From Sweltsa coloradensis (lineage: Eukaryota; Arthropoda; Insecta; Plecoptera; Chloroperlidae), in contig JAMZAV010002220.1 of NCBI GenBank assembly GCA_024449915.1, forward strand, positions 310,001-374,000: a stretch of 64,000 bases of DNA. Direction: 5' to 3'. The notes under the pieces are model-generated. The model searched no databases and was not told the DNA's origin. It saw only the letters and a program-made list of their open reading frames with translations. This document shows positions 1-64,000 of the stretch, in pieces; within the stretch, counting starts at the first letter, position 1; each line of letters starts with the position of its first letter. Position numbers and translations under genes: made by a program.

Positions 1-20
1 CTGGTATTTTTCAACCCCTG

Positions 21-403
21 GTATAGGGTACCCCGCTTCGCGCGCAAATTTTTCAACGAATACTGCCAACCGCGTAACAAGTATCCCCAACCAACTTTTT
101 CCACGAGAAAAACAACTGAAAAATACTGCACGCCTACAACACCTTTAACGTCGCTATTTTAAATAGAAAGGAGTTTCAACGCTAAATAAATGTTAAAATA
201 CTGCACCTACAACACCTTTAACGTCGCTATTTTTAATATAAAGGAGTTTCAACGCAAAAGGTGTTTAAAGTAAAGTACACCCTTCATAAGTAGTAAGAAC
301 GCGACGTGTTGTTTACAATGTAGTTACTATCGCATTGTGTAGGCCTAAGTTGGCTGCAGTGGTGATGCGCGCGCACGTCGGTTTGAACCGGGGTACCTTA
401 TAC
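21..403. repeat. Inverted-repeat unit with an internal direct repeat
   Basis: GTATAGGGTACCCCG at 21-35 is mirrored by CGGGGTACCTTATAC at 389-403 (14 of 15 paired). Between them, a ~60-bp block starting AAATACTGCA and ending GTTTCAACGC occurs twice (about 120-181 and 196-255). This looks like a MITE, but the left flank touches the window edge so no target duplication could be verified. A C17 homopolymer follows at about 490-507. Confidence 0.5.
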
Positions 404-602
404 GGTAGTATTACCAATAGAAATGTTAATGGTTTTGTAGGTCGTTTTTGTTAATAAAACAGCACAAAAAACTTGATGATTTTATTTTGCCCCCCCCCCC
501 CCCCCCCAACCAAAGAAGTTGGCTTGGTAACTATGTACAAGTCCGTATCATGTGGGAAAACATTGACAATCATTTCCAGTTCTTACCTTCAATTTATTCT
601 TT

Positions 603-1468
603 CGCTGTGGCTATTTAACCGTACGGAAAAATTACGTTATACAATTTAACCGTAGACTGTACTACGGTAAATCTAAGCATGCTATTTTGACCGTAGCTAC
701 GGGAACGGCGGTAGAGTTTAGCCGTAGACTTTAGGCCTAGGACTACGGAAGATTTACGACCTCTAAACCGAAGCTACGGACAAGTTTCGTAGCGTAGGCC
801 TACCTTTAATTCTATGTCTACAACTACAGATGAAATTGCTACACGCCAGCCTAGACGTAAACATTAGGGTGTTATTGCTCCCGTAAATACAGTAGCGCGA
901 ATCTATTTGTAGGATTCATTACTTTCGAGACTGTGGCATGTGTTTTCAGGCATAATTTATGATATATCAAATTCTCTAGGCTATTGTATTTAATAGGCCT
1001 TTGCTCTAGCCAGAATGTGTTTTAGAATTGACTTGACCGAAAGAATCTGCATCAAAGCGATTGCATGTGGGCCTAAACATGGCCTAGAATAGTCGAAATC
1101 GCGTTACTGTACTAAAAAGTCTAGTAACCCTAGGCTTGAAGAAGAGGGGGAGGGGCTTACGGGATTCATGTTGCCGTCTTTCTACGCAGTCATGAAGGAA
1201 ATTGAAGCAAATAAAATACAAAAAACCCTTAACGTTTCTATTTTAATGACTTTCAAAAAACCTTATGTTGCATCAAATTATAATTTTGCATCAACAAACA
1301 CGTCATTGCAGTCAGGTTGTCAGAACAGGAATGGGGGCTGCCGCGCCGAATCCGCCGATCCCGCAAAAGATTCGGATACCTTCGATTATTTCCGCAGATC
1401 TTCGTTTTTGCTACGGACGATTTGTTATTGTTAATTTGTCCGTAGCCTACGGTTAAATAGCCACCTTG
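603..1468. mobile_element. Mutator-like MITE, 866 bp, 9-bp target duplication
   Basis: Terminal inverted repeats of about 21 bp: GTGGCTATTTAACCGTA lies just inside the left end and its complement TACGGTTAAATAGCCAC just inside the right end. Exact 9-bp direct repeats TTATTCTTT flank it at 594-602 and 1469-1477. The interior is full of short TACGG/CCGTA subterminal motifs and has no transposase frame. A 9-bp duplication suits the Mutator superfamily; the assignment is inferred from that length. Confidence 0.75.
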
Positions 1469-1922
1469 TTATTCTTTTACCTTGATGATGGCTAAGCCCC
1501 ACCGGGACTCTGCCCCTGGACCCCAGACAACACAAACTTATAGACCTGGCATGACACGACATGGCAGGGTCCGTATTACTCACACCTTGACGTATTCATG
1601 GTGTTTACAATAAGAAATCGTGATAGGCTAACTGCTTAGCCTAATTTAATTTTTGTGGATTCGGTGTGTACTTGTGAAACATATTTACCGACATAAACTT
1701 GAAAAACTAATTTTGTAACTTGCGCAATTTAGGCCTACCCGCTGTTTTCCTGAACCTCGTAGTTGACTAGCTGTGTGTGTGCCACTTGACAAAACACTAT
1801 TGTTTTTTGCACTTTTTACACATTTCTGTGACATTAAACAAGTATAAACTAGCGGTAAGCCTACGGTAATTTGTCAATCAAATTAGGCCTATGCATTTAA
1901 TTTCCATGTGGTTGTTTTATAG

Positions 1923-2292
1923 TTTGCTGGCCAGAATGAGGATTCTAATGGTGCAGTGTCGTCGCGCAGAGTTAAAGACGACGACGAAGACAGCCCAAGC
2001 AACAGCAATGCAGTAAACTCAATAGACAATAAACACAAAGTTCCTCCGGACAAGACTCTCAATATAGGTGCCCAAGGGCAAGAACCAAGTAAAGGTGTTA
2101 CAAATCGGACTAGTTTGAGATTAGAGGAGTTAGATTTCGTGCCTATCTGTGATGTGTACACGAAGGAAGCCATCTCGGCGATCCACCGTGCGAAGACGCA
2201 GCGCTGCAAACAGCATTTGGTGAACATTACGTGCCTTATTCAGTCGGGAAAGTTGTATCCTAAGGAGCTACAGAGTTTCTGTCCTGCACCAG
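1923..2292 (+). CDS. XYLT: XYLT exon 1 visible (stem region)
   Basis: Phase-0 acceptor (TTTTATAG) and phase-1 donor (CCAG|GTTGGT, a weaker donor). It encodes a hydrophilic, acidic and Ser/Asn-rich stem, then a segment beginning [16 protein letters not shown] and ending SFCPAPG. That segment matches the conserved Cys-containing stem of XYLT1/2. No in-frame ATG precedes it in the exon and no membrane segment is encoded, so this is not the initiating exon. Confidence 0.88.
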
Positions 2293-5200
2293 GTTGGTAC
2301 ATCCAGGGCCTAAATATTATTATCCTCTTGTGTAGGCTGGCTACGGCCTACTTAAATGCAACATGCTGGCCTATCAAGAATTATGTTAGGAATGCCTTAT
2401 TAACCTCACAGACCTCAATATTTTGTGCTTCTTAACAATAGGCCTAATAAGCCTAGTCTAAATATTAACTATTTAATGATTCCTACAGACTTAATAGGGG
2501 CTACCGGTAGGTACCAGAATTCAATGAATCTATTGAATGTACAGACATAATTGTTAGCATCCTGTGGACCTTTGTATAGTACCGGTAGCCAACAATGTAA
2601 TTGTTAGCATCCTGCCAACCATTGTACAGTACAGCAGTAGTAGGCCTACTGTATAGAATTTGTCATGTTAGTATTTAAATGAACACAATTTGACCTTGCC
2701 AGAAATTAGATATCAACTTGTGATGTCACATCTACCTACTGTTCTGTGGCTAGACTATATATTTTCCTTTGATTACCTATTGTTAAATTCATGGTTAAAT
2801 TGGCAGATAAGCATGGTAGGCTATGCTAAATTACATAACCAAGCCTAGAGGTTTGATAGGAACTATGAAGCCAATAAAATGGATTTTGACAACCAGTAGG
2901 CCTATTTTAGGTAGCTAGCCCTACTAGTCTTAACCGGTAGCACAGATCTGTGTGGGCAGTAGCCCCAACTTTAATCCCTCAATTTCAATTCTGTTCCCGA
3001 GTTGAAATAGAAAATCTCTCCATTTCCCGTTAGTTAGCCAGTAGCCTTTGAAACTTATCAATAAGCACAATTTATAAGCCCTCTTATCATCTTTCTTAGT
3101 TGGAGATTGTAATTCTGTTTCCGGCGCCGTAGGTAATCTATTAGCCCTAAAAGATTAGGTAGGTAGAGGCCTTAGCCTTTGATTTGGGAGCACGTTTTGC
3201 TGTGCCTGTGCATATGAACACAAACAGTAGGCCCTAAGGCATGCCCATAGGGTTACCATACGTCCGGTTAAACCCGGACGTCCTCTTTTTCGTATGGTGT
3301 CTATGCGTCCGGGAGGCTTTTTCATAAAAGCGTGAAATGTCCGGGTTTTTGTGTAACTATGGGCGCAGCTACATTTATCGCAACAATCAGACCATACGTA
3401 CACTATTCGATGACGCTGCTGGCACGGCACGGCATGGTTAACGTAGTCAGCGGTCAGATACGTACGTGCAAGACATCTCCGACGCTCCGTTCGGGTGGCA
3501 GTACAGCCTTGGCCTTGCTCCCTTATTGCCGTGAGGCCGGACGGCTGTCGCAGTGCCAAGTTTCGCGCTATGTCTAAGCGTAAATGTAAGTTTTCTGACA
3601 AGCTCGGTGAAAAGTATCCATCTTTTAAGAAAGGTAGATATGACTGGGAAGCCGAGTGTCTTATATGTATAGTAATGGTACTTTCATCTCATTGCAAACA
3701 AAGGAAGTCTAGATTTAGAAGCTCACAATAAAACAACAAAACATGTTATAGTTTTCAGAGTCCATGCTGTGGCATATTATTGTAATGTCTCTTTTTGCAC
3801 CAGCACTATGGCAACCCTACATGCCACTAATGCATTCTGACCCCCATATACTTTGTGCCTACTAGACCAGCTACTACATATTTTAATCCTTGAGTGACCT
3901 GACCTAGTAACCTAAGTGCCACTTACTGGTACCACACATATATTACTATTAGATACACTAGGTAGGTACTTGATATGCCATGTCATAAGCTTAAAACAAT
4001 TTCATATTAGTGTAGGCCTACATATATTTTGTTATGACCTCTGTTATCCATCAGGATAGGGGAGAGTTTCCACAATGGTGTCAATATCCGCATATGAAGC
4101 TGGTTCCTCAGTTGTAAATAGTACTATGATTTGGTTATGGTTTTCAAGTAATTCACCTCAACTTTACCTTCCAAATAATATGTAAAATTTTGGCTGCATA
4201 CAGTTGTGTCTGATAGGTACGAGTTTGCATCATTGCACATTTTGATTGTGTTTCGTCCTTGAATTCAATGGATCTCGAACGAAACATTGAAACGTCTAAT
4301 TCAGGCATACCTAAGCAAAATCATCACTCACTCAATAAAAAATTTCCCAAAAAATCCTTTTTTCACCCCTCAAAGAAAAAACAAAAGAAACGTTTTTTTT
4401 TTCAAAAGAGTTTGCATCATTGCACATTTTGATTGTGTTTCGTCCTTGAATTCAATGGATCTCGAACGAAACATTGAAACGTCTAATTCAGGCATACCTA
4501 AGCAAAATCATCACTCACTCAATAAAAAATTTCCCAAAAAATCCTTTTTTTTCACACCTCAAAGAAAAAAACGAAAGAAACGTGTTTTTTCCAAAAAAAT
4601 CCGGGTTTTTTCCAAGCCCTTTACATCCCTAGGCCTGACCTAGGGCTTACACAAATATTATTTGTGGTACCTAATTTGAATCTGTCAAGCCACCAATTTA
4701 CATGCAGTGTAGCTACTTCGCAGGCTAACACGATTAAATAAAACTCTGTCTCAATGTGATTCCAGGCTTCACTGGCGGAAAGTCCCTGGGTTGCTTCAAG
4801 GACGAGAAGACTTTCCGCCTTCTCTCCGGTTATTACGCCAACCTCAAGACAACAAACTCCCCTCAACAATGTATTAACATGTGCCTTCAGTCGGGGTTTC
4901 CGTACGCAGGAGTGGAATATTCGTAAGTGTCTAACGTTCTGTTTGTACGATTGGTCTACGGTACCTGTTCAGAACCATTACTGCGGAAACCTTCTCTCAC
5001 ATTATCAAGCCAATTTAAGTTGGACCATTACTTCATTAAGGCCTTAATTTCACCATCAATTCAATTCCATGAGTCTGATATTATGTACAGACACCCTGTG
5101 AACAACTACCAGAGGCCACATGAAATGTAAAAGTGGGCTTGCCGTAGAGGGCTTGCATTTTGTAGAAACACAGCACTACTACGAAAAGACTAAGTGCACG

Positions 5201-8200
5201 AATAATAACACAAAAATAATAACTTTGTCTAATAATGTTATTTTGATTCATCTTCACCAACAAAGTTCAAACCTCTAATGATGAACATTTTGTATTGTGA
5301 TTCCTAATTCATGAATAGATTGCAGGTAAAAAGCCTTCCTTCCAAACAGTATTGCTACAAAGGTTGTTGTTGTTGTTGTTTCAGGAGCGAGTGTTTCTGT
5401 GGCAACGACGCCCCCCCGTCGTCTGCACGCCTCCCGGACTCGTCCTGTAACATGAAGTGTCCGGTGGACGTGAAACAGGCCTGCGGGGGCTACCTGGCGC
5501 TCAGTGCTTTCCACACGGGAGTCGCCAGTGAGTTAAACACCACTTCTGCTTGGGTGTAGAAGTTGGGAGTTTTTCCAAGTAGGGAAATTGATTGTCATCA
5601 TTATCCATCGCCGTTTTCCGCTTTTGACTTTTATAAACTTTTATAAATTTGCCAGTGTTTGGAACAGTAACTTTTTTAGAATGGCATACTTTTTTAATTT
5701 TTCTTCTAATTTCCCCATAATTTTCCCCACTTAATTGGCCTACAGTACCTACTAACAACTTACAGTTTGGGAAATTGAAATTAATCATGGTTATTGTCAT
5801 TGGGGTGCCAATAGTATATACAGTTGAATCACTTTACATTTACAGCAAACTTGTAAAAATAAAATAGTTTAACATTTAGGCCTAATGCCAATCAAAGTGT
5901 TTTGTTTCACAGCATTGCAGTTACCATGATGTGTCTTATCGCTGTGTTTTAGAATGGTCCCCCGCAGTGGCCCGCGAAGTTTCTCCCACGGGGAACCTCA
6001 CGGAAACACCTGTTCGTATTGTGTATTTGCTCACGCTCAACGGGCGCGCGGTGCGTCAAGTACGCAGGCTCATCAAGATGCTCTTCCATTCCCAACACTA
6101 CTTCTATATCCACATTGACACGGTAAGGAACTTGGTCTTCTGCCTTAATTGCTCACTTCTAGCAAATACTGTGCAACAGGAATAGCTTCGCTAGTATTAA
6201 TACGGTCTTACTTCCCGAATTTTACACAGGCAGTGGTGGTGAAAGAAAAACTAAAGTTTAGGCATGGAACTGATTAGTCATTGCATTGCATGCCATTGCA
6301 TTAGTTAGTGGCACGGCGGTGAGTTGGCCTGGAACTTCATTGAATTCTTCGTCATTTGTTTTTGCTCGTATTTCCCTTCGGTAGACCATATTAGTAATAG
6401 CGAACCCTGACTTAAACTGGGAACATGAATAAACATGTTTCAGTGGGGGGAAAGGTACAGAAGGACGACATCTTACCTAAAAAAAAGTTGGGTCGTACAG
6501 ACACAAATAGATGAACAAAAAGACAAGTTGCTGACATGTTTCGATCAACTAGTGGTCTTTGTCACTAGGCATGAGTAGATTAATAGCGAAGCGGTTCTTA
6601 TTACAGTATTTTTTTTTACCATTGAGTTTCTAGTGTATCCAGACTCTACACTAGTGGGCATTAAGTACTGCTGTCAATGGTTTTTCAGTAATACTGCAGA
6701 ATTGCTCAGCAGTCTGGAATCACTTTAGAAGGTAATTTAATTCATTAATGGTGTTGCGGACTTTCATAGTGTTAGTGAATGTCACACGGTCCCACCCAAC
6801 ATTTTTTTAGTATTTGTTACTTTTTAAAGCGTTAAAGGTTGTTGTTGTTTTAGTTTGATCCAAGATTAGGTCCGTGTATTGCGTAAAGCGAGGGGTGTAT
6901 GCGCGAAGCGCCTTTCTCCACAAGGTGATTCTGCAGTTTTACCATTTCTTTCAATGCCACATCTTTCACCAACACAAGGGTGGATTTTAAACTGAAACTG
7001 TGGTTTATGTATGGTGTAGTCGTTCTATATTCATCAACGAAGCCCCCATCACTTGCTCGTGTTCTTGTACAGAGGCAAGACTACTTGTTCCGCGAGCTCC
7101 TCGACCTAGAACAGCTGTTCCCCAACGTTCGCCTCACCCGCCAGAGATCGGCAACCATCTGGGGTGGCGCGTCGCTGTTGAGCGTGCTGCTGCGCTCTAT
7201 GAGGGAGATCCTGCAACTACCCTGGGCCTGGGACTTCATCATCAATCTTTCAGAGTCGGACTTACCCGTCAAGTAAGTCTCTTTGTCAATCAAGTTCATT
7301 TAAATCTTCAATTCATATTCAATGCTATTCATTTCATACCAGTAACACGCAAGTTTTAACCCTAGCTCAAATTATATTATACAATATGTTAAAAATCATA
7401 TATTTGCTTCTTAAAATATCAATAACAGGTAGGGGTCTACCCTATTTATTAATACTCTAGAGGTAGGCAAGTAGATTTGTACATATCCTTGCAGGACCTT
7501 GCTTGACTCATTCTAAATCTTAATAATATTTAAACTGAATTATAGTGTTGGTTGGGGAAAGATTGATAGAGGCTGGGAGCCAATAGCTTACCTTGAAAAA
7601 GTTCGGCGGCTGTGTAGAGTTGAAGATCACATAAATATATACACAAATTACAAATTACATTACGACGAAACGTTTCGGCTTGAACAGCCTTGTTCACCCG
7701 TCGGAGTTGAGAGAGTTACTAACTAAATAAATGGCTACTATTTACAAATATGTACAAGAGGCGCTGTTGGCGGTGGAGAGGGGAACTAGGGAAGGTCAGC
7801 CAGGTAAGGTAGTTCTCTGTTTCCCCTCTAGACTCCAAGGTTAGCGTAGGTTTAGGTTGGGAGGCTCACGGGAGCTGGTGACCATTTGGTGTGCCAGTTC
7901 CCATTTTCTGACCTCTCCTTCACTGCAGTTAGGTGGTAATGCTTTAATGATGCTGGCATTGAAGCAGTCATTAAAGCTAAGGTTATGAGTGGCTGCATGT
8001 AGTGCCACTGGTTTGTCATTGGCTCTCACTGTGTCGTGCCTGTGCCCATTCATTCTTTGCCTCAGGGTGTTGGTGGTTAGGCCTATATACTCCGCAGGGC
8101 AGTGCTGACATCTAAGTTGGTATATGAGGTTTTTGGTGGTGCAGGTGTTGTGGTGCTTTATCGGATATGTCATCTCCGTGGCTCTGGCCGTGAAGGTTTT

Positions 8201-11200
8201 AGCTGGGAGGTTTATCGGGCAGGTGTGGCAGCGATTGCTCTGGCAGGGGTAGGACCCTCTGGGTAGTGTGTCCTCTTTTTGTCTCCTCTGTAGGTCGTGT
8301 TTCACTAACATGCTGCTCAGGTTTGGTGGACGTCTGAAGAACACTCTTAGGATGTTGTTGGCCAGGTGTTGTGTGGTGGCAGAGGATGCAAGGAGGTGGC
8401 TACCTCTCTTGAGGATCCCGTTGAGGATGTGTAGGCCAGGGTGCCACTGTGTCACCAAGGGTATTGTGTCTCCTTGGGTACTTGTAGGTTTGTCCGTGGT
8501 GGGGCACACACTTGTTGTTCGACTTGTTCTTGTGGATAGCCTCGAGCAACAAAAGCATTCACAATGCGTTGGCAATGTTGTAAATAGTAGCCATTTATTT
8601 AGTTAGTAACTCTCTCAACTCCGACGGGTGAACAAGGCTGTTCAAGCCGAAACGTTTCGTCGTAATGTAATTTGTAATTTGTGTATATATTTATGTGATC
8701 TTCAACTCTACACAGCCGCCGAACTTTTTCAAGGTAAGCTGTTGGCTCCCAGCCTCTATCAATCTTTCCCCAACCAACACTAAACTAGCCTCTAGGCCCT
8801 ATCAACCCAAGTAAATTGAATTATAGTAACTTTATTTGTTTCCCAAACTACAACATAACAGAACTTACATTGTAGACAAAATAATGGCATAGGATAGGCC
8901 TACATTAATTTTTGCATAGCCGCATAAAGGGCCTACGCCTACCTACCAAGTTAAAAACTTAAAATGTAAATATCAAAACGTTAAATCTAAATTGTGTAGG
9001 CTACTATGAACTTGACTTGTGTGTATTCCATCTAGCCATTTCCAATTTCAAATTTTTAATTAATTTTTTTTTTTTTTTATTTTTTTTGAGAAACTAGGGC
9101 GCTTCAACCGGTTAGGTCATATTGCGCCGCTGTGAATGAAAGGAAATGAGAAGAGTGAATGCAGGTATGTTTGATGATTAGAATGTTTTCTAAGTGTATA
9201 ATAACAAAATAAATTGATGATGATAGTAACAGCAAAATAAAAGTTATGTATGTAAATGAAATAAAGAAAAGAACAATGTGTAGTGTGAATTAAATTTTTT
9301 AAATAGCTAGTACAATGGCGTTTGCAATGTTGTAAATAGTAGCCATTGATTTAGTAGTAATCTCGCAAGCATCTAGTGTGACAGGCTGTTACAAGTCGAA
9401 CGTTCGTCGTACATGTAATTGTAATTGTGTAATATTTTTGTTGAATTCTTCAAATCTACACTGGCCGCAGAACTTTTCCAAGGAAGCTGTTGGCTCCCAG
9501 TCTCTATCAATCTTTCACAACCAACACTAAACTAGCCTCTAGGCCTATCACCCAAGTAAATTTGAACATAGTACTTTACTTGTTCCTCAAACTACAACAT
9601 AACAGACTTACATTGTAGACCAAAATAATGGCTGGATAGGCCTACTTAAATCTTGCATAGCGATAGGGACTACGCCTCCTACCAAGCTACAAACTTAAAT
9701 TCAAATATCAAAACGTTAAATCTAATTGTGTAGGCTACATGAACTTGACTTTGTGTGATTCCATCTAGCCATTTCAATTTCAAATCGGTTCCATATGAAT
9801 AAATAGTGAAGTCCCAACAAAAGCCTGTTCTCACTTCCTCCTAAGAATCCTTGTAACATGAGTGTTGACTTTGCCTTCAGGACCAACAGCCAGCTCGTTC
9901 AGTTCCTATCCAACAACCGAGAGCGCAACTTCGTCAAGTCCCACGGCCGCGAGGTGCAGCGCTTCATCGCTAAACAGGGCCTGGACAAGACGTTTGTCGA
10001 GTGCGACGCTCACATGTGGCGAGTGGGAGACCGATCGCTGCCATGGGGCGTGGTGGTCGACGGGGGGTCGGACTGGGTTGCACTGGGTCGGCCGCTGGTG
10101 CAGCTGGTTACAAGCTCGGTGCCGCTCGTCACCAGTCTGCTGGTCGTGTTCAAGCACACTCTCTTGCCCGCAGAGGTGAGTGTGGGGATTTATCAGTTTG
10201 GTGCGATGGACTAGAAGGGATAGAATCAGGAACATGGACATTCAAGAAATGCTGGGTAGGTAGAGATGTTAAGGACATGGTTTAGATGGTTTGACATATG
10301 AAACTATTAGGGTGTGCGAATCCAATTTTTTCATTTCGAATCCGAATCTCGAATCCCAAACACAAAGATTCGCGAATCCGAATCCGAATCCAAAATTGGT
10401 TTACCTCACACGGAACAAGTAACATAAAAAAATGCCATAATTTCATGGTCCCGTGCTGTTTTTCATTGTTTTTTCCACGTTTTCGAGACTCCGTGACATC
10501 TTCAGCCAATCAACAACACTTCATCCATCCAGCCTTCTCTGAACGCGATGTATTTATCTCGCGCGGTAGGCCTATCTTATCTTTTGGCATTGTTCTACTT
10601 TTCAAGATAACATTGCGAGGAAACTTCTTGCTGTCATTTAAGAGCACATTAGTAGGGCTAAACATAACATGTGTTGTATGGACCCGCACTTATTATTACT
10701 TACGAGTTCGGAGATGGACATCGTTCACGTAATGCAAACGCATCGCTATGTGAAGGGAGACTGACTGACATAAACACGGCGCCCGCCTGTCATCTGAGCT
10801 GGCAGCCGGCCGGCTAGGGCTCGCCTGAGAGAGAGAGAGCGCGCTGCGCCGTAGGGCCTTGCGCAACGCCTGCAGGCAGCCTGCCAGCATCGTCCAAGAG
10901 AGAAGAGAGGACTGGAGCACGGTTGTTTTTCGAATGCTACGTGCGAGAAAAACAGCGCTTTTTCTTGAACAACAAGATGCGAACGGAAATTCTTCGTTTA
11001 CGTACGCGGCGGCCATGTTATCACGTGATCGATTGCAAACTATAAAATCGACCTATCGATTTATTAGCGTGTTTCTCGGGAGTTTGGCGCCGGATTCGAA
11101 TGTTTCGAATACTTCGAATTTTTACGATTTCGGATTCGAACGACGAATCGAATTCGAATCCTGAAAGATTCGATTCGGATTCCATAATTTTGAAGCTTCG

Positions 11201-14200
11201 CACACCCCTAGAAACTATTGGTGGAAGAGAAAATACCCAAGAGAATATATGAAGGAAGGATTGAAGAAGAAGATGGGGAGGCAAAGGAAGAAATGGAAGG
11301 ATACCATAGACATAGAGGCAAGGGGAGAGAGCTGGGTAGAAAATATGGAAGAGGTACAATAGTTGTGTGAGGATAAAAAGAAGTGGAAAAATTTGGTTGA
11401 TGATTTGGAAAATGATTTGTGATGAGGTAACCATGTTGCAGAAAATGTCAATGAGTGGTGTTTGATCAACTGAAGGTGTAGCCCATACAATGATTTAAAA
11501 AATTAACAAATTATACTAAGTGTACAGTGTATACAAGTCTAGTGCAGACTTAAATCATGTAGTTGTATCTTAGCCGTCTTTATTCGCACATAATTTCATG
11601 TGTTAATGAAGGAAGGGGCAGACTATGTCGATTGTTAAACTGCGCCACTCACAGCGCTTCTGTCACACGGTCTACCACTTGAATGACGTATTGTGGTCAG
11701 GTCTTCATTATAGTGTGCTGTGTGTTTTAGTCGTTCTTCCACACGGTGTTACGTAACTCCGAGCTGTGCGGTTCCTACGTGGACAACAATCTACACGTGA
11801 CCAACTGGAAGCGGAAACTGGGCTGCAAGTGTCAGTATAAGCATGTGGTTGACTGGTGCGGTTGCAGCCCCAACGACTTCAGACTAGAAGACTGGCCACG
11901 TATTCAGGTACATAATATAATATGGTCGTTGAACATTGTTTATATTTATCTACTTAAAAATGAATTTAATTAATAATTAAGCGAGCGAAGCGAGCGTTTC
12001 CATTTGACTCTGCCGGAAAAATTAGTCACTGGTTTTTTTTTTTTTTTGTTTGTTTGTTTGTTTGTTTTGTTTTTTTTTTTTTTTGTTTGTATGTCTCGCG
12101 ATAACGTTCGAACGGAGGCTCGGATCGAGTTGAAATTTTCACCATCCGCAAGCTTTGTTCTCGATTGAATGCCATTAGTTTTGTGGCAAAATCGTTCAAA
12201 AAGTTAAAAAGTTACATTAAAGTTAATCGAAAGTTTTTTTTTCAAACTCAACGGCGACAAAATCTGAGATAGCCAAATCATTTAGAATGTCCGTCCGGTC
12301 ACGAATATGTTAATTTTATTTTGATCCGATAAGTAGTGTAGATGGAAATTACATTATAACAAAAGTAACGTTGCCATGGCAACGAAAAGACGCGCGAAGT
12401 TTCTAATGCACTGCCACCTAGAAGTTATCAAAATACTTTCGAGGAAGCAGTCTATTATTTGTCAACAAAGAGTTTAAATAGTTTTCCCAAGGAGTCAAGG
12501 TCTTCTAGATGGCGGTGGATTTTAAAGTAAAGATTTAAACACGGGTTTACCCAAATACCTTGGCAATAATAAATAATACTGTGTAATACTGTGGCTCGTT
12601 GGTCTTGTGGTTAGCGTATCTGCTTCCAATGCAGAAGGTCCAGGGTTCGATTCCCGCTAAAGTCAGAAGTTTTTTAACTTCTGATTTGGACTTAAGTCCA
12701 TCAGTTCTTGTCTTAGGAGTTTGTAAACGGTGACTTTGGAGCCGTCCTAGCAACGAAGCACATAATAAATTTCAGAGTTGTTCTGAATCGGCCTTGTTGA
12801 TTCTGGCGTTGATTCGCGGGTGTTCGCACTGTCCATACCACTGATTGCTATATTTCCTATTTAAAATATCGATCTTTGGTTGGTTATCGCTCACTCGTCG
12901 ATTGCGTCGGGGCCTGCAGGGTTGGCTTGGTCGCTTTGATTTAAAGTCCCTCACTGAAAATCAGTTATATAACTGAGTGGGTAGACTCTAAATAAAATTT
13001 ATTTATTTATTTATTTATTTATTTAAACGCGAACGTCGTAAATTTTTAAATTTAAAAAAATGTGGGTCTAGCTATAGCACGTGCTCGCTTATCAACGCGT
13101 CCAACTGAGCGTTTCCTAGTTCTATTCACCATGTCAATGTTATTGATATGCATGCCGTTCTATATTTAAGCGAGCGTTTCCATTTGACTCTGCCGGAAAA
13201 ATTTGTCACTCGTTTTTTTTTTTTTTTTTTTTTTTTTGTATGTCTCGCCATAATGTTCGAACGGAGGCTCGGATCGATTTGAAATTTTGACCATCCGCAA
13301 GCTTTGTTCTCGATTGAATGCCATTAGTTTTGTGGCAAAATCGTTCAAAAAGTTAAAAAGTTACATTAAAGTTAATCGAAAGTTTTTTTTTCAAACTAAA
13401 CGGCGACAAAATCTGAGGTGGCCAAATCATTTAGAATGTCCGTCCGGTCACGAATATGTTAATTTTATTTTGATCCGATAAGTAGTGTAAATGGAAATTA
13501 CATTATAACAAAAGTAACGTTGCCATGGCAACGAAAAGACGCGCGAAGTTTCTAATGCACTGCCACCTAGAAGTAATCAAAATACTTTCGAGGAAGAGTG
13601 TATTATTTGTCACCAAAGAGTTTAAATAATTTTCCCAAGGAGTCAAGGTCCTCTAGATGGCGGTGGATTTTACCCACAAAGTAAAGGTTTACACACGGGT
13701 TTACCCAAATACCTTGGCAATAATAAATAATATTGGAAACATGGCCCTGTGGACAGCGAACGTCGCAAATTTTAAAATTTAAAAAAATGTGCAATGTGGG
13801 TCTAGCTATAGCACGTGCTCGCTTATCAACGCGTCCAACTGAGCGTTTCCTAGTCTAGCTAAATGTGATTTCATTAATGAATTTTTAAAACTCCAGCCTG
13901 CTATTTTTAACAGTGGTTGTCCACCGGTAGTCTACCGTACCAGTACGAAGTCCAAGCTTTAGTGGCTTAATCTTAATGTTATTTATTTTTGTTTAAATCT
14001 TTTAAATTCAATCGGGGGGCTTTTCAGATCCCTTGGAGTGAGCTTTAAGTGTGCACAGCTACTGCACTATCTAAATTAGTATTGCGGACGATAATCGTAT
14101 ATCGATACGATACGATATGCGACGCCATTTCACAATAATCGTATGTTATTATTTTGTACCGAATATTGTGATAAATCCCGCCGCGGTCTGCACTACACAT

Positions 14201-17200
14201 TTCTGCAGTTCAACGGAATGCTCCACCCACTTCTCCGCTGCGATCCCCTCCCCGCCAGCGCCTAGCCTCTAATCTAAATGCTAAAACTATTCTATTTTAT
14301 TCCAGGGCACTGAAAGTCGACAGTTGTTCTTTGCACGCAAGTTTGAACCAATCATCAACCAGGCAGTTATCAACCGGTTAGACCAATGGCTCTACGGTCC
14401 ATATCCTCCAAGTAAGTGGATGTTTAATTTAGATTGGAGAAGGGTTGACAGGTTGGGAAAGCATAGAGAACATAAAGCCCAGCCTGAAGGGCTGGGGGCG
14501 ACAAAACTTTTCACCTGCTGATGACAACTGTAGCTAATTTAAAGTTGTTACCTTAATCCACGACGCGTTTCGTCCTTCTGGGACTCTTCAGGCGGATGGT
14601 GGCCACTAAAAATCAGCTAGCTACATGCAACCAAAACTCACAACACATAACCAAACCTGTGGTAGGGCCACGCAAGAAGTAAATTCTGCAAGCATGTTGT
14701 CATCATCAGCAAGTTTACTTCACACACCATTCATACTGGGGCACACAGTCAGCACAGACAGTAAGGGGGCTTCCCTCCAACTCTGGTGCTCGGGAGACAA
14801 GAAATCCATGACTTACCCTGGATTCGAACCAGGACCCTTGGCAACAAGAGAAAAGCTGCCCCTCCTGCTGTTGCTGGGCAAGGGTGCCTCTTCATTCATA
14901 CAAAGAGAAAAGGTTAGAGATAGGAAGGGTGGAAAGTCACAACACAGCACAACCAGTGAGGGGGCTTCCCTCCTAGACTCTGGTGCTTGGGCGACAAAAG
15001 AACCGACCCTGGATTTGAACCAAGACCCGTGGCAACGAGAGAGGCTGCCCTACTAATTGTGACTGGGATTCGAAAACAAAAGGAAACAAGACTACAAATT
15101 GCAAGCTCTTGGCTATAGCACAGGTACACGTGCTATATTAGCTCTTGGCTGCAGATGAAGAGGTTGAAGGAAAAGATGAGTAGGATCTAACAGGTTCATC
15201 ACCTGCTAGGCCCCCCCAGCAGGACAAGGAGTCACACTTGTTATGAACAAGGAAACACGGACCCACCAGAGGGTGTAGAGTAGGCTCGCCCATCTTGACC
15301 CCATAGGTGAAGAAAGATGGAAAGTGATAGGTGTCAAATGACTTGGTTGTTCAATTAGTTTGGAAAAGGCCAAATGGCTAGTTTAGTTTAGATTGGAGAA
15401 GGGTTGACAGGTTGGGAAAGCATAGAGAACATAAAGCCCAGCCTGAAGGGCTGGGGGCGACAAAACTTTTCACTACTGATGACAACTGTAGCTAATTTAA
15501 AGTTGTTACCTTAATCCACGACGCGTTTCGTCCTTCTGGGACTCTTCAGGCGGATGGTGGCCACTAAAAATCAGCTAACTACATGCAACCAAAACTCACA
15601 ACACATAACCAAACCTGTGGTAGGGCCACGCAAGAAGTAAATTCTGCAAGCATGTTGTCATCATCAGCAAGTTTACTTCACACACCATTCATACTGGGGC
15701 ACACAGTCAGCACAGACAGTAAGGGGGCTTCCCTCCCAACTCTGGTGCTCGGGAGACAAGATATCCATGACTTACCCTGGATTCGAACCAGGACCCTTGG
15801 CAACAAGAGAAAAGCTGCCCCTCCTGCTGTTGCTGGGCAAGGGTGTTTAATTTAATGGAGATTTGTGCTCTAGCATCTTAAGTTTCTTTTACGTGATGCA
15901 AAGCTGCAGACCAATCCATGCAATAGCCTAAACAAATATTATGCAATAGTAGATTGTTGACAGTATTATTTAGATTTTTCTTTATTTTGGCCTGTTTGAA
16001 ATGAATGAGTTTTCTTGTTTGGAATGATTTGATGACTTGATGATTCATGATTATCAATCATCATGTTAATATGCATAAAGAGTGTTTAGACTAAGGATAC
16101 CCATCGACATCGATGTCAAAGCAAATTTTCGACATTGATTTTTTATTTATATCATCAAATTGTTTATTTATATATAGATTAGGGGTGTGCGAGTAATCGA
16201 AATGTCGAGTTTTTTCGAGTTTGTTTTAATACTCGACATTGAGTCGCTCGAAGTTTTCGAGTCGAGTTTTAAACACATGAAATCCTATGAAAACTGAAAA
16301 GAACCATCATCACAGTAGGGCTAGGCCTACATACAGAGGTCTGGGCCTAGGCTTATAACAACCTAGGCCTGTATTGTGACGGCAAAAATTAGGCCTTGGC
16401 CCTAGAGACTGCGTGCTTTCAAAATTATTATGATAAACAACAAAGGAGACTTGTATGCAGGAACTGGGAATAGGCCTTAGGCCTAGGCCTAGGCGTACAC
16501 GGCGTCGAAAACAAACATCCTTTATTGGTTTTGTTGCGTCTTTATCACTAATATTTCCAATCAAATTCCGAGAAAGAATGCCGGTGAATATTCCATTGAT
16601 GCACTTTTTGTCATGTTTTATGTTTCTTCCTTCAATCTTCCATCTTTGCTTTGACGCTAAGCTTGAAGGTCAAACTCGCCGAGCGACGCTATTGGACTGG
16701 AACGAAAAGAACCAGAACAAACTCGTGGCGTGCTCCGTCGGCCATCGCTAGAACTAGAGTCAATGAAGAAGATTAGGGAAACTTCTTTATTGACTCTACG
16801 GAATATTCAAATGTGCTGAAATAGCATTGGAGGTGCCTAGACCGCGAATGTTATAATGCTAGTGCAAATTTGGAGGATTTTTTATTCGGATTAAAACATC
16901 GCAGCAGTATTGTAATGGGGCCAGGAACTGTAATAACATTTAATGTGTTCAAGTCCTTTAACGTCTGTACTAGGCCGTAAATTTAATGTGTTCCAAGCAC
17001 ACCAATGTGTTTACTAAGATCAAATGCGTTCCAGCACACCAATTAATTAGGTACTGACAGTTAACTGCGTTCTAGCACACCAATTAGGTACTGACAGTTA
17101 ACTGCGAGCAATCAACTGTTTCCCACACAAAGGCATCTGTAATAACAATCAGCTGTTTCCCACACAAAGGCATCTGTAATAACAATCAGCTGTTTCCCAC

Positions 17201-20200
17201 GCAAAGGCATCTATAATAACATTTGTGTTCAAGTACTCCAGCGTCTGTACTAGGCCGTAAATTTAATGTGTTCCAAGCACACCAATGTGTTAACTAAGAT
17301 CAAATGCGTTCTAGCACACCGATTAGGTACTGACAGTTAACTGCGTTTTGCACACCGATTACCGATTAGGTACTGACAGTTAACTGCGAGCAATTAACTG
17401 TTTCCCACGCAAAGGCATCTGTAATAACAATCAGCTGTTTCCCACACAAAGGCATCTGTAATAACAATCAGCTGTTTCCCACGCAAAGGCATCTGTAATA
17501 ACATTTAATGTGTTCAAGTTCTCCCGCGTCTGTAGTAGGCCGTAAATTTAGTGTGTTCCAAGCACACCAATGTGTTTACTAAGATCAAATGCGTTCTAGC
17601 ACACCGATTAGGTACTGACAGTTAACTGCGTTCTAGCACACCGATTAGGTACTGACAGTTAACTGCGAGCAATCAACTGTTTCCCACGCAAAGGCATCTG
17701 TAATAACAATCAGCTGTTTCCCACACAAAGGCATCTGTAATAACATAAGATCAAATGCGTTCTAGCACACCGATTAGGTACTGACAGTTAACTGCGTTCT
17801 AGCACACCGATTAGGTACTGACAGTTAACTGTGTTCTAGCACACCGATTAGGTACTGACAGTTAACTGCGAGCAGTCAACTGTTTCCCACGCAAAGGCAT
17901 CTGTAATAACAATCAGCTGTTTCCCACACAAAGGCATCTGTAATAACAATCAGCTGTTTCCTACATAAAGGCATCTGTAATAAAATTTAATGTTAGTTAA
18001 TTTTCGAAACTGAAGTTTAATTTAAATATGTTGAGCTGTTACCATGGAGTTATAAATAGTACTGGCGTACTGGAGGCGCAGGTGTGTGGTCGGCGGTGTA
18101 CAAGTTAGCATTTCAAATTGGCAGACATTTTGATTGTTTACTTTGGTAACCAAGGTAACCTAGGGCCTACCACCGTTCATGGTAGCAAAGTTTAACCTGC
18201 TAGTAGTGATTTTAACAATCAAAATGGCGAATAGGCTCAAATAAACAAACACGATCGTGGACGTGTTGTTCCATTTGAGCTAGACCTCCTTATCATCCAA
18301 CTCCATGCTGTTACTATTACCTGTGTTGAGTTCACACTAAATGCCTAATCTACAGGTTGTTGTATTTATAGATACTAACAACAGAAGGTATTTACAATAA
18401 CAACCAATGGATTGTTGCTACAATCTAAATGCCACCGCCTTGGAAAGTTACTCGTTACATTATTGCCTGCTATTGACAAGAAACAGCCGTCCCGTAGGAG
18501 AGACACGCAGTCTACAACCACAAGGCTCCAAGGCAATTCATTACAATCTAAGTGATAGGGGCAAAGGTGAAACTAATTTACCACCAGGGCGCAGAACGAT
18601 CGAGGTTTGGTCACAGTTGTCTGGACGTGATAAAATTCGAACTTTGACAACATCCATAAGGCGCTGAATATTGTTGTATTTGAGATTATATGTTGATAAA
18701 ATTAGAACTTTAATAAATCCATATGGCGGTGAGTTTTGTTGTATTTGATGTAATCCGTTGATAAAATTCGAACTTTAATAAATCCATATGGCGGTGAGTT
18801 TTGTTGTATTTGATGTAATCCGTTGATAAAATTTGAACTTTAATAAATCCATATGGCGGTGAGTTTTGTTGTATTTAATGGTTGCGTTCCGTTTCCTGCT
18901 GGCTCTACTAGGAGCACAGTAAACAACAGTGCACTTGCAGTGCAAGCCTGCGCTGTCTAGTAGAATAGAGTACGAAATGGTTCCAACTTGCTGCATCCAG
19001 CACAGGCAATGCAGATGTCAGAGAAATAGTAGTGCAGTGAATTTAAAACATGATATTAATTATTTAGGGTAAACTTGAAGAGAAATGAGAAGATTTCACA
19101 ATTTTCTCGATTGTGGGTTAAAAAAATAAATAATTCTCTTGGCGGAATACTTACAGACGTCATCTAGCCTAGACCTAGGCCTAAAGTCATTGACGACGAC
19201 GACGACGTGAGAAACTAGGGCGCTTCAACCGGTTAGGTCATATTGCGCCGCCTGTGAATGAAAGTAAATTAGAAGAGTTAATGCAGGTATGTTTGATGAT
19301 TAGATTGTTTTCTAAGTGTATAAATAACAAAATAAATTGAAGATGAAGAAAGTAATAGCAAAATAAAAGTTTTGTATGTAAATGAAAATAAAGAAAAGAA
19401 AGAAATGTGTATGAAGTTACTTAAAGTTTGTTAAATAGATTACTTTGGATGAGAAATTTGGAAAGTTTGTCGCCGTTATCATATGATAGAAGTTCTTCAT
19501 ATGATTGGGAGAGATCAAATTGCATGCGCAAGGCATCATATTTGGTACATTCTGCTAGCATATGATGTACGGTTAAAGGTACATCACATGTCATCGAACC
19601 ATTAATTTTAAGCTATGATTGAACAATGATATGATTGAAGGTATGAACAACATCCTTACAGCGGCTTAGCCATCCCCAAAACGAAATTGTTGAAACCATC
19701 GCCCAAAAGAGAAACATGCCGATTATACGATGTCACAGATTTCTACATTAGATATGGAACCGCTAGATATATTTTTATTCTGCTCTAAATTGCAAAGATT
19801 TCTACACAAATGACCTGAATGTCCACATTTCTTGGGGCCAAGCCCCCGGACCCCCTCTTTCTGGTACATTTTGGTCCACTGCTTTTCGTCTCTTATTCAG
19901 AAATAAACTCATTTAAAAGAGAGGACCTCTTTCCCCCGCCCCCTCCCCTTCGTCAGATAGACGGCGATGTCGGTAAATTTTAGTGGTGTCATTAAAATTG
20001 TACTCATATCATCAAAATTCTGTTCAAGTAGAGAAGGAATTTTCAATAAATAAATAACGATTAAATATATCCTAACAAACAATTTTGGTCCCCGAATAAA
20101 TGAGTCTTCAAAACCGACAGTGCGTTTCTCTGATTCGGGTGGTGCAGTTGCATAATGTGTTTCTGTCAAAGCAACAATAGATTGAAATTTGGAGCCATGA

Positions 20201-23200
20201 TACTGATATGCTAAGACTGGAGTACCGTACCATACTATATTGATTGCATAATAAATATAATATAGGTCTATTATTTAATGACAATATCATGTATAAAGTA
20301 GGCTTAGGCTAGTGTAATTATTTTTGAGACAGTTGTTCTCTAACGGTCGAGTTACCAAGGCCACGTGGGCCAAAACGTATCAACAATTGTGTTTGTATAT
20401 ATTCATGTCTACTCGTCACGCAGCCACCTACAATTTTCAGGTAAGCTGTTGGAATCCTTTCTCCTTTCCCCAATCACTCACTAACATAGCCGATAGGCCA
20501 CTCTATAATATATTCATCAAATCATAATTCGTTGTTTGTTGTATCATAAAATGATGTATTTTACCAATTCTCCCTCATATTGAACATCTCTGTGTGAATG
20601 TGTTGAAGTGAATTGTTCTGTGCGCCTGCTAGGTATGGCTAGCTTGAACATCTGTGTGTGACTGTGAGTGTGTTAAAGTGAATTGTTCTGTGCGCCTGCT
20701 AGGTATGGCCAGCTTGAGCATCTGTGTGTGACTGCGAGTGTGTTAAAGTGAATTGTTCTGTGCGCCTGCTAGGTATGGCCAGCTTGAACATCTGTGTGTG
20801 ACTGTGAGTTAGGGCTCCCATTCGTACCGTTTTAGCCGGGACAGTCCCTTTTTTTCAGGTGGTGTCCCAGTGTCCCGGCTACTTGTAGCCGGGACGCCTA
20901 ATTGTCCCTTTTTTAGAATGGGTAACGACCGCGCTATTTTTACGGTCTAGGCCTAGCATTTGAATCGCCGCGCCTACAATGCAACTCTTAACCCCGACCA
21001 TGGCCAGTTACCAACCACTCACCAAAAACGAACTATAAAGATTCAAGAAGTCAAGGTCTAGATCCAGGCTGCCAACAGTAAGAAGAAAGTGGCATTTTAC
21101 CGATAAACTATAGACAGATTTTCCTGTTTTTGCTAAAAAGTAACAAGAATATTGAAATTTGAAGGGATTGTTGAGTGTACAATCATGTGTTAATTTTCGT
21201 TTCAACGTTAACATTTTCGGGAACAGGCGCGTAGGAAGGGGGGGGGGGAGGGGGGAATTCCACCCACTTTTTGCCGTCCCCCCCCCCCCCCACTTCAGAA
21301 GAGCAATGACCAACAATTTCCCATTATTGTTGGACGTGATCGGGAACGTAATGATGAATTTCAATGGTTGTAACATGATCTATCTCGTCACTACCACAAT
21401 TTTTTTTTTTATAGTTTTATAATATTTTGTACTCTTATACAAAAATGCATTAATTTGATATCGCATTCAGACCACTTATTTTTTTCTAAAACGCACCAAA
21501 CACACTCTAAAAACTATATTTTCAAAATTTTCGCCTACGGCGCTGTAGTTGGGGGGAGCCCCCCCAAACCCCCTGTGCTGGTCCCCTAAAGTAGTTGTCC
21601 CGTTTTTGGGTTTTTGTATTATGGGAGCCCTACTGTGAGTGTGTTAAAGTGAATTGTTCTGTGCGCCTGCTAGGTATGGCCAGCTTGAGCATCTGTGTGT
21701 GACTGCGAGTGTGTTAAAGTGAATTGTTCTGTGCCTGCTAGGTATGGCCAGCTTGAACAGCTACTGGCAGTCCTCGTTCCACTACGCCGACCTGTCTCCC
21801 CCGCCAGACGACGCGCTGGTTTCTCTGGCGGGGAGCGTGGCGCGCCGCGTGGCCAAGAGCACTGGGGTGGAAGTCAAGCTCGGCTGTGTTCATGAGGTGA
21901 CGGCGTACTTCTATGAGGACCAGTACCAGGTCAGTAAATTCAATTCAATTTTATTTGCTTCCTTCTGACTAGTACATTGTGGTATTTAAACACAACTACC
22001 AAAATATGGGATTTGTCAAACAAAAAATATAGATTACAATTTAACAAGAATATATACAGTCAACAACCTTCTGATTGGCGATGGGACAGTATACACGTTT
22101 TTTATGGGTGTAAACGTTTCTATAAAAACAATAAACGCACGTAGTATTATGTTGCGTATGACCGACCACCGGCTGTCCAAAAGTTTGCGGTTATGGTCTA
22201 TCTATCTACCCCTTGATTTTACTGTGATTGCTGTTGCACACTTTAGGCAATCTTCCTGGATTACAACTACTAAACAGAACATACAAATATTGTTTAAGCT
22301 AACTAAGAACATATGATGTGTAGCTGTAGAGTGTACACGTTTAGGGAAGTGCACGTATTTGACCATTCCTAAATCTGATACATATAAGGCTTCATTATAT
22401 TGAGTTGTATATTGTTGTACGGTATTAAATGAGTTGTGTTTTCTCCACGCTAGGGGTCGCTGGTAAGGTTTGAAGCACAGCACGCTGAAAAGGGTACGAC
22501 ACATTTTGTGGAGTCTTGGATTCAATACCAGCCTGATAGCACACACGTAGATGATTCTAACTCTAGAATCAAGGTAAGCTCTTATCTCATCCATAACAAA
22601 TAACGGTTTAGTACAAGTTTGTCCTTTGAAATGATATGATAATGGATAACTCAATGTATAGAAGCTTAATATAGTTAGTAGTTACCATAAATAAATGATT
22701 CTAACAATGATTCTGGGTTCAATCCCTAGTCAGTGCAATATTATATCACAACACACAATGTTTGATATTTCACAAAACGTTTTAAATTACAAAATGCTTG
22801 GGCTTTTGTTAGTTTACAGAAATGTGGTAAGTAAAGGCAATTTCATGTTAAATCTGATTGGATGAGCGTAGCGAGCGAAGCGAAGACTTCAAAATCACTG
22901 ACCCCCAAAAAATTTAGCTCGGGTGTTTTTTTTTTGTTTTTTTTGTTTGTTTTTTGTTTTTTTTGTCTGTTTGTTAACTCTCTACCAGGCAAACGGCATA
23001 TCCGATCTTGATGAAAATTTGACAGGACCTTCGAAATCTCTGAACTTAGAGGTGTATTGTTTTTGGGTACAATCGAAGAAATATTTCTCATGAATATCGT
23101 ACTTTTACGATTTTTTTTCGATTTTTAGTGCGATATTTTCGTGCCATTTGGGCCAATTCTGACCAAACGGGTGGAGCTACAACTTTCATATTATACATGG

Positions 23201-26200
23201 ACATTAAGGTTATGGTGATGGAGTACCTTTTGAAAGAAAAGTTGAAAAAAATAGCCAGAATCTATAGAAATAAAGCTTTTAATATAAGATTTTTTGTTTT
23301 TGTACGATATTTTCGTGCCATTTGGGCCATTTCTGACCAAACGGGTGGGGCTTCAACGTTCATATTATACATGGACATTAAGGTTATGGTGATGTAGTAC
23401 CTTTTGAAAGAAAAAGTTAAAAAATTAGCCAGAATCCATAGAATAAGCTTTTTATGTAAATTTTTACGGTAAATATACTAATTGACAAGAAACAAAAGAA
23501 ATTGACATCATTCACCTACAATGCGTAGGCAGCAAAACAAAGCACTTGCAAAAGTAAAGATATCCCACGCAAACTAAAACTTTAAAAAGCTCATCCATCA
23601 ACGCGGCGGGACTTTAGCGTTTTCCTAGTATAGAATTATGAATGAGCATCAAAGCTCAAAAGCCAGATAATATCTTATTTAAATGTAATTAGTTATTTAC
23701 ACATATAGTTTTTGTGTTCTAGTTCCTAGTTAAACAAGTTTGAAGAAAATAATAAAACCATGCATAAAACATCTTGTTTATAACTTTATTTACAATGATT
23801 CGTATTTAAAACATGTTTTGACATTTTTTAGGTCTTACAATAAAATATTGTCCTATTAATCAAATGCTTCAGTGTTTAAAGGTTAAACGTTGACACAATG
23901 AAAGGTTTTGTATCCACCCCTTGACTGACCTTCACAGTACTGTACAACATGTATTTCAATGCTAGAGACTATCGATGCATGTTTTTCCTGTTCCAGTTCC
24001 TCTCAGTGAGCTCTGACTTTGACGTAAAGGAGCAGCTCAGCCTGAACTGGCTCTCGGTGCTCGGCCCACTGTCCGAGCCGGTTCTCATGTGGGGCAGTCG
24101 GCCCACTCAGTCGGCCCCACTCAACGCGTCGGCTCTCTGGATCGATCCCACCGGGAATCTAGCGGACGTTACCGCGCTTCACCTGGATTCTGATCCACTC
24201 GTGAGTAGGGTCACCCTCGGCCTCTACCCTCTCGGCGCATGGTTAACATGTTAAAAACTATCAACTATAGTTAATTCGTTGCACATCTCCAACAGCTACG
24301 ACCGAACGAGTAAAGTTTTTCCATGCACTTGTATTTGTTACAGGCTGGTACTAAAGTGTTGCTCTTTGTTTTAGGACAGAAGCATTGCGGTTGAAGTCCT
24401 CTAGCTTGCAATTGGATTATCCATCCATTTTTCATAATTAAATCACCATGTAGGCCTATCAGTAGACGACGAGACGTGCAACAAAAGTACTATAGACGTT
24501 TCTTGTTTTCATTCATCATTCATAACTAAGCTAAAAAATTATAATAAAAGAAATTTAATAAGTATTTTACTGATTGTAATTGTAATTTAATTACTATTGA
24601 AAGTAATTGGCCCACACCTCAAGTCTAGAGCCTTACCTAGCCACCAATATTTGTCAAGAGATTTGTTTGTATTGCCTTTAAGTTCAAGTTTGATTAATTA
24701 ATTCATTATCAACAAACAATTAATATTTATATAATATAATTAATACATTCACAATCGCTTCAAACTTGGTACAAATACTTAGTTGCAATTAAGTAACTTA
24801 AACATGCCTTTTCCCATGTAAAAGTAAGTTTAAATCTCCGCTGTTCCCACCACATCCCCTGACTGTAGTGAGCCTGTATTGCAGGTGGGGCACACGCGTC
24901 CCTTGCTGCCGGAACCACTGCTGCCCGGGATATGGGAAGTGAAGCTCATTGCGGGCACGCAAGCCGTCGCGAGCACTCGGTTCCTCATCACTCCCCTCTC
25001 CGCCATGGCGGGGGTGCCACTCTCGGCTAAACAGGCTGGGTAGGTGTTCGTTTGGGTCGTTGTTAGTCTGGGACTTGTAGCTAGGTCATGTTCTGAGTGA
25101 TGGTCATTCAGAATAAGTTGCTGACCAACTGCTATTGTTCCTACTCTGTTCTCTATCTTGATTGAGTGCTGATACAGTAAGTATGCCTATCATGAATTCA
25201 GCAATTATGTCTGCCAGTTGGCAACCAATAATTAAATTAATTTATTGATTCATAGCAGTTGTCGTAAAAGTTTGCCCCGACTGGGGTTCGAACCCAAAAC
25301 AACCCCAGTCGGGGCAAACTTTTACGACAACTGCTATGAAAATTATGAATCAATAACTATGTCCTTAAAGCGGGCTTATGCTTAAAAACCTTATAGTATT
25401 AATAATTAATTTGTTTTGCAAAATATTTTTTCAACCCCTTTAGGCCCTATATCAATTTGCTCTTCACTCGGATCTTCAAGAAAGAAGACATAACCTTATT
25501 GGTATTGGGACACAACACACAACACACATACAATGTTTGGACAGGTATATTATGCCGTAATTGAATTTTTTTATTGAGAGAAGAATTTTTACACTTCCAT
25601 CTCTCATACAGCTAAATAATATATTACGGTATCTTAAAATTAAAAGCAGTTGTCATTAGCTTGGAAGTTGCGTGTACTGTAGACGTAGAGTGTAGACAAT
25701 CTGTGATTCCCCAACCTGTAACCTACCCACTGCTAGCTACTCTTCTACTTTAGGTGAGCTATTTAACCGAAATAACCGAAATTGTATTGAATTAAAAACC
25801 ATCAAATCTGCTGTGCTCGTATTATTCTGACGATGACGATGTCTCCGACTAGGGTGATACACAAGACATCTGCGTCACCGTACACGAGTCAGGTTGACTG
25901 GGATGTTTTCCTGCCCAGTCAGTCGGAGAAGAACGCCCTCCAGCGACGTGCGGCACTGAACGCCCGGCGATACGGCGAGGACCTCGGCGAGTGGATTGAC
26001 TCCCTCACGTCGAGGTACGTTCCGTCACCTCACTAGCTAGCCGTCGTATCTGTAGGGACAGGAAAAATATCAATTTCCTGGTACTGCTTCTTATACTCTT
26101 ATCTACCTTTTTACTCCATTATAGGTCGCCATCAAGTAGTGGCTGCAACCCTATTTTATCCACTCATATATTATAAAGAGTACCAGTAGGATATAAATTA

Positions 26201-26881
26201 TAAATACTATTGACAAATGACTTAACATAATGACCGTACCCCATTTTTTGAACTTGATAATTTAAACTTATACCTGAGGCCTATACTTGCATAAATACGT
26301 ACAGTACTTACTAATATCTTGATAGTGATACTGTGAGATTAATTTCAATATTTATAATATTACCTACTTATTTTTCTTAATGTTTGATTATTTTGTGTTT
26401 GTACTAAAATTATTTTTTGTTTTATTTTAAATGATCTAGACGTTATGCTACTCAAGATAAAGGAAAATAGATAACTGTTGTAGCTCTGCATCTTCGTTCA
26501 GCTTAGACATCTGGATATTAATGGGGCGCTCAACAACACGTTACCTGTTGCGAGAACACCATCCCTCCCAAGACAGCCACGGGAGTGTAGACGAAGAAGT
26601 CCGTAAGCCCCTGCTTGAGGAAGAGCCAAGAAGTGCACACGTTTTAGAGTGTTTGTGACCCTGGTCATCTGTTCTACTTGTGTTGTGTTACACCTTGCAC
26701 ATCTGGTAACATTGTAAACCGTTTCAGGTTCTATCGCGTTGTGTCTTCGTGCGTGGTGTCCAACTCGACTGTGCTGGGCCTGGTTCCGTGCGAGACAACG
26801 ACCTGGAGTTCGTTGGTCAACGACCCCAAGTCGCACGTGGGTCGAATCAACGCGACCTCCGGACGGTTAGATCGGTGGTGA
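1923..26881 (+). CDS. XYLT: Peptide O-xylosyltransferase, 14 exons, 5' end missing
   Basis: Family role: Golgi type II membrane enzyme transferring xylose from UDP-xylose to serines of proteoglycan core proteins, the first step of heparan and chondroitin sulfate synthesis. Exons: 1923-2292, 4766-4922, 5385-5527, 5953-6122, 7073-7272, 9881-10175, 11731-11907, 14306-14411, 21742-21929, 22454-22573, 23997-24200, 24885-25039, 25853-26014, 26728-26881. All junctions are GT-AG and all phases agree, giving 867 codons including TGA. Numbered from the first visible residue: stem about 1-123; WSC domain about 128-222; Branch/GT14 domain about 243-500 with [17 protein letters not shown] and VDGGSDW; XylT C-terminal region about 540-720; conserved tail ending GRLDRW. 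The WSC domain points to an invertebrate orthologue. The start codon and signal anchor are absent, so a further 5' exon is expected. Orthology is certain; the exact 5' end is not. Confidence 0.96.
3248..3819 (+). mobile_element. hAT element, 572 bp, with decayed BED-finger transposase start
   Basis: Ends TAGGGTTACCATA (left) and TATGGCAACCCTA (right) are near-perfect inverted repeats. They are flanked by CATGCCCA (3240-3247) and CATGCCAC (3820-3827), a mutated 8-bp duplication typical of hAT. CCCGGACG/CGTCCGGG subterminal motifs are present. Inside, an ATG at 3570 reads [20 protein letters not shown] and [10 protein letters not shown] shifted frame then gives [11 protein letters not shown], together the Cys-Cys and His-His halves of a BED zinc finger of ZBED-like hAT transposases. 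The rest of the transposase is deleted. Confidence 0.85.
4221..4600. repeat. Tandem duplication of ~187-bp repeat related to the 41.9-kb foldback
   Basis: Two adjacent copies (4221-4407 and 4408-4600) both begin GAGTTTGCATCATTGCACAT and contain CTCGAACGAAACATTGAAAC. Their first ~90 bases are the reverse complement of one arm of the foldback at about 41918-42090, so both belong to one dispersed family. Confidence 0.8.
4766..4922 (+). CDS. XYLT: XYLT exon 2 (WSC domain, first half)
   Basis: Follows TGATTCCAG and ends before GTAAGTG (phase 2). It encodes the start of a WSC domain: GCFKDE, then [17 protein letters not shown] and YAGVEYS. WSC domains are small Cys-rich carbohydrate-binding modules, present in fly oxt and nematode sqv-6 but lost from vertebrate XYLTs. 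Confidence 0.93.
5385..5527 (+). CDS. XYLT: XYLT exon 3 (WSC domain, second half)
   Basis: The acceptor is a (TTG)n pyrimidine-rich run ending TTTCAG. Reads [16 protein letters not shown] and [10 protein letters not shown], the second-half cysteines and C-terminal GG(Y/x)LALS block of WSC domains. The donor is A|GTGAGT, phase 1. Confidence 0.93.
5953..6122 (+). CDS. XYLT: XYLT exon 4 (start of Branch domain)
   Basis: Phase 1 to phase 0. Encodes [20 protein letters not shown] and YFYIHIDT, the opening strand-helix-strand of the GT14 Branch domain that binds the UDP-sugar in this family. The donor is ACG|GTAAGG. Confidence 0.95.
7073..7272 (+). CDS. XYLT: XYLT exon 5 (Branch domain)
   Basis: Phase 0 to phase 2. 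Encodes [19 protein letters not shown] and [15 protein letters not shown]. The [10 protein letters not shown] and INLS-x2-D-x-P blocks are hallmark XYLT/GT14 sequences. The donor is AA|GTAAGT. Confidence 0.96.
7546..8816 (-). mobile_element. Penelope-like retroelement, 5'-truncated with inverted 5' end
   Basis: Flanked by the 11-bp direct repeat TGAATTATAGT (7535-7545 and 8817-8827). Arms of about 190 bp (about 7550-7745 and 8579-8775) are inverted copies of one another. On the minus strand it encodes the C-terminal part of a Penelope-like polymerase with GIY-YIG nuclease (7844-8575), then the 3' terminal region. The inverted plus-strand part reads past the 3' tail into CTAAACTAGCC, as expected if the template was tandem. 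Loss of the reverse-transcriptase core leaves it non-autonomous. Confidence 0.85.
7841..8575 (-). pseudogene. Penelope-like element polymerase fragment with GIY-YIG endonuclease
   Basis: 244-residue open frame, truncated at its N-terminus. Residues about 75-95 ([20 protein letters not shown]) match the tail of the reverse transcriptase of Penelope-like elements. [12 protein letters not shown] at about 113-124 is the Cys-rich linker. [10 protein letters not shown]...[17 protein letters not shown] at about 150-185 is the GIY-YIG core with its conserved Arg. The end KWELAHQ...NLNLR is the element's C-terminus, repeated in a second family at 45.4 kb. In the family this nuclease nicks target DNA for primed reverse transcription. 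The fragment lacks the catalytic polymerase and cannot act alone. Confidence 0.88.
8556..9786 (+). repeat. Direct duplication of ~490 bp (8556-9052 and 9314-9786)
   Basis: The Penelope terminal region and about 230 bp of downstream intron appear twice in the same order, separated by a LINE 3' end. The second copy carries dozens of single-base deletions and substitutions. Its first half is a relic of the same terminal repeat, including CACTAAACTAGCCTCTAGGC. Only the second copy joins the sequence leading to XYLT exon 6. Confidence 0.85.
9063..9313 (-). mobile_element. LINE 3' end with poly(A) tail
   Basis: On the minus strand the block runs through GCGCAATATGACCTAACCGG to CCCTAGTTTCTC and then an A-rich tail (plus-strand T run 9063-9087). 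The same 3' UTR occurs at 19209-19440 attached to LINE coding sequence. Only untranslated sequence survives here. Confidence 0.75.
9881..10175 (+). CDS. XYLT: XYLT exon 6 (catalytic core of Branch domain)
   Basis: Acceptor TTGCCTTCAG, phase 2 to phase 0. Encodes [47 protein letters not shown] and FKHTLLPAE. The ECDAHMW and VDGGSDW blocks form part of the active-site core of the family. Confidence 0.97.
10308..11210. mobile_element. Non-autonomous hAT element, 903 bp
   Basis: TAGGGTGTGCGAA at the left and TTCGCACACCCCTA at the right are inverted. The exact 8-bp duplication GAAACTAT flanks it (10300-10307, 11211-11218). Subterminal regions are arrays of ATTCGAATCCGAATC-type repeats in both orientations, usual binding-site-like clusters of hAT elements. 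No transposase frame. Confidence 0.9.
11731..11907 (+). CDS. XYLT: XYLT exon 7 (Branch domain, Cys-rich segment)
   Basis: 59 codons, phase 0 to 0. Encodes [40 protein letters not shown] and CSPNDF, almost invariant among animal XYLTs. The flanks are GTTTTAG and GTACAT. Confidence 0.97.
11979..13119 (+). mobile_element. Helentron-like element, family 1 copy A, with nested SINE
   Basis: Starts AAGCGAGCGAAGCGAGCG. The 3' end has GCTCGCTT (complement of the 5' end), then a hairpin AACGC...GCGTT and TCCTAG followed by T. An inverted repeat placed inside the 3' end, a 3' hairpin, terminal CTAG and no target duplication are features of Helentron/Helitron2 non-autonomous elements. A SINE (12593-13024) is inserted in it. 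No Rep/helicase coding sequence. Confidence 0.75.
12593..13024 (+). mobile_element. tRNA-derived SINE, full length, (TTTA)n tail
   Basis: The head has a pol III A-box-like GGTCTTGTGGTTAGCG (12601-12616), an anticodon-arm-like TCTGC-TTCCAAT-GCAGA, and a perfect B box GGTTCGATTCC (12644-12654). The body follows and the 3' end TGAGTGGGTAGACTCTAAAT leads into a TTTA microsatellite. A second, headless copy lies at 35029-35380 and a decayed copy at 47950-48870. Confidence 0.88.
13168..13853 (+). mobile_element. Helentron-like element, family 1 copy B
   Basis: 686 bp, about 90% alike to copy A without the SINE. Starts AAGCGAGCG and ends GCGTTTCCTAG|T after the AACGC/GCGTT hairpin. It lies 48 bp after copy A in the same orientation and serves as the empty-site reference for the SINE insertion. 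Confidence 0.78.
13854..14305 (+). other. End of intron 7
   Basis: 450 bp before exon 8. A block at about 14083-14150 with ATCGTATATCGATACGATAC resembles one hAT terminus, but no matching end or target duplication was found. Confidence 0.4.
14306..14411 (+). CDS. XYLT: XYLT exon 8
   Basis: Encodes [19 protein letters not shown] and [13 protein letters not shown], the FFARKFE block that closes the Branch domain. The phase-1 donor is A|GTAAGTGG. A 1.4-kb hammerhead-bearing retroelement is inserted only 19 bp beyond this donor. Confidence 0.96.
14556..14597 (-). ncRNA. Hammerhead ribozyme, type I
   Basis: Minus strand: stem I ATCCGC/GTGGAT, core CTGAAGA, stem II GTCC/GGAC, core GAAA, stem III palindrome ACGCGT, cleavage after GTC. 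All core bases are intact. Confidence 0.85.
15514..15555 (-). ncRNA. Hammerhead ribozyme, type I
   Basis: Identical 42-nt motif to the one at 14556, 958 bp away, in the truncated second unit. Confidence 0.85.
16180..16300 (+). mobile_element. hAT terminus, one end only
   Basis: TAGGGGTGTGCGAGTAATCG followed by subterminal CGAG/CTCG repeats, related to the 10308 element. No reciprocal CGCACACCCCTA end was found, so this is a truncated copy. Confidence 0.5.
16755..16800. repeat. Short hairpin
   Basis: AGAGTCAAT(G)AAGAAG is followed about 12 bases later by CTTCTTTATTGACTCT. Isolated inverted repeat with roughly 16-bp arms; function unknown. Confidence 0.55.
16925..17990 (+). repeat. Higher-order minisatellite
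   Basis: Two interleaved monomers, one about 36 bp with CACACCGATTAGGTACTGAC and one about 37 bp with CAGCTGTTTCCCACACAAAG. They are grouped into ~280-310-bp super-units, each opened by a spacer with TAATGTGTTCAAGT and TACTAGGCCGTAAATTTA (near 16930, 17216 and 17496), and a shorter fourth block from about 17740. No coding potential. Confidence 0.9.
18556..18632 (-). repeat. Fragment of the 43.3-kb MITE family
   Basis: TAGGGGCAAAGGT, then GGTTTGGTCACAGTTGTCTG, matches in reverse the right end of the MITE at 43333-43610 including the CGCAGAACGATCG block. The other half has been replaced by the adjacent 65-bp tandem repeat. Confidence 0.6.
18627..18880 (+). repeat. 65-bp tandem repeat, four copies
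   Basis: Units start TTGATAAAATTNGAACTTT at about 18628, 18693, 18758 and 18823 and contain ATCCATATGGCGGTGAGTTT. Copies 2-4 are nearly identical; copy 1 is diverged. Confidence 0.9.
19209..19632 (-). pseudogene. LINE 3' end: polymerase C-terminus and 3' UTR
   Basis: On the minus strand [20 protein letters not shown], then [13 protein letters not shown] and [16 protein letters not shown], match the usual C-terminal Cys/His block and tail of LINE ORF2 proteins of the I/Jockey/R1 group. The 3' UTR is shared with 9088-9313 and ends CTAGTTTCTC next to a short (GAC)n tract. Severely 5'-truncated. Confidence 0.75.
20310..20490 (+). mobile_element. Decayed Penelope-type terminal region
   Basis: CAGCCACCTACAATTTTCAG, GGTAAGCTGTTGG and CCTTTCCCCAATCACTCACTA follow the same order as the terminal region at 8640-8790 (GGTAAGCTGTTGGCTCCC, TCTTTCCCCAACCAACACTA). 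The element body is missing. Confidence 0.55.
20592..21741 (+). repeat. Five tandem 70-bp units carrying copies of the exon 9 splice acceptor
   Basis: Units ending GCCTGCTAG|GTATGGCCAGCTTGA have acceptor positions near 20631, 20701, 20771, 21672 and 21740. The spacing is 70, 70, 70 (after removing the hAT insertion and its duplicated 8 bp) and 68 bp. Only the last leads into exon 9. Joining exon 8 to any earlier one gives a few residues and then a TGA stop. Confidence 0.9.
20810..21632. mobile_element. hAT element, 823 bp, inside the acceptor repeats
   Basis: TAGGGCTCCCAT at the left and ATGGGAGCCCTA at the right are perfect inverted repeats, with the exact 8-bp duplication CTGTGAGT at 20802-20809 and 21633-21640. 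GGGACAG/CTGTCCC and AGCCGGGAC subterminal motifs are present. No transposase frame. Removing element plus one duplicate restores the 70-bp repeat period. Confidence 0.93.
21742..21929 (+). CDS. XYLT: XYLT exon 9
   Basis: Phase 1 to 0. Reads [19 protein letters not shown], matching the conserved SYWENVY-type block, and ends [10 protein letters not shown]. The acceptor plus first ~17 exon bases also occur in four upstream tandem copies. Only the last copy continues into open coding sequence. Confidence 0.93.
21930..22453 (+). other. XYLT intron 9
   Basis: 524 bp of AT-rich sequence. Nothing recognised. Confidence 0.7.
22454..22573 (+). CDS. XYLT: XYLT exon 10
   Basis: 40 codons, phase 0 to 0, between CTCCACGCTAG and GTAAGC. 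Encodes [20 protein letters not shown] and [10 protein letters not shown], equivalent to the GFLIKHHATN...LETWV stretch of human XYLTs, in the XylT C-terminal region. Confidence 0.93.
22858..23628 (+). mobile_element. Helentron-like element, family 2, in intron 10
   Basis: Begins TTGGATGAGCGTAGCGAGCG. Near the 3' end, GCTCATCC repeats the 5' end in reverse, followed by the hairpin AACGC...GCGTT and TTCCTAG, then a flanking T. Inside, a ~150-bp block with CCATTTGGGCCAATTCTGAC is tandemly duplicated. Two further copies lie at 45736-46530 and 60393-61150. Short reading frames starting [11 protein letters not shown] recur in all copies and are not genes. Confidence 0.78.
23997..24200 (+). CDS. 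XYLT: XYLT exon 11 (DxD motif region)
   Basis: 68 codons, phase 0 to 0. Encodes [33 protein letters not shown] and [13 protein letters not shown]. It aligns with the GTDWDAKERLF...GLLGPMDEP...WVDP region of vertebrates. The functionally important DWD of human XYLT1 is DFD here. Confidence 0.95.
24201..24884 (+). other. XYLT intron 11
   Basis: 684 bp of AT-rich sequence; nothing recognised beyond the splice sites. Confidence 0.7.
24885..25039 (+). CDS. XYLT: XYLT exon 12
   Basis: Acceptor GTATTGCAG, donor GG|GTAGGT (phase 2). Encodes [18 protein letters not shown] and [12 protein letters not shown], matching the LPLRPGVWTVKIL...TKFLVAPLTF block of the XylT C-terminal domain. Confidence 0.93.
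25238..25358. repeat. Perfect foldback with tRNA T-arm-like centre
   Basis: Arms of about 45 bp (TTATTGATTCATAGCAGTTG at the start, mirrored with a 6-bp interruption at the end) surround GGGGTTCGAACCC. The centre resembles a T-arm and B box. The hairpin would be very stable in the XYLT pre-mRNA (intron 12). Confidence 0.85.
25853..26014 (+). CDS. XYLT: XYLT exon 13
   Basis: Phase 2 to 2. Encodes [20 protein letters not shown] and [14 protein letters not shown], matching the INPAQVEQARRNA...LEGWLDSLV stretch of vertebrate XYLTs. Confidence 0.93.
26015..26727 (+). other. XYLT intron 13
   Basis: 713 bp, AT-rich, no recognised element. Confidence 0.7.
26728..26881 (+). CDS. XYLT: XYLT terminal exon 14
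   Basis: Acceptor CCGTTTCAG. Encodes [35 protein letters not shown] and ends TSGRLDRW with TGA at 26879-26881. It aligns with the conserved XYLT terminus (C..T.WSS...DPKS....DGRLR). Confidence 0.95.
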
Positions 26882-27168
26882 CCGTTCTCTCTGCCGTCGG
26901 CTTTACGCCCACCTTGCTCGGTGCTGGCTAGTGTATAGCCGCATGGTGGTTGGCTGTTGGCTACGTGGTAGTCACAAGCTGTCGACAATATGTGCTAGGG
27001 GTGGGATAGTTAAATGTTTAAACGACCGTGTCTTTTAAAGCGTGTAGGATTTTCTTGGAAAACTAAGCAATATATATTTTTTTACTTATTTTTGTATTTT
27101 AGTTGTATCCATATCTAACACATAATTATGAGATGGGTTTTATATGCATTTTGAGTTAAAAAACATTT

Positions 27169-27174
27169 AATAAA
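27169..27174 (+). promoter_or_regulatory. Candidate XYLT polyadenylation signal
   Basis: AATAAA 288 nt after the XYLT stop codon in AT-rich 3'-UTR-like sequence. It is the first perfect hexamer I noticed. The inference rests on position only. Confidence 0.45.
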
Positions 27175-28103
27175 ATTAATATAATTATGTAAGTAGGGTA
27201 TACGTGCATACAAAATTGGTTTATGTCGTAAAACACATTTAAATGAGTCTTATATGGCAGTGTAAACATTTAAACAATTTATCCCACCCATAGTAATGAC
27301 TAAATCTGTGGTTGACTACACTGTTGTCAGCTGTAGTGGTGATACACAAAGTCATATATCACATTCCGACAACAACAGCGAATGTAGTAACAAAGTCATA
27401 CATAACGTGCCAACAGCAAGGGATGTTGTAGTGAATACGGTTGTCATTCTTTGCACGACAACAAAAGCTGTTGTGACTACATCAAAGTAGTATATTGCAT
27501 ACCACCACCAATAACAGCTGTTGTAGTGAATACACTTAAAGTCATATAGGCCTATGGTGTGCCTACAACAGTTGTCAACAATGGTAGTCACAGTAGTAGC
27601 ACAATCAGCCACTGTTTACACAGTACTGTTGGCTGTAGACCGTACATTAGTCAAAGATCGCATGCCTATAACAACTGTTGTCAAGGTGTAAGGCAGGTAA
27701 GCCAAGAATGGCTATGAAGACCGTACTTGGTATATATTGGGGCCAGGATTTACAATGGCACCAAACTCCTATTAAGTTGCCATAACCAAGCAAACCAAGG
27801 CGAGAAAAGAATTACGTACTACATCATACGTGGTCAAAAGTGTCTAGAATGTAACGTCTCGGTTTATGTGTGGTGTTGGCGGAGCAAGTGATTTACTTAC
27901 CCCATGAGAGGAGAATGTACGGTAGCTAGATCCAGTCACTGGCTGAGCCTTCATGGTCACAGGAATATAATTATAATGGATGTTGTCAGACTTTTCTCGC
28001 TTGGATTTGCATAGTTACAGGATAGAGATGATTTCCAAGTAGGAAATCTTCGTTGTGAATCGGTGATATTTAGGCCTGCGTTGTTGGTATATCCATGAAC
28101 AGG

Positions 28104-28213
28104 TGACGGTTCACTTTGACTTTCACGGCTCGCAGCCAGGCATTGACTTCTCCACTAGAGAACTGAACCCGTCAGGCAACTCGTTAGTGATGCCTTACGC
28201 CTATGTGGTTTAA
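28104..28213 (+). other. Exon-like segment, unknown
   Basis: After CCATGAACAG the sequence reads VTVHFDFHGSQPG, IDFSTRELNPSGNSLVMPY and AYVV then TAA. Its base composition is more balanced than its surroundings. It could be a terminal exon of an unrecognised or alternative transcript, or chance. The acceptor lacks a good pyrimidine tract. No family recognised. Confidence 0.25.
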
Positions 28214-28708
28214 TTTCTTTCTTTTTAGCACGGTGGGTATTTTTTCCATTCCATTTTGCTTTTGTGAGCTTATGACATGTCACAATTCCCAGTTTAAGTT
28301 TAGATTTAGTCTTTATTTAAAACCTGTTGCTACTTATACATATTTAATTTGACTATGATGTCTAAATTAAATAATAAATGTTAAGTAGGCCACATAATAT
28401 TGAACGGTCAAACCTTGATTCTATGTAATCTGTCTCGATTCTCGACTGGGTAAAAAAAGCAATAAAAATGTTACTCTTGTCTTTTTTTTTTAAATAATTA
28501 AATAATAATATAATAGCAGTGAAATGCCCAAGTATGTATTTGTCTTTTAATCCAGAATTTAAGTTAACTTAAGTTATAAATTCACTCCCTATTTTACCAA
28601 TTTAATTACATTTTACTGTATTAGCAAATTGACAGTACACTGTTGTTAACCATTAAGGATTATGTGTTGTGTATTTGTGTATTCATGTCCTGTTTTTCCC
28701 CACCAGAC

Positions 28709-28831
28709 ATGACGTATGAGCCGACTTGTATTTGTTCCCCGTTGTATGAGTTGAAACATTCAACTCCAAACACTAATCTAGCAACTAACAGTGCCGACCC
28801 CTCGGCTGTCTTTACCTCGCGTAGGCTTTAA
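28709..28831 (+). other. Exon-like segment, unknown
   Basis: Preceded by TTTTTCCCCACCAG, a good acceptor. Open frame MTYEPTCICSPLYELK, TPNTNLATNSADPSA, ending SRRL-stop. No family recognised and no matching upstream exon found. Confidence 0.25.
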
Positions 28832-31649
28832 GTTCCTCTTGAATTTAGATGTCAATGTGTCCACTCCAAAGTACTAGTATGTGCTCACAATCAAGGAGGC
28901 TTAATTGAAATCGCAAATCAGCATATTTGCCTTGGGTAAGGTACTTTTGAAACAAACACTTTCACTCGGCATGTACAAACAAACTTTTGTTTGAAAGCGA
29001 TAATGATACTTTTAATCTATGTTCATGTGTTTTGTATTGAATAGGATTTTTTTTTACTCAACCAGGGAAATTATGAATTACTAATGTTAAAAACAAGTTC
29101 ATTTGGGAGAAGTTAATATGAACTTCCCCAATTATCCAACAAGTTCCTTAACTATAAACAACCATTATAACTTTTGCTGCTTTACACAAGGCTTATCTGT
29201 CTCTACTACATATTTTATTATACTATTTAAGTGTCACCTGCATGTCCCACCATAAAGACCTATTACATAGTACTACTAGCCCATTGTGCAACTCTACAAC
29301 AATTTGTCATACATTTCTAATACAGAAACCTCTCTAAAATACGTAGTACCATTCCTTTGTCAACTTGTTTCTTTTGTCATGTTGGTACTTGGGATGTTGT
29401 TTGTATCTTTTGTAATTTACTCTGGTTAAGATCAAGATTATTAATTTAGTTTCATATTCAAGATAATGTCTGCAAATTGTTTTCAATAAGTTTTCAGATG
29501 CAGGTCACCAATGAAGATAGTAATAAAAAAGTTTTTTTAATCAAGAGGTTAAAACTTAGGCCTGTAGCTAGGTTTGTAAATTTTTATTTTTATAGTCACG
29601 TTGTAAGGGTTGGAAACACCCCTTTACCCAACTAAATGATGTTGGAACAAAGTGAATACGGTACTGAATTGATATAGTTGTGTTGGTGGATGAGCGTATT
29701 TGGCATCTCCTTGCATTCTTCCATTTGAAAACATAGTAAAATCTGATTTTTTACGAGAAATATTTATATTATGTCTTTATTGACAATAGAATAAAAAAAA
29801 TGAAAATTCCATAGTGCCAATTCTTGGATTGTACCAAAAGAACATGGCTTGCCTAAGTTGAGAGATTCTGGAACGTAAGTTTTCAACAAGCAGTAGTGTA
29901 GTGGCTTGTCTGGTAGAGACTAGAGAGCGAACAAACATATAATAATTGTGCAAAAAATTTAAAAAATAATTGAAGTAACGTTTTTCAAGAGAAATATTTA
30001 TTCGACTCCCCAAAAACGTAGCAGTTCTAAGTAGGTAATTGAAGTTTTGCTATGTTACTATGCTCACCCAATAATTGTGTAATTAATGATGTTTTGTAGA
30101 CAATGCTTTTATCCCATAGCGTATCAAAGTTTACCTGATGGAGACTTTGGGTCAATGCCTGGCTGGGTTTGAAGGTCAAGCTCAAGCAATACTTGAAAAA
30201 TAACTTATTAATAAATAATAATATAACATAAGTGTAACACTAACGGAAGTTCATATTAATTCTAAGGCAATTATAAGAGTGAATTAGTTATTGTTAAGCT
30301 ATATATATGTATAAGATTGAGCAATCTCATAAGAAACCATGAGGTTTCTAGGTATTTATTGTGATATTATAATGTTAACAAAGGGCTTTCGTTACCATTT
30401 ATGAAAAGATTGTATGAACATATTACTTACCGACATTGCAAACATTGAAAATGCTCAGCACTGACATTTGCAGCATTGAAACACTAGTTTACGATGTTTC
30501 TATTAGTTCTTGGCCAAAGTAGTGGTTCGAAATGACCAGTGTATGTTCCATGACCGTAAAGAACAAACAAATCTTTTGCTTGAAACCAGTCAAGCACATA
30601 GCTGTTTGCAGGTATAAAATTCATTGATGATGCCATACTACCTTACAATAGTGCCTAGTGGAGATCTAACCACACTTTATTAAGAGAGTATAGGACATGC
30701 GTTTTAGGCAAATTACTGTTTGCTCGGCCGACTGACACCACAGGTGTTTGAAATTTTGATCATGTGTCACGAATGTGAAAATATAGGGCTCTGCAGTAAC
30801 ACATTTCCAAATTTAGTTTTAAAATGATTTATAAAAAATAAATTAGTTTTTGCAAATTTTGAATTTGTTAAAAACTAAATAATTGTCTATAGTCACTATA
30901 TTTGTGATTTTTTCTAGCTAATTCAGACAAATTTTTGAAAATCTATAACCGCAGGGCTGTCCATGTATGCTTTATTGACAACTTTGCAAAGTTTCATATA
31001 TGTCGGATGCATCTTGGCCGAGCGAATAGCTATTTGCTAACTGCCAAATGTGTCTCATTCCCTCTCGAGCGGGCATTGAAGTCATTACACTGGTATCCAA
31101 GTGATGATTAGCTGAAGTTGACCTGTTGGAACAAAATAAATAAATTTATATTTAAGAGTATGGCCTAAATACCCACTCATTTAAGAGAACTGATTTTCAG
31201 TAGGGGGGCGGCAAACAAACTTTGTCTTGTCGAAATTGAACACATGCATTTCTATGTTTGGGCAAGTTTTCACTGGTAGGTAACATTTTTTTTTTAAAGA
31301 ATAATTGTACTTGCCAAATGAAAATAACTTATGTTCAATATTGATGGAACAATATTGTCATTTCAATGGATCTATGTAGTATGGTATTGTTTAGATTTGT
31401 AACTGAAAACTTATTTAAGTTCTTTTGTTATTTGTGTCATGATTATTGCTGACAAGGTTTCCTCATTTCCTAGGATTTAACACTTTTTTGCTTATTGTTT
31501 TTATTTTTCTTATTTATGTTTATTTTTATTATGTTTTATGACATAGTTTGTATAGGTTAGTTTGTAGGGAGTTGGCACCAATGATCTGTTGAGCTTGTTA
31601 TTAATGGATTTTAATCTCAATTACAGTTGGACTCCATTGATATTAAACC

Positions 31650-32048
31650 CCTATAGTAGGCTAGATTAGCAGTCTCCTATACCTCCGCACAGGCGCGAGC
31701 GTAGCAAATTGAAGACTCAACCGGCCCATTTCAAGATGGCGATTTGGTGTTTTAATTTATGCTTTTTTAATGCAATAAAGTATTTTACTGGATTGTTTGA
31801 TATGGTTTTAGCTTGTGCAGCATTGGTATTAAACAAAAGAAACAATACGAAGTGATTGCATAAGGGAATTTAGTAATCATTTGGTGTTAAAGGCTAGTAT
31901 GCTTACCTGTCAACCTGGCGGCAATCTTGAGAACTATTTGGCCACAAATCGCTCCCATTTGATTAACATGTAAACTGTCATTTTAAGATGGCTTCTAATT
32001 GTACCGGAAGTGGACCACGACTGCTGGTCTAGCCAATTATATAGGATG
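31650..32048. mobile_element. MITE-like inverted-repeat element
   Basis: CTATAGTAGGCTAGATTAGC at the left is mirrored by GCTGGTCTAGCCAATTATAT at the right, with a few indels. AAGATGGC motifs occur inside both ends. Family and target duplication unresolved. Confidence 0.45.
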
Positions 32049-34019
32049 TCTATGGTTGGACTGCTCACAAGGAACTTTTACAAATAAGGCGCAGTGAACT
32101 GTTTTGTTTGAATTGAACGTAATTTATATAGTATTGTATATTAACTCCCTGGGTCCGGGGGAAGTGGTGGCAGTAAATGTATCTAGTTACTTTACTACTT
32201 ACTAGTACAGTATATTAATTTTTTTAACGGAAAATAACTTCAAAATGCATTTTTACTTTTTAGTATTTGATTAACTGCTTATTGTTAACTGTAGAGTATT
32301 AATTATTATTATAAAGTTTGTTATATTGCTAGTTACCCTACCCATTTGTGTAAAAAAAAAAGATATTAACAGTAATACAAACAGTTATTAACTTATTTTT
32401 AGAATAGTTTTAGGTTAAAATGCTATTGTTGAAACCTTTCAGAATCCTTTTTTGACTAGGTCTCAAAACCTATTTGTTTGAACTTGAACTTTTGACTTTT
32501 GAAATTTAAGTTTTATGTGTTGGATTAATTAAATACTTCTTCATCAATGTATGATCTCCCCATTGTCAAGATCGAGAAGGCTGAAAATGCAGGCATGCGT
32601 AGATGCATTAGCCTGGCATAATTCGCAGACTTGGCTTCAATCGGGTAACAGTTAAGTTACACCTTTAGTATTCAGGTATGATAGTATTTAATGTTTCTAT
32701 GATGCTATAGTTAAGACTACTCTCTATATACATATATGCAATAATCTTCAACGCGTGCACCAATATATAAAAGTAATTAACAGGTTGTACGTACGTATAT
32801 TTTAATTGATTGACAATGGTGTGATTTCTTTTGATGGGTCAACTTATCAGTGGTCTTTACAATGTCAGTGCTGGCATCGAAGTGCAAAATATAGGCCTAT
32901 AGAAGAGTGCTTGAGGTCTTTGAGAGCTAGGCTATTTGTTTCGCTAAGACTTGCGTTCAACAATGAAGCCGCTCTCGCAAAACAATGTTATGTTCGTACA
33001 ATGTGTATGTACGGAAATGTATATGAATGAAATTATGAATTCAGTAATAAATTTTACATTTTCATAAAGTGTCTTGTATTTATCGTTGTTATTAATCCAG
33101 AATCCCTTTCTTTCTTGTCCCAGTTCATCACATAATGGTTAACCTGATGTGTATTTGTAATACTATGTTACTAACTGTTGCAGTACATTATCCAGAGAAT
33201 CTCGGGTCAACATATTTGTAGAAGTTCGGAAAACCGGAATATCCCAACCTGATGATGAAAACTTCCAGCATAATTTGTTTCAAAATTGACTACAGGTTTG
33301 ATAATGTTTATGTAGTTTATGTATTTTGATCTACCTAACTGTTTTTATCTCCATTCTAAAGAGAGCACTCATTATCCACAGACAAGCATTGTGCTTTTTG
33401 AAATATGTAGCAGGGAAGGAAAAGTCATACTACTCGGTAGAAGACCTCATGGGAGAGAAGTGGAAGTGATCGTAGCGCTTTCAGTTATGACACCTTGTGC
33501 CATTTTATTTTTTTAATTCTTCTATTCTTTTTTTTAATTGTTACTATACTGATTGTAATATTGGTATGTGTTTGTTCTAATGGTTCTTGACCATTACAAT
33601 ACTCTACTGATATCTCAGACGCTGAGTCATACTGTATGCTTATTAAATAAATAAATAAATTTTTACCTAGCCTGGTATTGTTTCTCTAGTATTTTTATTT
33701 TGCTTGGCTAGGTCAGCAACTTTGAATGTTTCAATCCTGTGCCTGTAGGTAAAAACAAATTTGAATGCTGAGTTACGTATCTTTAGTACCTGGTACATTT
33801 CTAAATATATTTGTAAGCAACTTCAATAAATGTAAAATGTACTAATACCATACTTTTGATGTGTTGGATTACAGGTCAGGTGGTGTTTGGGCTTGGTGCC
33901 TAGTTACAGCAAGTGAAAAAATAACACGAAGACAAGAAGACAAGAACACTTGCACCACTAACACTCCAACAATAATCTACATAATACGTAATGCACCTTT
34001 CCTGTACCTTTCCTCCCAC
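32049..34019. other. Intergenic, nothing recognised
   Basis: AT-rich. A 74-codon frame at 32806-33030 has no recognisable motif and is not supported as a gene. Confidence 0.6.
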
Positions 34020-35021
34020 TTTTTTTTTTTTTTTTTTTTTTCTTGTGCAAAGTTGGCCTCTTCAGCCATTCTTCTGTCTTGCTATCCAATATAAGACTGC
34101 CTCCTTTTCTATCCTGCTCAGGTCATCGGGCAGGGAGTCAATGTCATTCTTGAGGGCGGCGCATCTGAAGAGATGCGCTCTGTCTTGATCTTCTAAATTA
34201 CAAAGTTTGCAGGTAGCCGGTTCGTTGGTAATGTTGAAGCGGTGCAGGTGGTGCTGCAAGACGTCGTGACCGGTTACAAGCCGGAAATGGGCGGTGGCCG
34301 TCTTCCTCGACCAGTCTTTGTCTGGCCCTTTTTTGATCTCGGTCCACCAGTTCTTTAGTCGTGAAGTCTCTTCTGTGGTGTTTCTGAAGATCCTTTTTGT
34401 GGTTGACTTGATCTTAGTTTTGACATTTTGGTAGGAGAGAGGCGCTGCTGGTGGTTGCGGTGCTTTTTGTGGCACTTTTGGCCAAGAAGTCTGCCTTTTC
34501 ATTCCCCATGATCTTGCAGTGACTGGGGATCCATTGAGTCTCTAATAGTTTGTTTTGTTGTCGGATGCCGACAAGGGAGTTTTTGAAAAGCAGCGATTTA
34601 GGATGGAGGTTCGCTGCTTGAGAGACAAATTGGATGGCCGAGACGCTGTCGCTTAGGATCACAAATTTTGTCTTGTTGAGGGGGAAGGCGGGGGTCTCGG
34701 CGATTTTTTCGGCCGCCCTGGCAATGGCTGCGACCTCAGCGTTGAAGTATGTTTCGCCAGCTCCCATTGGAGTGGCTTCTTCAAAGAAGATGCAGTGGAT
34801 GCCGTAACCTGTTCTGTTTGTAGCCGAGTCATAGGAGCCGTCTGTGAAGATGTGCACCCACTCTTGAAGAGGAAAGTGCTTCTTCAGGTGCTTCTCGGCA
34901 AGCTCTTTCAGTTCTTTATGGTCATGGTCATCTTTCTTCTCGATGCCGTCAATTTTGGTCCCCGGGGCAAGCTGATTGGACTTGTCCGGCAGAAGCTCTG
35001 GGAGTGTGTGAATGTGTAAGC
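34020..35021 (-). pseudogene. 5'-truncated LINE: RNase H and C-terminal zinc knuckle
   Basis: The minus-strand frame opens near 35019. It carries an RNase H domain with all four acidic residues: FTDGSYD, FNAEVAAIARA, ILSDSVSAI and GNEKADFLAK. A frameshift near 34440-34490 follows. The second frame (34062-34502) has HFRLVTGHDVL and a C-x2-C-x8-H-x4-C knuckle (CKLCN...AHLFRC). It ends in a stop about 20 bp before a poly(A) tail (plus-strand T run 34020-34041). This order fits LINEs of the I/R1/LOA type with a downstream RNase H. Dead copy: no reverse transcriptase, frameshifted. Confidence 0.88.
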
Positions 35022-35028
35022 CCTATTC

Positions 35029-35380
35029 AAGTCAAAAGTTTTTTAACTTTTGATTTAGACTCGAGTCCATCAGTTCTTGTCTTGGGAGTTAATAAACGGT
35101 GACTTTGGAGCCGTACTGGCAACAAAGCACATGATAAATTCAAGAGTTGTTCTGAATCGGCCTTGTGATTCTGGCGTTGATCCGCGGGTGTTCGCACTGT
35201 CCATACCACTGATTTCTATATTTCCTATTAAAAATATCGATCTTTGGTTGGTTATCGCTCACTCGTCGATTGCGTCGGGGCCTACAGGGTTGGCTTGGTC
35301 CTTTGATTTAAAGTCCCCCACTGAAAATCAGTTATATAACTGAGTGGGTAGACTCTAAATACAATTTTTTTTTTTTTTTT
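35029..35380 (+). mobile_element. tRNA-derived SINE, head missing
   Basis: About 90% alike to the body and 3' end of the SINE at 12593, including GGTGACTTTGGAGCCGT and ACTGAGTGGGTAGACTCTAA, with a T-rich tail. The tRNA-like head is absent. It abuts the truncated end of the LINE in opposite orientation. Confidence 0.85.
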
Positions 35381-35491
35381 TAATAATTCAAGTTCCCAGT
35401 TTAACTGTTTAAGTAATACATAATGTCATATTAATCTGGTTGCACTGCTTCACACATCTAAGTCCATTAAGGTGATAGATGATAAACTTTT

Positions 35492-35625
35492 ATTAAGTCA
35501 ATCCAGAAATTAAAAATTCCATCCCAGCGGGATATCGAACCCCGGTCTCCCGATTGCCGGTCAAGTGCTTTACCCCTAAGCCACCGGGACCGCTGGGATA
35601 GAATTAATTTTTGGATTGATTTCCA
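35492..35625 (-). repeat. tRNA-like foldback element
   Basis: The minus strand folds into a complete cloverleaf of about 70 nt: acceptor GTCCCGG/CTGGGAT with G-U pairs, D stem GCTT/AAGC, anticodon stem CTTGA/TCGGG with loop CCGGCAA (GGC in anticodon position), and T arm CGGGG-TTCGATA-TCCCG. Inverted repeats outside the cloverleaf (CAATCCAGAAATT / AATTTTTGGATTG, and ATCCCAGCGG / CCGCTGGGAT) enclose it. A diverged copy lies at 42775-42917. Base 33 is C rather than U, so a working tRNA is unlikely. Confidence 0.7.
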
Positions 35626-37699
35626 TAAAATCAATTACACCTACGGGAGTGTTTCCCTATTAATGAAATTGAGATGATTATATACGTCTACATTGCATTT
35701 TAAGCTTGGTAGATTGAATGCAAAACGGAACTAAGGTAGGAACTAAGGTATTACCGTATTAGCTATTAAGAAACTAAGTAAGTGATAGAAACACCACGTA
35801 GCTTTAACACTTTATTTATCACAGTCACAGTCATAACAACAAAATTAAGTGCAATCTACAACAATAAATGCATTGTTATTGGTTATAGTACAGGTTAATA
35901 CTTACTAATTAATAGTTACTTGAAAAGAATAGGAGTGGTTTAGAGTTGTCTTATGTCTTGTTTTCAGTAGTACCTGCTGCAAGGCATACGTAGTATGTAC
36001 CCAGAGATGCATATTCACATTCATAGTACGTACATTTGCATCTACGTCTGCGACAGAAAGTAACTGTAATTATATTCGTATAGTAATTATTTCATACACA
36101 CGATACCCTCTCAACTTCGTACTTGGCAATGTCGGCTCTTCCATCTCAAGTCATCCTTGTGCTAATCTAATACCTCTCGAGATCAGCTACGTTGCATGAT
36201 CTGGGCTGTGGGTGAACTGCCCCAGATGATAACTTACGAGAGAAAAATGAAGTAAGCAATGATATTTGATATATGTTTGGTGATAACCACTTAAATTAAA
36301 TGTTATTTTTTAATTTTTTGTATACAAGTTTTTATTAAAAGATGTACATACAGTATGTGCACCGTGATAAGAGATGAACATAATATGCTGTATTAAAATT
36401 TTATCAAAAGTTACGTAGATAAATTGACTAAACCATATTAAATACCGGTACGTACGCATTTCAATGCCAGGGTTTGAACTGAATAGGCTACAATTAACAT
36501 TTACTGTATGGTGTTGAAAATATTAATTAACCAATTTCTAGGTACTGCAAAATATTTCTCATTGTATTGTAGAACTGTCATTCATATGTAAATGAAGGGT
36601 TGCACAGAATATGTATGCAGCCTATATAAATAAACTACAAAGTATAAAGTCAATAATTTGGTCTGCTAGACTGCTACTATGGTATTGATGGATGGTTTTT
36701 ATTTTGCCACCTTGAGTTTGGTTCTTGTACCACATGTGAAAGTTGTTCCTGCCGGTCATAATCTAGCACAACTGTTAAAGTGAGAGGCTTTGTTTTATTT
36801 TTATGCACTCAAGACGTAACACACCACTTCATTTACATCCGATTAGAGGGTAATCGGAAATATAGCAACATTGAATTTTTAATTCCATAAAAATTATTAT
36901 TTCAGATATACATATTTGACATGCATAGACATAAGTACTAGGTACCTTAAGGTGTGAAGCATTCTAAATTACTATACAACATACTACAAACATTCATGGA
37001 AAGCTAAATCAATTGGAATGTACCAATCATGTTTTCTCAAAAGCAATACTTAACACTAGGATTATTACTTGATTACAGACTAGTTACAAATATAAAAAAG
37101 TGAAATTAAAGCGGTAACAGCAAACAGTGAAAACTTAAAAGTAATGGCCTCCCATTAATGCACAAAAGTGCAAATAACGTACTAAACTAAACTCGATATC
37201 ACAAACCCTAGATAATTTTCCGGTGTTGATTGGTATTATTGTACACGACGCTGGTTACACGAAAGTAAAAGAGTCTGATGACTCAAATAGGTAATGAAGC
37301 GCTGCCTTATAGATGTACCATCATAGGTAATTGTGGCTTGCGTCATTATTTGCGCGCCAGTGAGCCTAGTTTATTCTCTGATGTAGGTGTGTTCTGTAAA
37401 TACGGATACAGGTGCCGTATTGGCTTAGTTCTCGTTGGCAGACGAGAGGAACGGGTCTTTTCAATGTGCTTATGGCTTGGGACTGCAATATCAGTAAGAC
37501 CTCACTGCCCTGTACCATCACTTGTCTCCGCCGATAAATAAGCTTACGCTGCAAATAAGACGACTTGAACTTGACTGTTTTTGCCGGGGCTTTTGAGATA
37601 TTGGTAGATAATCTGTGCTACGTTATATGAGCTCATGATTAAGCAGTGTTGTTCATAAGCTAGGTACATAATCTGTACCTATACTTATATATATATACA
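35626..37699. other. Intergenic, nothing recognised
   Basis: 2 kb of AT-rich sequence. An 87-codon frame at 37278-37541 shows no domain. Confidence 0.6.
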
Positions 37700-37805
37700 T
37701 ATAATTTACTGTAGAGAGAACATAAAGCCCAGCCTGAAGGGCTGGGGGCGACAAAACTTTTCACCTGCTGATGACAACTGTAGCTAATTTAAAGTTGTTA
37801 CCTTA

Positions 37806-37847
37806 ATCCACGACGCGTTTCGTCCTTCTGGGACTCTTCAGGCGGAT
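37806..37847 (-). ncRNA. Hammerhead ribozyme in inverted part
   Basis: Same 42-nt motif as at 38883, on the minus strand, in the inverted 5' portion. Confidence 0.85.
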
Positions 37848-38882
37848 GGTGGCCACTAAAAATCAGCTAACTACATGCAACCAAAACTCACAACACATAA
37901 CCAAACCTGTGGTAGGGCCACGCAAGAAGTAAATTCTGCAAGCATGTTGTCATCATCAGCAAGGTTACTTCACACACCATTCATACTGGGGCACACAGTC
38001 AGCACAGACAGTAAGGGGGTTCCCTCCCAACTCTGGTGCTCGGGAGACAAGAAATCCATGACTTACCCTGGATTCGAACCAGGACCCTTGGCAACAAGAG
38101 AAAAGCTGCCCCTCCTGCTGTTGCTGGGCAAGGGTGCCTCTTCATTCATACAAAGAGAAAAGGTTAGAGATAGGAAGGGTGGAAAGTCACAACACAGCAC
38201 AACCAGTGAGGGGGCTTCCCTCCTAGACTCTGGTGCTTGGGCGACAAAAGAACCATGTCTTACCCTGGATTTGAACCAAGACCCGTGGCAACGAGAGAGG
38301 CTGCCCTACTAATTGTGACTGGGATTCGAAAACGAAAGGAAACAAGACTACAAATTGCAAGCTCTTGGCTATAGCACAGGTACACGTGCTATATTAGCTC
38401 TTGGCTGCAGATGAAGAGGTTGAAGGAAAAGACGAGTCGCCCAAGCACCAGAGTCTAGGAGGGAAGCCCCCTCACTGGTTGTGCTGTGTTGTGACTTTCA
38501 GTCTAGGAGGGAAGCCCCCTCACTGGTTGTGCTGTGTTGTGACTTTCCACCCTTCCTATCTCTAACCTTTTCTCTTTGTATGAATGAAGAGGCACCCTTG
38601 CCCAGCAACAGCAGGAGGGGCAGCTTTTCTCTTGTTGCCAAGGGTCCTGGTTCGAATCCAGGGTAAGTCATGGATTTCTTGTCTCCCGAGCACCAGAGTT
38701 GGGAGGGAAGCCCCCTTACTGTCTGTGCTGACTGTGTGCCCCAGTATGAATGGTGTGTGAAGTAACCTTGCTGATGATGACAACATGCTTGCAGAATTTA
38801 CTTCTTGCGTGGCCCTACCACAGGTTTGGTTATGTGTTGTGAGTTTTGGTTGCATGTAGTTAGCTGATTTTTAGTGGCCACC

Positions 38883-38924
38883 ATCCGCCTGAAGAGTCCC
38901 AGAAGGACGAAACGCGTCGTGGAT
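38883..38924 (+). ncRNA. Hammerhead ribozyme, type I
   Basis: ATCCGC (stem I), CTGAAGA, GTCC-CAGAA-GGAC (stem II), GAAA, CGCGTC with cleavage expected after C38918, then GTGGAT (stem I partner). A15.1 to U16.1 enclose CGCG, so stem III is the self-complementary ACGCGU. That favours a dimeric or co-transcriptional fold, as in other short-stem-III hammerheads. Confidence 0.88.
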
Positions 38925-39847
38925 TAAGGTAACAACTTTAAATTAGCTACAGTTGTCATCAGCAGGTGAAAAGTTTTGTCGCCCCCAGCCCTTCAGGCTG
39001 GGCTTTATGTTCTCTATGCTTTCCCAACCTGTCAACCCTTCTCCAATCTAAACTAAACTAGCCATTTGGCCTTTTCCAAACTAATTGAACAACCAAGTCA
39101 TTTGACACCTATCACTTTCCATCTTTCTTCACCTATGGGGTCGAGATGGGCGAGCCTACTCTACACCCTCTGGTGGGTCCGTGTTTCCTTGTTCATAACA
39201 AGTGTGACTCCTTGTCCTGCTGGGGGGGCCTAGCAGGTGATGAACCTGTTAGACCCTACTCGTCTTTTCCTTCAACCTCTTCATCTGCAGCCAAGAGCTA
39301 ATATAGCACGTGTACCTGTGCTATAGCCAAGAGCTTGCAATTTGTAGTCTTGTTTCCTTTCGTTTTCGAATCCCAGTCACAATTAGTAGGGCAGCCTCTC
39401 TCGTTGCCACGGGTCTTGGTTCAAATCCAGGGTAAGACATGGTTCTTTTGTCGCCCAAGCACCAGAGTCTAGGAGGGAAGCCCCCTCACTGGTTGTGCTG
39501 TGTTGTGACTTTCCACCCTTCCTATCTCTAACCTTTTCTCTTTGTATGAATGAAGAGGCACCCTTGCCCAGCAACAGCAGGAGGGGCAGCTTTTCTCTTG
39601 TTGCCAAGGGTCCTGGTTCGAATCCAGGGTAAGTCATGGATTTCTTGTCTCCGAGCACCAGAGTTGGGAGGGAAGCCCCCTTACTGTCTGTGCTGACTGT
39701 GTGCCCCAGTATGAATGGTGTGTGAAGTAACCTTGCTGATGATGACAACATGCTTGCAGAATTTACTTCTTGCGTGGCCCTACCACAGGTTTGGTTATGT
39801 GTTGTGAGTTTTGGTTGCATGTAGTTAGCTGATTTTTAGTGGCCACC

Positions 39848-39889
39848 ATCCGCCTGAAGAGTCCCAGAAGGACGAAACGCGTCGTGGAT
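39848..39889 (+). ncRNA. Hammerhead ribozyme, type I
   Basis: Second sense copy, 965 bp after the first, core identical. Confidence 0.88.
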
Positions 39890-40813
39890 TAAGGTAACAA
39901 CTTTAAATTAGCTACAGTTGTCATCAGCAGGTGAAAAGTTTTGTCGCCCCCAGCCCTTCAGGCTGGGCTTTATGTTCTCTATGCTTTCCCAACCTGTCAA
40001 CCCTTCTCCAATCTAAACTAAACTAGCCATTTGGCCTTTTCCAAACTAATTGAACAACCAAGTCATTTGACACCTATCACTTTCCATCTTTCTTCACCTA
40101 TGGGGTCGAGATGGGCGAGCCTACTCTACACCCTCTGGTGGGTCCGTGTTTCCTTGTTCATAACAAGTGTGACTCCTTGTCCTGCTGGGGGGGCCTAGCA
40201 GGTGATGAACCTGTTAGACCCTACTCGTCTTTTCCTTCAACCTCTTCATCTGCAGCCAAGAGCTAATATAGCACGTGTACCTGTGCTATAGCCAAGAGCT
40301 TGCAATTTGTAGTCTTGTTTCCTTTCGTTTTCGAATCCCAGTCACAATTAGTAGGGCAGCCTCTCTCGTTGCCACGGGTCTTGGTTCAAATCCAGGGTAA
40401 GACATGGTTCTTTTGTCGCCCAAGCACCAGAGTCTAGGAGGGAAGCCCCCTCACTGGTTGTGCTGTGTTGTGACTTTCCACCCTTCCTATCTCTAACCTT
40501 TTCTCTTTGTATGAATGAAGAGGCACCCTTGCCCAGCAACAGCAGGAGGGGCAGCTTTTCTCTTGTTGCCAAGGGTCCTGGTTCGAATCCAGGGTAAGTC
40601 ATGGATTTCTTGTCTCCCGAGCACCAGAGTTGGGAGGGAAGCCCCCTTACTGTCTGTGCTGACTGTGTGCCCCAGTATGAATGGTGTGTGAAGTAACCTT
40701 GCTGATGATGACAACATGCTTGCAGAATTTACTTCTTGCGTGGCCCTACCACAGGTTTGGTTATGTGTTGTGAGTTTTGGTTGCATGTAGTTAGCTGATT
40801 TTTAGTGGCCACC

Positions 40814-40855
40814 ATCCGCCTGAAGAGTCCCAGAAGGACGAAACGCGTCGTGGAT
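40814..40855 (+). ncRNA. Hammerhead ribozyme, type I
   Basis: Third sense copy, 966 bp after the second, core identical. Confidence 0.88.
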
Positions 40856-40998
40856 TAAGGTAACAACTTTAAATTAGCTACAGTTGTCATCAGCAGGTGA
40901 AAAGTTTTGTCGCCCCCAGCCCTTCAGGCTGGGCTTTATGTTCTCTATGCTTTCCCAACCTGTCAACCCTTCTCCAATCTAAACTATAATTTACTGTA

Positions 40999-41342
40999 GG
41001 TGTATATGAACAAGTATGTGTGGTGTAGTATGTATAATGTATGTATGTATGTATGTATGTGTGTGCGCGTGTGCGCTGTGCATACACACGCACTCTGTCG
41101 GTGGAGCCTTGAAACAATCCTATGAGTACTGCACCTTTATAAACAATCACTTGTATAAATTTCCATTTAGAAAATTATTTTGAATATTATATCTGGTGCT
41201 TTTCTAATCATCTTGTATCTTTACGTTGATGCTATATCTTTCAAAAAAGTAACTTTAACAACACTGCCCATAAATTTGGTTGGTTGGTAGCTGTCAGATA
41301 AGTAGAGATCTTGGATATCTTGAGGAATGTGGTATGTTCGGC
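40999..41342. other. OGFOD3 3' flank
   Basis: About 340 bp with a (TATG)n microsatellite at 41037-41060. No clear minus-strand AATAAA was spotted. Confidence 0.6.
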
Positions 41343-41473
41343 CTACTGAGGGTCCGAGATGGCGTGACGTATATCGCAGGTGAACGATACAGTGATGGCG
41401 TACCGTATGCCTTGCGTCACGCGCTCAACAAAATGCATGTTCTCTGCACCCGATGTGAAGATTGAAACCCGAC
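41343..41473 (-). CDS. OGFOD3: OGFOD3 terminal exon 6
   Basis: Acceptor ATGCTTCCAG. Encodes GRVSIFTSGAENMHFVERVT and GIRYAITVSFTC, with the distal iron-ligand His and the 2OG-binding Arg, then AISDPQ and TAG at 41345-41343. Confidence 0.95.
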
Positions 41474-44400
41474 CTGGAAGCATTTCAAGATTCTAGTACA
41501 ATGTACAGTACACATTAATTTGAATTCATTTTGACAACATTTTCTGAATCTGAATCTTACTGTTTAGTTTTATTTGAATTGTTTTATATGCTTGGCATTT
41601 GTACGTAAATAGGTACTTTTTAATATTTATCTATAGACACATACCCTAGTAGGCCTACATATATGATATTTAGTACAAGTATTTATTATTTCTCTCAATC
41701 ACCGTGAGATTGCTGATCTTACCTTTCTTGGGCTCGATGGTGCGGTTAGTGTGGTCAGCGTCGACGAACACAAACCGTCCACCCTGGAAGTCTGGTCCGA
41801 AGTCGTTCAAGTAGAGCAAGGAGGTGTAGTGAAATGACTGGTACGTCTCCTAAAACATGCGTAAAACCAAAGTACCCGTAAATAACATTTCTGGAGAACT
41901 CAAAGATAGTCTCTTGAGCCTGATTTAGACGGTTGAATGTTTTGTTCAAGATTCCTTGAATTCAAAGACAAAACATAATCAAAATGTGCAAAGATAATTA
42001 AATGCAGCAATATCTTCTCCACAACAATTATATTTTGGCCTTTGATTCAAGGAATCTGAACGAAACATTGAACCGTCCAAATCGGTCTTTAAACAGTAGG
42101 TCTAGGATTTAATTTATGTCTATTACTATTAGTGTAGACTGAAATTTGGTTCTTAAGGGTACAACCTACAAAGTTACTCAACCGGGTAATTTCTTGAAAT
42201 TACAATTGGGCTTTGCACGCCAAGCTTTTTGCACCACCGCATTGCCGGCCCTAATCATCAACATAGGTCGTGCCTGAATGACAATCCGCGTAGTTCTTTG
42301 TGCATGGCAGTAAAGATCATTGGGCTTGTACTAAGGTGACACTACGAGTGTGAGAAAGTGGCAGTGCAAAGCCCAATTGATGGAATGTTGTAATAAAATC
42401 AAAGGAAAACTTAAGCATCTGAAATTACTCTGGGAAAATATTAACATGCCACTTTTTTTAGTTTGGCTAAATTCAGCTTTTAAAGGGATGTTATGGCAAG
42501 TACAGTACCTTATCGACGTGTGGCAGCCAGTACTCGTCGTGTAGTGTTCTCGCCGGGAGGCTAGTCAGCCGCGAGAAGAAAGTCGGGTGAGTCAGGTGGA
42601 GAGTCGTCGGCTGGATCCGGAAGTGATGGGCTACGGCGTGGTGGATCTTTGTCTTCACTAGCCTGCAACGTTCAGTTTCTGTTACCTATTGATTAAGCTT
42701 ACAGAACCAGACCTAATTTTACAACTTTTGGACTTCTTTCTATATTCAGTTTTTTGTAAGCATATTAATACAGTAAATTTGCAAAATATATGGAAATCAA
42801 TCCAGAAATTTGAAAAAATACATCTGAGCTGGGTATTGAACCCGGGTGTCCCAATTGCGGGTTGGGTGCTTGATCCCTATGCTTCATGGTTAACTTCATA
42901 ACATCTGGATTGCTGAAAAATATGCATTCTGTTATTATTTTGTATGGTGAGGTACTAGTTTAATTTTTCTAGTGATTCAAAAATAAAAATAGTGAAAAAA
43001 TGCACATACATTTAAGTCATTTCTATAATCATGCTCTAAACAAAATGTCCTGCTTATACTTATTTTAATAACTAGGCCTTCAATTACCGGTATGTTTGTG
43101 TATTTTATATAACGTTACACTTACATTACTTATAAGTTATATGTAAGGTTATATCATGTTTAATATTTTCATACTCCCAAAATAAGTTACCTTTACATAG
43201 GTACTTTTGGATTAAAATGTAAAATGTGTAAAGAAAGCAAAGAACATCAACTAACTAAAAATTCAAGCACATTTTAAGAAGAACTAACTACCAAGTAGCC
43301 TATCTATGTAACAATGTTAGGCATCAATACAATAGGGCAATGCCAAGCTGGTTCGCCCAGATTCTCTGCCAGGATCACATGTTCGGGGTTTGGTCACAGG
43401 ACTCTTTACATTGTGGTTCCAGTGTAACTTACACATGGCGGTGACCAAACGTCGATTGTTCTGCACTCTGGTGGAAAATCTGTCGCCTACGACAACAATA
43501 ATGCACTGACTCCAAAATATTGTAAAGAATCCTATTGTATCGACGTCCAGACAACTGTGACCAAACCCCGATCGTTCTGCGCTCTGGAGGTTAGTTTGAC
43601 CATTGCCCTATAGTCAAAACCTTTCTTCTAAACACTTAATAATCATCCTCTAACAATGTAGTTCTTACGTTACTTTAAGGCTGATCGTCGCCCGTCCTAC
43701 AATCAAAACACATTCCACGGTATATATTATTTGTTTCTGGTCATTAATCAATTGTGACACATTTTTAAGGTATGGCATACCTCGAGAATTTTCTGCTCTT
43801 GTGAAATAAATGTTTTTTGTGTAAAACATATAGTTTTCTTTTGTTACTTTTAAAACTTTGAATAGGTACGTGTTTTCTTTAATTGAGAACAAAGTTTTAA
43901 AGTAAGTTAACAAAAGAAAATTGTATATTGATAAAAAATATTTATTTCACAAGAAAGAACAGAAAATTCTTGAGGTAATAATATGCCATATCTTCAAAAT
44001 GTGTAACAATTGATTAATGACCAGAAACAAATAATATGTAGTAGGCCTACCATGGAGTGTGGACACTCAGACTAACTACAACATTTTTGTAGTGAGGAAG
44101 GTAATTACAAAATTGTAAGAAATATCTATATTTATTAATTCCTTATTTCTTTTCTTGCAGCTATCGACCATCATTAAACCCCTGAACTCACAAATCGAGC
44201 ACAGTCTTGAGAAGAATTGATAGTGATAAGGCCTACACTAGGACTACTAACAATTACACATTGAGTAGACAAAGCTAGAGAGCAAGCCTTTCTCTAGAGT
44301 AGGCCTGTATCGTAAGCTGTGACTGCCATTGAAAAGAAATACATAGGCGGAGGCCTATCTAAGCACTATGTTTATCAACATAAAGCTTACGTAAATAAAG

Positions 44401-47400
44401 TTACAACATCAATATTTTATGGAAACAGTAAGCCTGTACATAAGGAAGCAGGCTTTTACATCTCAAAACGGTTCACTTAGGTGCTGTATATCAACTGATA
44501 ACAATTGCAATTTGAGGTGTCTATTTAACATCCAAAAACGTTTTGAGTCAAAATGTTTTGGCCTATCACTACATTAAAAACAGTTTTTACTAAATTGATT
44601 TGAAATGTTTTGTATAAGTGGTAAATTTATATTCTATTAATTTTAATTGTATTTAAAGTACTGTGTCTAAATATAAAGTTAGCAGATAGAGATAGAAAGC
44701 TACAATTCACGCTTACTTGTACATGTCAAAGTCAGCCTTCTTGAAGAGATTTTGAGCCATGTCCATCTTGTAGAAATTAACAAAGCTGTCATTCAACGAC
44801 AGCGCTCCGGAATGTAGATCCAAGATGGCCGCTGCGCCGTCAGATCCTAGAGCCAAGCCGCGCTTTGCAAGACCGAGCAATGCGTCTGCCTCTATGGCCG
44901 TAACCAGCGTGTCGGAGACTAAACGTCCACACCTAGATGGCACACATCCTGCAATGATCAATGATCATAGGTAGTGTCAGTTTAGATTGGCAGAATGTAA
45001 CTATCTAAGAATACTAGAAGCACAAAGCATGCATGCCAACATACACACCAATTTGTTTATTTTGTGGTGTGATGAAAGGAATGCCAAAAGGCTGGATCAT
45101 GTGAGAAACATGTAGAGATAGGATAGGAGACCAACAGCTTACCTGAAGTGGAGTAGGCGCGCCGTGATAGAAGACAAACACAAATAAACAAATAACACTA
45201 CATTTCAAACGTTTCGGTCTACGTGACCTTCCTCAGTGAGTAGAGAAGAGTTACTGAGGTGAAAAACTAAAGCTAGGTAGCCGTTGGCTAGGGTGGGGGT
45301 GGGGTGAAGTGAAAGATGAGTGGGGGGTGTGGAATGGGTGACAGGGAGGGGTAGAGAGGAGGAGAGGGAGGACTACCTAAGGTTTAAGTTAGGTTTGTGG
45401 CACGATTTGCAAATCCATTGGTAGGCCAGTTCCCATCTTCTCAGTTCTCCATAGTGTACAGTACACGGTCACCCATTCCACACCCCCCACTCATCTTTCA
45501 CTTCACCCCACCCCCACCCTAGCCAACGGCTACCTAGCTTTAGTTTTTCACCTCAGTAACTCTTCTCTACTCACTGAGGAAGGTCACGTAGACCGAAACG
45601 TTTGAAATGTAGTGTTATTTGTTTATATTTTGTGTTTATGTCTTCTATCACGGCGCGCCTACTCCACTTCAGGTAAGCTGTTGGTCTCCTATCCTATCTC
45701 TACATGTTCCTCACACAATTTGTTTATTTTATTTACTAGGAAAACGCTAAAGTCCCGCCGCGTTGATGGATGAGCTTTTTAAAGGTTTTAGTTTGCGTGG
45801 GATAACTTTACTTTTGCAAGTGCTTTGTTTTGCTGCCTACGCATTGTAGGTGAATGTTGTCAAGTTTCTTTTGTTTCTTGTCAATTGGTATTATTTACCG
45901 TAAAAAACTTATATTAAAAGCTTTATTTCTATGGATTCTGGCTAACTTTTTCAACTTTTTCTTTCAAAAGGTACTACATCACCATAACCTTAATGTCCGT
46001 GTATAATATGAACGTTGTAGCCCCACCCGTTTGGTCAGAATTGGCCCAAATGGCACGAAAAAATCGCACAAAAAATCAAAAAACTTATATTCAAAGCTTT
46101 ATTTCTATAGATTCTGGCTAACTTTTTCAACTTTTTCTTTCAGAAAGCAATACATCACCATTACCTTAATGTCCATGTGAAATATGAACGTTGTAGCCCC
46201 ATCCGTTTGGTCAGAATCGGCCAAAATGTGACGAAAATATCGCACTAAAAATCGAAAAAAATCGTAAAAGTACGATATTCATGAGAAATATTTCTTCGAT
46301 TGTACCCAAAAACGTAGCAAGTCTAAGTTCAGAGATTTCGAAGGTCCTGTCAAATTTTCATCAAGATCGCATATGCCGTTTGCCCGGTAGAGAGCGAACA
46401 AACAGACAAAAATACAAACAAAAAAACAAAAAAACAAAAAAACAAAAAAAAAACACCCGAGCTAAATTTTTTGGGGGTCAGTGAAATTGAAGTCTTCGCT
46501 TCACTCGCTTCGCTCGCTACGCTCATCCAATTATATATTATATATTTTATATAATTTAGGCCTATAGAGATATTTCATAATAAATACAATTTAATATATT
46601 ATTCAAGAGGGGGAAAAAATGGTAGGCTTATCTCTTTAATAAATCAATGAGTAAAAATATCAAAATAAATGTGGTTTGGAAAAGTTGTTGTTTGTCGTTC
46701 ATTTGTTGTAGTTCATACCAAAAACGAAGTGTAGTATCCTTGCCAGTAAGGTTTATTTTAAAATTACATACCTACCTACCTACCTAATTTCTGCTGCCGA
46801 CCTTGAAATATATGTAGGCCTAATGCCAATGTTTGAGAAGAGGAGTTAATGTTTCTTAGAAGACCTGTTTTTACAAAACCTTGACATAAAGAACCAGTGT
46901 TTATTTATTTATGATTAGAGTGTTTCTGTTAAACCGTACATTTTTACCAATTATTCGTCATAATATAATAGTGAACGATATGATGCTGCCATTGTGTATG
47001 AAATAGAGATATATTTCATACACAAAAGTACTGCTAAAAAGGTGTGACGATAGCAGCCTTAGCTGAAACCTCATATAGCACAGGTTGATGGAACAAACTA
47101 AGACAATTTACATAATGTGTTACCGATATTGGTGTACTTGGCACATCTGCGACATCCGTGTAGACCTAGTCTCTCTACATAAACTAATGAATAAATTTGA
47201 ATGGAAAAACTTAATACGGTATGTCTAGACTCTAGAGCCACCTTATACATTTTTGTGAGTCAAGCTGGACCACCCTTCCGCACTCCCATAAACATTTTAT
47301 GTAAGACTGCAATTTGTCTTAGTAGGCCTATTTGCAAACTGATGTCAGATCAAAAGTTTCAACATCACATTGCAATGTTGAACTTAATTCGTCATCAAAA

Positions 47401-49872
47401 AGTTTACAAAATGTAAAAATGTTTTTGGTAGCCGAGATGATAATGGTGATATGACATTACGTCGTCGAGGCCCTAGTCAAGTTCAAAACTACTGATATTT
47501 TAGGTCTTCTCATACCGCCTTGATCAGAACGGATCACAGGCAATGGCATGAACGTCATGTCATATGCTTTTTGCTGTAGCCTACTATGATCGGGATTATA
47601 GACCAGGAAAAATCCACTGTTTTCATGAATTTCAAAATCTCAGCTTTCAGGCAATCGCAAAACTTTACCACGTTACCAACATTAAAACGAAACATGGATA
47701 TCAAGTGGGAGCTTTAGTTTCTTGCATAATATTAAAGATATGTGGGGTGAAATATTGATGATCTGCACACGAAGGCCTCGCTCAACACTAACAGTCAAGT
47801 AGGCCTACCTGGTAGTCCCTACATAAATTGTAGGCCTATTAGTCCTTCCAACAAGCTGTCAAGAAAGATATTACTGCCCATTTATAATTAAATGTTCGGT
47901 CAAGAAGTGTTTGAGAACTGAGATTAGCTTAACAATAAACAAATAGAATGTGTAAATGGTGACTTTGGCACTGTCCTAGGTCTAATAAATTCCAAGGTTG
48001 TTGTTCCGAATTATCCTTGGTCGAGCATGGATGATACTTGAGAAAGGAGACAGAGTCTCCGTGATATCGCAAATAAAATTATGTAATCCAGGTTAAAGTT
48101 CAGTCGAGTGTTTTTTTTTAATTTATCCTTGTTGATTCTGGTGCTGTCTGCATGTCCAGCTTGTTTGGCCTGTGTTTCCTATTTAAAATACTAGTTTCTA
48201 GTTGGTTAGGTATTGTTCGCTCGTCAATAGTGTTGGCCCCAACAGATAATCAGTTAAAATTGACTTAGGCCCGATTCCACCAAGTCTTAAACTCGAGTTT
48301 AATTTTGTTAAACCTCGGTTAGCTTGAAAATGCGTTCCACCAGAACTAAACTCGAGTTTAAACCGAGCTTAAACTAAACCCTACCTGGGGTGCGGTTTAA
48401 CAACTTAAACTGGACTCACCGCCAGTACGATATTCGATTCCACATATAACAAGCTGTGATTTTGACGATGTGACGATGTGGAATCGGTTTTATTTACGTC
48501 TTTATACCTGTTTATACGTGTTTATACTGTTCAACAACTTGTAACAGCAAGATTTTCTCACTCTCCGAGTAGTTAGTACCACGCGAACGTATTTTCATTT
48601 TTCATAGGTTATGTTGTCAGTGTGTCGTCACTGTCTTGTTCAACAGCTGACCGTGGAGACAAAATCACGTGATTTTTGAAGAACCAATCACAGACATTTT
48701 TACAAAATAAACTCCGCTTAGCTAAACGGAGGTGAATAAAATGTGGTGGAATGGGTCATGGTTTAAACTGAAGTTTAAAGATAAGCGGAGCTTAGTTAAA
48801 CTCGAGTTTAGCATCCATTTGGTGGAAACGGGCCTTAGTGGGAAGACTCTAAGTTCTAAATACGAATGTATTTGTTTAATAACTTATTGAGATAGTCGTC
48901 TACTCGTCTATGTCAAACTGCTTACACACCAGGAAACTCCTCGATCTCCGCCTTGTAGCTGTCGGAACAAGGAACGTCCTGTGCTCGCTGACTCAGCTTG
49001 TCTCTGTGCTTGGCAAACGCAATCTCCTTGCTATCTTTGATGGAGAAGTAAACGACTGCGAATACTCCGACCAGCATAACCCCACGCGTCCACATCCGCT
49101 GGTTGGGTATCTGCGGGACTGGGCCGAACTTGTCCCTAGGATAGAGATTGAACAATTTAAACATTTATGTTGAAATAATAAACACACAGCCAGATTGATG
49201 AAAGAATTGTAAAAAAACTCTTCTGAGAGTGTTTGCTATAGCCTAGAGGACCTATTTTATGATAAGGGCTTTTTAAAGTTACATCAGTCGTACGTTATAC
49301 TGAAAAGCGTGCAGGTAGTAATATATTATGCTGTGAACGTATGTTGAACTGTTGTAGAATCAGTAGGAATTTCCAATAGTAGACGCGGTGGGCCTACCCA
49401 TTGTGTTGAATGTAGGCCTACTAACGAACAGGACTAGTTGTACAGTAATTCTAGGGCCCATGCTTATAGAGAGGTTATCTTATAGCATTATCATGAAAGG
49501 GAATATCAATTAGACCAATTATTACAAGTCACTATCCTGTAGGGCCTCCGCCTATGCAGTGTGCAAACATAAGTCTGAACCGCCTATAGTCTAGGCCTAT
49601 GGCATGCACCCAAGTTGTTTCTCAGCATGTGAAAATGTCCCCTAAAACTAGCATCCTTACATAAACAAAGAGCATCAAGCTGATAACACATTTGATACTT
49701 AATAATAAGGCTCTCACCCCGGCTTAGATTTTGTCCCTTCCTTCTCGCTGGGCTTAGACCTGCTACTTTTAGACTTCTTACTTTTTTCTTCATTCTGGGA
49801 GGAAACCAATTTCTCTTTTGATGATTTCTTGCGCTTAGTAACCTTAGATTCCGGTGATGATTTTGAGTTCAT
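41343..49872 (-). CDS. OGFOD3: OGFOD3, 2-oxoglutarate/Fe(II) dioxygenase domain protein, complete, 6 exons
   Basis: Family role: single-pass type II membrane protein with a prolyl-4-hydroxylase-like Fe(II)/2OG oxygenase fold; its substrate is not established. Exons in transcript order: 49872-49718, 49135-48930, 44948-44717, 42662-42509, 41849-41723, 41473-41343. All junctions are GT-AG with compatible phases: 335 codons, 334 residues (human about 319). Domains: Lys/Ser-rich cytosolic tail 1-52; membrane segment about 67-84 (WTRGVMLVGVFAVVYFSI); VPCS and CVPSRCGR cysteines; DGAAAILDLHSGALSL block; catalytic half with HDEYW and HVD (Fe ligands H and D), distal His in ENMHFVE and 2OG-binding Arg in IRYAIT. 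It ends AISDPQ-stop. The gene converges on XYLT. Its large third-exon-upstream intron holds a Penelope-like element, a Helentron and a SINE. Confidence 0.95.
41723..41849 (-). CDS. OGFOD3: OGFOD3 exon 5
   Basis: Acceptor GTTTTAG, donor AAAG|GTAAGA. Encodes ETYQSFHYTSLLYLNDFG and FQGGRFVFVDADHTNRTIEP, the double-stranded beta-helix strands with the GG(R/x)F(x)F block of the prolyl-4-hydroxylase superfamily. Confidence 0.94.
41918..42090. repeat. Foldback MITE in OGFOD3 intron
   Basis: Arms AGACGGTTGAATGTTTTGTT...GATTCCTTGAAT and ATTCAAGGAATC...AACGAAACATTGAACCGTC pair over about 40 bp. One arm plus adjoining sequence matches the tandem units at 4221-4600. Confidence 0.7.
42509..42662 (-). CDS. 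OGFOD3: OGFOD3 exon 4 (Fe-ligand HxD)
   Basis: Acceptor GTTGCAG, donor AAG|GTACTG. Encodes LHLTHPTFFSRLTS, ARTLHDEYW and PHVDK. The HVD triplet supplies the first His and the Asp of the 2-His-1-carboxylate iron site. Confidence 0.94.
42775..42917 (-). repeat. Diverged tRNA-like foldback element
   Basis: AATCAATCCAGAAATT on the left and ATCTGGATTG on the right. The minus-strand centre carries GGGTTCAATACCC, a T-arm-like hairpin. Same family as 35492-35625 but more decayed. Confidence 0.6.
43333..43610. mobile_element. MITE, 278 bp
   Basis: TAGGGCAATG and CATTGCCCTA are perfect 10-bp terminal inverted repeats. The interior has inverted copies of TTTGGTCAC/GTGACCAAA and CGATCGTTCTGCGCTCTGG. 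A TA target duplication is possible but cannot be told from the repeat itself. Related fragment at 18556-18632. Confidence 0.7.
43714..44066. repeat. Large foldback with ~150-bp arms
   Basis: CCACGGTATATATTATTTGT through CTTTTAAAACTTTG is mirrored, with scattered indels, by CAAAGTTTTAAAG through ACAAATAATATG...CCATGG. The loop is about 30 bp. No coding sequence. Confidence 0.8.
44161..44220 (+). other. Exon-like segment on plus strand in OGFOD3 intron
   Basis: TTATTTCTTTTCTTGCAG is a strong acceptor, followed by LSTIIKPLNSQIEHSLEKN and TGA. No upstream partner and no recognised family; may be chance. Confidence 0.2.
44717..44948 (-). CDS. OGFOD3: OGFOD3 exon 3
   Basis: Acceptor TCATTGCAG, donor AA|GTAAGC. 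Encodes CVPSRCGRLVSDTLVT, then KRGLALGSDGAAAILDLHSG and NFYKMDMAQNLF, matching the CTPRKCGR...GLSLGGSDGGASILDLHSGALS block of vertebrate OGFOD3. Confidence 0.95.
45064..45716 (-). mobile_element. Second Penelope-type element, foldback form
   Basis: Flanked by the direct repeat AATTTGTTTATTTT (45050-45063 and 45717-45730). Inverted arms of about 260 bp enclose a ~110-bp centre. On the minus strand the centre encodes RRWELAYQWICKS...PNLNLR, the C-terminus also seen in the 7.8-kb Penelope frame. Arms contain CTGAGGA, a GGTC/GACC stem and GAAACG, a hammerhead-like core with one extra A. Everything upstream of the last ~25 codons is missing. Confidence 0.82.
45736..46530 (-). mobile_element. Helentron-like element, family 2
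   Basis: Minus-strand copy of the 22858 element: begins TTGGATGAGCGTAGCG and ends GCGTTTTCCTAG|T. It lies 5 bp from the Penelope element's target duplication. Confidence 0.78.
46531..47949. other. OGFOD3 intron 2 remainder
   Basis: 1.4 kb, AT-rich, nothing recognised. Confidence 0.6.
47950..48870 (+). mobile_element. Decayed SINE with two nested insertions
   Basis: Body motifs of the 12593 SINE appear in order: GTGACTTTGG, TTATCCTTGTTGATTCTGG, CCTATTTAAAATA, GTTGGTTAGGTATTG, AATCAGTT and GGGAAGACTCTAA. They are split by a ~100-bp insert (48020-48119) flanked by AATTATCCTTG / AATTTATCCTTG, and by a Harbinger-type MITE. Confidence 0.75.
48268..48834. mobile_element. PIF/Harbinger-type MITE, 567 bp
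   Basis: GGCCCGATTCCACCAAGT at the left and GGTGGAAACGGGCC at the right form imperfect inverted ends. Both are followed inward by AAACTCGAGTTTA. The 3-bp duplication TTA flanks it (48265-48267, 48835-48837), typical of Harbinger elements. Confidence 0.8.
48930..49135 (-). CDS. OGFOD3: OGFOD3 exon 2 (membrane anchor)
   Basis: Acceptor CTATCCTAG, donor G|GTGTGT. Encodes DKFGPVPQIPNQRMW, one hydrophobic helix and a polar stalk ending DVPCSDSYKAEIEEFPG. The VPCS segment is conserved in OGFOD3. Confidence 0.9.
49718..49872 (-). CDS. OGFOD3: OGFOD3 exon 1 (start codon)
   Basis: ATG at 49872-49870, MNSKSSPESKVTKRKKSSKE onward, a strongly basic Ser/Lys-rich cytosolic tail. Donor GG|GTGAGA, phase 2. 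This is the first ATG of the open frame joining to exon 2. Confidence 0.85.
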
Positions 49873-50270
49873 GTTTACTTTTGATGACAAAGTAGAGATA
49901 CGTTCAAATACACAGAAAACAACATAACCTCACAAATTCCGGTTTAAAGTGACGCCCAGCTTTCGACAACACAATCTGCGCACGCGTAGACCTAGGCCTC
50001 GTAGTTTATTATGACCCCTTCCTTTTCGGTCACGCTCCGTTTAATTTAAATAATAATTACTCTAGTTTATGTGGCATACTGTAATGGTTTTATGTTGGGG
50101 CCTTGATTGTGATACACACACGTAATACAAAAAAACATCGCTGGCTGTCTTGCTAGAAGTGACACTGACAGAAGTTCTATGTACGCCTTCTTCTTTTTTG
50201 CCGCGCCCGTTGTTGTGGCTCCTGTGCGGCCAGTAGTTTTGTTTCGGAGGAAAGTTTTAAAATAATCTTT
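49873..50270 (-). promoter_or_regulatory. OGFOD3 5' flank
   Basis: Upstream of the ATG. GC content rises modestly around 49960-50040. No TATA box or transcription start can be assigned. Confidence 0.3.
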
Positions 50271-53200
50271 ATTGTGTATTCTGGGCCTCAGTTTTTACAA
50301 AATTACAAGGGGAAGTGTTCCGGTTTTGGAAATAAGTATGGATTATCATGCAAATTATAGTTGGTTCCTAGGTTAGGGGGAAAATTAAATTAGAAGCAAT
50401 ACAACATCAAAAAACGACAGTGATATAGGGACTATTTTCTTGAGGCCCAGTATAGTAAGACCGACAATCAGTCTACCCTATATTGCGTGTAGTACGAAAT
50501 CTAATAAAGCTATCTTATTTATATTCACATTAGTTTTAATTTTGCTTCCAAAGTTCGTAGTTATCGGTATTGTTATCTCGCTTGCCAAAAAACCAAAAGT
50601 TTGATTTATTGGGAAATTGGGTTCGTGCAAAGCGCGGTGGTTTTACATTTTTGGTCAATACAAGGGAAAAACAATTCTAAAAACACACAAAATTAAAAAA
50701 AAAGTTCTATGTCATAGGGGAAACCACAAGGTGGGCTTTAGTATTCTGGGCCTCAATTCTGACCAAAAAAACAAGGTGACGAGTTGCGTATACTGGGTCT
50801 CTGTATCAAAGTCATATAGTTTCAATTAAATTTAAATCTGTGCGAATGGGTCTAAATTTTTGTAAAATTTTAAACGAAAATTTTAAGGAACCCTAGGCCC
50901 AAATTTAATTTCTCGAAAAAAAGGGGGTTTTTAAAAATATTTTAAGTCGTATACATTTGAAAAGGGACCAAGAGGGTATTGGGGTCTCTTTTTGGGTACC
51001 ACCCGATCGCCGCTAGGTGTCTCTCGGTTGTCGTTCGCGCACTTTAAAGCCGTTTGTTCCCCGCACGACTATTTTATCGGCTGGTTGAGCATCCCGGCAG
51101 GGGCCCCCCACTTTTTAAAAACTGCAGGGAAATTTCCCCCCTCTTCTCGAACCAAATATTTTTTAGAGTAGTAGTAGTAGAAATCTTTTTAGCTTTTTTC
51201 AAATTTTTACTTTGTACACAACAAAAAGCATAAATTTTCCCAATTTAAATATTTTACATAGTCATTAAATTCAGCCTCAAGGGGAACCAGACTGTGCGTT
51301 AAAAATTTACATTTAATCATTAAAAACTATCCAAAAATATACGTTCAAACAGATTTTAGATTTTAGAATAAAAAACACAGGGATGGGACAATTTTTGTTC
51401 ATATTGGGTAATTGAGGGGCCCCACTATAGAAGGTCCCGGTGGCCACCTTTAACATTTTTTTTTACACATTAACTTGGTTTAGCCCGGGAAATCCTCAAA
51501 ACCAGTAACATCTTATTCCATCCGCACCTTTAACTATCTTACAGCAATTAACTCTAAATCGGTTTCTTTTGCACTTTTTTAACTTCAAAAGGTTAATCTA
51601 TTAAAATTCTCTTTCCCCTTTTGAAAAAAAATAGTGTTTTTTCCCAAATTTAGTGCTTTTTTCTTTAAATGATCATTTTTTTTCCATTTTTAGTGTTATA
51701 AGGATTTTTTTTTAAATGTTTATTAAATTTCTACACAAGATCCTGGCCCTATTCCTTTCGAGTTTTTAAACAAGAAAGTTAGTTTTTTTAAAAAGGATTC
51801 TTTGTTTTAACGTTCACCCAACCCTAACGTTTTCCCACCCATCTCACAAATAGATTTTTCGTCTAGTACCCATAGTATACACCGCTTTTACTTTATTTTG
51901 AGCTTTTGCACCCGGTTATGTCATTTTTATTTAGAAAGAAAAAAAAATAGAACTACAAAAAGTAAAAAAGGGAGTTTTTAGTTGGCAAATTTTTTTTTGC
52001 AAACTAATTGGTAGATTTCCACACTTTTTTTGGGAAAAAGTCCAAAATTTCCTGGCAAAACTCTTAATGATGGGTTGCCATTTTTTTTCAAAAGTCATTT
52101 TTTCATCAAATTTTAACCCAAAAAAGTTTTTGGAAATCATGTACGGGCATCTTTTTTTTCCCTCCCCCAATTTTTTAGGTCAATTTTTTAAATTAAATTT
52201 TTGTTTTCGCCTTTTTTTGGTTAATACCCACTTTTGGCCTTTTGTTTTTTTACATTTGGGGGTCACCCTTTTTTATCCCCAAGCCATGTTCTAGTCTCCC
52301 TTAAATCTTTTTCTATAGTAAAAAAAACCATTTCAGTTTTTTTCCACGCAAACAATTAAAAAATCGTCAGCATAAATATAAATTTTACAATTTTTAAAGA
52401 TATGCACTATTTTTCTTTAATATATAAAATAAAAAAAGGGGTTTCCAAAAGGTTTGAGCCTTCGGTACCCCATTGTTGTTTTCACTGATTTAGAATATGC
52501 CTTTTTTTTTTCAGACAAAATAACTCTGAAAAAACTTCTTTTTAAACGACAAATGAAATGTAAACACGCCATTCGAGATTGTTTTAAAAAAAGGGCACGG
52601 GAAATTTTAAAAACTTTTAAAGAAGGAAAAATCAAAATGATTAGAAAAAAAAAAATTTAAATTGGGAATTGTTTTTGGGAAATGAAGCAGCCTTTTGAAG
52701 AGGGAGACACAAAATTAATCCCCGGATTTTCGGGGACTCTTAAAATATCTATTCCCATCAATAAAGGTCCGCACCTTTCAAAAAGGCCAAGTCGTTTTTA
52801 AAATGAGTATTGATTTTTTTCAGCTTTTAAAGGCACCCCCCCAAGGGAAGAGACGTTCAGGCTAATTTTCTTTACGGGTATGTTCTTTATAGAATGTAGG
52901 AAAGTATCAGTTTAACTATGCGTTTTATGTTTTTTATTGATAACAGAAGATAGAGCTTTTTTAAAGTAAAATGGGGTTTTGGTATCATTTTTGATCAAAA
53001 GATATCGGGCTTAAAAAAAAAACACGGGAAATTTCCCATCCCCCGCCCCTTTTGTTAAATCCGACCAATCCCTTTGAACCCCCTTAAAGGGTGTATCCTG
53101 TATAGGATCTTTCTAAAAAAACACTGGGGGGAACCAGGGAAATTTTCGAGGTTCTACTGCAAACTGTTTTTATACGAACTTTTAATACGGGGACTTAAAA

Positions 53201-56200
53201 AGTTGGGTTTTTTAAATGGCGGGAAACACAAATGGGGAAATAATCAATATCTGTCTAATAAAAAATAAAATTTAATATACATATTTCAAGTACACATATA
53301 ATTATTGAAATACAATCCCACAAACTCCCAAAATTTGAATTTTATTTTCTAAAAAATAAAAAAACTGATGGCTAAAATTTGGTTACACTTACAGGGACGA
53401 AACTCATTTGGAGATCTGCGCCCAAATATAAACCCCAAACCAATTACATTTTTAAAGGGCCCTTTAATTAAATTATTTAAATTTACTTTTTAAAAGAAGC
53501 AATTTAGATTCAAAATATTGTTTTTTTGTTCAAAAACCAAATGCTCTTGGTTGATTTTTAAGGGTAATTGTATGTAGCCCCAAAATTTATTTTAGAATAA
53601 AAAAACCCTTAAGAATTACGACGGGTTTTTAAATTTTTAAAAACTAACTTTGCGAGTTTCCCCAACATTCTGGACCCCCAAGACCTTTTTAATTTTGCAC
53701 CTTAAAAATGGAAGTTTTTGGGATTTTGGGGGGGAACGTTAGGGCATTTTCACAAACAGAGAACATTTAAAAATAACGTTCCTTCACAAGAAAAGGAACT
53801 AATACACTTACTGAACCATCTATTATCAGCAAATTTGAAAAAATTTAAAAGCAAACTTTGCTATGTGCTGCGATAGGGGCCCAACCCGCTGGGAACCCAA
53901 AAACCCGGTGACAAAACCATTGGCCAATTGATTGAGTTTCCAAAGCTTTTCCACAAAAACCCCCTTTCCCGGGTTTGTCCAAGCTCATACTTAGAATTTA
54001 ATTTTAAAATTTTAAAAAACAAATAAGCAAATTTTATCATTACAAAAAAAACCAAAGGAACAGATTTTGATTTTTTTAAGAAATGTTATTCGACATTAAA
54101 TATTCAAATACAAAAAAAAATTTTAAATATATTTTATCGATAAAAATTAGATAGTACAAAAATTAAAATTTTCTAAAGGCTAATAAATACATTTCAGTCA
54201 GTTAATTATAATTGTAAAGGGGAATAATCAAGGGGTTTAAAAATTTTGAATTTTAATGCTTTCGCGGCCCGTGACAATAATATTTAAAAATTTCTTTTTT
54301 GGGGCATTTCGCCCGCGTTGATAATTTACTACCCATAACGTTCCCGCCCCCAAATTGTGAAACTTTTATTAGAAACAAAATTTTTAAATAAAAAAAACTT
54401 TGACAATACGAAATAACCCGAGCAAATAAGTTTTTTAAAAGGGCTTATGACCTCAAAAAAAAATTTTTTACCACCAAAGGTTTTTTAAACATTAAAAAAA
54501 TTTAAAAGGGCCATTTTCCAAAAAGTTTTAATTTTAAAAACTTGATTTACACGATCTGTTTTAAAGGTTTTTAAAATATGAAATTTTTGAAAATAGGAGT
54601 TTTCAGGAGTTTTTAAAGGGCCCCACCCAAAAAGTATGCCTGTGCGATAGGTTGGGCTTTCCCAAATGTACATTTACAAAAAAAATTAAACCCCCTTTTT
54701 GGGAATTTAGCAAATTTTTCTGGGAAACGTCCCCCCAAATTACAACACATATGTTTTTGTAAATACAGAAAAGAGAACTATACGTAAACAATGGCAATTT
54801 TTTTTCTAGACAAAATTCTCTAAAGTTAAGATGCTTCAAGGTTTACCACAAAAAATTATTTTATTTCGAATATTTCCAAAGGGATTACCTTGAAAAAGAA
54901 AACCCGGATAATGTCCCCGGTTCTTTTAAATCAAATATAATTTTTTTGCTCTGTAAAATTAAAACCCAATCATGTAGCCCAAAGCAATATTTGGGGGTTA
55001 AGGGAAGTGAATACCCTTTAAAATTTAACATTTTTAAAAAAATAAAGACAAGAGAAAATTGAACCAATTTAATAAATTAAATAAAAACAGGCCTAAATTT
55101 GGGGTTTTTTTATGGGGTGAGCATTTTTTAGTTGGGGTGTGCATTTTCAAGACTGTATTAAAACGAGGGAAGATCAAATTTGTGTTTTAGCTTCAATTTG
55201 GGGTATCAGTTGCTACATACAAAATTTTTTGCAGAAAATAACAAATTAAAAAAAACCAACTTTACTTTTTTTTCCTTAAAAAACCCCAAAATTTTCCCTT
55301 TTGAACCTTTGGTTTTGGGATTTAAAATATTTTAAAAAGCAATTTTTCAAACCAAGGGAAAAACTCAAATTTGTCATAAATAAGATTTTTCACTAGAACA
55401 CAAAAAAGTTTATTTTAGCTAACACATTTTAGAAAAAAAACAGTAAACGGGAAAAATGAATTTTAAAAATTTAAAACCCAAAGTTTGTTCGGGCCCCTTG
55501 GGTGAAATTGAAGTTTTTAAAAAACTTGCAAAACACAAAGCTTTTTCAGGAAATAAATTTAAAAAAACCATCCTGAAAAAAGTTTTACATTTCGTTTCCC
55601 AAGTCACATTTTGGGAAAGCAATGGGAAACAACTTGAAGTTACAAAATAAAAACCTGGTCTGGGGCCATAAATTTTTAAATTTGGGAAATGGGCCAACAC
55701 CAGGGGCTGACTATGGTAATTAATAATCTTCGGATACCCAAAAAAATATAACATTTCATTTAAATTTTAAATTTTAAAGTAATACAAAAACCCCGTCGAT
55801 TTTTAAGTGTTAAATTTGGTTTTCCTTACATTCGATATAAGCATTGAGGGCTTTCTGGGAGTCTTGCAGGAAAAAATCACAATTTTGTTTTTTGGTTTTT
55901 TTTAAAGGGCCCCCCCCATTTCCCCCCAGCCCTTTCCAAAACTCTACCTGAAAAGTTTAAACAAACCGTGCAGCATTGTGCAGGGATCTCCCAATCTCTA
56001 AAAATATTTAGCAGTGAAACCCAGCAAAACAGCAAATAACCCTTTGCCTTTGAGCAACAATCTTTTAAAAATGGGGCCCCCCGTTAAAAATGAACTTGCA
56101 AAAAGTAAATATTTGGGACCGGGAATATGAAAAATAGTTTGCACCCAAAAAGGGAGTTTGCTTTGATTTTAAAAAAATTTTTGATTTGATTTCAGGGGCT

Positions 56201-58060
56201 GTTTTATATAGAACCATGTGTTTTACCTGAGCACCCTACTAGACCCAATACCACTGTATATGCTACTGTAATTACAGGAAAAAAAATACTCCCAATAACA
56301 CTTCTAACCCAAATTCTAAATGTAATAGGCCTTCTAAAAACTACATACTTTCAACCCCTTTCCCAAAGGGAGCCCCCTGTGTGGGTATACATGTTTTTTA
56401 ATATAAAATAAAAAAAATGCAGCGTAAAAGAAGTAAAGAACTAAAGCAGATGCAAAAAAAATGTGCAAATAGGTACCCCATGGTTTTCGATTATTTTTTA
56501 ATATAAAAAAACAGTAAATTGACTTATTGACAAGTTTACAAGCATTTTTTTTGTTGCGATTTTAAAAAACGAGAAAAAGTTCACTTTCAGAGTATGCAAA
56601 TAACACACAAATAGCCCATCTACAGGCAAATTTTACACAATGCTGAAACGGCTTGATTAGCGAATTTTTGAAGTGAATTTTTTAAAACAAAGGGACGGTT
56701 TTAAAAATAAAAACCGGCATTTTAATATAAGGGGTTTAGGGGTTTATTTAAGAAAAGATTCAACATAGAAGCCGGTGTTGTTGGTGTGGGATGTTTAACT
56801 TGGGGTTTAGAAAATTACCTTTTTATCTCTTCATCTCTAAGTATGTGGGGTTTGGGGTTTTGGGGGGGGTGCTCAAGTTGTTAGCAAGTTTTTAGCCTGG
56901 TGTTGTTCAGATGTTCTGGGGGTTTAAAGGATACCCAGAAAGAAATCATTTTTTTTAAAAACATATTTCACAATCAACAACAAACACAAAATAAATAAAA
57001 AAAACAACAATTGAATCAAAAAGGAAAATTTACAGCAAAATCATAAATGCGTCTTTTATCTTTTAATTTAATTCTTTTAAGATTGAAAGTTCTTAAAACG
57101 GAAAAAACGTAAAAAAATAGGTTTTTAAAAAATTTAAAAAACACCTTTATGTTGAAAAACAAAAATGGGTAGACAAGTGAAAAATAACAAAAAGGGCGGA
57201 ATATTATTTTTTAATTTTTTTAAACTTATCCCCCAAATTTGGCTTTAAATTTGTTTAAAAAAAAATTAAATGCAAAAATAGTATATAATTAATAACAGAT
57301 TGAAGTTAAAATTTAAAAAAAATAACGCTCGCGCGCAGTAGGGTGGTTCAGGTATTTCCCCTTAAACCAAAAAAAAAAATCAGAAAGAACGTTAAAAAAA
57401 CGAATTTAAAAGTTTTTTTTTTACCCAGATGTAATTTTGTAAATGCCGCAGTTATCCTTTTGGCGTCTACGTCTTTTTGTTTGCCCCAGTAGAGTTCGAA
57501 ATTTCTCTTTCAGAGGAGGGCTAGAGATTGCGTTTTGGGGGGTCCTCCTTGGTTTTATCGTTTTCCATGCTGGATCTGGTTTCCCGGGGGTTTTTTAGTC
57601 CCTAGGAGTTGTTTTAAAGATTAAAGGCTTCCCGCATTTTGGAAAAAAGTCTATATAACAACAATTTTTATAAAATATTACCAACACATTAAAAGTAACA
57701 CTAGGTTTTCAAAAAAAAAAACATGGGTGACTAAAGGAGTATTTTTACCCAAAAAAGGTTTAGAATTTAAAGGGCCCAAAAGCTTTTTTTTGTATTTAAA
57801 AAAATTCGTCAGTAAAATTCGGGGTAATTTAAAAATTTATTCGCATTTTTGGGTTTTTCATTTCTTTAAAATCAATTTGATTGTAAATAAAAATTTGGGA
57901 AAGTTGGTTTATCAAATAAAAACACCGGATGTAAATATTGAAGGAATACGAGTTTCGAATATTTGGTTATCATGGCAGTTAAGCAGAATGGTCTTTCCAG
58001 TTAGGTGAAACTAGCTGAAGGGGTTTGTTTTACTTACAACAATTTAAGGGTTACTTCATT
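50271..58060. other. Homopolymer-rich, probably error-prone sequence
   Basis: Base texture changes abruptly. Runs of 3-8 identical bases are everywhere (GGGG, CCCCCC, TTTTTTT, AAAAAAA) and no reading frame stays open. I recognise no gene, repeat family or domain. Best explained as a low-quality assembly segment. Confidence 0.6.
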
Positions 58061-58079
58061 GTAGAAGACACAAGTTACA

Positions 58080-58280
58080 GAGATTCAGCAAGGGCGCACT
58101 TGGCACTGTATCTCCCCTTTCCTCCGACGTCCTGGTGTTGCGAGTGCTGGCGTTAGTATATTGTCTTCTTCGTCACCATAATGATTGAAAGCTGAGTCCC
58201 AGTCATCACCTCTTTCAACCAAGGATGAATTCGGTTTGGTCGAATTCAAAAGTCCGGCTCAAATTTGATTCTGCAAAAAT
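58080..58280 (-). other. Possible terminal coding exon, frameshifted
   Basis: After TTTTGCAG, SNLSRTFEFDQTEF is followed in another frame by LVERGDDWDSAFNHYGDEED and PGRRRKGEIQCQVRPC-stop. The acidic then basic composition looks coding. A one-base error in this poor-quality stretch would explain the shift. No family recognised. Confidence 0.35.
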
Positions 58281-58834
58281 AAAATACATTTTTTTTAAAA
58301 AACATTTCTACCAACAATTTGAACGATAGTGAAACAAAAAGATGTTAATTCAGACAATATACAATAATTCTTGATTATATTCAAAAAATCGTGTCATGTG
58401 AAAAAAGAGGTTTAAATTTATTGAATCGAGTGGGCATCATATATTAGAGAAAATGTAGGCATAATTGAACAAAAAAAATATATAGATGCGAATTTACTTC
58501 ATATATTTCACATTATTTTTCCTCCACCATAAATCAAAGATTATGGAATTTAAAATATTTTTAGCTTCTTTAGAAGATTGTTCTATGATGCGAGTAAGTG
58601 TAGGACCAAACACCTAGAACCGGGGACAGGACAAAGGCTGGCATGTTTCCCTTACCTAATAAACAAACGTTTTGATTCATTGTATTTTATTAAGATAAAT
58701 AAACTCCTAACGTTGAAGGTATTAACGATTGCCTCAGTTTTTCTTCTGCCGCTGACGAGAGAGAAGCCTCGAGTATGGGGAAAGCATATTACTACCTGCA
58801 ATAGCCTGGTTCAAACATGTGGTTTAGCCGAAAG

Positions 58835-59560
58835 GGTGTTAAAAGCAAACTTAGAACGTGATCTTACTAACTTTGGTGTGCTAAAACCGAAAAACCATGT
58901 TGCCCAAACGTCCGATGGCTCTAACCCCCCCATTCCCCCCCCCCAAAAAAAATCAAAAGGTTAAACAATTTTATTCATTTACTGCACTTAGAACGCGATC
59001 TTACTAACTTTAGTGGTTTAAACCTCAAATCCATGTTTCTCGAACGTCCGATGTCTCTAACCCACCGCCCCCCATTATTTCCCCCCCAAACAAAAAAATT
59101 TTGACATCCATTTTGTTTGTACTTGAACGCGATCTGACTACTTTGGTGGCAAATTTCCGAAAATGGATTTTGCCCAGATGTCCGAGGGCTCAAAACCCCC
59201 CCCCCCTTTACCGCCTCACCCTCCAACAAAAAAAATTTTTGACGACACATTCATTTTTGTTCGTACTTAAATGCGTTTTGACTAACTTTGGTGTGCTGAA
59301 ACAAAAAAAAACATGTTCCCCGGACATTCGAAGAATTAAGCCCCCCACTACCCCTACCCCGGCCCCCTTACCCCAAAAAAAATTTTAAGTTTACAAACAT
59401 TTGCAACTTTAAAGTTGATCACTAACTCGGTGTGCTAAACCCAAAAATAAATTTTTTTCCTCCTCGTTGCCTCCACCGCCTACAAAACCCCCGCAAAAAA
59501 TTGCATGTCTAAATTTGCATGCAACTTTAAAAAAAAACTGTTAACGTTATTTTCTAACTT
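58835..59560 (+). repeat. Degenerate tandem repeat, ~135-bp unit, about five copies
   Basis: Each unit contains GAACG(C/T)GATCTTACTAACTTT, a GTCCGA(T/G)G(G/T)CTC-like block, a C-rich run and an A-run. Starts are near 58848, 58986, 59124, 59265 and 59405. Frames through it are spurious. Confidence 0.8.
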
Positions 59561-60392
59561 TAGGAGTGTTTTGCTTTTAACTAGTACATGATCTTTTTGA
59601 TTTCAGTGTGTTCAATATAAATAATTACATTGGAAAGTCTCGATAGGGCCTCCAAAATTTCCCGATTACATCGTATGTATGTGGATTACATTATGTAATC
59701 CAAAGGCTCAAAGTGACACGAACCCCATCCGTTGCCATTAGCCATTTGTTGCATTACCCCACTATAATGAAGTCTATGTTTTTATGCAGAGAAATACACG
59801 AATTTGCCTTATTTTAGACATCACAGCCCTGTGGCTTCATCGACATGTTGAGCTTGAATTTATTTGCTTGAATGGCATCATTGCCAGTTCATTGTAAATT
59901 TCCCTATAATGTCTTTGTAACAGATGATGATGTTTTCCTGCGTCGCAAAAGAAATTAATTACAAGTTGCTTAGAATGCGTTCTTGGTGGAGAATACCGGT
60001 ACAACCTAAGCCCACATGCCTAGGTGCCCTAAACCACTTACGTTAACGCAAACACTACATCTTGACACAGAGTTAATATTTTCGATCGACTCATTTTCTG
60101 AAATATATCCTCCTACTAATAGGTGAATGAATGCATGTTTTTGACTGATTTTGGAATGCACTCAATGCTCTTTCACTTATTTCAAGTGCCTGCGTTTAGA
60201 AGTTTTAGTCATCTCATGCCTCCTATCTTTGACCATGACATTATCGGGCTGACTGAACTGCTAGTGCATGATGGCCCTTTTCGTTGGGATCTCTTTCGTG
60301 TCATTAATTTGTCTCCACTCGTTTTTTTTTGGCATAAGATACGTTTCACAACCACAATCGTCACCCATTTGTTGACGGTACAAATAAATTAA

Positions 60393-61061
60393 CTAGGAAA
60401 ACGCTAAAGTCCCGCCGCGTTGATGGATGAGCTTATTATAATTTTAAGTTGCATGGGATATCTTTACTTTGCAAGTTCTTTGTTTTGCTGCCTACGCATT
60501 GTAGGTGATTGTTGACAAGTTTCTTTGTTACCTGTCAATTGGTTTTATTTACCGTAAAAAAACTTATATTAAAAGCTTTATTTCTAGGGAAATTCTGGCT
60601 AACTATTTCAACTTTTTCTGTCAAAAGGTACAAATCACCATAACCTTAATGTCCATGTATAATATAACGTTGTAGCCCCACCCGTTTGGTCAGAATGGCC
60701 CAAATGGCACGAAAATATCGCACAAAAAATAAAAACTTATTTTAAAAAGCTTTATTTCTATGGATTCTGGCTAACTTTTTCAACTTTTTCTTTCAAAAGG
60801 TACTAAAATCACCATAACCTAATGTCCATGTATAATAGGAACGTTGTAGCCTACCCGTTTGGTCAGAATTGGCCCAAATGTCACAAAAAATATCGCACTA
60901 AAATCGAAAAAAACGTAAAAGTACGATATTCATGAGAAATATTTCTTCGATTGTCCCCAAAAACAATACACCTCTAAGTTCAGAGATTTCGAAGGTCCTG
61001 TCAAATTTTCATCAAGATCGGATATGCCGTTTGCCTGGTAGAGAGTTAACAAACAGACAGA

Positions 61062-61092
<31 letters not shown>

Positions 61093-61150
61093 ACCCGAGC
61101 TAAATTTTTTGGGGGTCAGTGAAATTGAAGTCTTTGCTTCGCTCATCCAA
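60393..61150 (-). mobile_element. Helentron-like element, family 2
   Basis: Third copy, minus strand: TTGGATGAGCGAAG at the 5' end, AACGC/GCGTT hairpin and CCTAG|T at the 3' end. It has more single-base deletions than the other two copies. Confidence 0.75.
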
Positions 61151-64000
61151 TAATATTTTTCATCTCGGTTTTGATTCTATTACAAAGATTTTTCTTATTC
61201 TTTGAAGAACTGAGTGTATCTTTCCACGCAAAATCCTGGGACAAATAATTGTTGAATCTTGCATCGTAAGTGCAACTTACTTACTAGCCATGCCATTGCA
61301 TTGTCGCCATATTTATTATTTTATTGTCTTCTTACTTTGCGACGAAAGAAAAAGTAAAAAAATCAGGTGGTTTCTTTTGGGAAACAACCACGCTGAGATG
61401 GATTGCTAATTTTCCCGGGTTTATTTCCATATAATTTGAGGTGGTATTTTTTCTTTGTCTGCATTAGGTCTATGAACCACGAGTCGTACGCTATTACAGG
61501 GTGCATTTTGGAATCATTTAATATTCTACTGTATACCGCACGTCTGACTTCATTAACTTCATTGGGATTAATTTGCCAAAACATACAAGCTGCGTCATAA
61601 ACTTCGATTATCATTTCTTTTTAGCTGTTTTGGGTTTACTACAGGCTCAGGGTGAAGTATTTCATTTTTCAAAACAGTTCTCACAATAGAATTGGAGGAA
61701 CACAGTTTAATGAAAGCCAATTGATATGGATTTTTTTTATCTACACGAGGCCTTAGAGTGCCTAGCAGAGGAGTAAGAAGTGATATTGATTTAATTTTGC
61801 ATCCCATTTGTTTTCGGAAGGTTCTTCATTTCCCAACCAAAATTGGTATAGTTTCAGGCCCTTTTTTAAAATAGCTTTGTTATGATTATGATCTTTATTA
61901 TTATGACGTATTTAAAGTTCATTTCATGTTTTCATGGCGCTTGGGAACACTTAATAACGCCCAAAATCGTGTTTTTTTCCGAGGTACCTGGTTTAACAGC
62001 AACCTATAGCTGGCAACTTAGGTAAAAGGTTTTGTGAATTAAAATCTTCTAAGTAGACAACCTCATTACCCACTACTTTATTGGTTTTTGTTTAATTTTG
62101 TTTGAAAAGAAATTTAACCAAATCCAATGGACTATTAATTTTGAGGTCTCATCGTAAAATTTTTGCCGAATATAGAAACCATGAACAAAAACCTTCATTG
62201 AGCATTTTATGTTTTGGGTTTTGATCAAAGACGGCCTAAAATAAAACCAATTTTGTATCTTTGCGATGTGAAATACGTGAGAAACCCTATCGGCGAATAA
62301 ATTATTACAAAACATTGATTGTTGTGCCTTTAACGTAAGTAAAAATATTTTTGACAACAGTTTTGAAGTTCATGGCCCTAAAGATTGAAATAATAACCTT
62401 TTTCTGCAATGATGACTTAAAAACTTATCAAAGTTATGGCCTATTTACTAAATTTTACAACAATAAACAATCATCAAAACATTATGGGGCCAATAGAAAA
62501 CGTTTATAAATTTTTACTGAAAAAATACAAAGTTTGACTTCATTGACCTCTGTGCCCAAAATTAATTTGAACAATTTAAAATATTTTTATTTAGAAACCC
62601 TTAAATAATCTTTGATTGCATACCAGCTATAAGTTTTTTAAAAGTACATTTTTTAAATTAAATTTATTACATTTTCATTAGGGGAGATTAACCCACTCAC
62701 CATATGGGATTTTAGGGATTCTTTATGGTTATTAAGTGTTTTTTTTAATCAATGATACCGAATTGCTTCGTTGCAAAATTTGTCCATAGGTTCGGCCTCA
62801 AATTTGCGGATAGTCCCCGGACTAGTAGGCGAGAGTCGAGAGTAACTATCACCAATAGATTAAAAATTCTCCTACAAGAAGAGTTTTTAAGGGAAATTTT
62901 GATTTTTCTTTTGCACCTTATGCGCTGAGTTTTACGTAATGCTCAGCGAGTTTTTAAGCCTATCTCATCAATGCTATGTTGGTACAGTGTTTTAAAAGTT
63001 AATAAAAACGGCCTACTATCAGCTATTCTTTGTGTTTTAACTAATTTCAAACCATTTAACAGTTAAGCTCAAATTTTGACTAACCATCTCCTCAGACATT
63101 TAATTTGTGACAAAATCAATTTTCAAATAAATTTTATCTTCAAATTACGTTCACCAAAAATAGGATCCCTTAAAACGTCTACAAATTTCGACACATTTGC
63201 CCAAAGAAGGGATTAAGGTTGAAGTTTTTAGTCAGTGTTGGGCAACATTTGGTTTTGAATCCAGCGTAAAAATTACTATAAGAAAAGTCATTTGCCGCTT
63301 TTAAACACGAAATCGGCGCACTTTCAGATTAACTTGAAGTCCATACGCGTGGAACTAGGCTACAATGGCCATTCTTGGTGAAAACTTCACGTAACCTCTG
63401 GTATTTTAAATTTCCCACTAATATCAATCTTTTCCGGCATGACTACTCTATGGAACCAAAACTTAATGAGATAGTGGCAAGCATTCCTCATTTAATACCG
63501 ACAAATTAATGAGAGTATAATAACGGCAAACTCTTTTGTGCCATATTCCATCATTACTTGTTATTAGCTCCAAAAAACTGTGGTAATTGTGGATACTCCT
63601 CTGTTATCCTTCTCCATTAAAATAAGATAATAGCTAAATAAAATTTTTGAAGAGTTATAATTCCACTTGAACATAATATAAGTTTAATATTTTTACTCAA
63701 CAATTCCAGCACAACTCTCAAAAGAATGTGATAGTAATCGGAAAAACAAGCTTTCGTTATATGGAAGTAAAACCGTTTTAGTATTCACCTATTCACGGTC
63801 GGTTTATATACATTTCCGAAAGGACAAACAAAAAAAACGGTGTTAAGATTTGATTTCAATTGTTTTCCCTGTCAATCGAATCAAATCTCTATCCAAAATA
63901 TGATCACTGTAAATGAATTATTAAATAAATCCAATATTTTTCTGAGATGAAAAAGGATTTAATTATTCAAATTTTTATAAAAACATATTTTTGAGACAAA
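61151..64000. other. Distal region, no supported gene
   Basis: Minus-strand frames at 61363-61614 (EVRRAVYSRILND), 61595-61807 and 62073-62357 lie next to each other in different phases and might be one decayed or mis-sequenced coding stretch. No domain was recognised. Confidence 0.35.

Follow-up and report, generated by a model that had tools for sequence, protein, structure and literature searches.

The tandem array at 37715-40984 of the window (the whole 64-kb stretch of DNA that was analyzed) is very likely the insertion of a high-copy, non-coding and non-autonomous passenger of Penelope-like elements (PLEs) with a retrozyme-like architecture, because the end sites, and the sequence around them, are common to its repeat unit and to a resident PLE with a GIY-YIG domain (Table 1). 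A resident PLE is probably the mover of the unit, and any particular PLE is named here as a candidate. The explanation as a whole, in which a PLE passenger is copied by staggered priming, possibly from an RNA circle, is one we hold with good confidence, its inferred steps being worded conditionally below.

The array is a single insertion between direct repeats of 15 bp, or of 14 bp if a shared T is assigned to the element, in agreement with the original prediction of one piece with a 14-bp target duplication, and no third exact copy of the repeat exists within the window. The same prediction described head-to-tail units of about 965 bp: the spacing (965 and 966 nt) is correct, but only the larger arm is head-to-tail and the smaller one is inverted. 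The outer end of the inverted arm is an RNA 3' end at a site termed V, 38 nt short of the right-hand end. The unit has a GC content of 0.484, its longest frame (150 aa) has no Pfam match, and the only database relative listed for this frame resembles a protein of the window itself; a reading frame for reverse transcriptase (RT) and GIY-YIG is absent. The 965-nt element is non-autonomous, and not an autonomous PLE. The window also contains a xylosyltransferase gene on the plus strand (nine tblastn rows from 2133 to 26869, the last one weak with E 0.05), one frame of which matches human xylosyltransferase 1 in PDB; the best-scoring named relatives among 120 listed of 803 are insects (top: 74% identity over 60% of the query). 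The window is accordingly eukaryotic, and its host is probably an arthropod.

Table 1 Features of the insertion and of related elements in the window (u, position in the reference unit)
Feature	Position	Strand	Remarks
PLE-II pseudo-LTR with hammerhead-like motif	7543..7747	-	ends at S-equivalent site
PLE-II open frame with GIY-YIG domain	7841..8602	-	PF01541 exactly at cut-off, 22.6 bits
Inverted PLE-II pseudo-LTR	8578..8782	+	downstream sequence aligns to unit around S and T
Second array, same family	14428..15845	-	1.48 units, 2 hammerheads, 3' end at S
Left target-site duplication	37700..37714		TATAATTTACTGTAG
Whole insertion	37715-40984		one event between 15-bp direct repeats
Inverted arm	37715..38437	-	unit 926 to 204, 0.72 kb, head-to-head with forward arm
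Type I hammerhead, inverted arm	37806..37847	-	RF00163, 42.2 bits
Forward arm	38436..40984	+	2.64 head-to-tail units of 965-966 nt, ends at site S
48-bp segment in tandem duplicate	38452..38547	+	beside head-to-head junction
Type I hammerhead	38883..38924	+	RF00163, 42.2 bits
Reference unit	39055..40019	+	965 nt, u1-u965
Tail segment	39055..39091	+	between end sites S (u965/u1) and T (about u37)
Anticodon-arm-like hairpin and T-arm/B-box-like hairpin	39391-39407 and 39415-39431	+	by eye
Second T-arm/B-box-like hairpin	39612..39628	+	GGTTCGAATCC, by eye
Type I hammerhead	39848..39889	+	RF00163, 42.2 bits; u794-u835, predicted cleavage after u829
Type I hammerhead	40814..40855	+	RF00163, 42.2 bits; predicted cleavage after 40849, 135 nt before array end
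Right target-site duplication	40985..40999		TATAATTTACTGTAG; first T may be element's
PLE-III target duplication	45049-45063, 45716-45730		CAATTTGTTTATTTT, 15 bp
PLE-III-type solo insertion	45064..45715		head-to-head arms, minimal hammerhead each

Copies of the element were surveyed in the window's own genome (1.449-Gb assembly, in which the window is C2220:310001-374000). The unit had 2014 first-look candidate places, more than chance would give, in the genome-wide copy survey that the original prediction had called for, and 117 matches were listed from the 40 places scored; a 5.4-kb array query had 2905 first-look places, 40 of which were scored. A total of 55 arrays were dissected (39 loci from the unit query, 14 from the 5.4-kb query, and the window's two), which were chosen by best score, so that young and long arrays are over-represented and the figures below are not genome-wide frequencies. 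Head-to-head arms were found in 25 of the 55 (17 at the initial assignment plus L027, L039, L042, L079, L081, L086, L087, and L089, with L027 and L039 assigned after flank reading), and the other 30 have a single orientation. For L042, a single orientation with the 5' end at the cut was rejected, since its left side shows a head-to-head arrangement with a chimeric junction, and a recurrent 5' end near unit position 928 was an artefact of the linear query that was gone with a tandem reference.

Array ends cluster at two sites, S and T, spaced 37 nt apart (range 35-41 nt); S covers u962 to u6 when all arrays are taken together, and T covers u35 to u41. Site T accounts for 17 of the 50 ends of head-to-head arrays, and the 25 end pairs comprise 17 S/T, four S/S, two S/V (the window array and L035; V = u922-926), two S/other (L036 and L039), and no T/T. 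When the same 50 ends were re-paired at random, at least 17 S/T pairs arose in 0.07% of trials and no T/T pair in 1.6%, with S, T, and V defined from the same data on which they were tested. Five of the 30 single-orientation arrays also end at T (L010, L017, L033, L043, and L082). The target duplications of head-to-head insertions are mostly 14-16 bp long. The original prediction would have been refuted if simple segmental duplication without target duplications explained all copies, and this is not the case: leaving simple repeats aside, 17 of 25 head-to-head arrays have a clean duplication of 12 bp or longer, compared to one of 30 single-orientation arrays (Fisher P = 2e-7; hand tally). In three head-to-head arrays (L011, L023, and L042), repeats of at least 12 bp lie only within AT-simple sequence, and null chimeric flanks reach 12 bp in 3/123 cases. 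A TA-repeat flank was found in 9/30 single-orientation arrays versus 2/25 head-to-head arrays.

The same pattern of ends is seen in the PLEs that reside in the window. The GIY-YIG frame of PLE-II is flanked by inverted 205-bp pseudo-LTRs, and among the best 30 of its 150 scored relatives, 28 loci contain 31 match ends, 18 of which lie at -3 to +5 of the S-equivalent site and 11 at +28 to +38, the two longer ones both belonging to the window's own copy (all positions are those of BLAST match ends). Across S and T, the unit and PLE-II align in the same orientation with a score of 40 (best of 2000 shuffles: 33; other window segments: 0 of 1020). This kinship is confined to the surroundings of S and T; the rest of the unit is unrecognised. 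In the PLE-III insertion, the left arm is 36 nt longer, forming a tail. The distance from the predicted cleavage site to the end is 97/135 nt in the unit, 126 nt in PLE-II, and 108-113/144 nt in PLE-III. According to passages of the cited papers, a PLE tail is the distance between two RT start sites, with both strands cut and extended (PMC11167929), and one of the inverted pLTRs bears the tail (PMC3846280). The unit thus has features that mark PLEs, namely two adjacent start sites, head-to-head arms within one duplication, a hammerhead upstream, and kinship at S/T. The idea of a retrozyme-like element served by Penelope-like machinery was well founded in the original prediction, given that end sites, head-to-head arms, duplications, and start-site sequence all fit the resident GIY-YIG PLE. 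A 163-nt relative in L062 (89% identical) that ends at S was considered as the PLE's own repeat but we take it for an old copy that has been truncated. A passage of PMC6685494 mentions 'Short, nonautonomous Penelope elements' in butterflies and gives no structure for them.

Six hammerheads are present in the window, four in the 37715-40984 array and two in the 14428-15845 array, and each scores 42.2 bits, above the gathering score of 34 (Rfam RF00163), which bears out the earlier hammerhead call at its motif. Stem I, core, and stem II have the predicted letters, but the ACGCGT stem III is not closable within one copy. The single 42-nt motif folds as a non-hammerhead (-10.6 kcal/mol), and two copies cofold to a double hammerhead (-27.5 kcal/mol) in which ACGCGU pairs with ACGCGU as helix III. 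In these folding models, the palindromic helix III cannot close within one copy and the hammerhead is of the dimer type. The motif is unchanged in 128 of the 141 copies that cover it in the genome sample, and five of the 13 changed copies differ only at u804, by our own count the free seventh position of the core. Exact patterns for the hammerhead and for the T-arm had no matches in either viral_contigs or genome_contigs, and no hammerhead was found by pattern search in the window's 174-bp dimers. By eye, the helix III palindrome is ACGCGU in the unit and ACGU in PLE-II and PLE-III of the window. The 2017 study by Luense et al. reportedly, to go by its title, deals with small PLE-associated hammerheads that cleave as dimers, and the motif of the unit is likewise small and, by prediction, of a dimer-cleaving type. 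Dimer-type cleavage has been suggested for PLE hammerheads in a passage of PMC7761336.

Because the predicted cleavage site is followed by the start sites only 97-172 nt further downstream, copying of a self-cut linear unit would stop at the cut and leave no more than a stub. Within 3 nt of the cleavage site there is no inner arm end, either among the 59 of the first set (L042 left out; two within 10 nt) or among the 19 of the second, which suggests that in nearly every case the template had stayed uncut or been re-ligated. L042 is the exception: the first base of its forward arm is exactly the one that follows the cleavage site, and the arm adjoins a 23-nt unit piece, a junction that self-cut linear RNA might give. 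Inner arm ends also cluster at u392-419 (10/59, P = 0.003), where a GC-rich hairpin might, at a guess, have caused pausing.

Even the longest arms, at 5.6 units, align seamlessly and without scars, and variants among copies of the same array are common to all copies in 67 cases, common to some in 13, and private in 276. Rare variants are common to both arms in L030, L031, L047, and L089 (L030: 773C in 5/5 copies; L089: 783C and 733T in 3/3). Two unit types alternate in three of five long arrays, L028 (702T), L030 (559T vs 900A), and L091 (332T, 649T, and 845C vs 230C), as expected in long arms if the circle held two different units, though copy 0 of L091 lacks the 230C that strict alternation predicts there. 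In L037, 295T occurs in copies that adjoin each other, and in L092, copies 0 and 4 have 860G, so neither array shows spacing 2. Among the eight partial-variant patterns, one of which (L028 953C) is an alignment end effect, six show equal parity (P = 0.014) and five a spacing of exactly 2 (P = 0.03). On average, copies differ by 5.5 per kb if they belong to the same arm, by 3.9 if they come from the two arms of an insertion, and by 6.5 if they come from different arrays, so that homogeneity within arms is modest. These patterns favour a circle suggestively, not decisively, and we put an RNA circle as the template at about an even chance, as a plausible reading with which the DNA is compatible.

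The same PLE-driven element could instead have been copied from a genomic array's multimeric transcript, linear and uncut, with the hammerhead dispensable for tandem growth. This alternative is a serious one, somewhat short of an even chance: in passages of PMC11167929, the Anolis PLE uses mainly uncut RNA in vitro and mutation of the hammerhead leaves insertion normal, and the non-alternating variants of L037 and L092, together with a within-arm divergence near that between arrays, agree with it. However, each round from a linear template would shed 5' units and so call for re-expansion, some arrays of 2-3 copies show no differences at all (e.g., L013, L014, and L040), and alternation in L028, L030, and L091 would require alternating sources. 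It is improbable that the inserted DNA later grew into a tandem in satellite fashion, through unequal crossing-over or replication slippage. Even though the duplicated 48-bp segment shows that local duplication occurs and period-2 patterns could stem from crossing-over by two units, rare variants are found in both opposite-orientation arms of one insertion (as with 773C in L030), and multi-unit insertions exist at many loci, each with its own target duplication.

The unit contains an internal duplication of about 104 nt with halves 80-86% alike. To the eye, both halves contain a T-arm/B-box-like hairpin, and in one half a further hairpin, whose loop has 7 nt, comes before it. The 'tRNA-like modules' of the original prediction survive only as these hairpins, since no tRNA was called by ARAGORN in the modules and the Rfam tRNA family was not among unit matches up to E 5 or E 10; full tRNA modules in the unit thus find no support from either search. 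The combination of ribozyme and tRNA-like modules had been thought unusual, a claim weakened by a passage of PMC2576457 in which the pol III boxes A and B appear in an alignment with schistosome hammerhead sequences; a hammerhead together with pol III boxes is not new. These schistosome elements are termed SINE-like in a passage of PMC8490949, and with the hairpins of the unit they provide the case for an ordinary tRNA-derived SINE moved by a LINE, in which the hammerhead would be incidental. We regard this as very improbable, given that no tRNA model matches the unit, its ends obey the two-site PLE pattern, the 3' flanking stretches inspected at 24 loci contain no A-tail, and TTTT runs within the unit would be expected to stop pol III.

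Returning to the PLE passenger, we propose that the PLE protein would make cuts about 15 nt apart in the two strands of the target, that both cut strands would prime reverse transcription, in the typical case with S as the start for one and T for the other, and that the two cDNA arms would then be joined head-to-head. Dimeric hammerhead cleavage of a multimeric transcript, followed by host-ligase ligation, could provide an RNA circle of one or two units, and the enzyme running round it would lay down tandem units. A stricter version is tentative, and we consider it possible rather than probable: for each head-to-head insertion, a single PLE complex would make both of its starts, one at S and the other at T, on the same hammerhead-made circle, which would comprise one or two units. 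The 30 single-orientation arrays among the 55, mostly without a clean duplication, do not fit two-strand priming and need another joining route. If the proposal is true, hammerhead passengers and PLEs form one system, in which dimer-type ribozymes would cut multimers and spare the finished circle for rolling reverse transcription. The link between passenger and PLE is supplied by the genome itself, through end sites and sequence in common, and the rule of one S and one T is a testable statement on how PLEs make head-to-head copies. Arrays alternating two unit types would mark circular templates at the DNA level, and counts of such arrays could be made in other genomes as well.

Compared to known systems, the family resembles the animal non-LTR retrozymes described in passages of PMC7229834 in its non-coding tandem units with a type I hammerhead each, GC below 50%, target duplications, and coexistence with PLEs. 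Its unit size was noted as unusual in the original prediction, and 965 nt is indeed above the ~170-400 nt given for animal retrozymes, although the same paper gives circRNAs of 150 to >1000 nt. Unlike the retrozymes of those passages, the unit has a dimer-type hammerhead, explicit PLE end sites, and a PLE-like start sequence. PLEs are named there only as candidate movers of animal hammerhead retroelements, and a passage of PMC7761336 reports no conserved motif in animal hammerhead repeats that would reveal the partner; in the titles, abstract openings, and passages covered, to which the 2014 and 2017 PLE-hammerhead papers do not belong, no animal hammerhead repeat was tied to a PLE by end sites. 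The amphibian satellite-2-like repeats (PMC7229834, in part) share with the unit a helix III of one pair plus a palindromic loop, a weak helix for which cleavage is expected in dimers, but have units of 330-350 nt and another sequence. Schistosome Sm-alpha, in the passages of PMC8490949 and PMC2576457, also has a hammerhead beside pol III-type boxes, whereas the present unit has no recognised full tRNA-like head and shows the PLE end pattern; those passages contain no end analysis of Sm-alpha. There is also a likeness to the Penelope/Poseidon PLEs: in passages of PMC11167929 and PMC3846280, these also form tandem or inverted head-to-head copies, have a hammerhead about 100 nt before the RT start and two start sites that lead to a 30-40-bp tail, as with S and T, and insert into AT-rich targets with short target duplications. 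The unit differs from them as a pure 965-nt repeat without an RT/GIY-YIG frame, and its family has target duplications of mostly 14-16 bp versus the 8-10 bp quoted for rotifer elements.

The second array of the 965-nt hammerhead-bearing unit (array B, 14428-15845, minus strand) lies antisense to a xylosyltransferase gene, an exon of which begins to match at 14300 (tblastn). As read from the letters of region 14408-14432, GTAAGT occupies 14412-14417 and the array ends about 11-15 bp beyond it; the motif is likely a 5' splice site of this exon. Within the unit, 10 of the 59 inner (5') arm ends in the first set of the 55 dissected arrays cluster at unit positions u392-u419 (P = 0.003), directly 3' of the first T-arm-like module, and possibly mark a reverse-transcriptase pause.

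Other repeats and a tRNA call in the window
Feature	Position	Strand	Remarks
PLE-III, compact head-to-head insertion of Penelope-like element (PLE) type	45049-45730		including 15-bp duplications; tail 36 nt
~174-bp repeats, one kind	23123-23465, 45902-46260, 60558-60903		two copies each
tRNA-Ala (GGC) call, gene or SINE head	35520-35590	-	Rfam, 45.2 bits
Nested tandem repeats, 37-bp + 282-bp	16931-17983		dense block

Judged from the printed units, two of the three ~174-bp repeats share one orientation and the third has the other; a hammerhead pattern scan of these three two-copy repeats found none. PLE-III carries two minimal hammerheads, neither of which was listed by Rfam at the gathering threshold in the window search, and the hammerhead of PLE-II, another PLE in the window (7543-8782), was likewise absent from those matches.

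The hammerhead core of PLE-II and its relatives (L048-L077) reads GTGAACA rather than CTGANGA, such that G3 and C8 replace C3 and G8, i.e., the pair is swapped. When these relatives (the 30 best of 150 scored) were scanned with a hammerhead pattern whose core was left free, 23 loci matched, with GTGAACA in frame in 22; the 23rd (L055) has identical core letters and one G fewer before them, and the remaining seven gave no match. These hammerheads may represent a naturally swapped lineage, because a C3G/G8C double mutant partially rescues an Anolis PLE ribozyme (PMC11167929).
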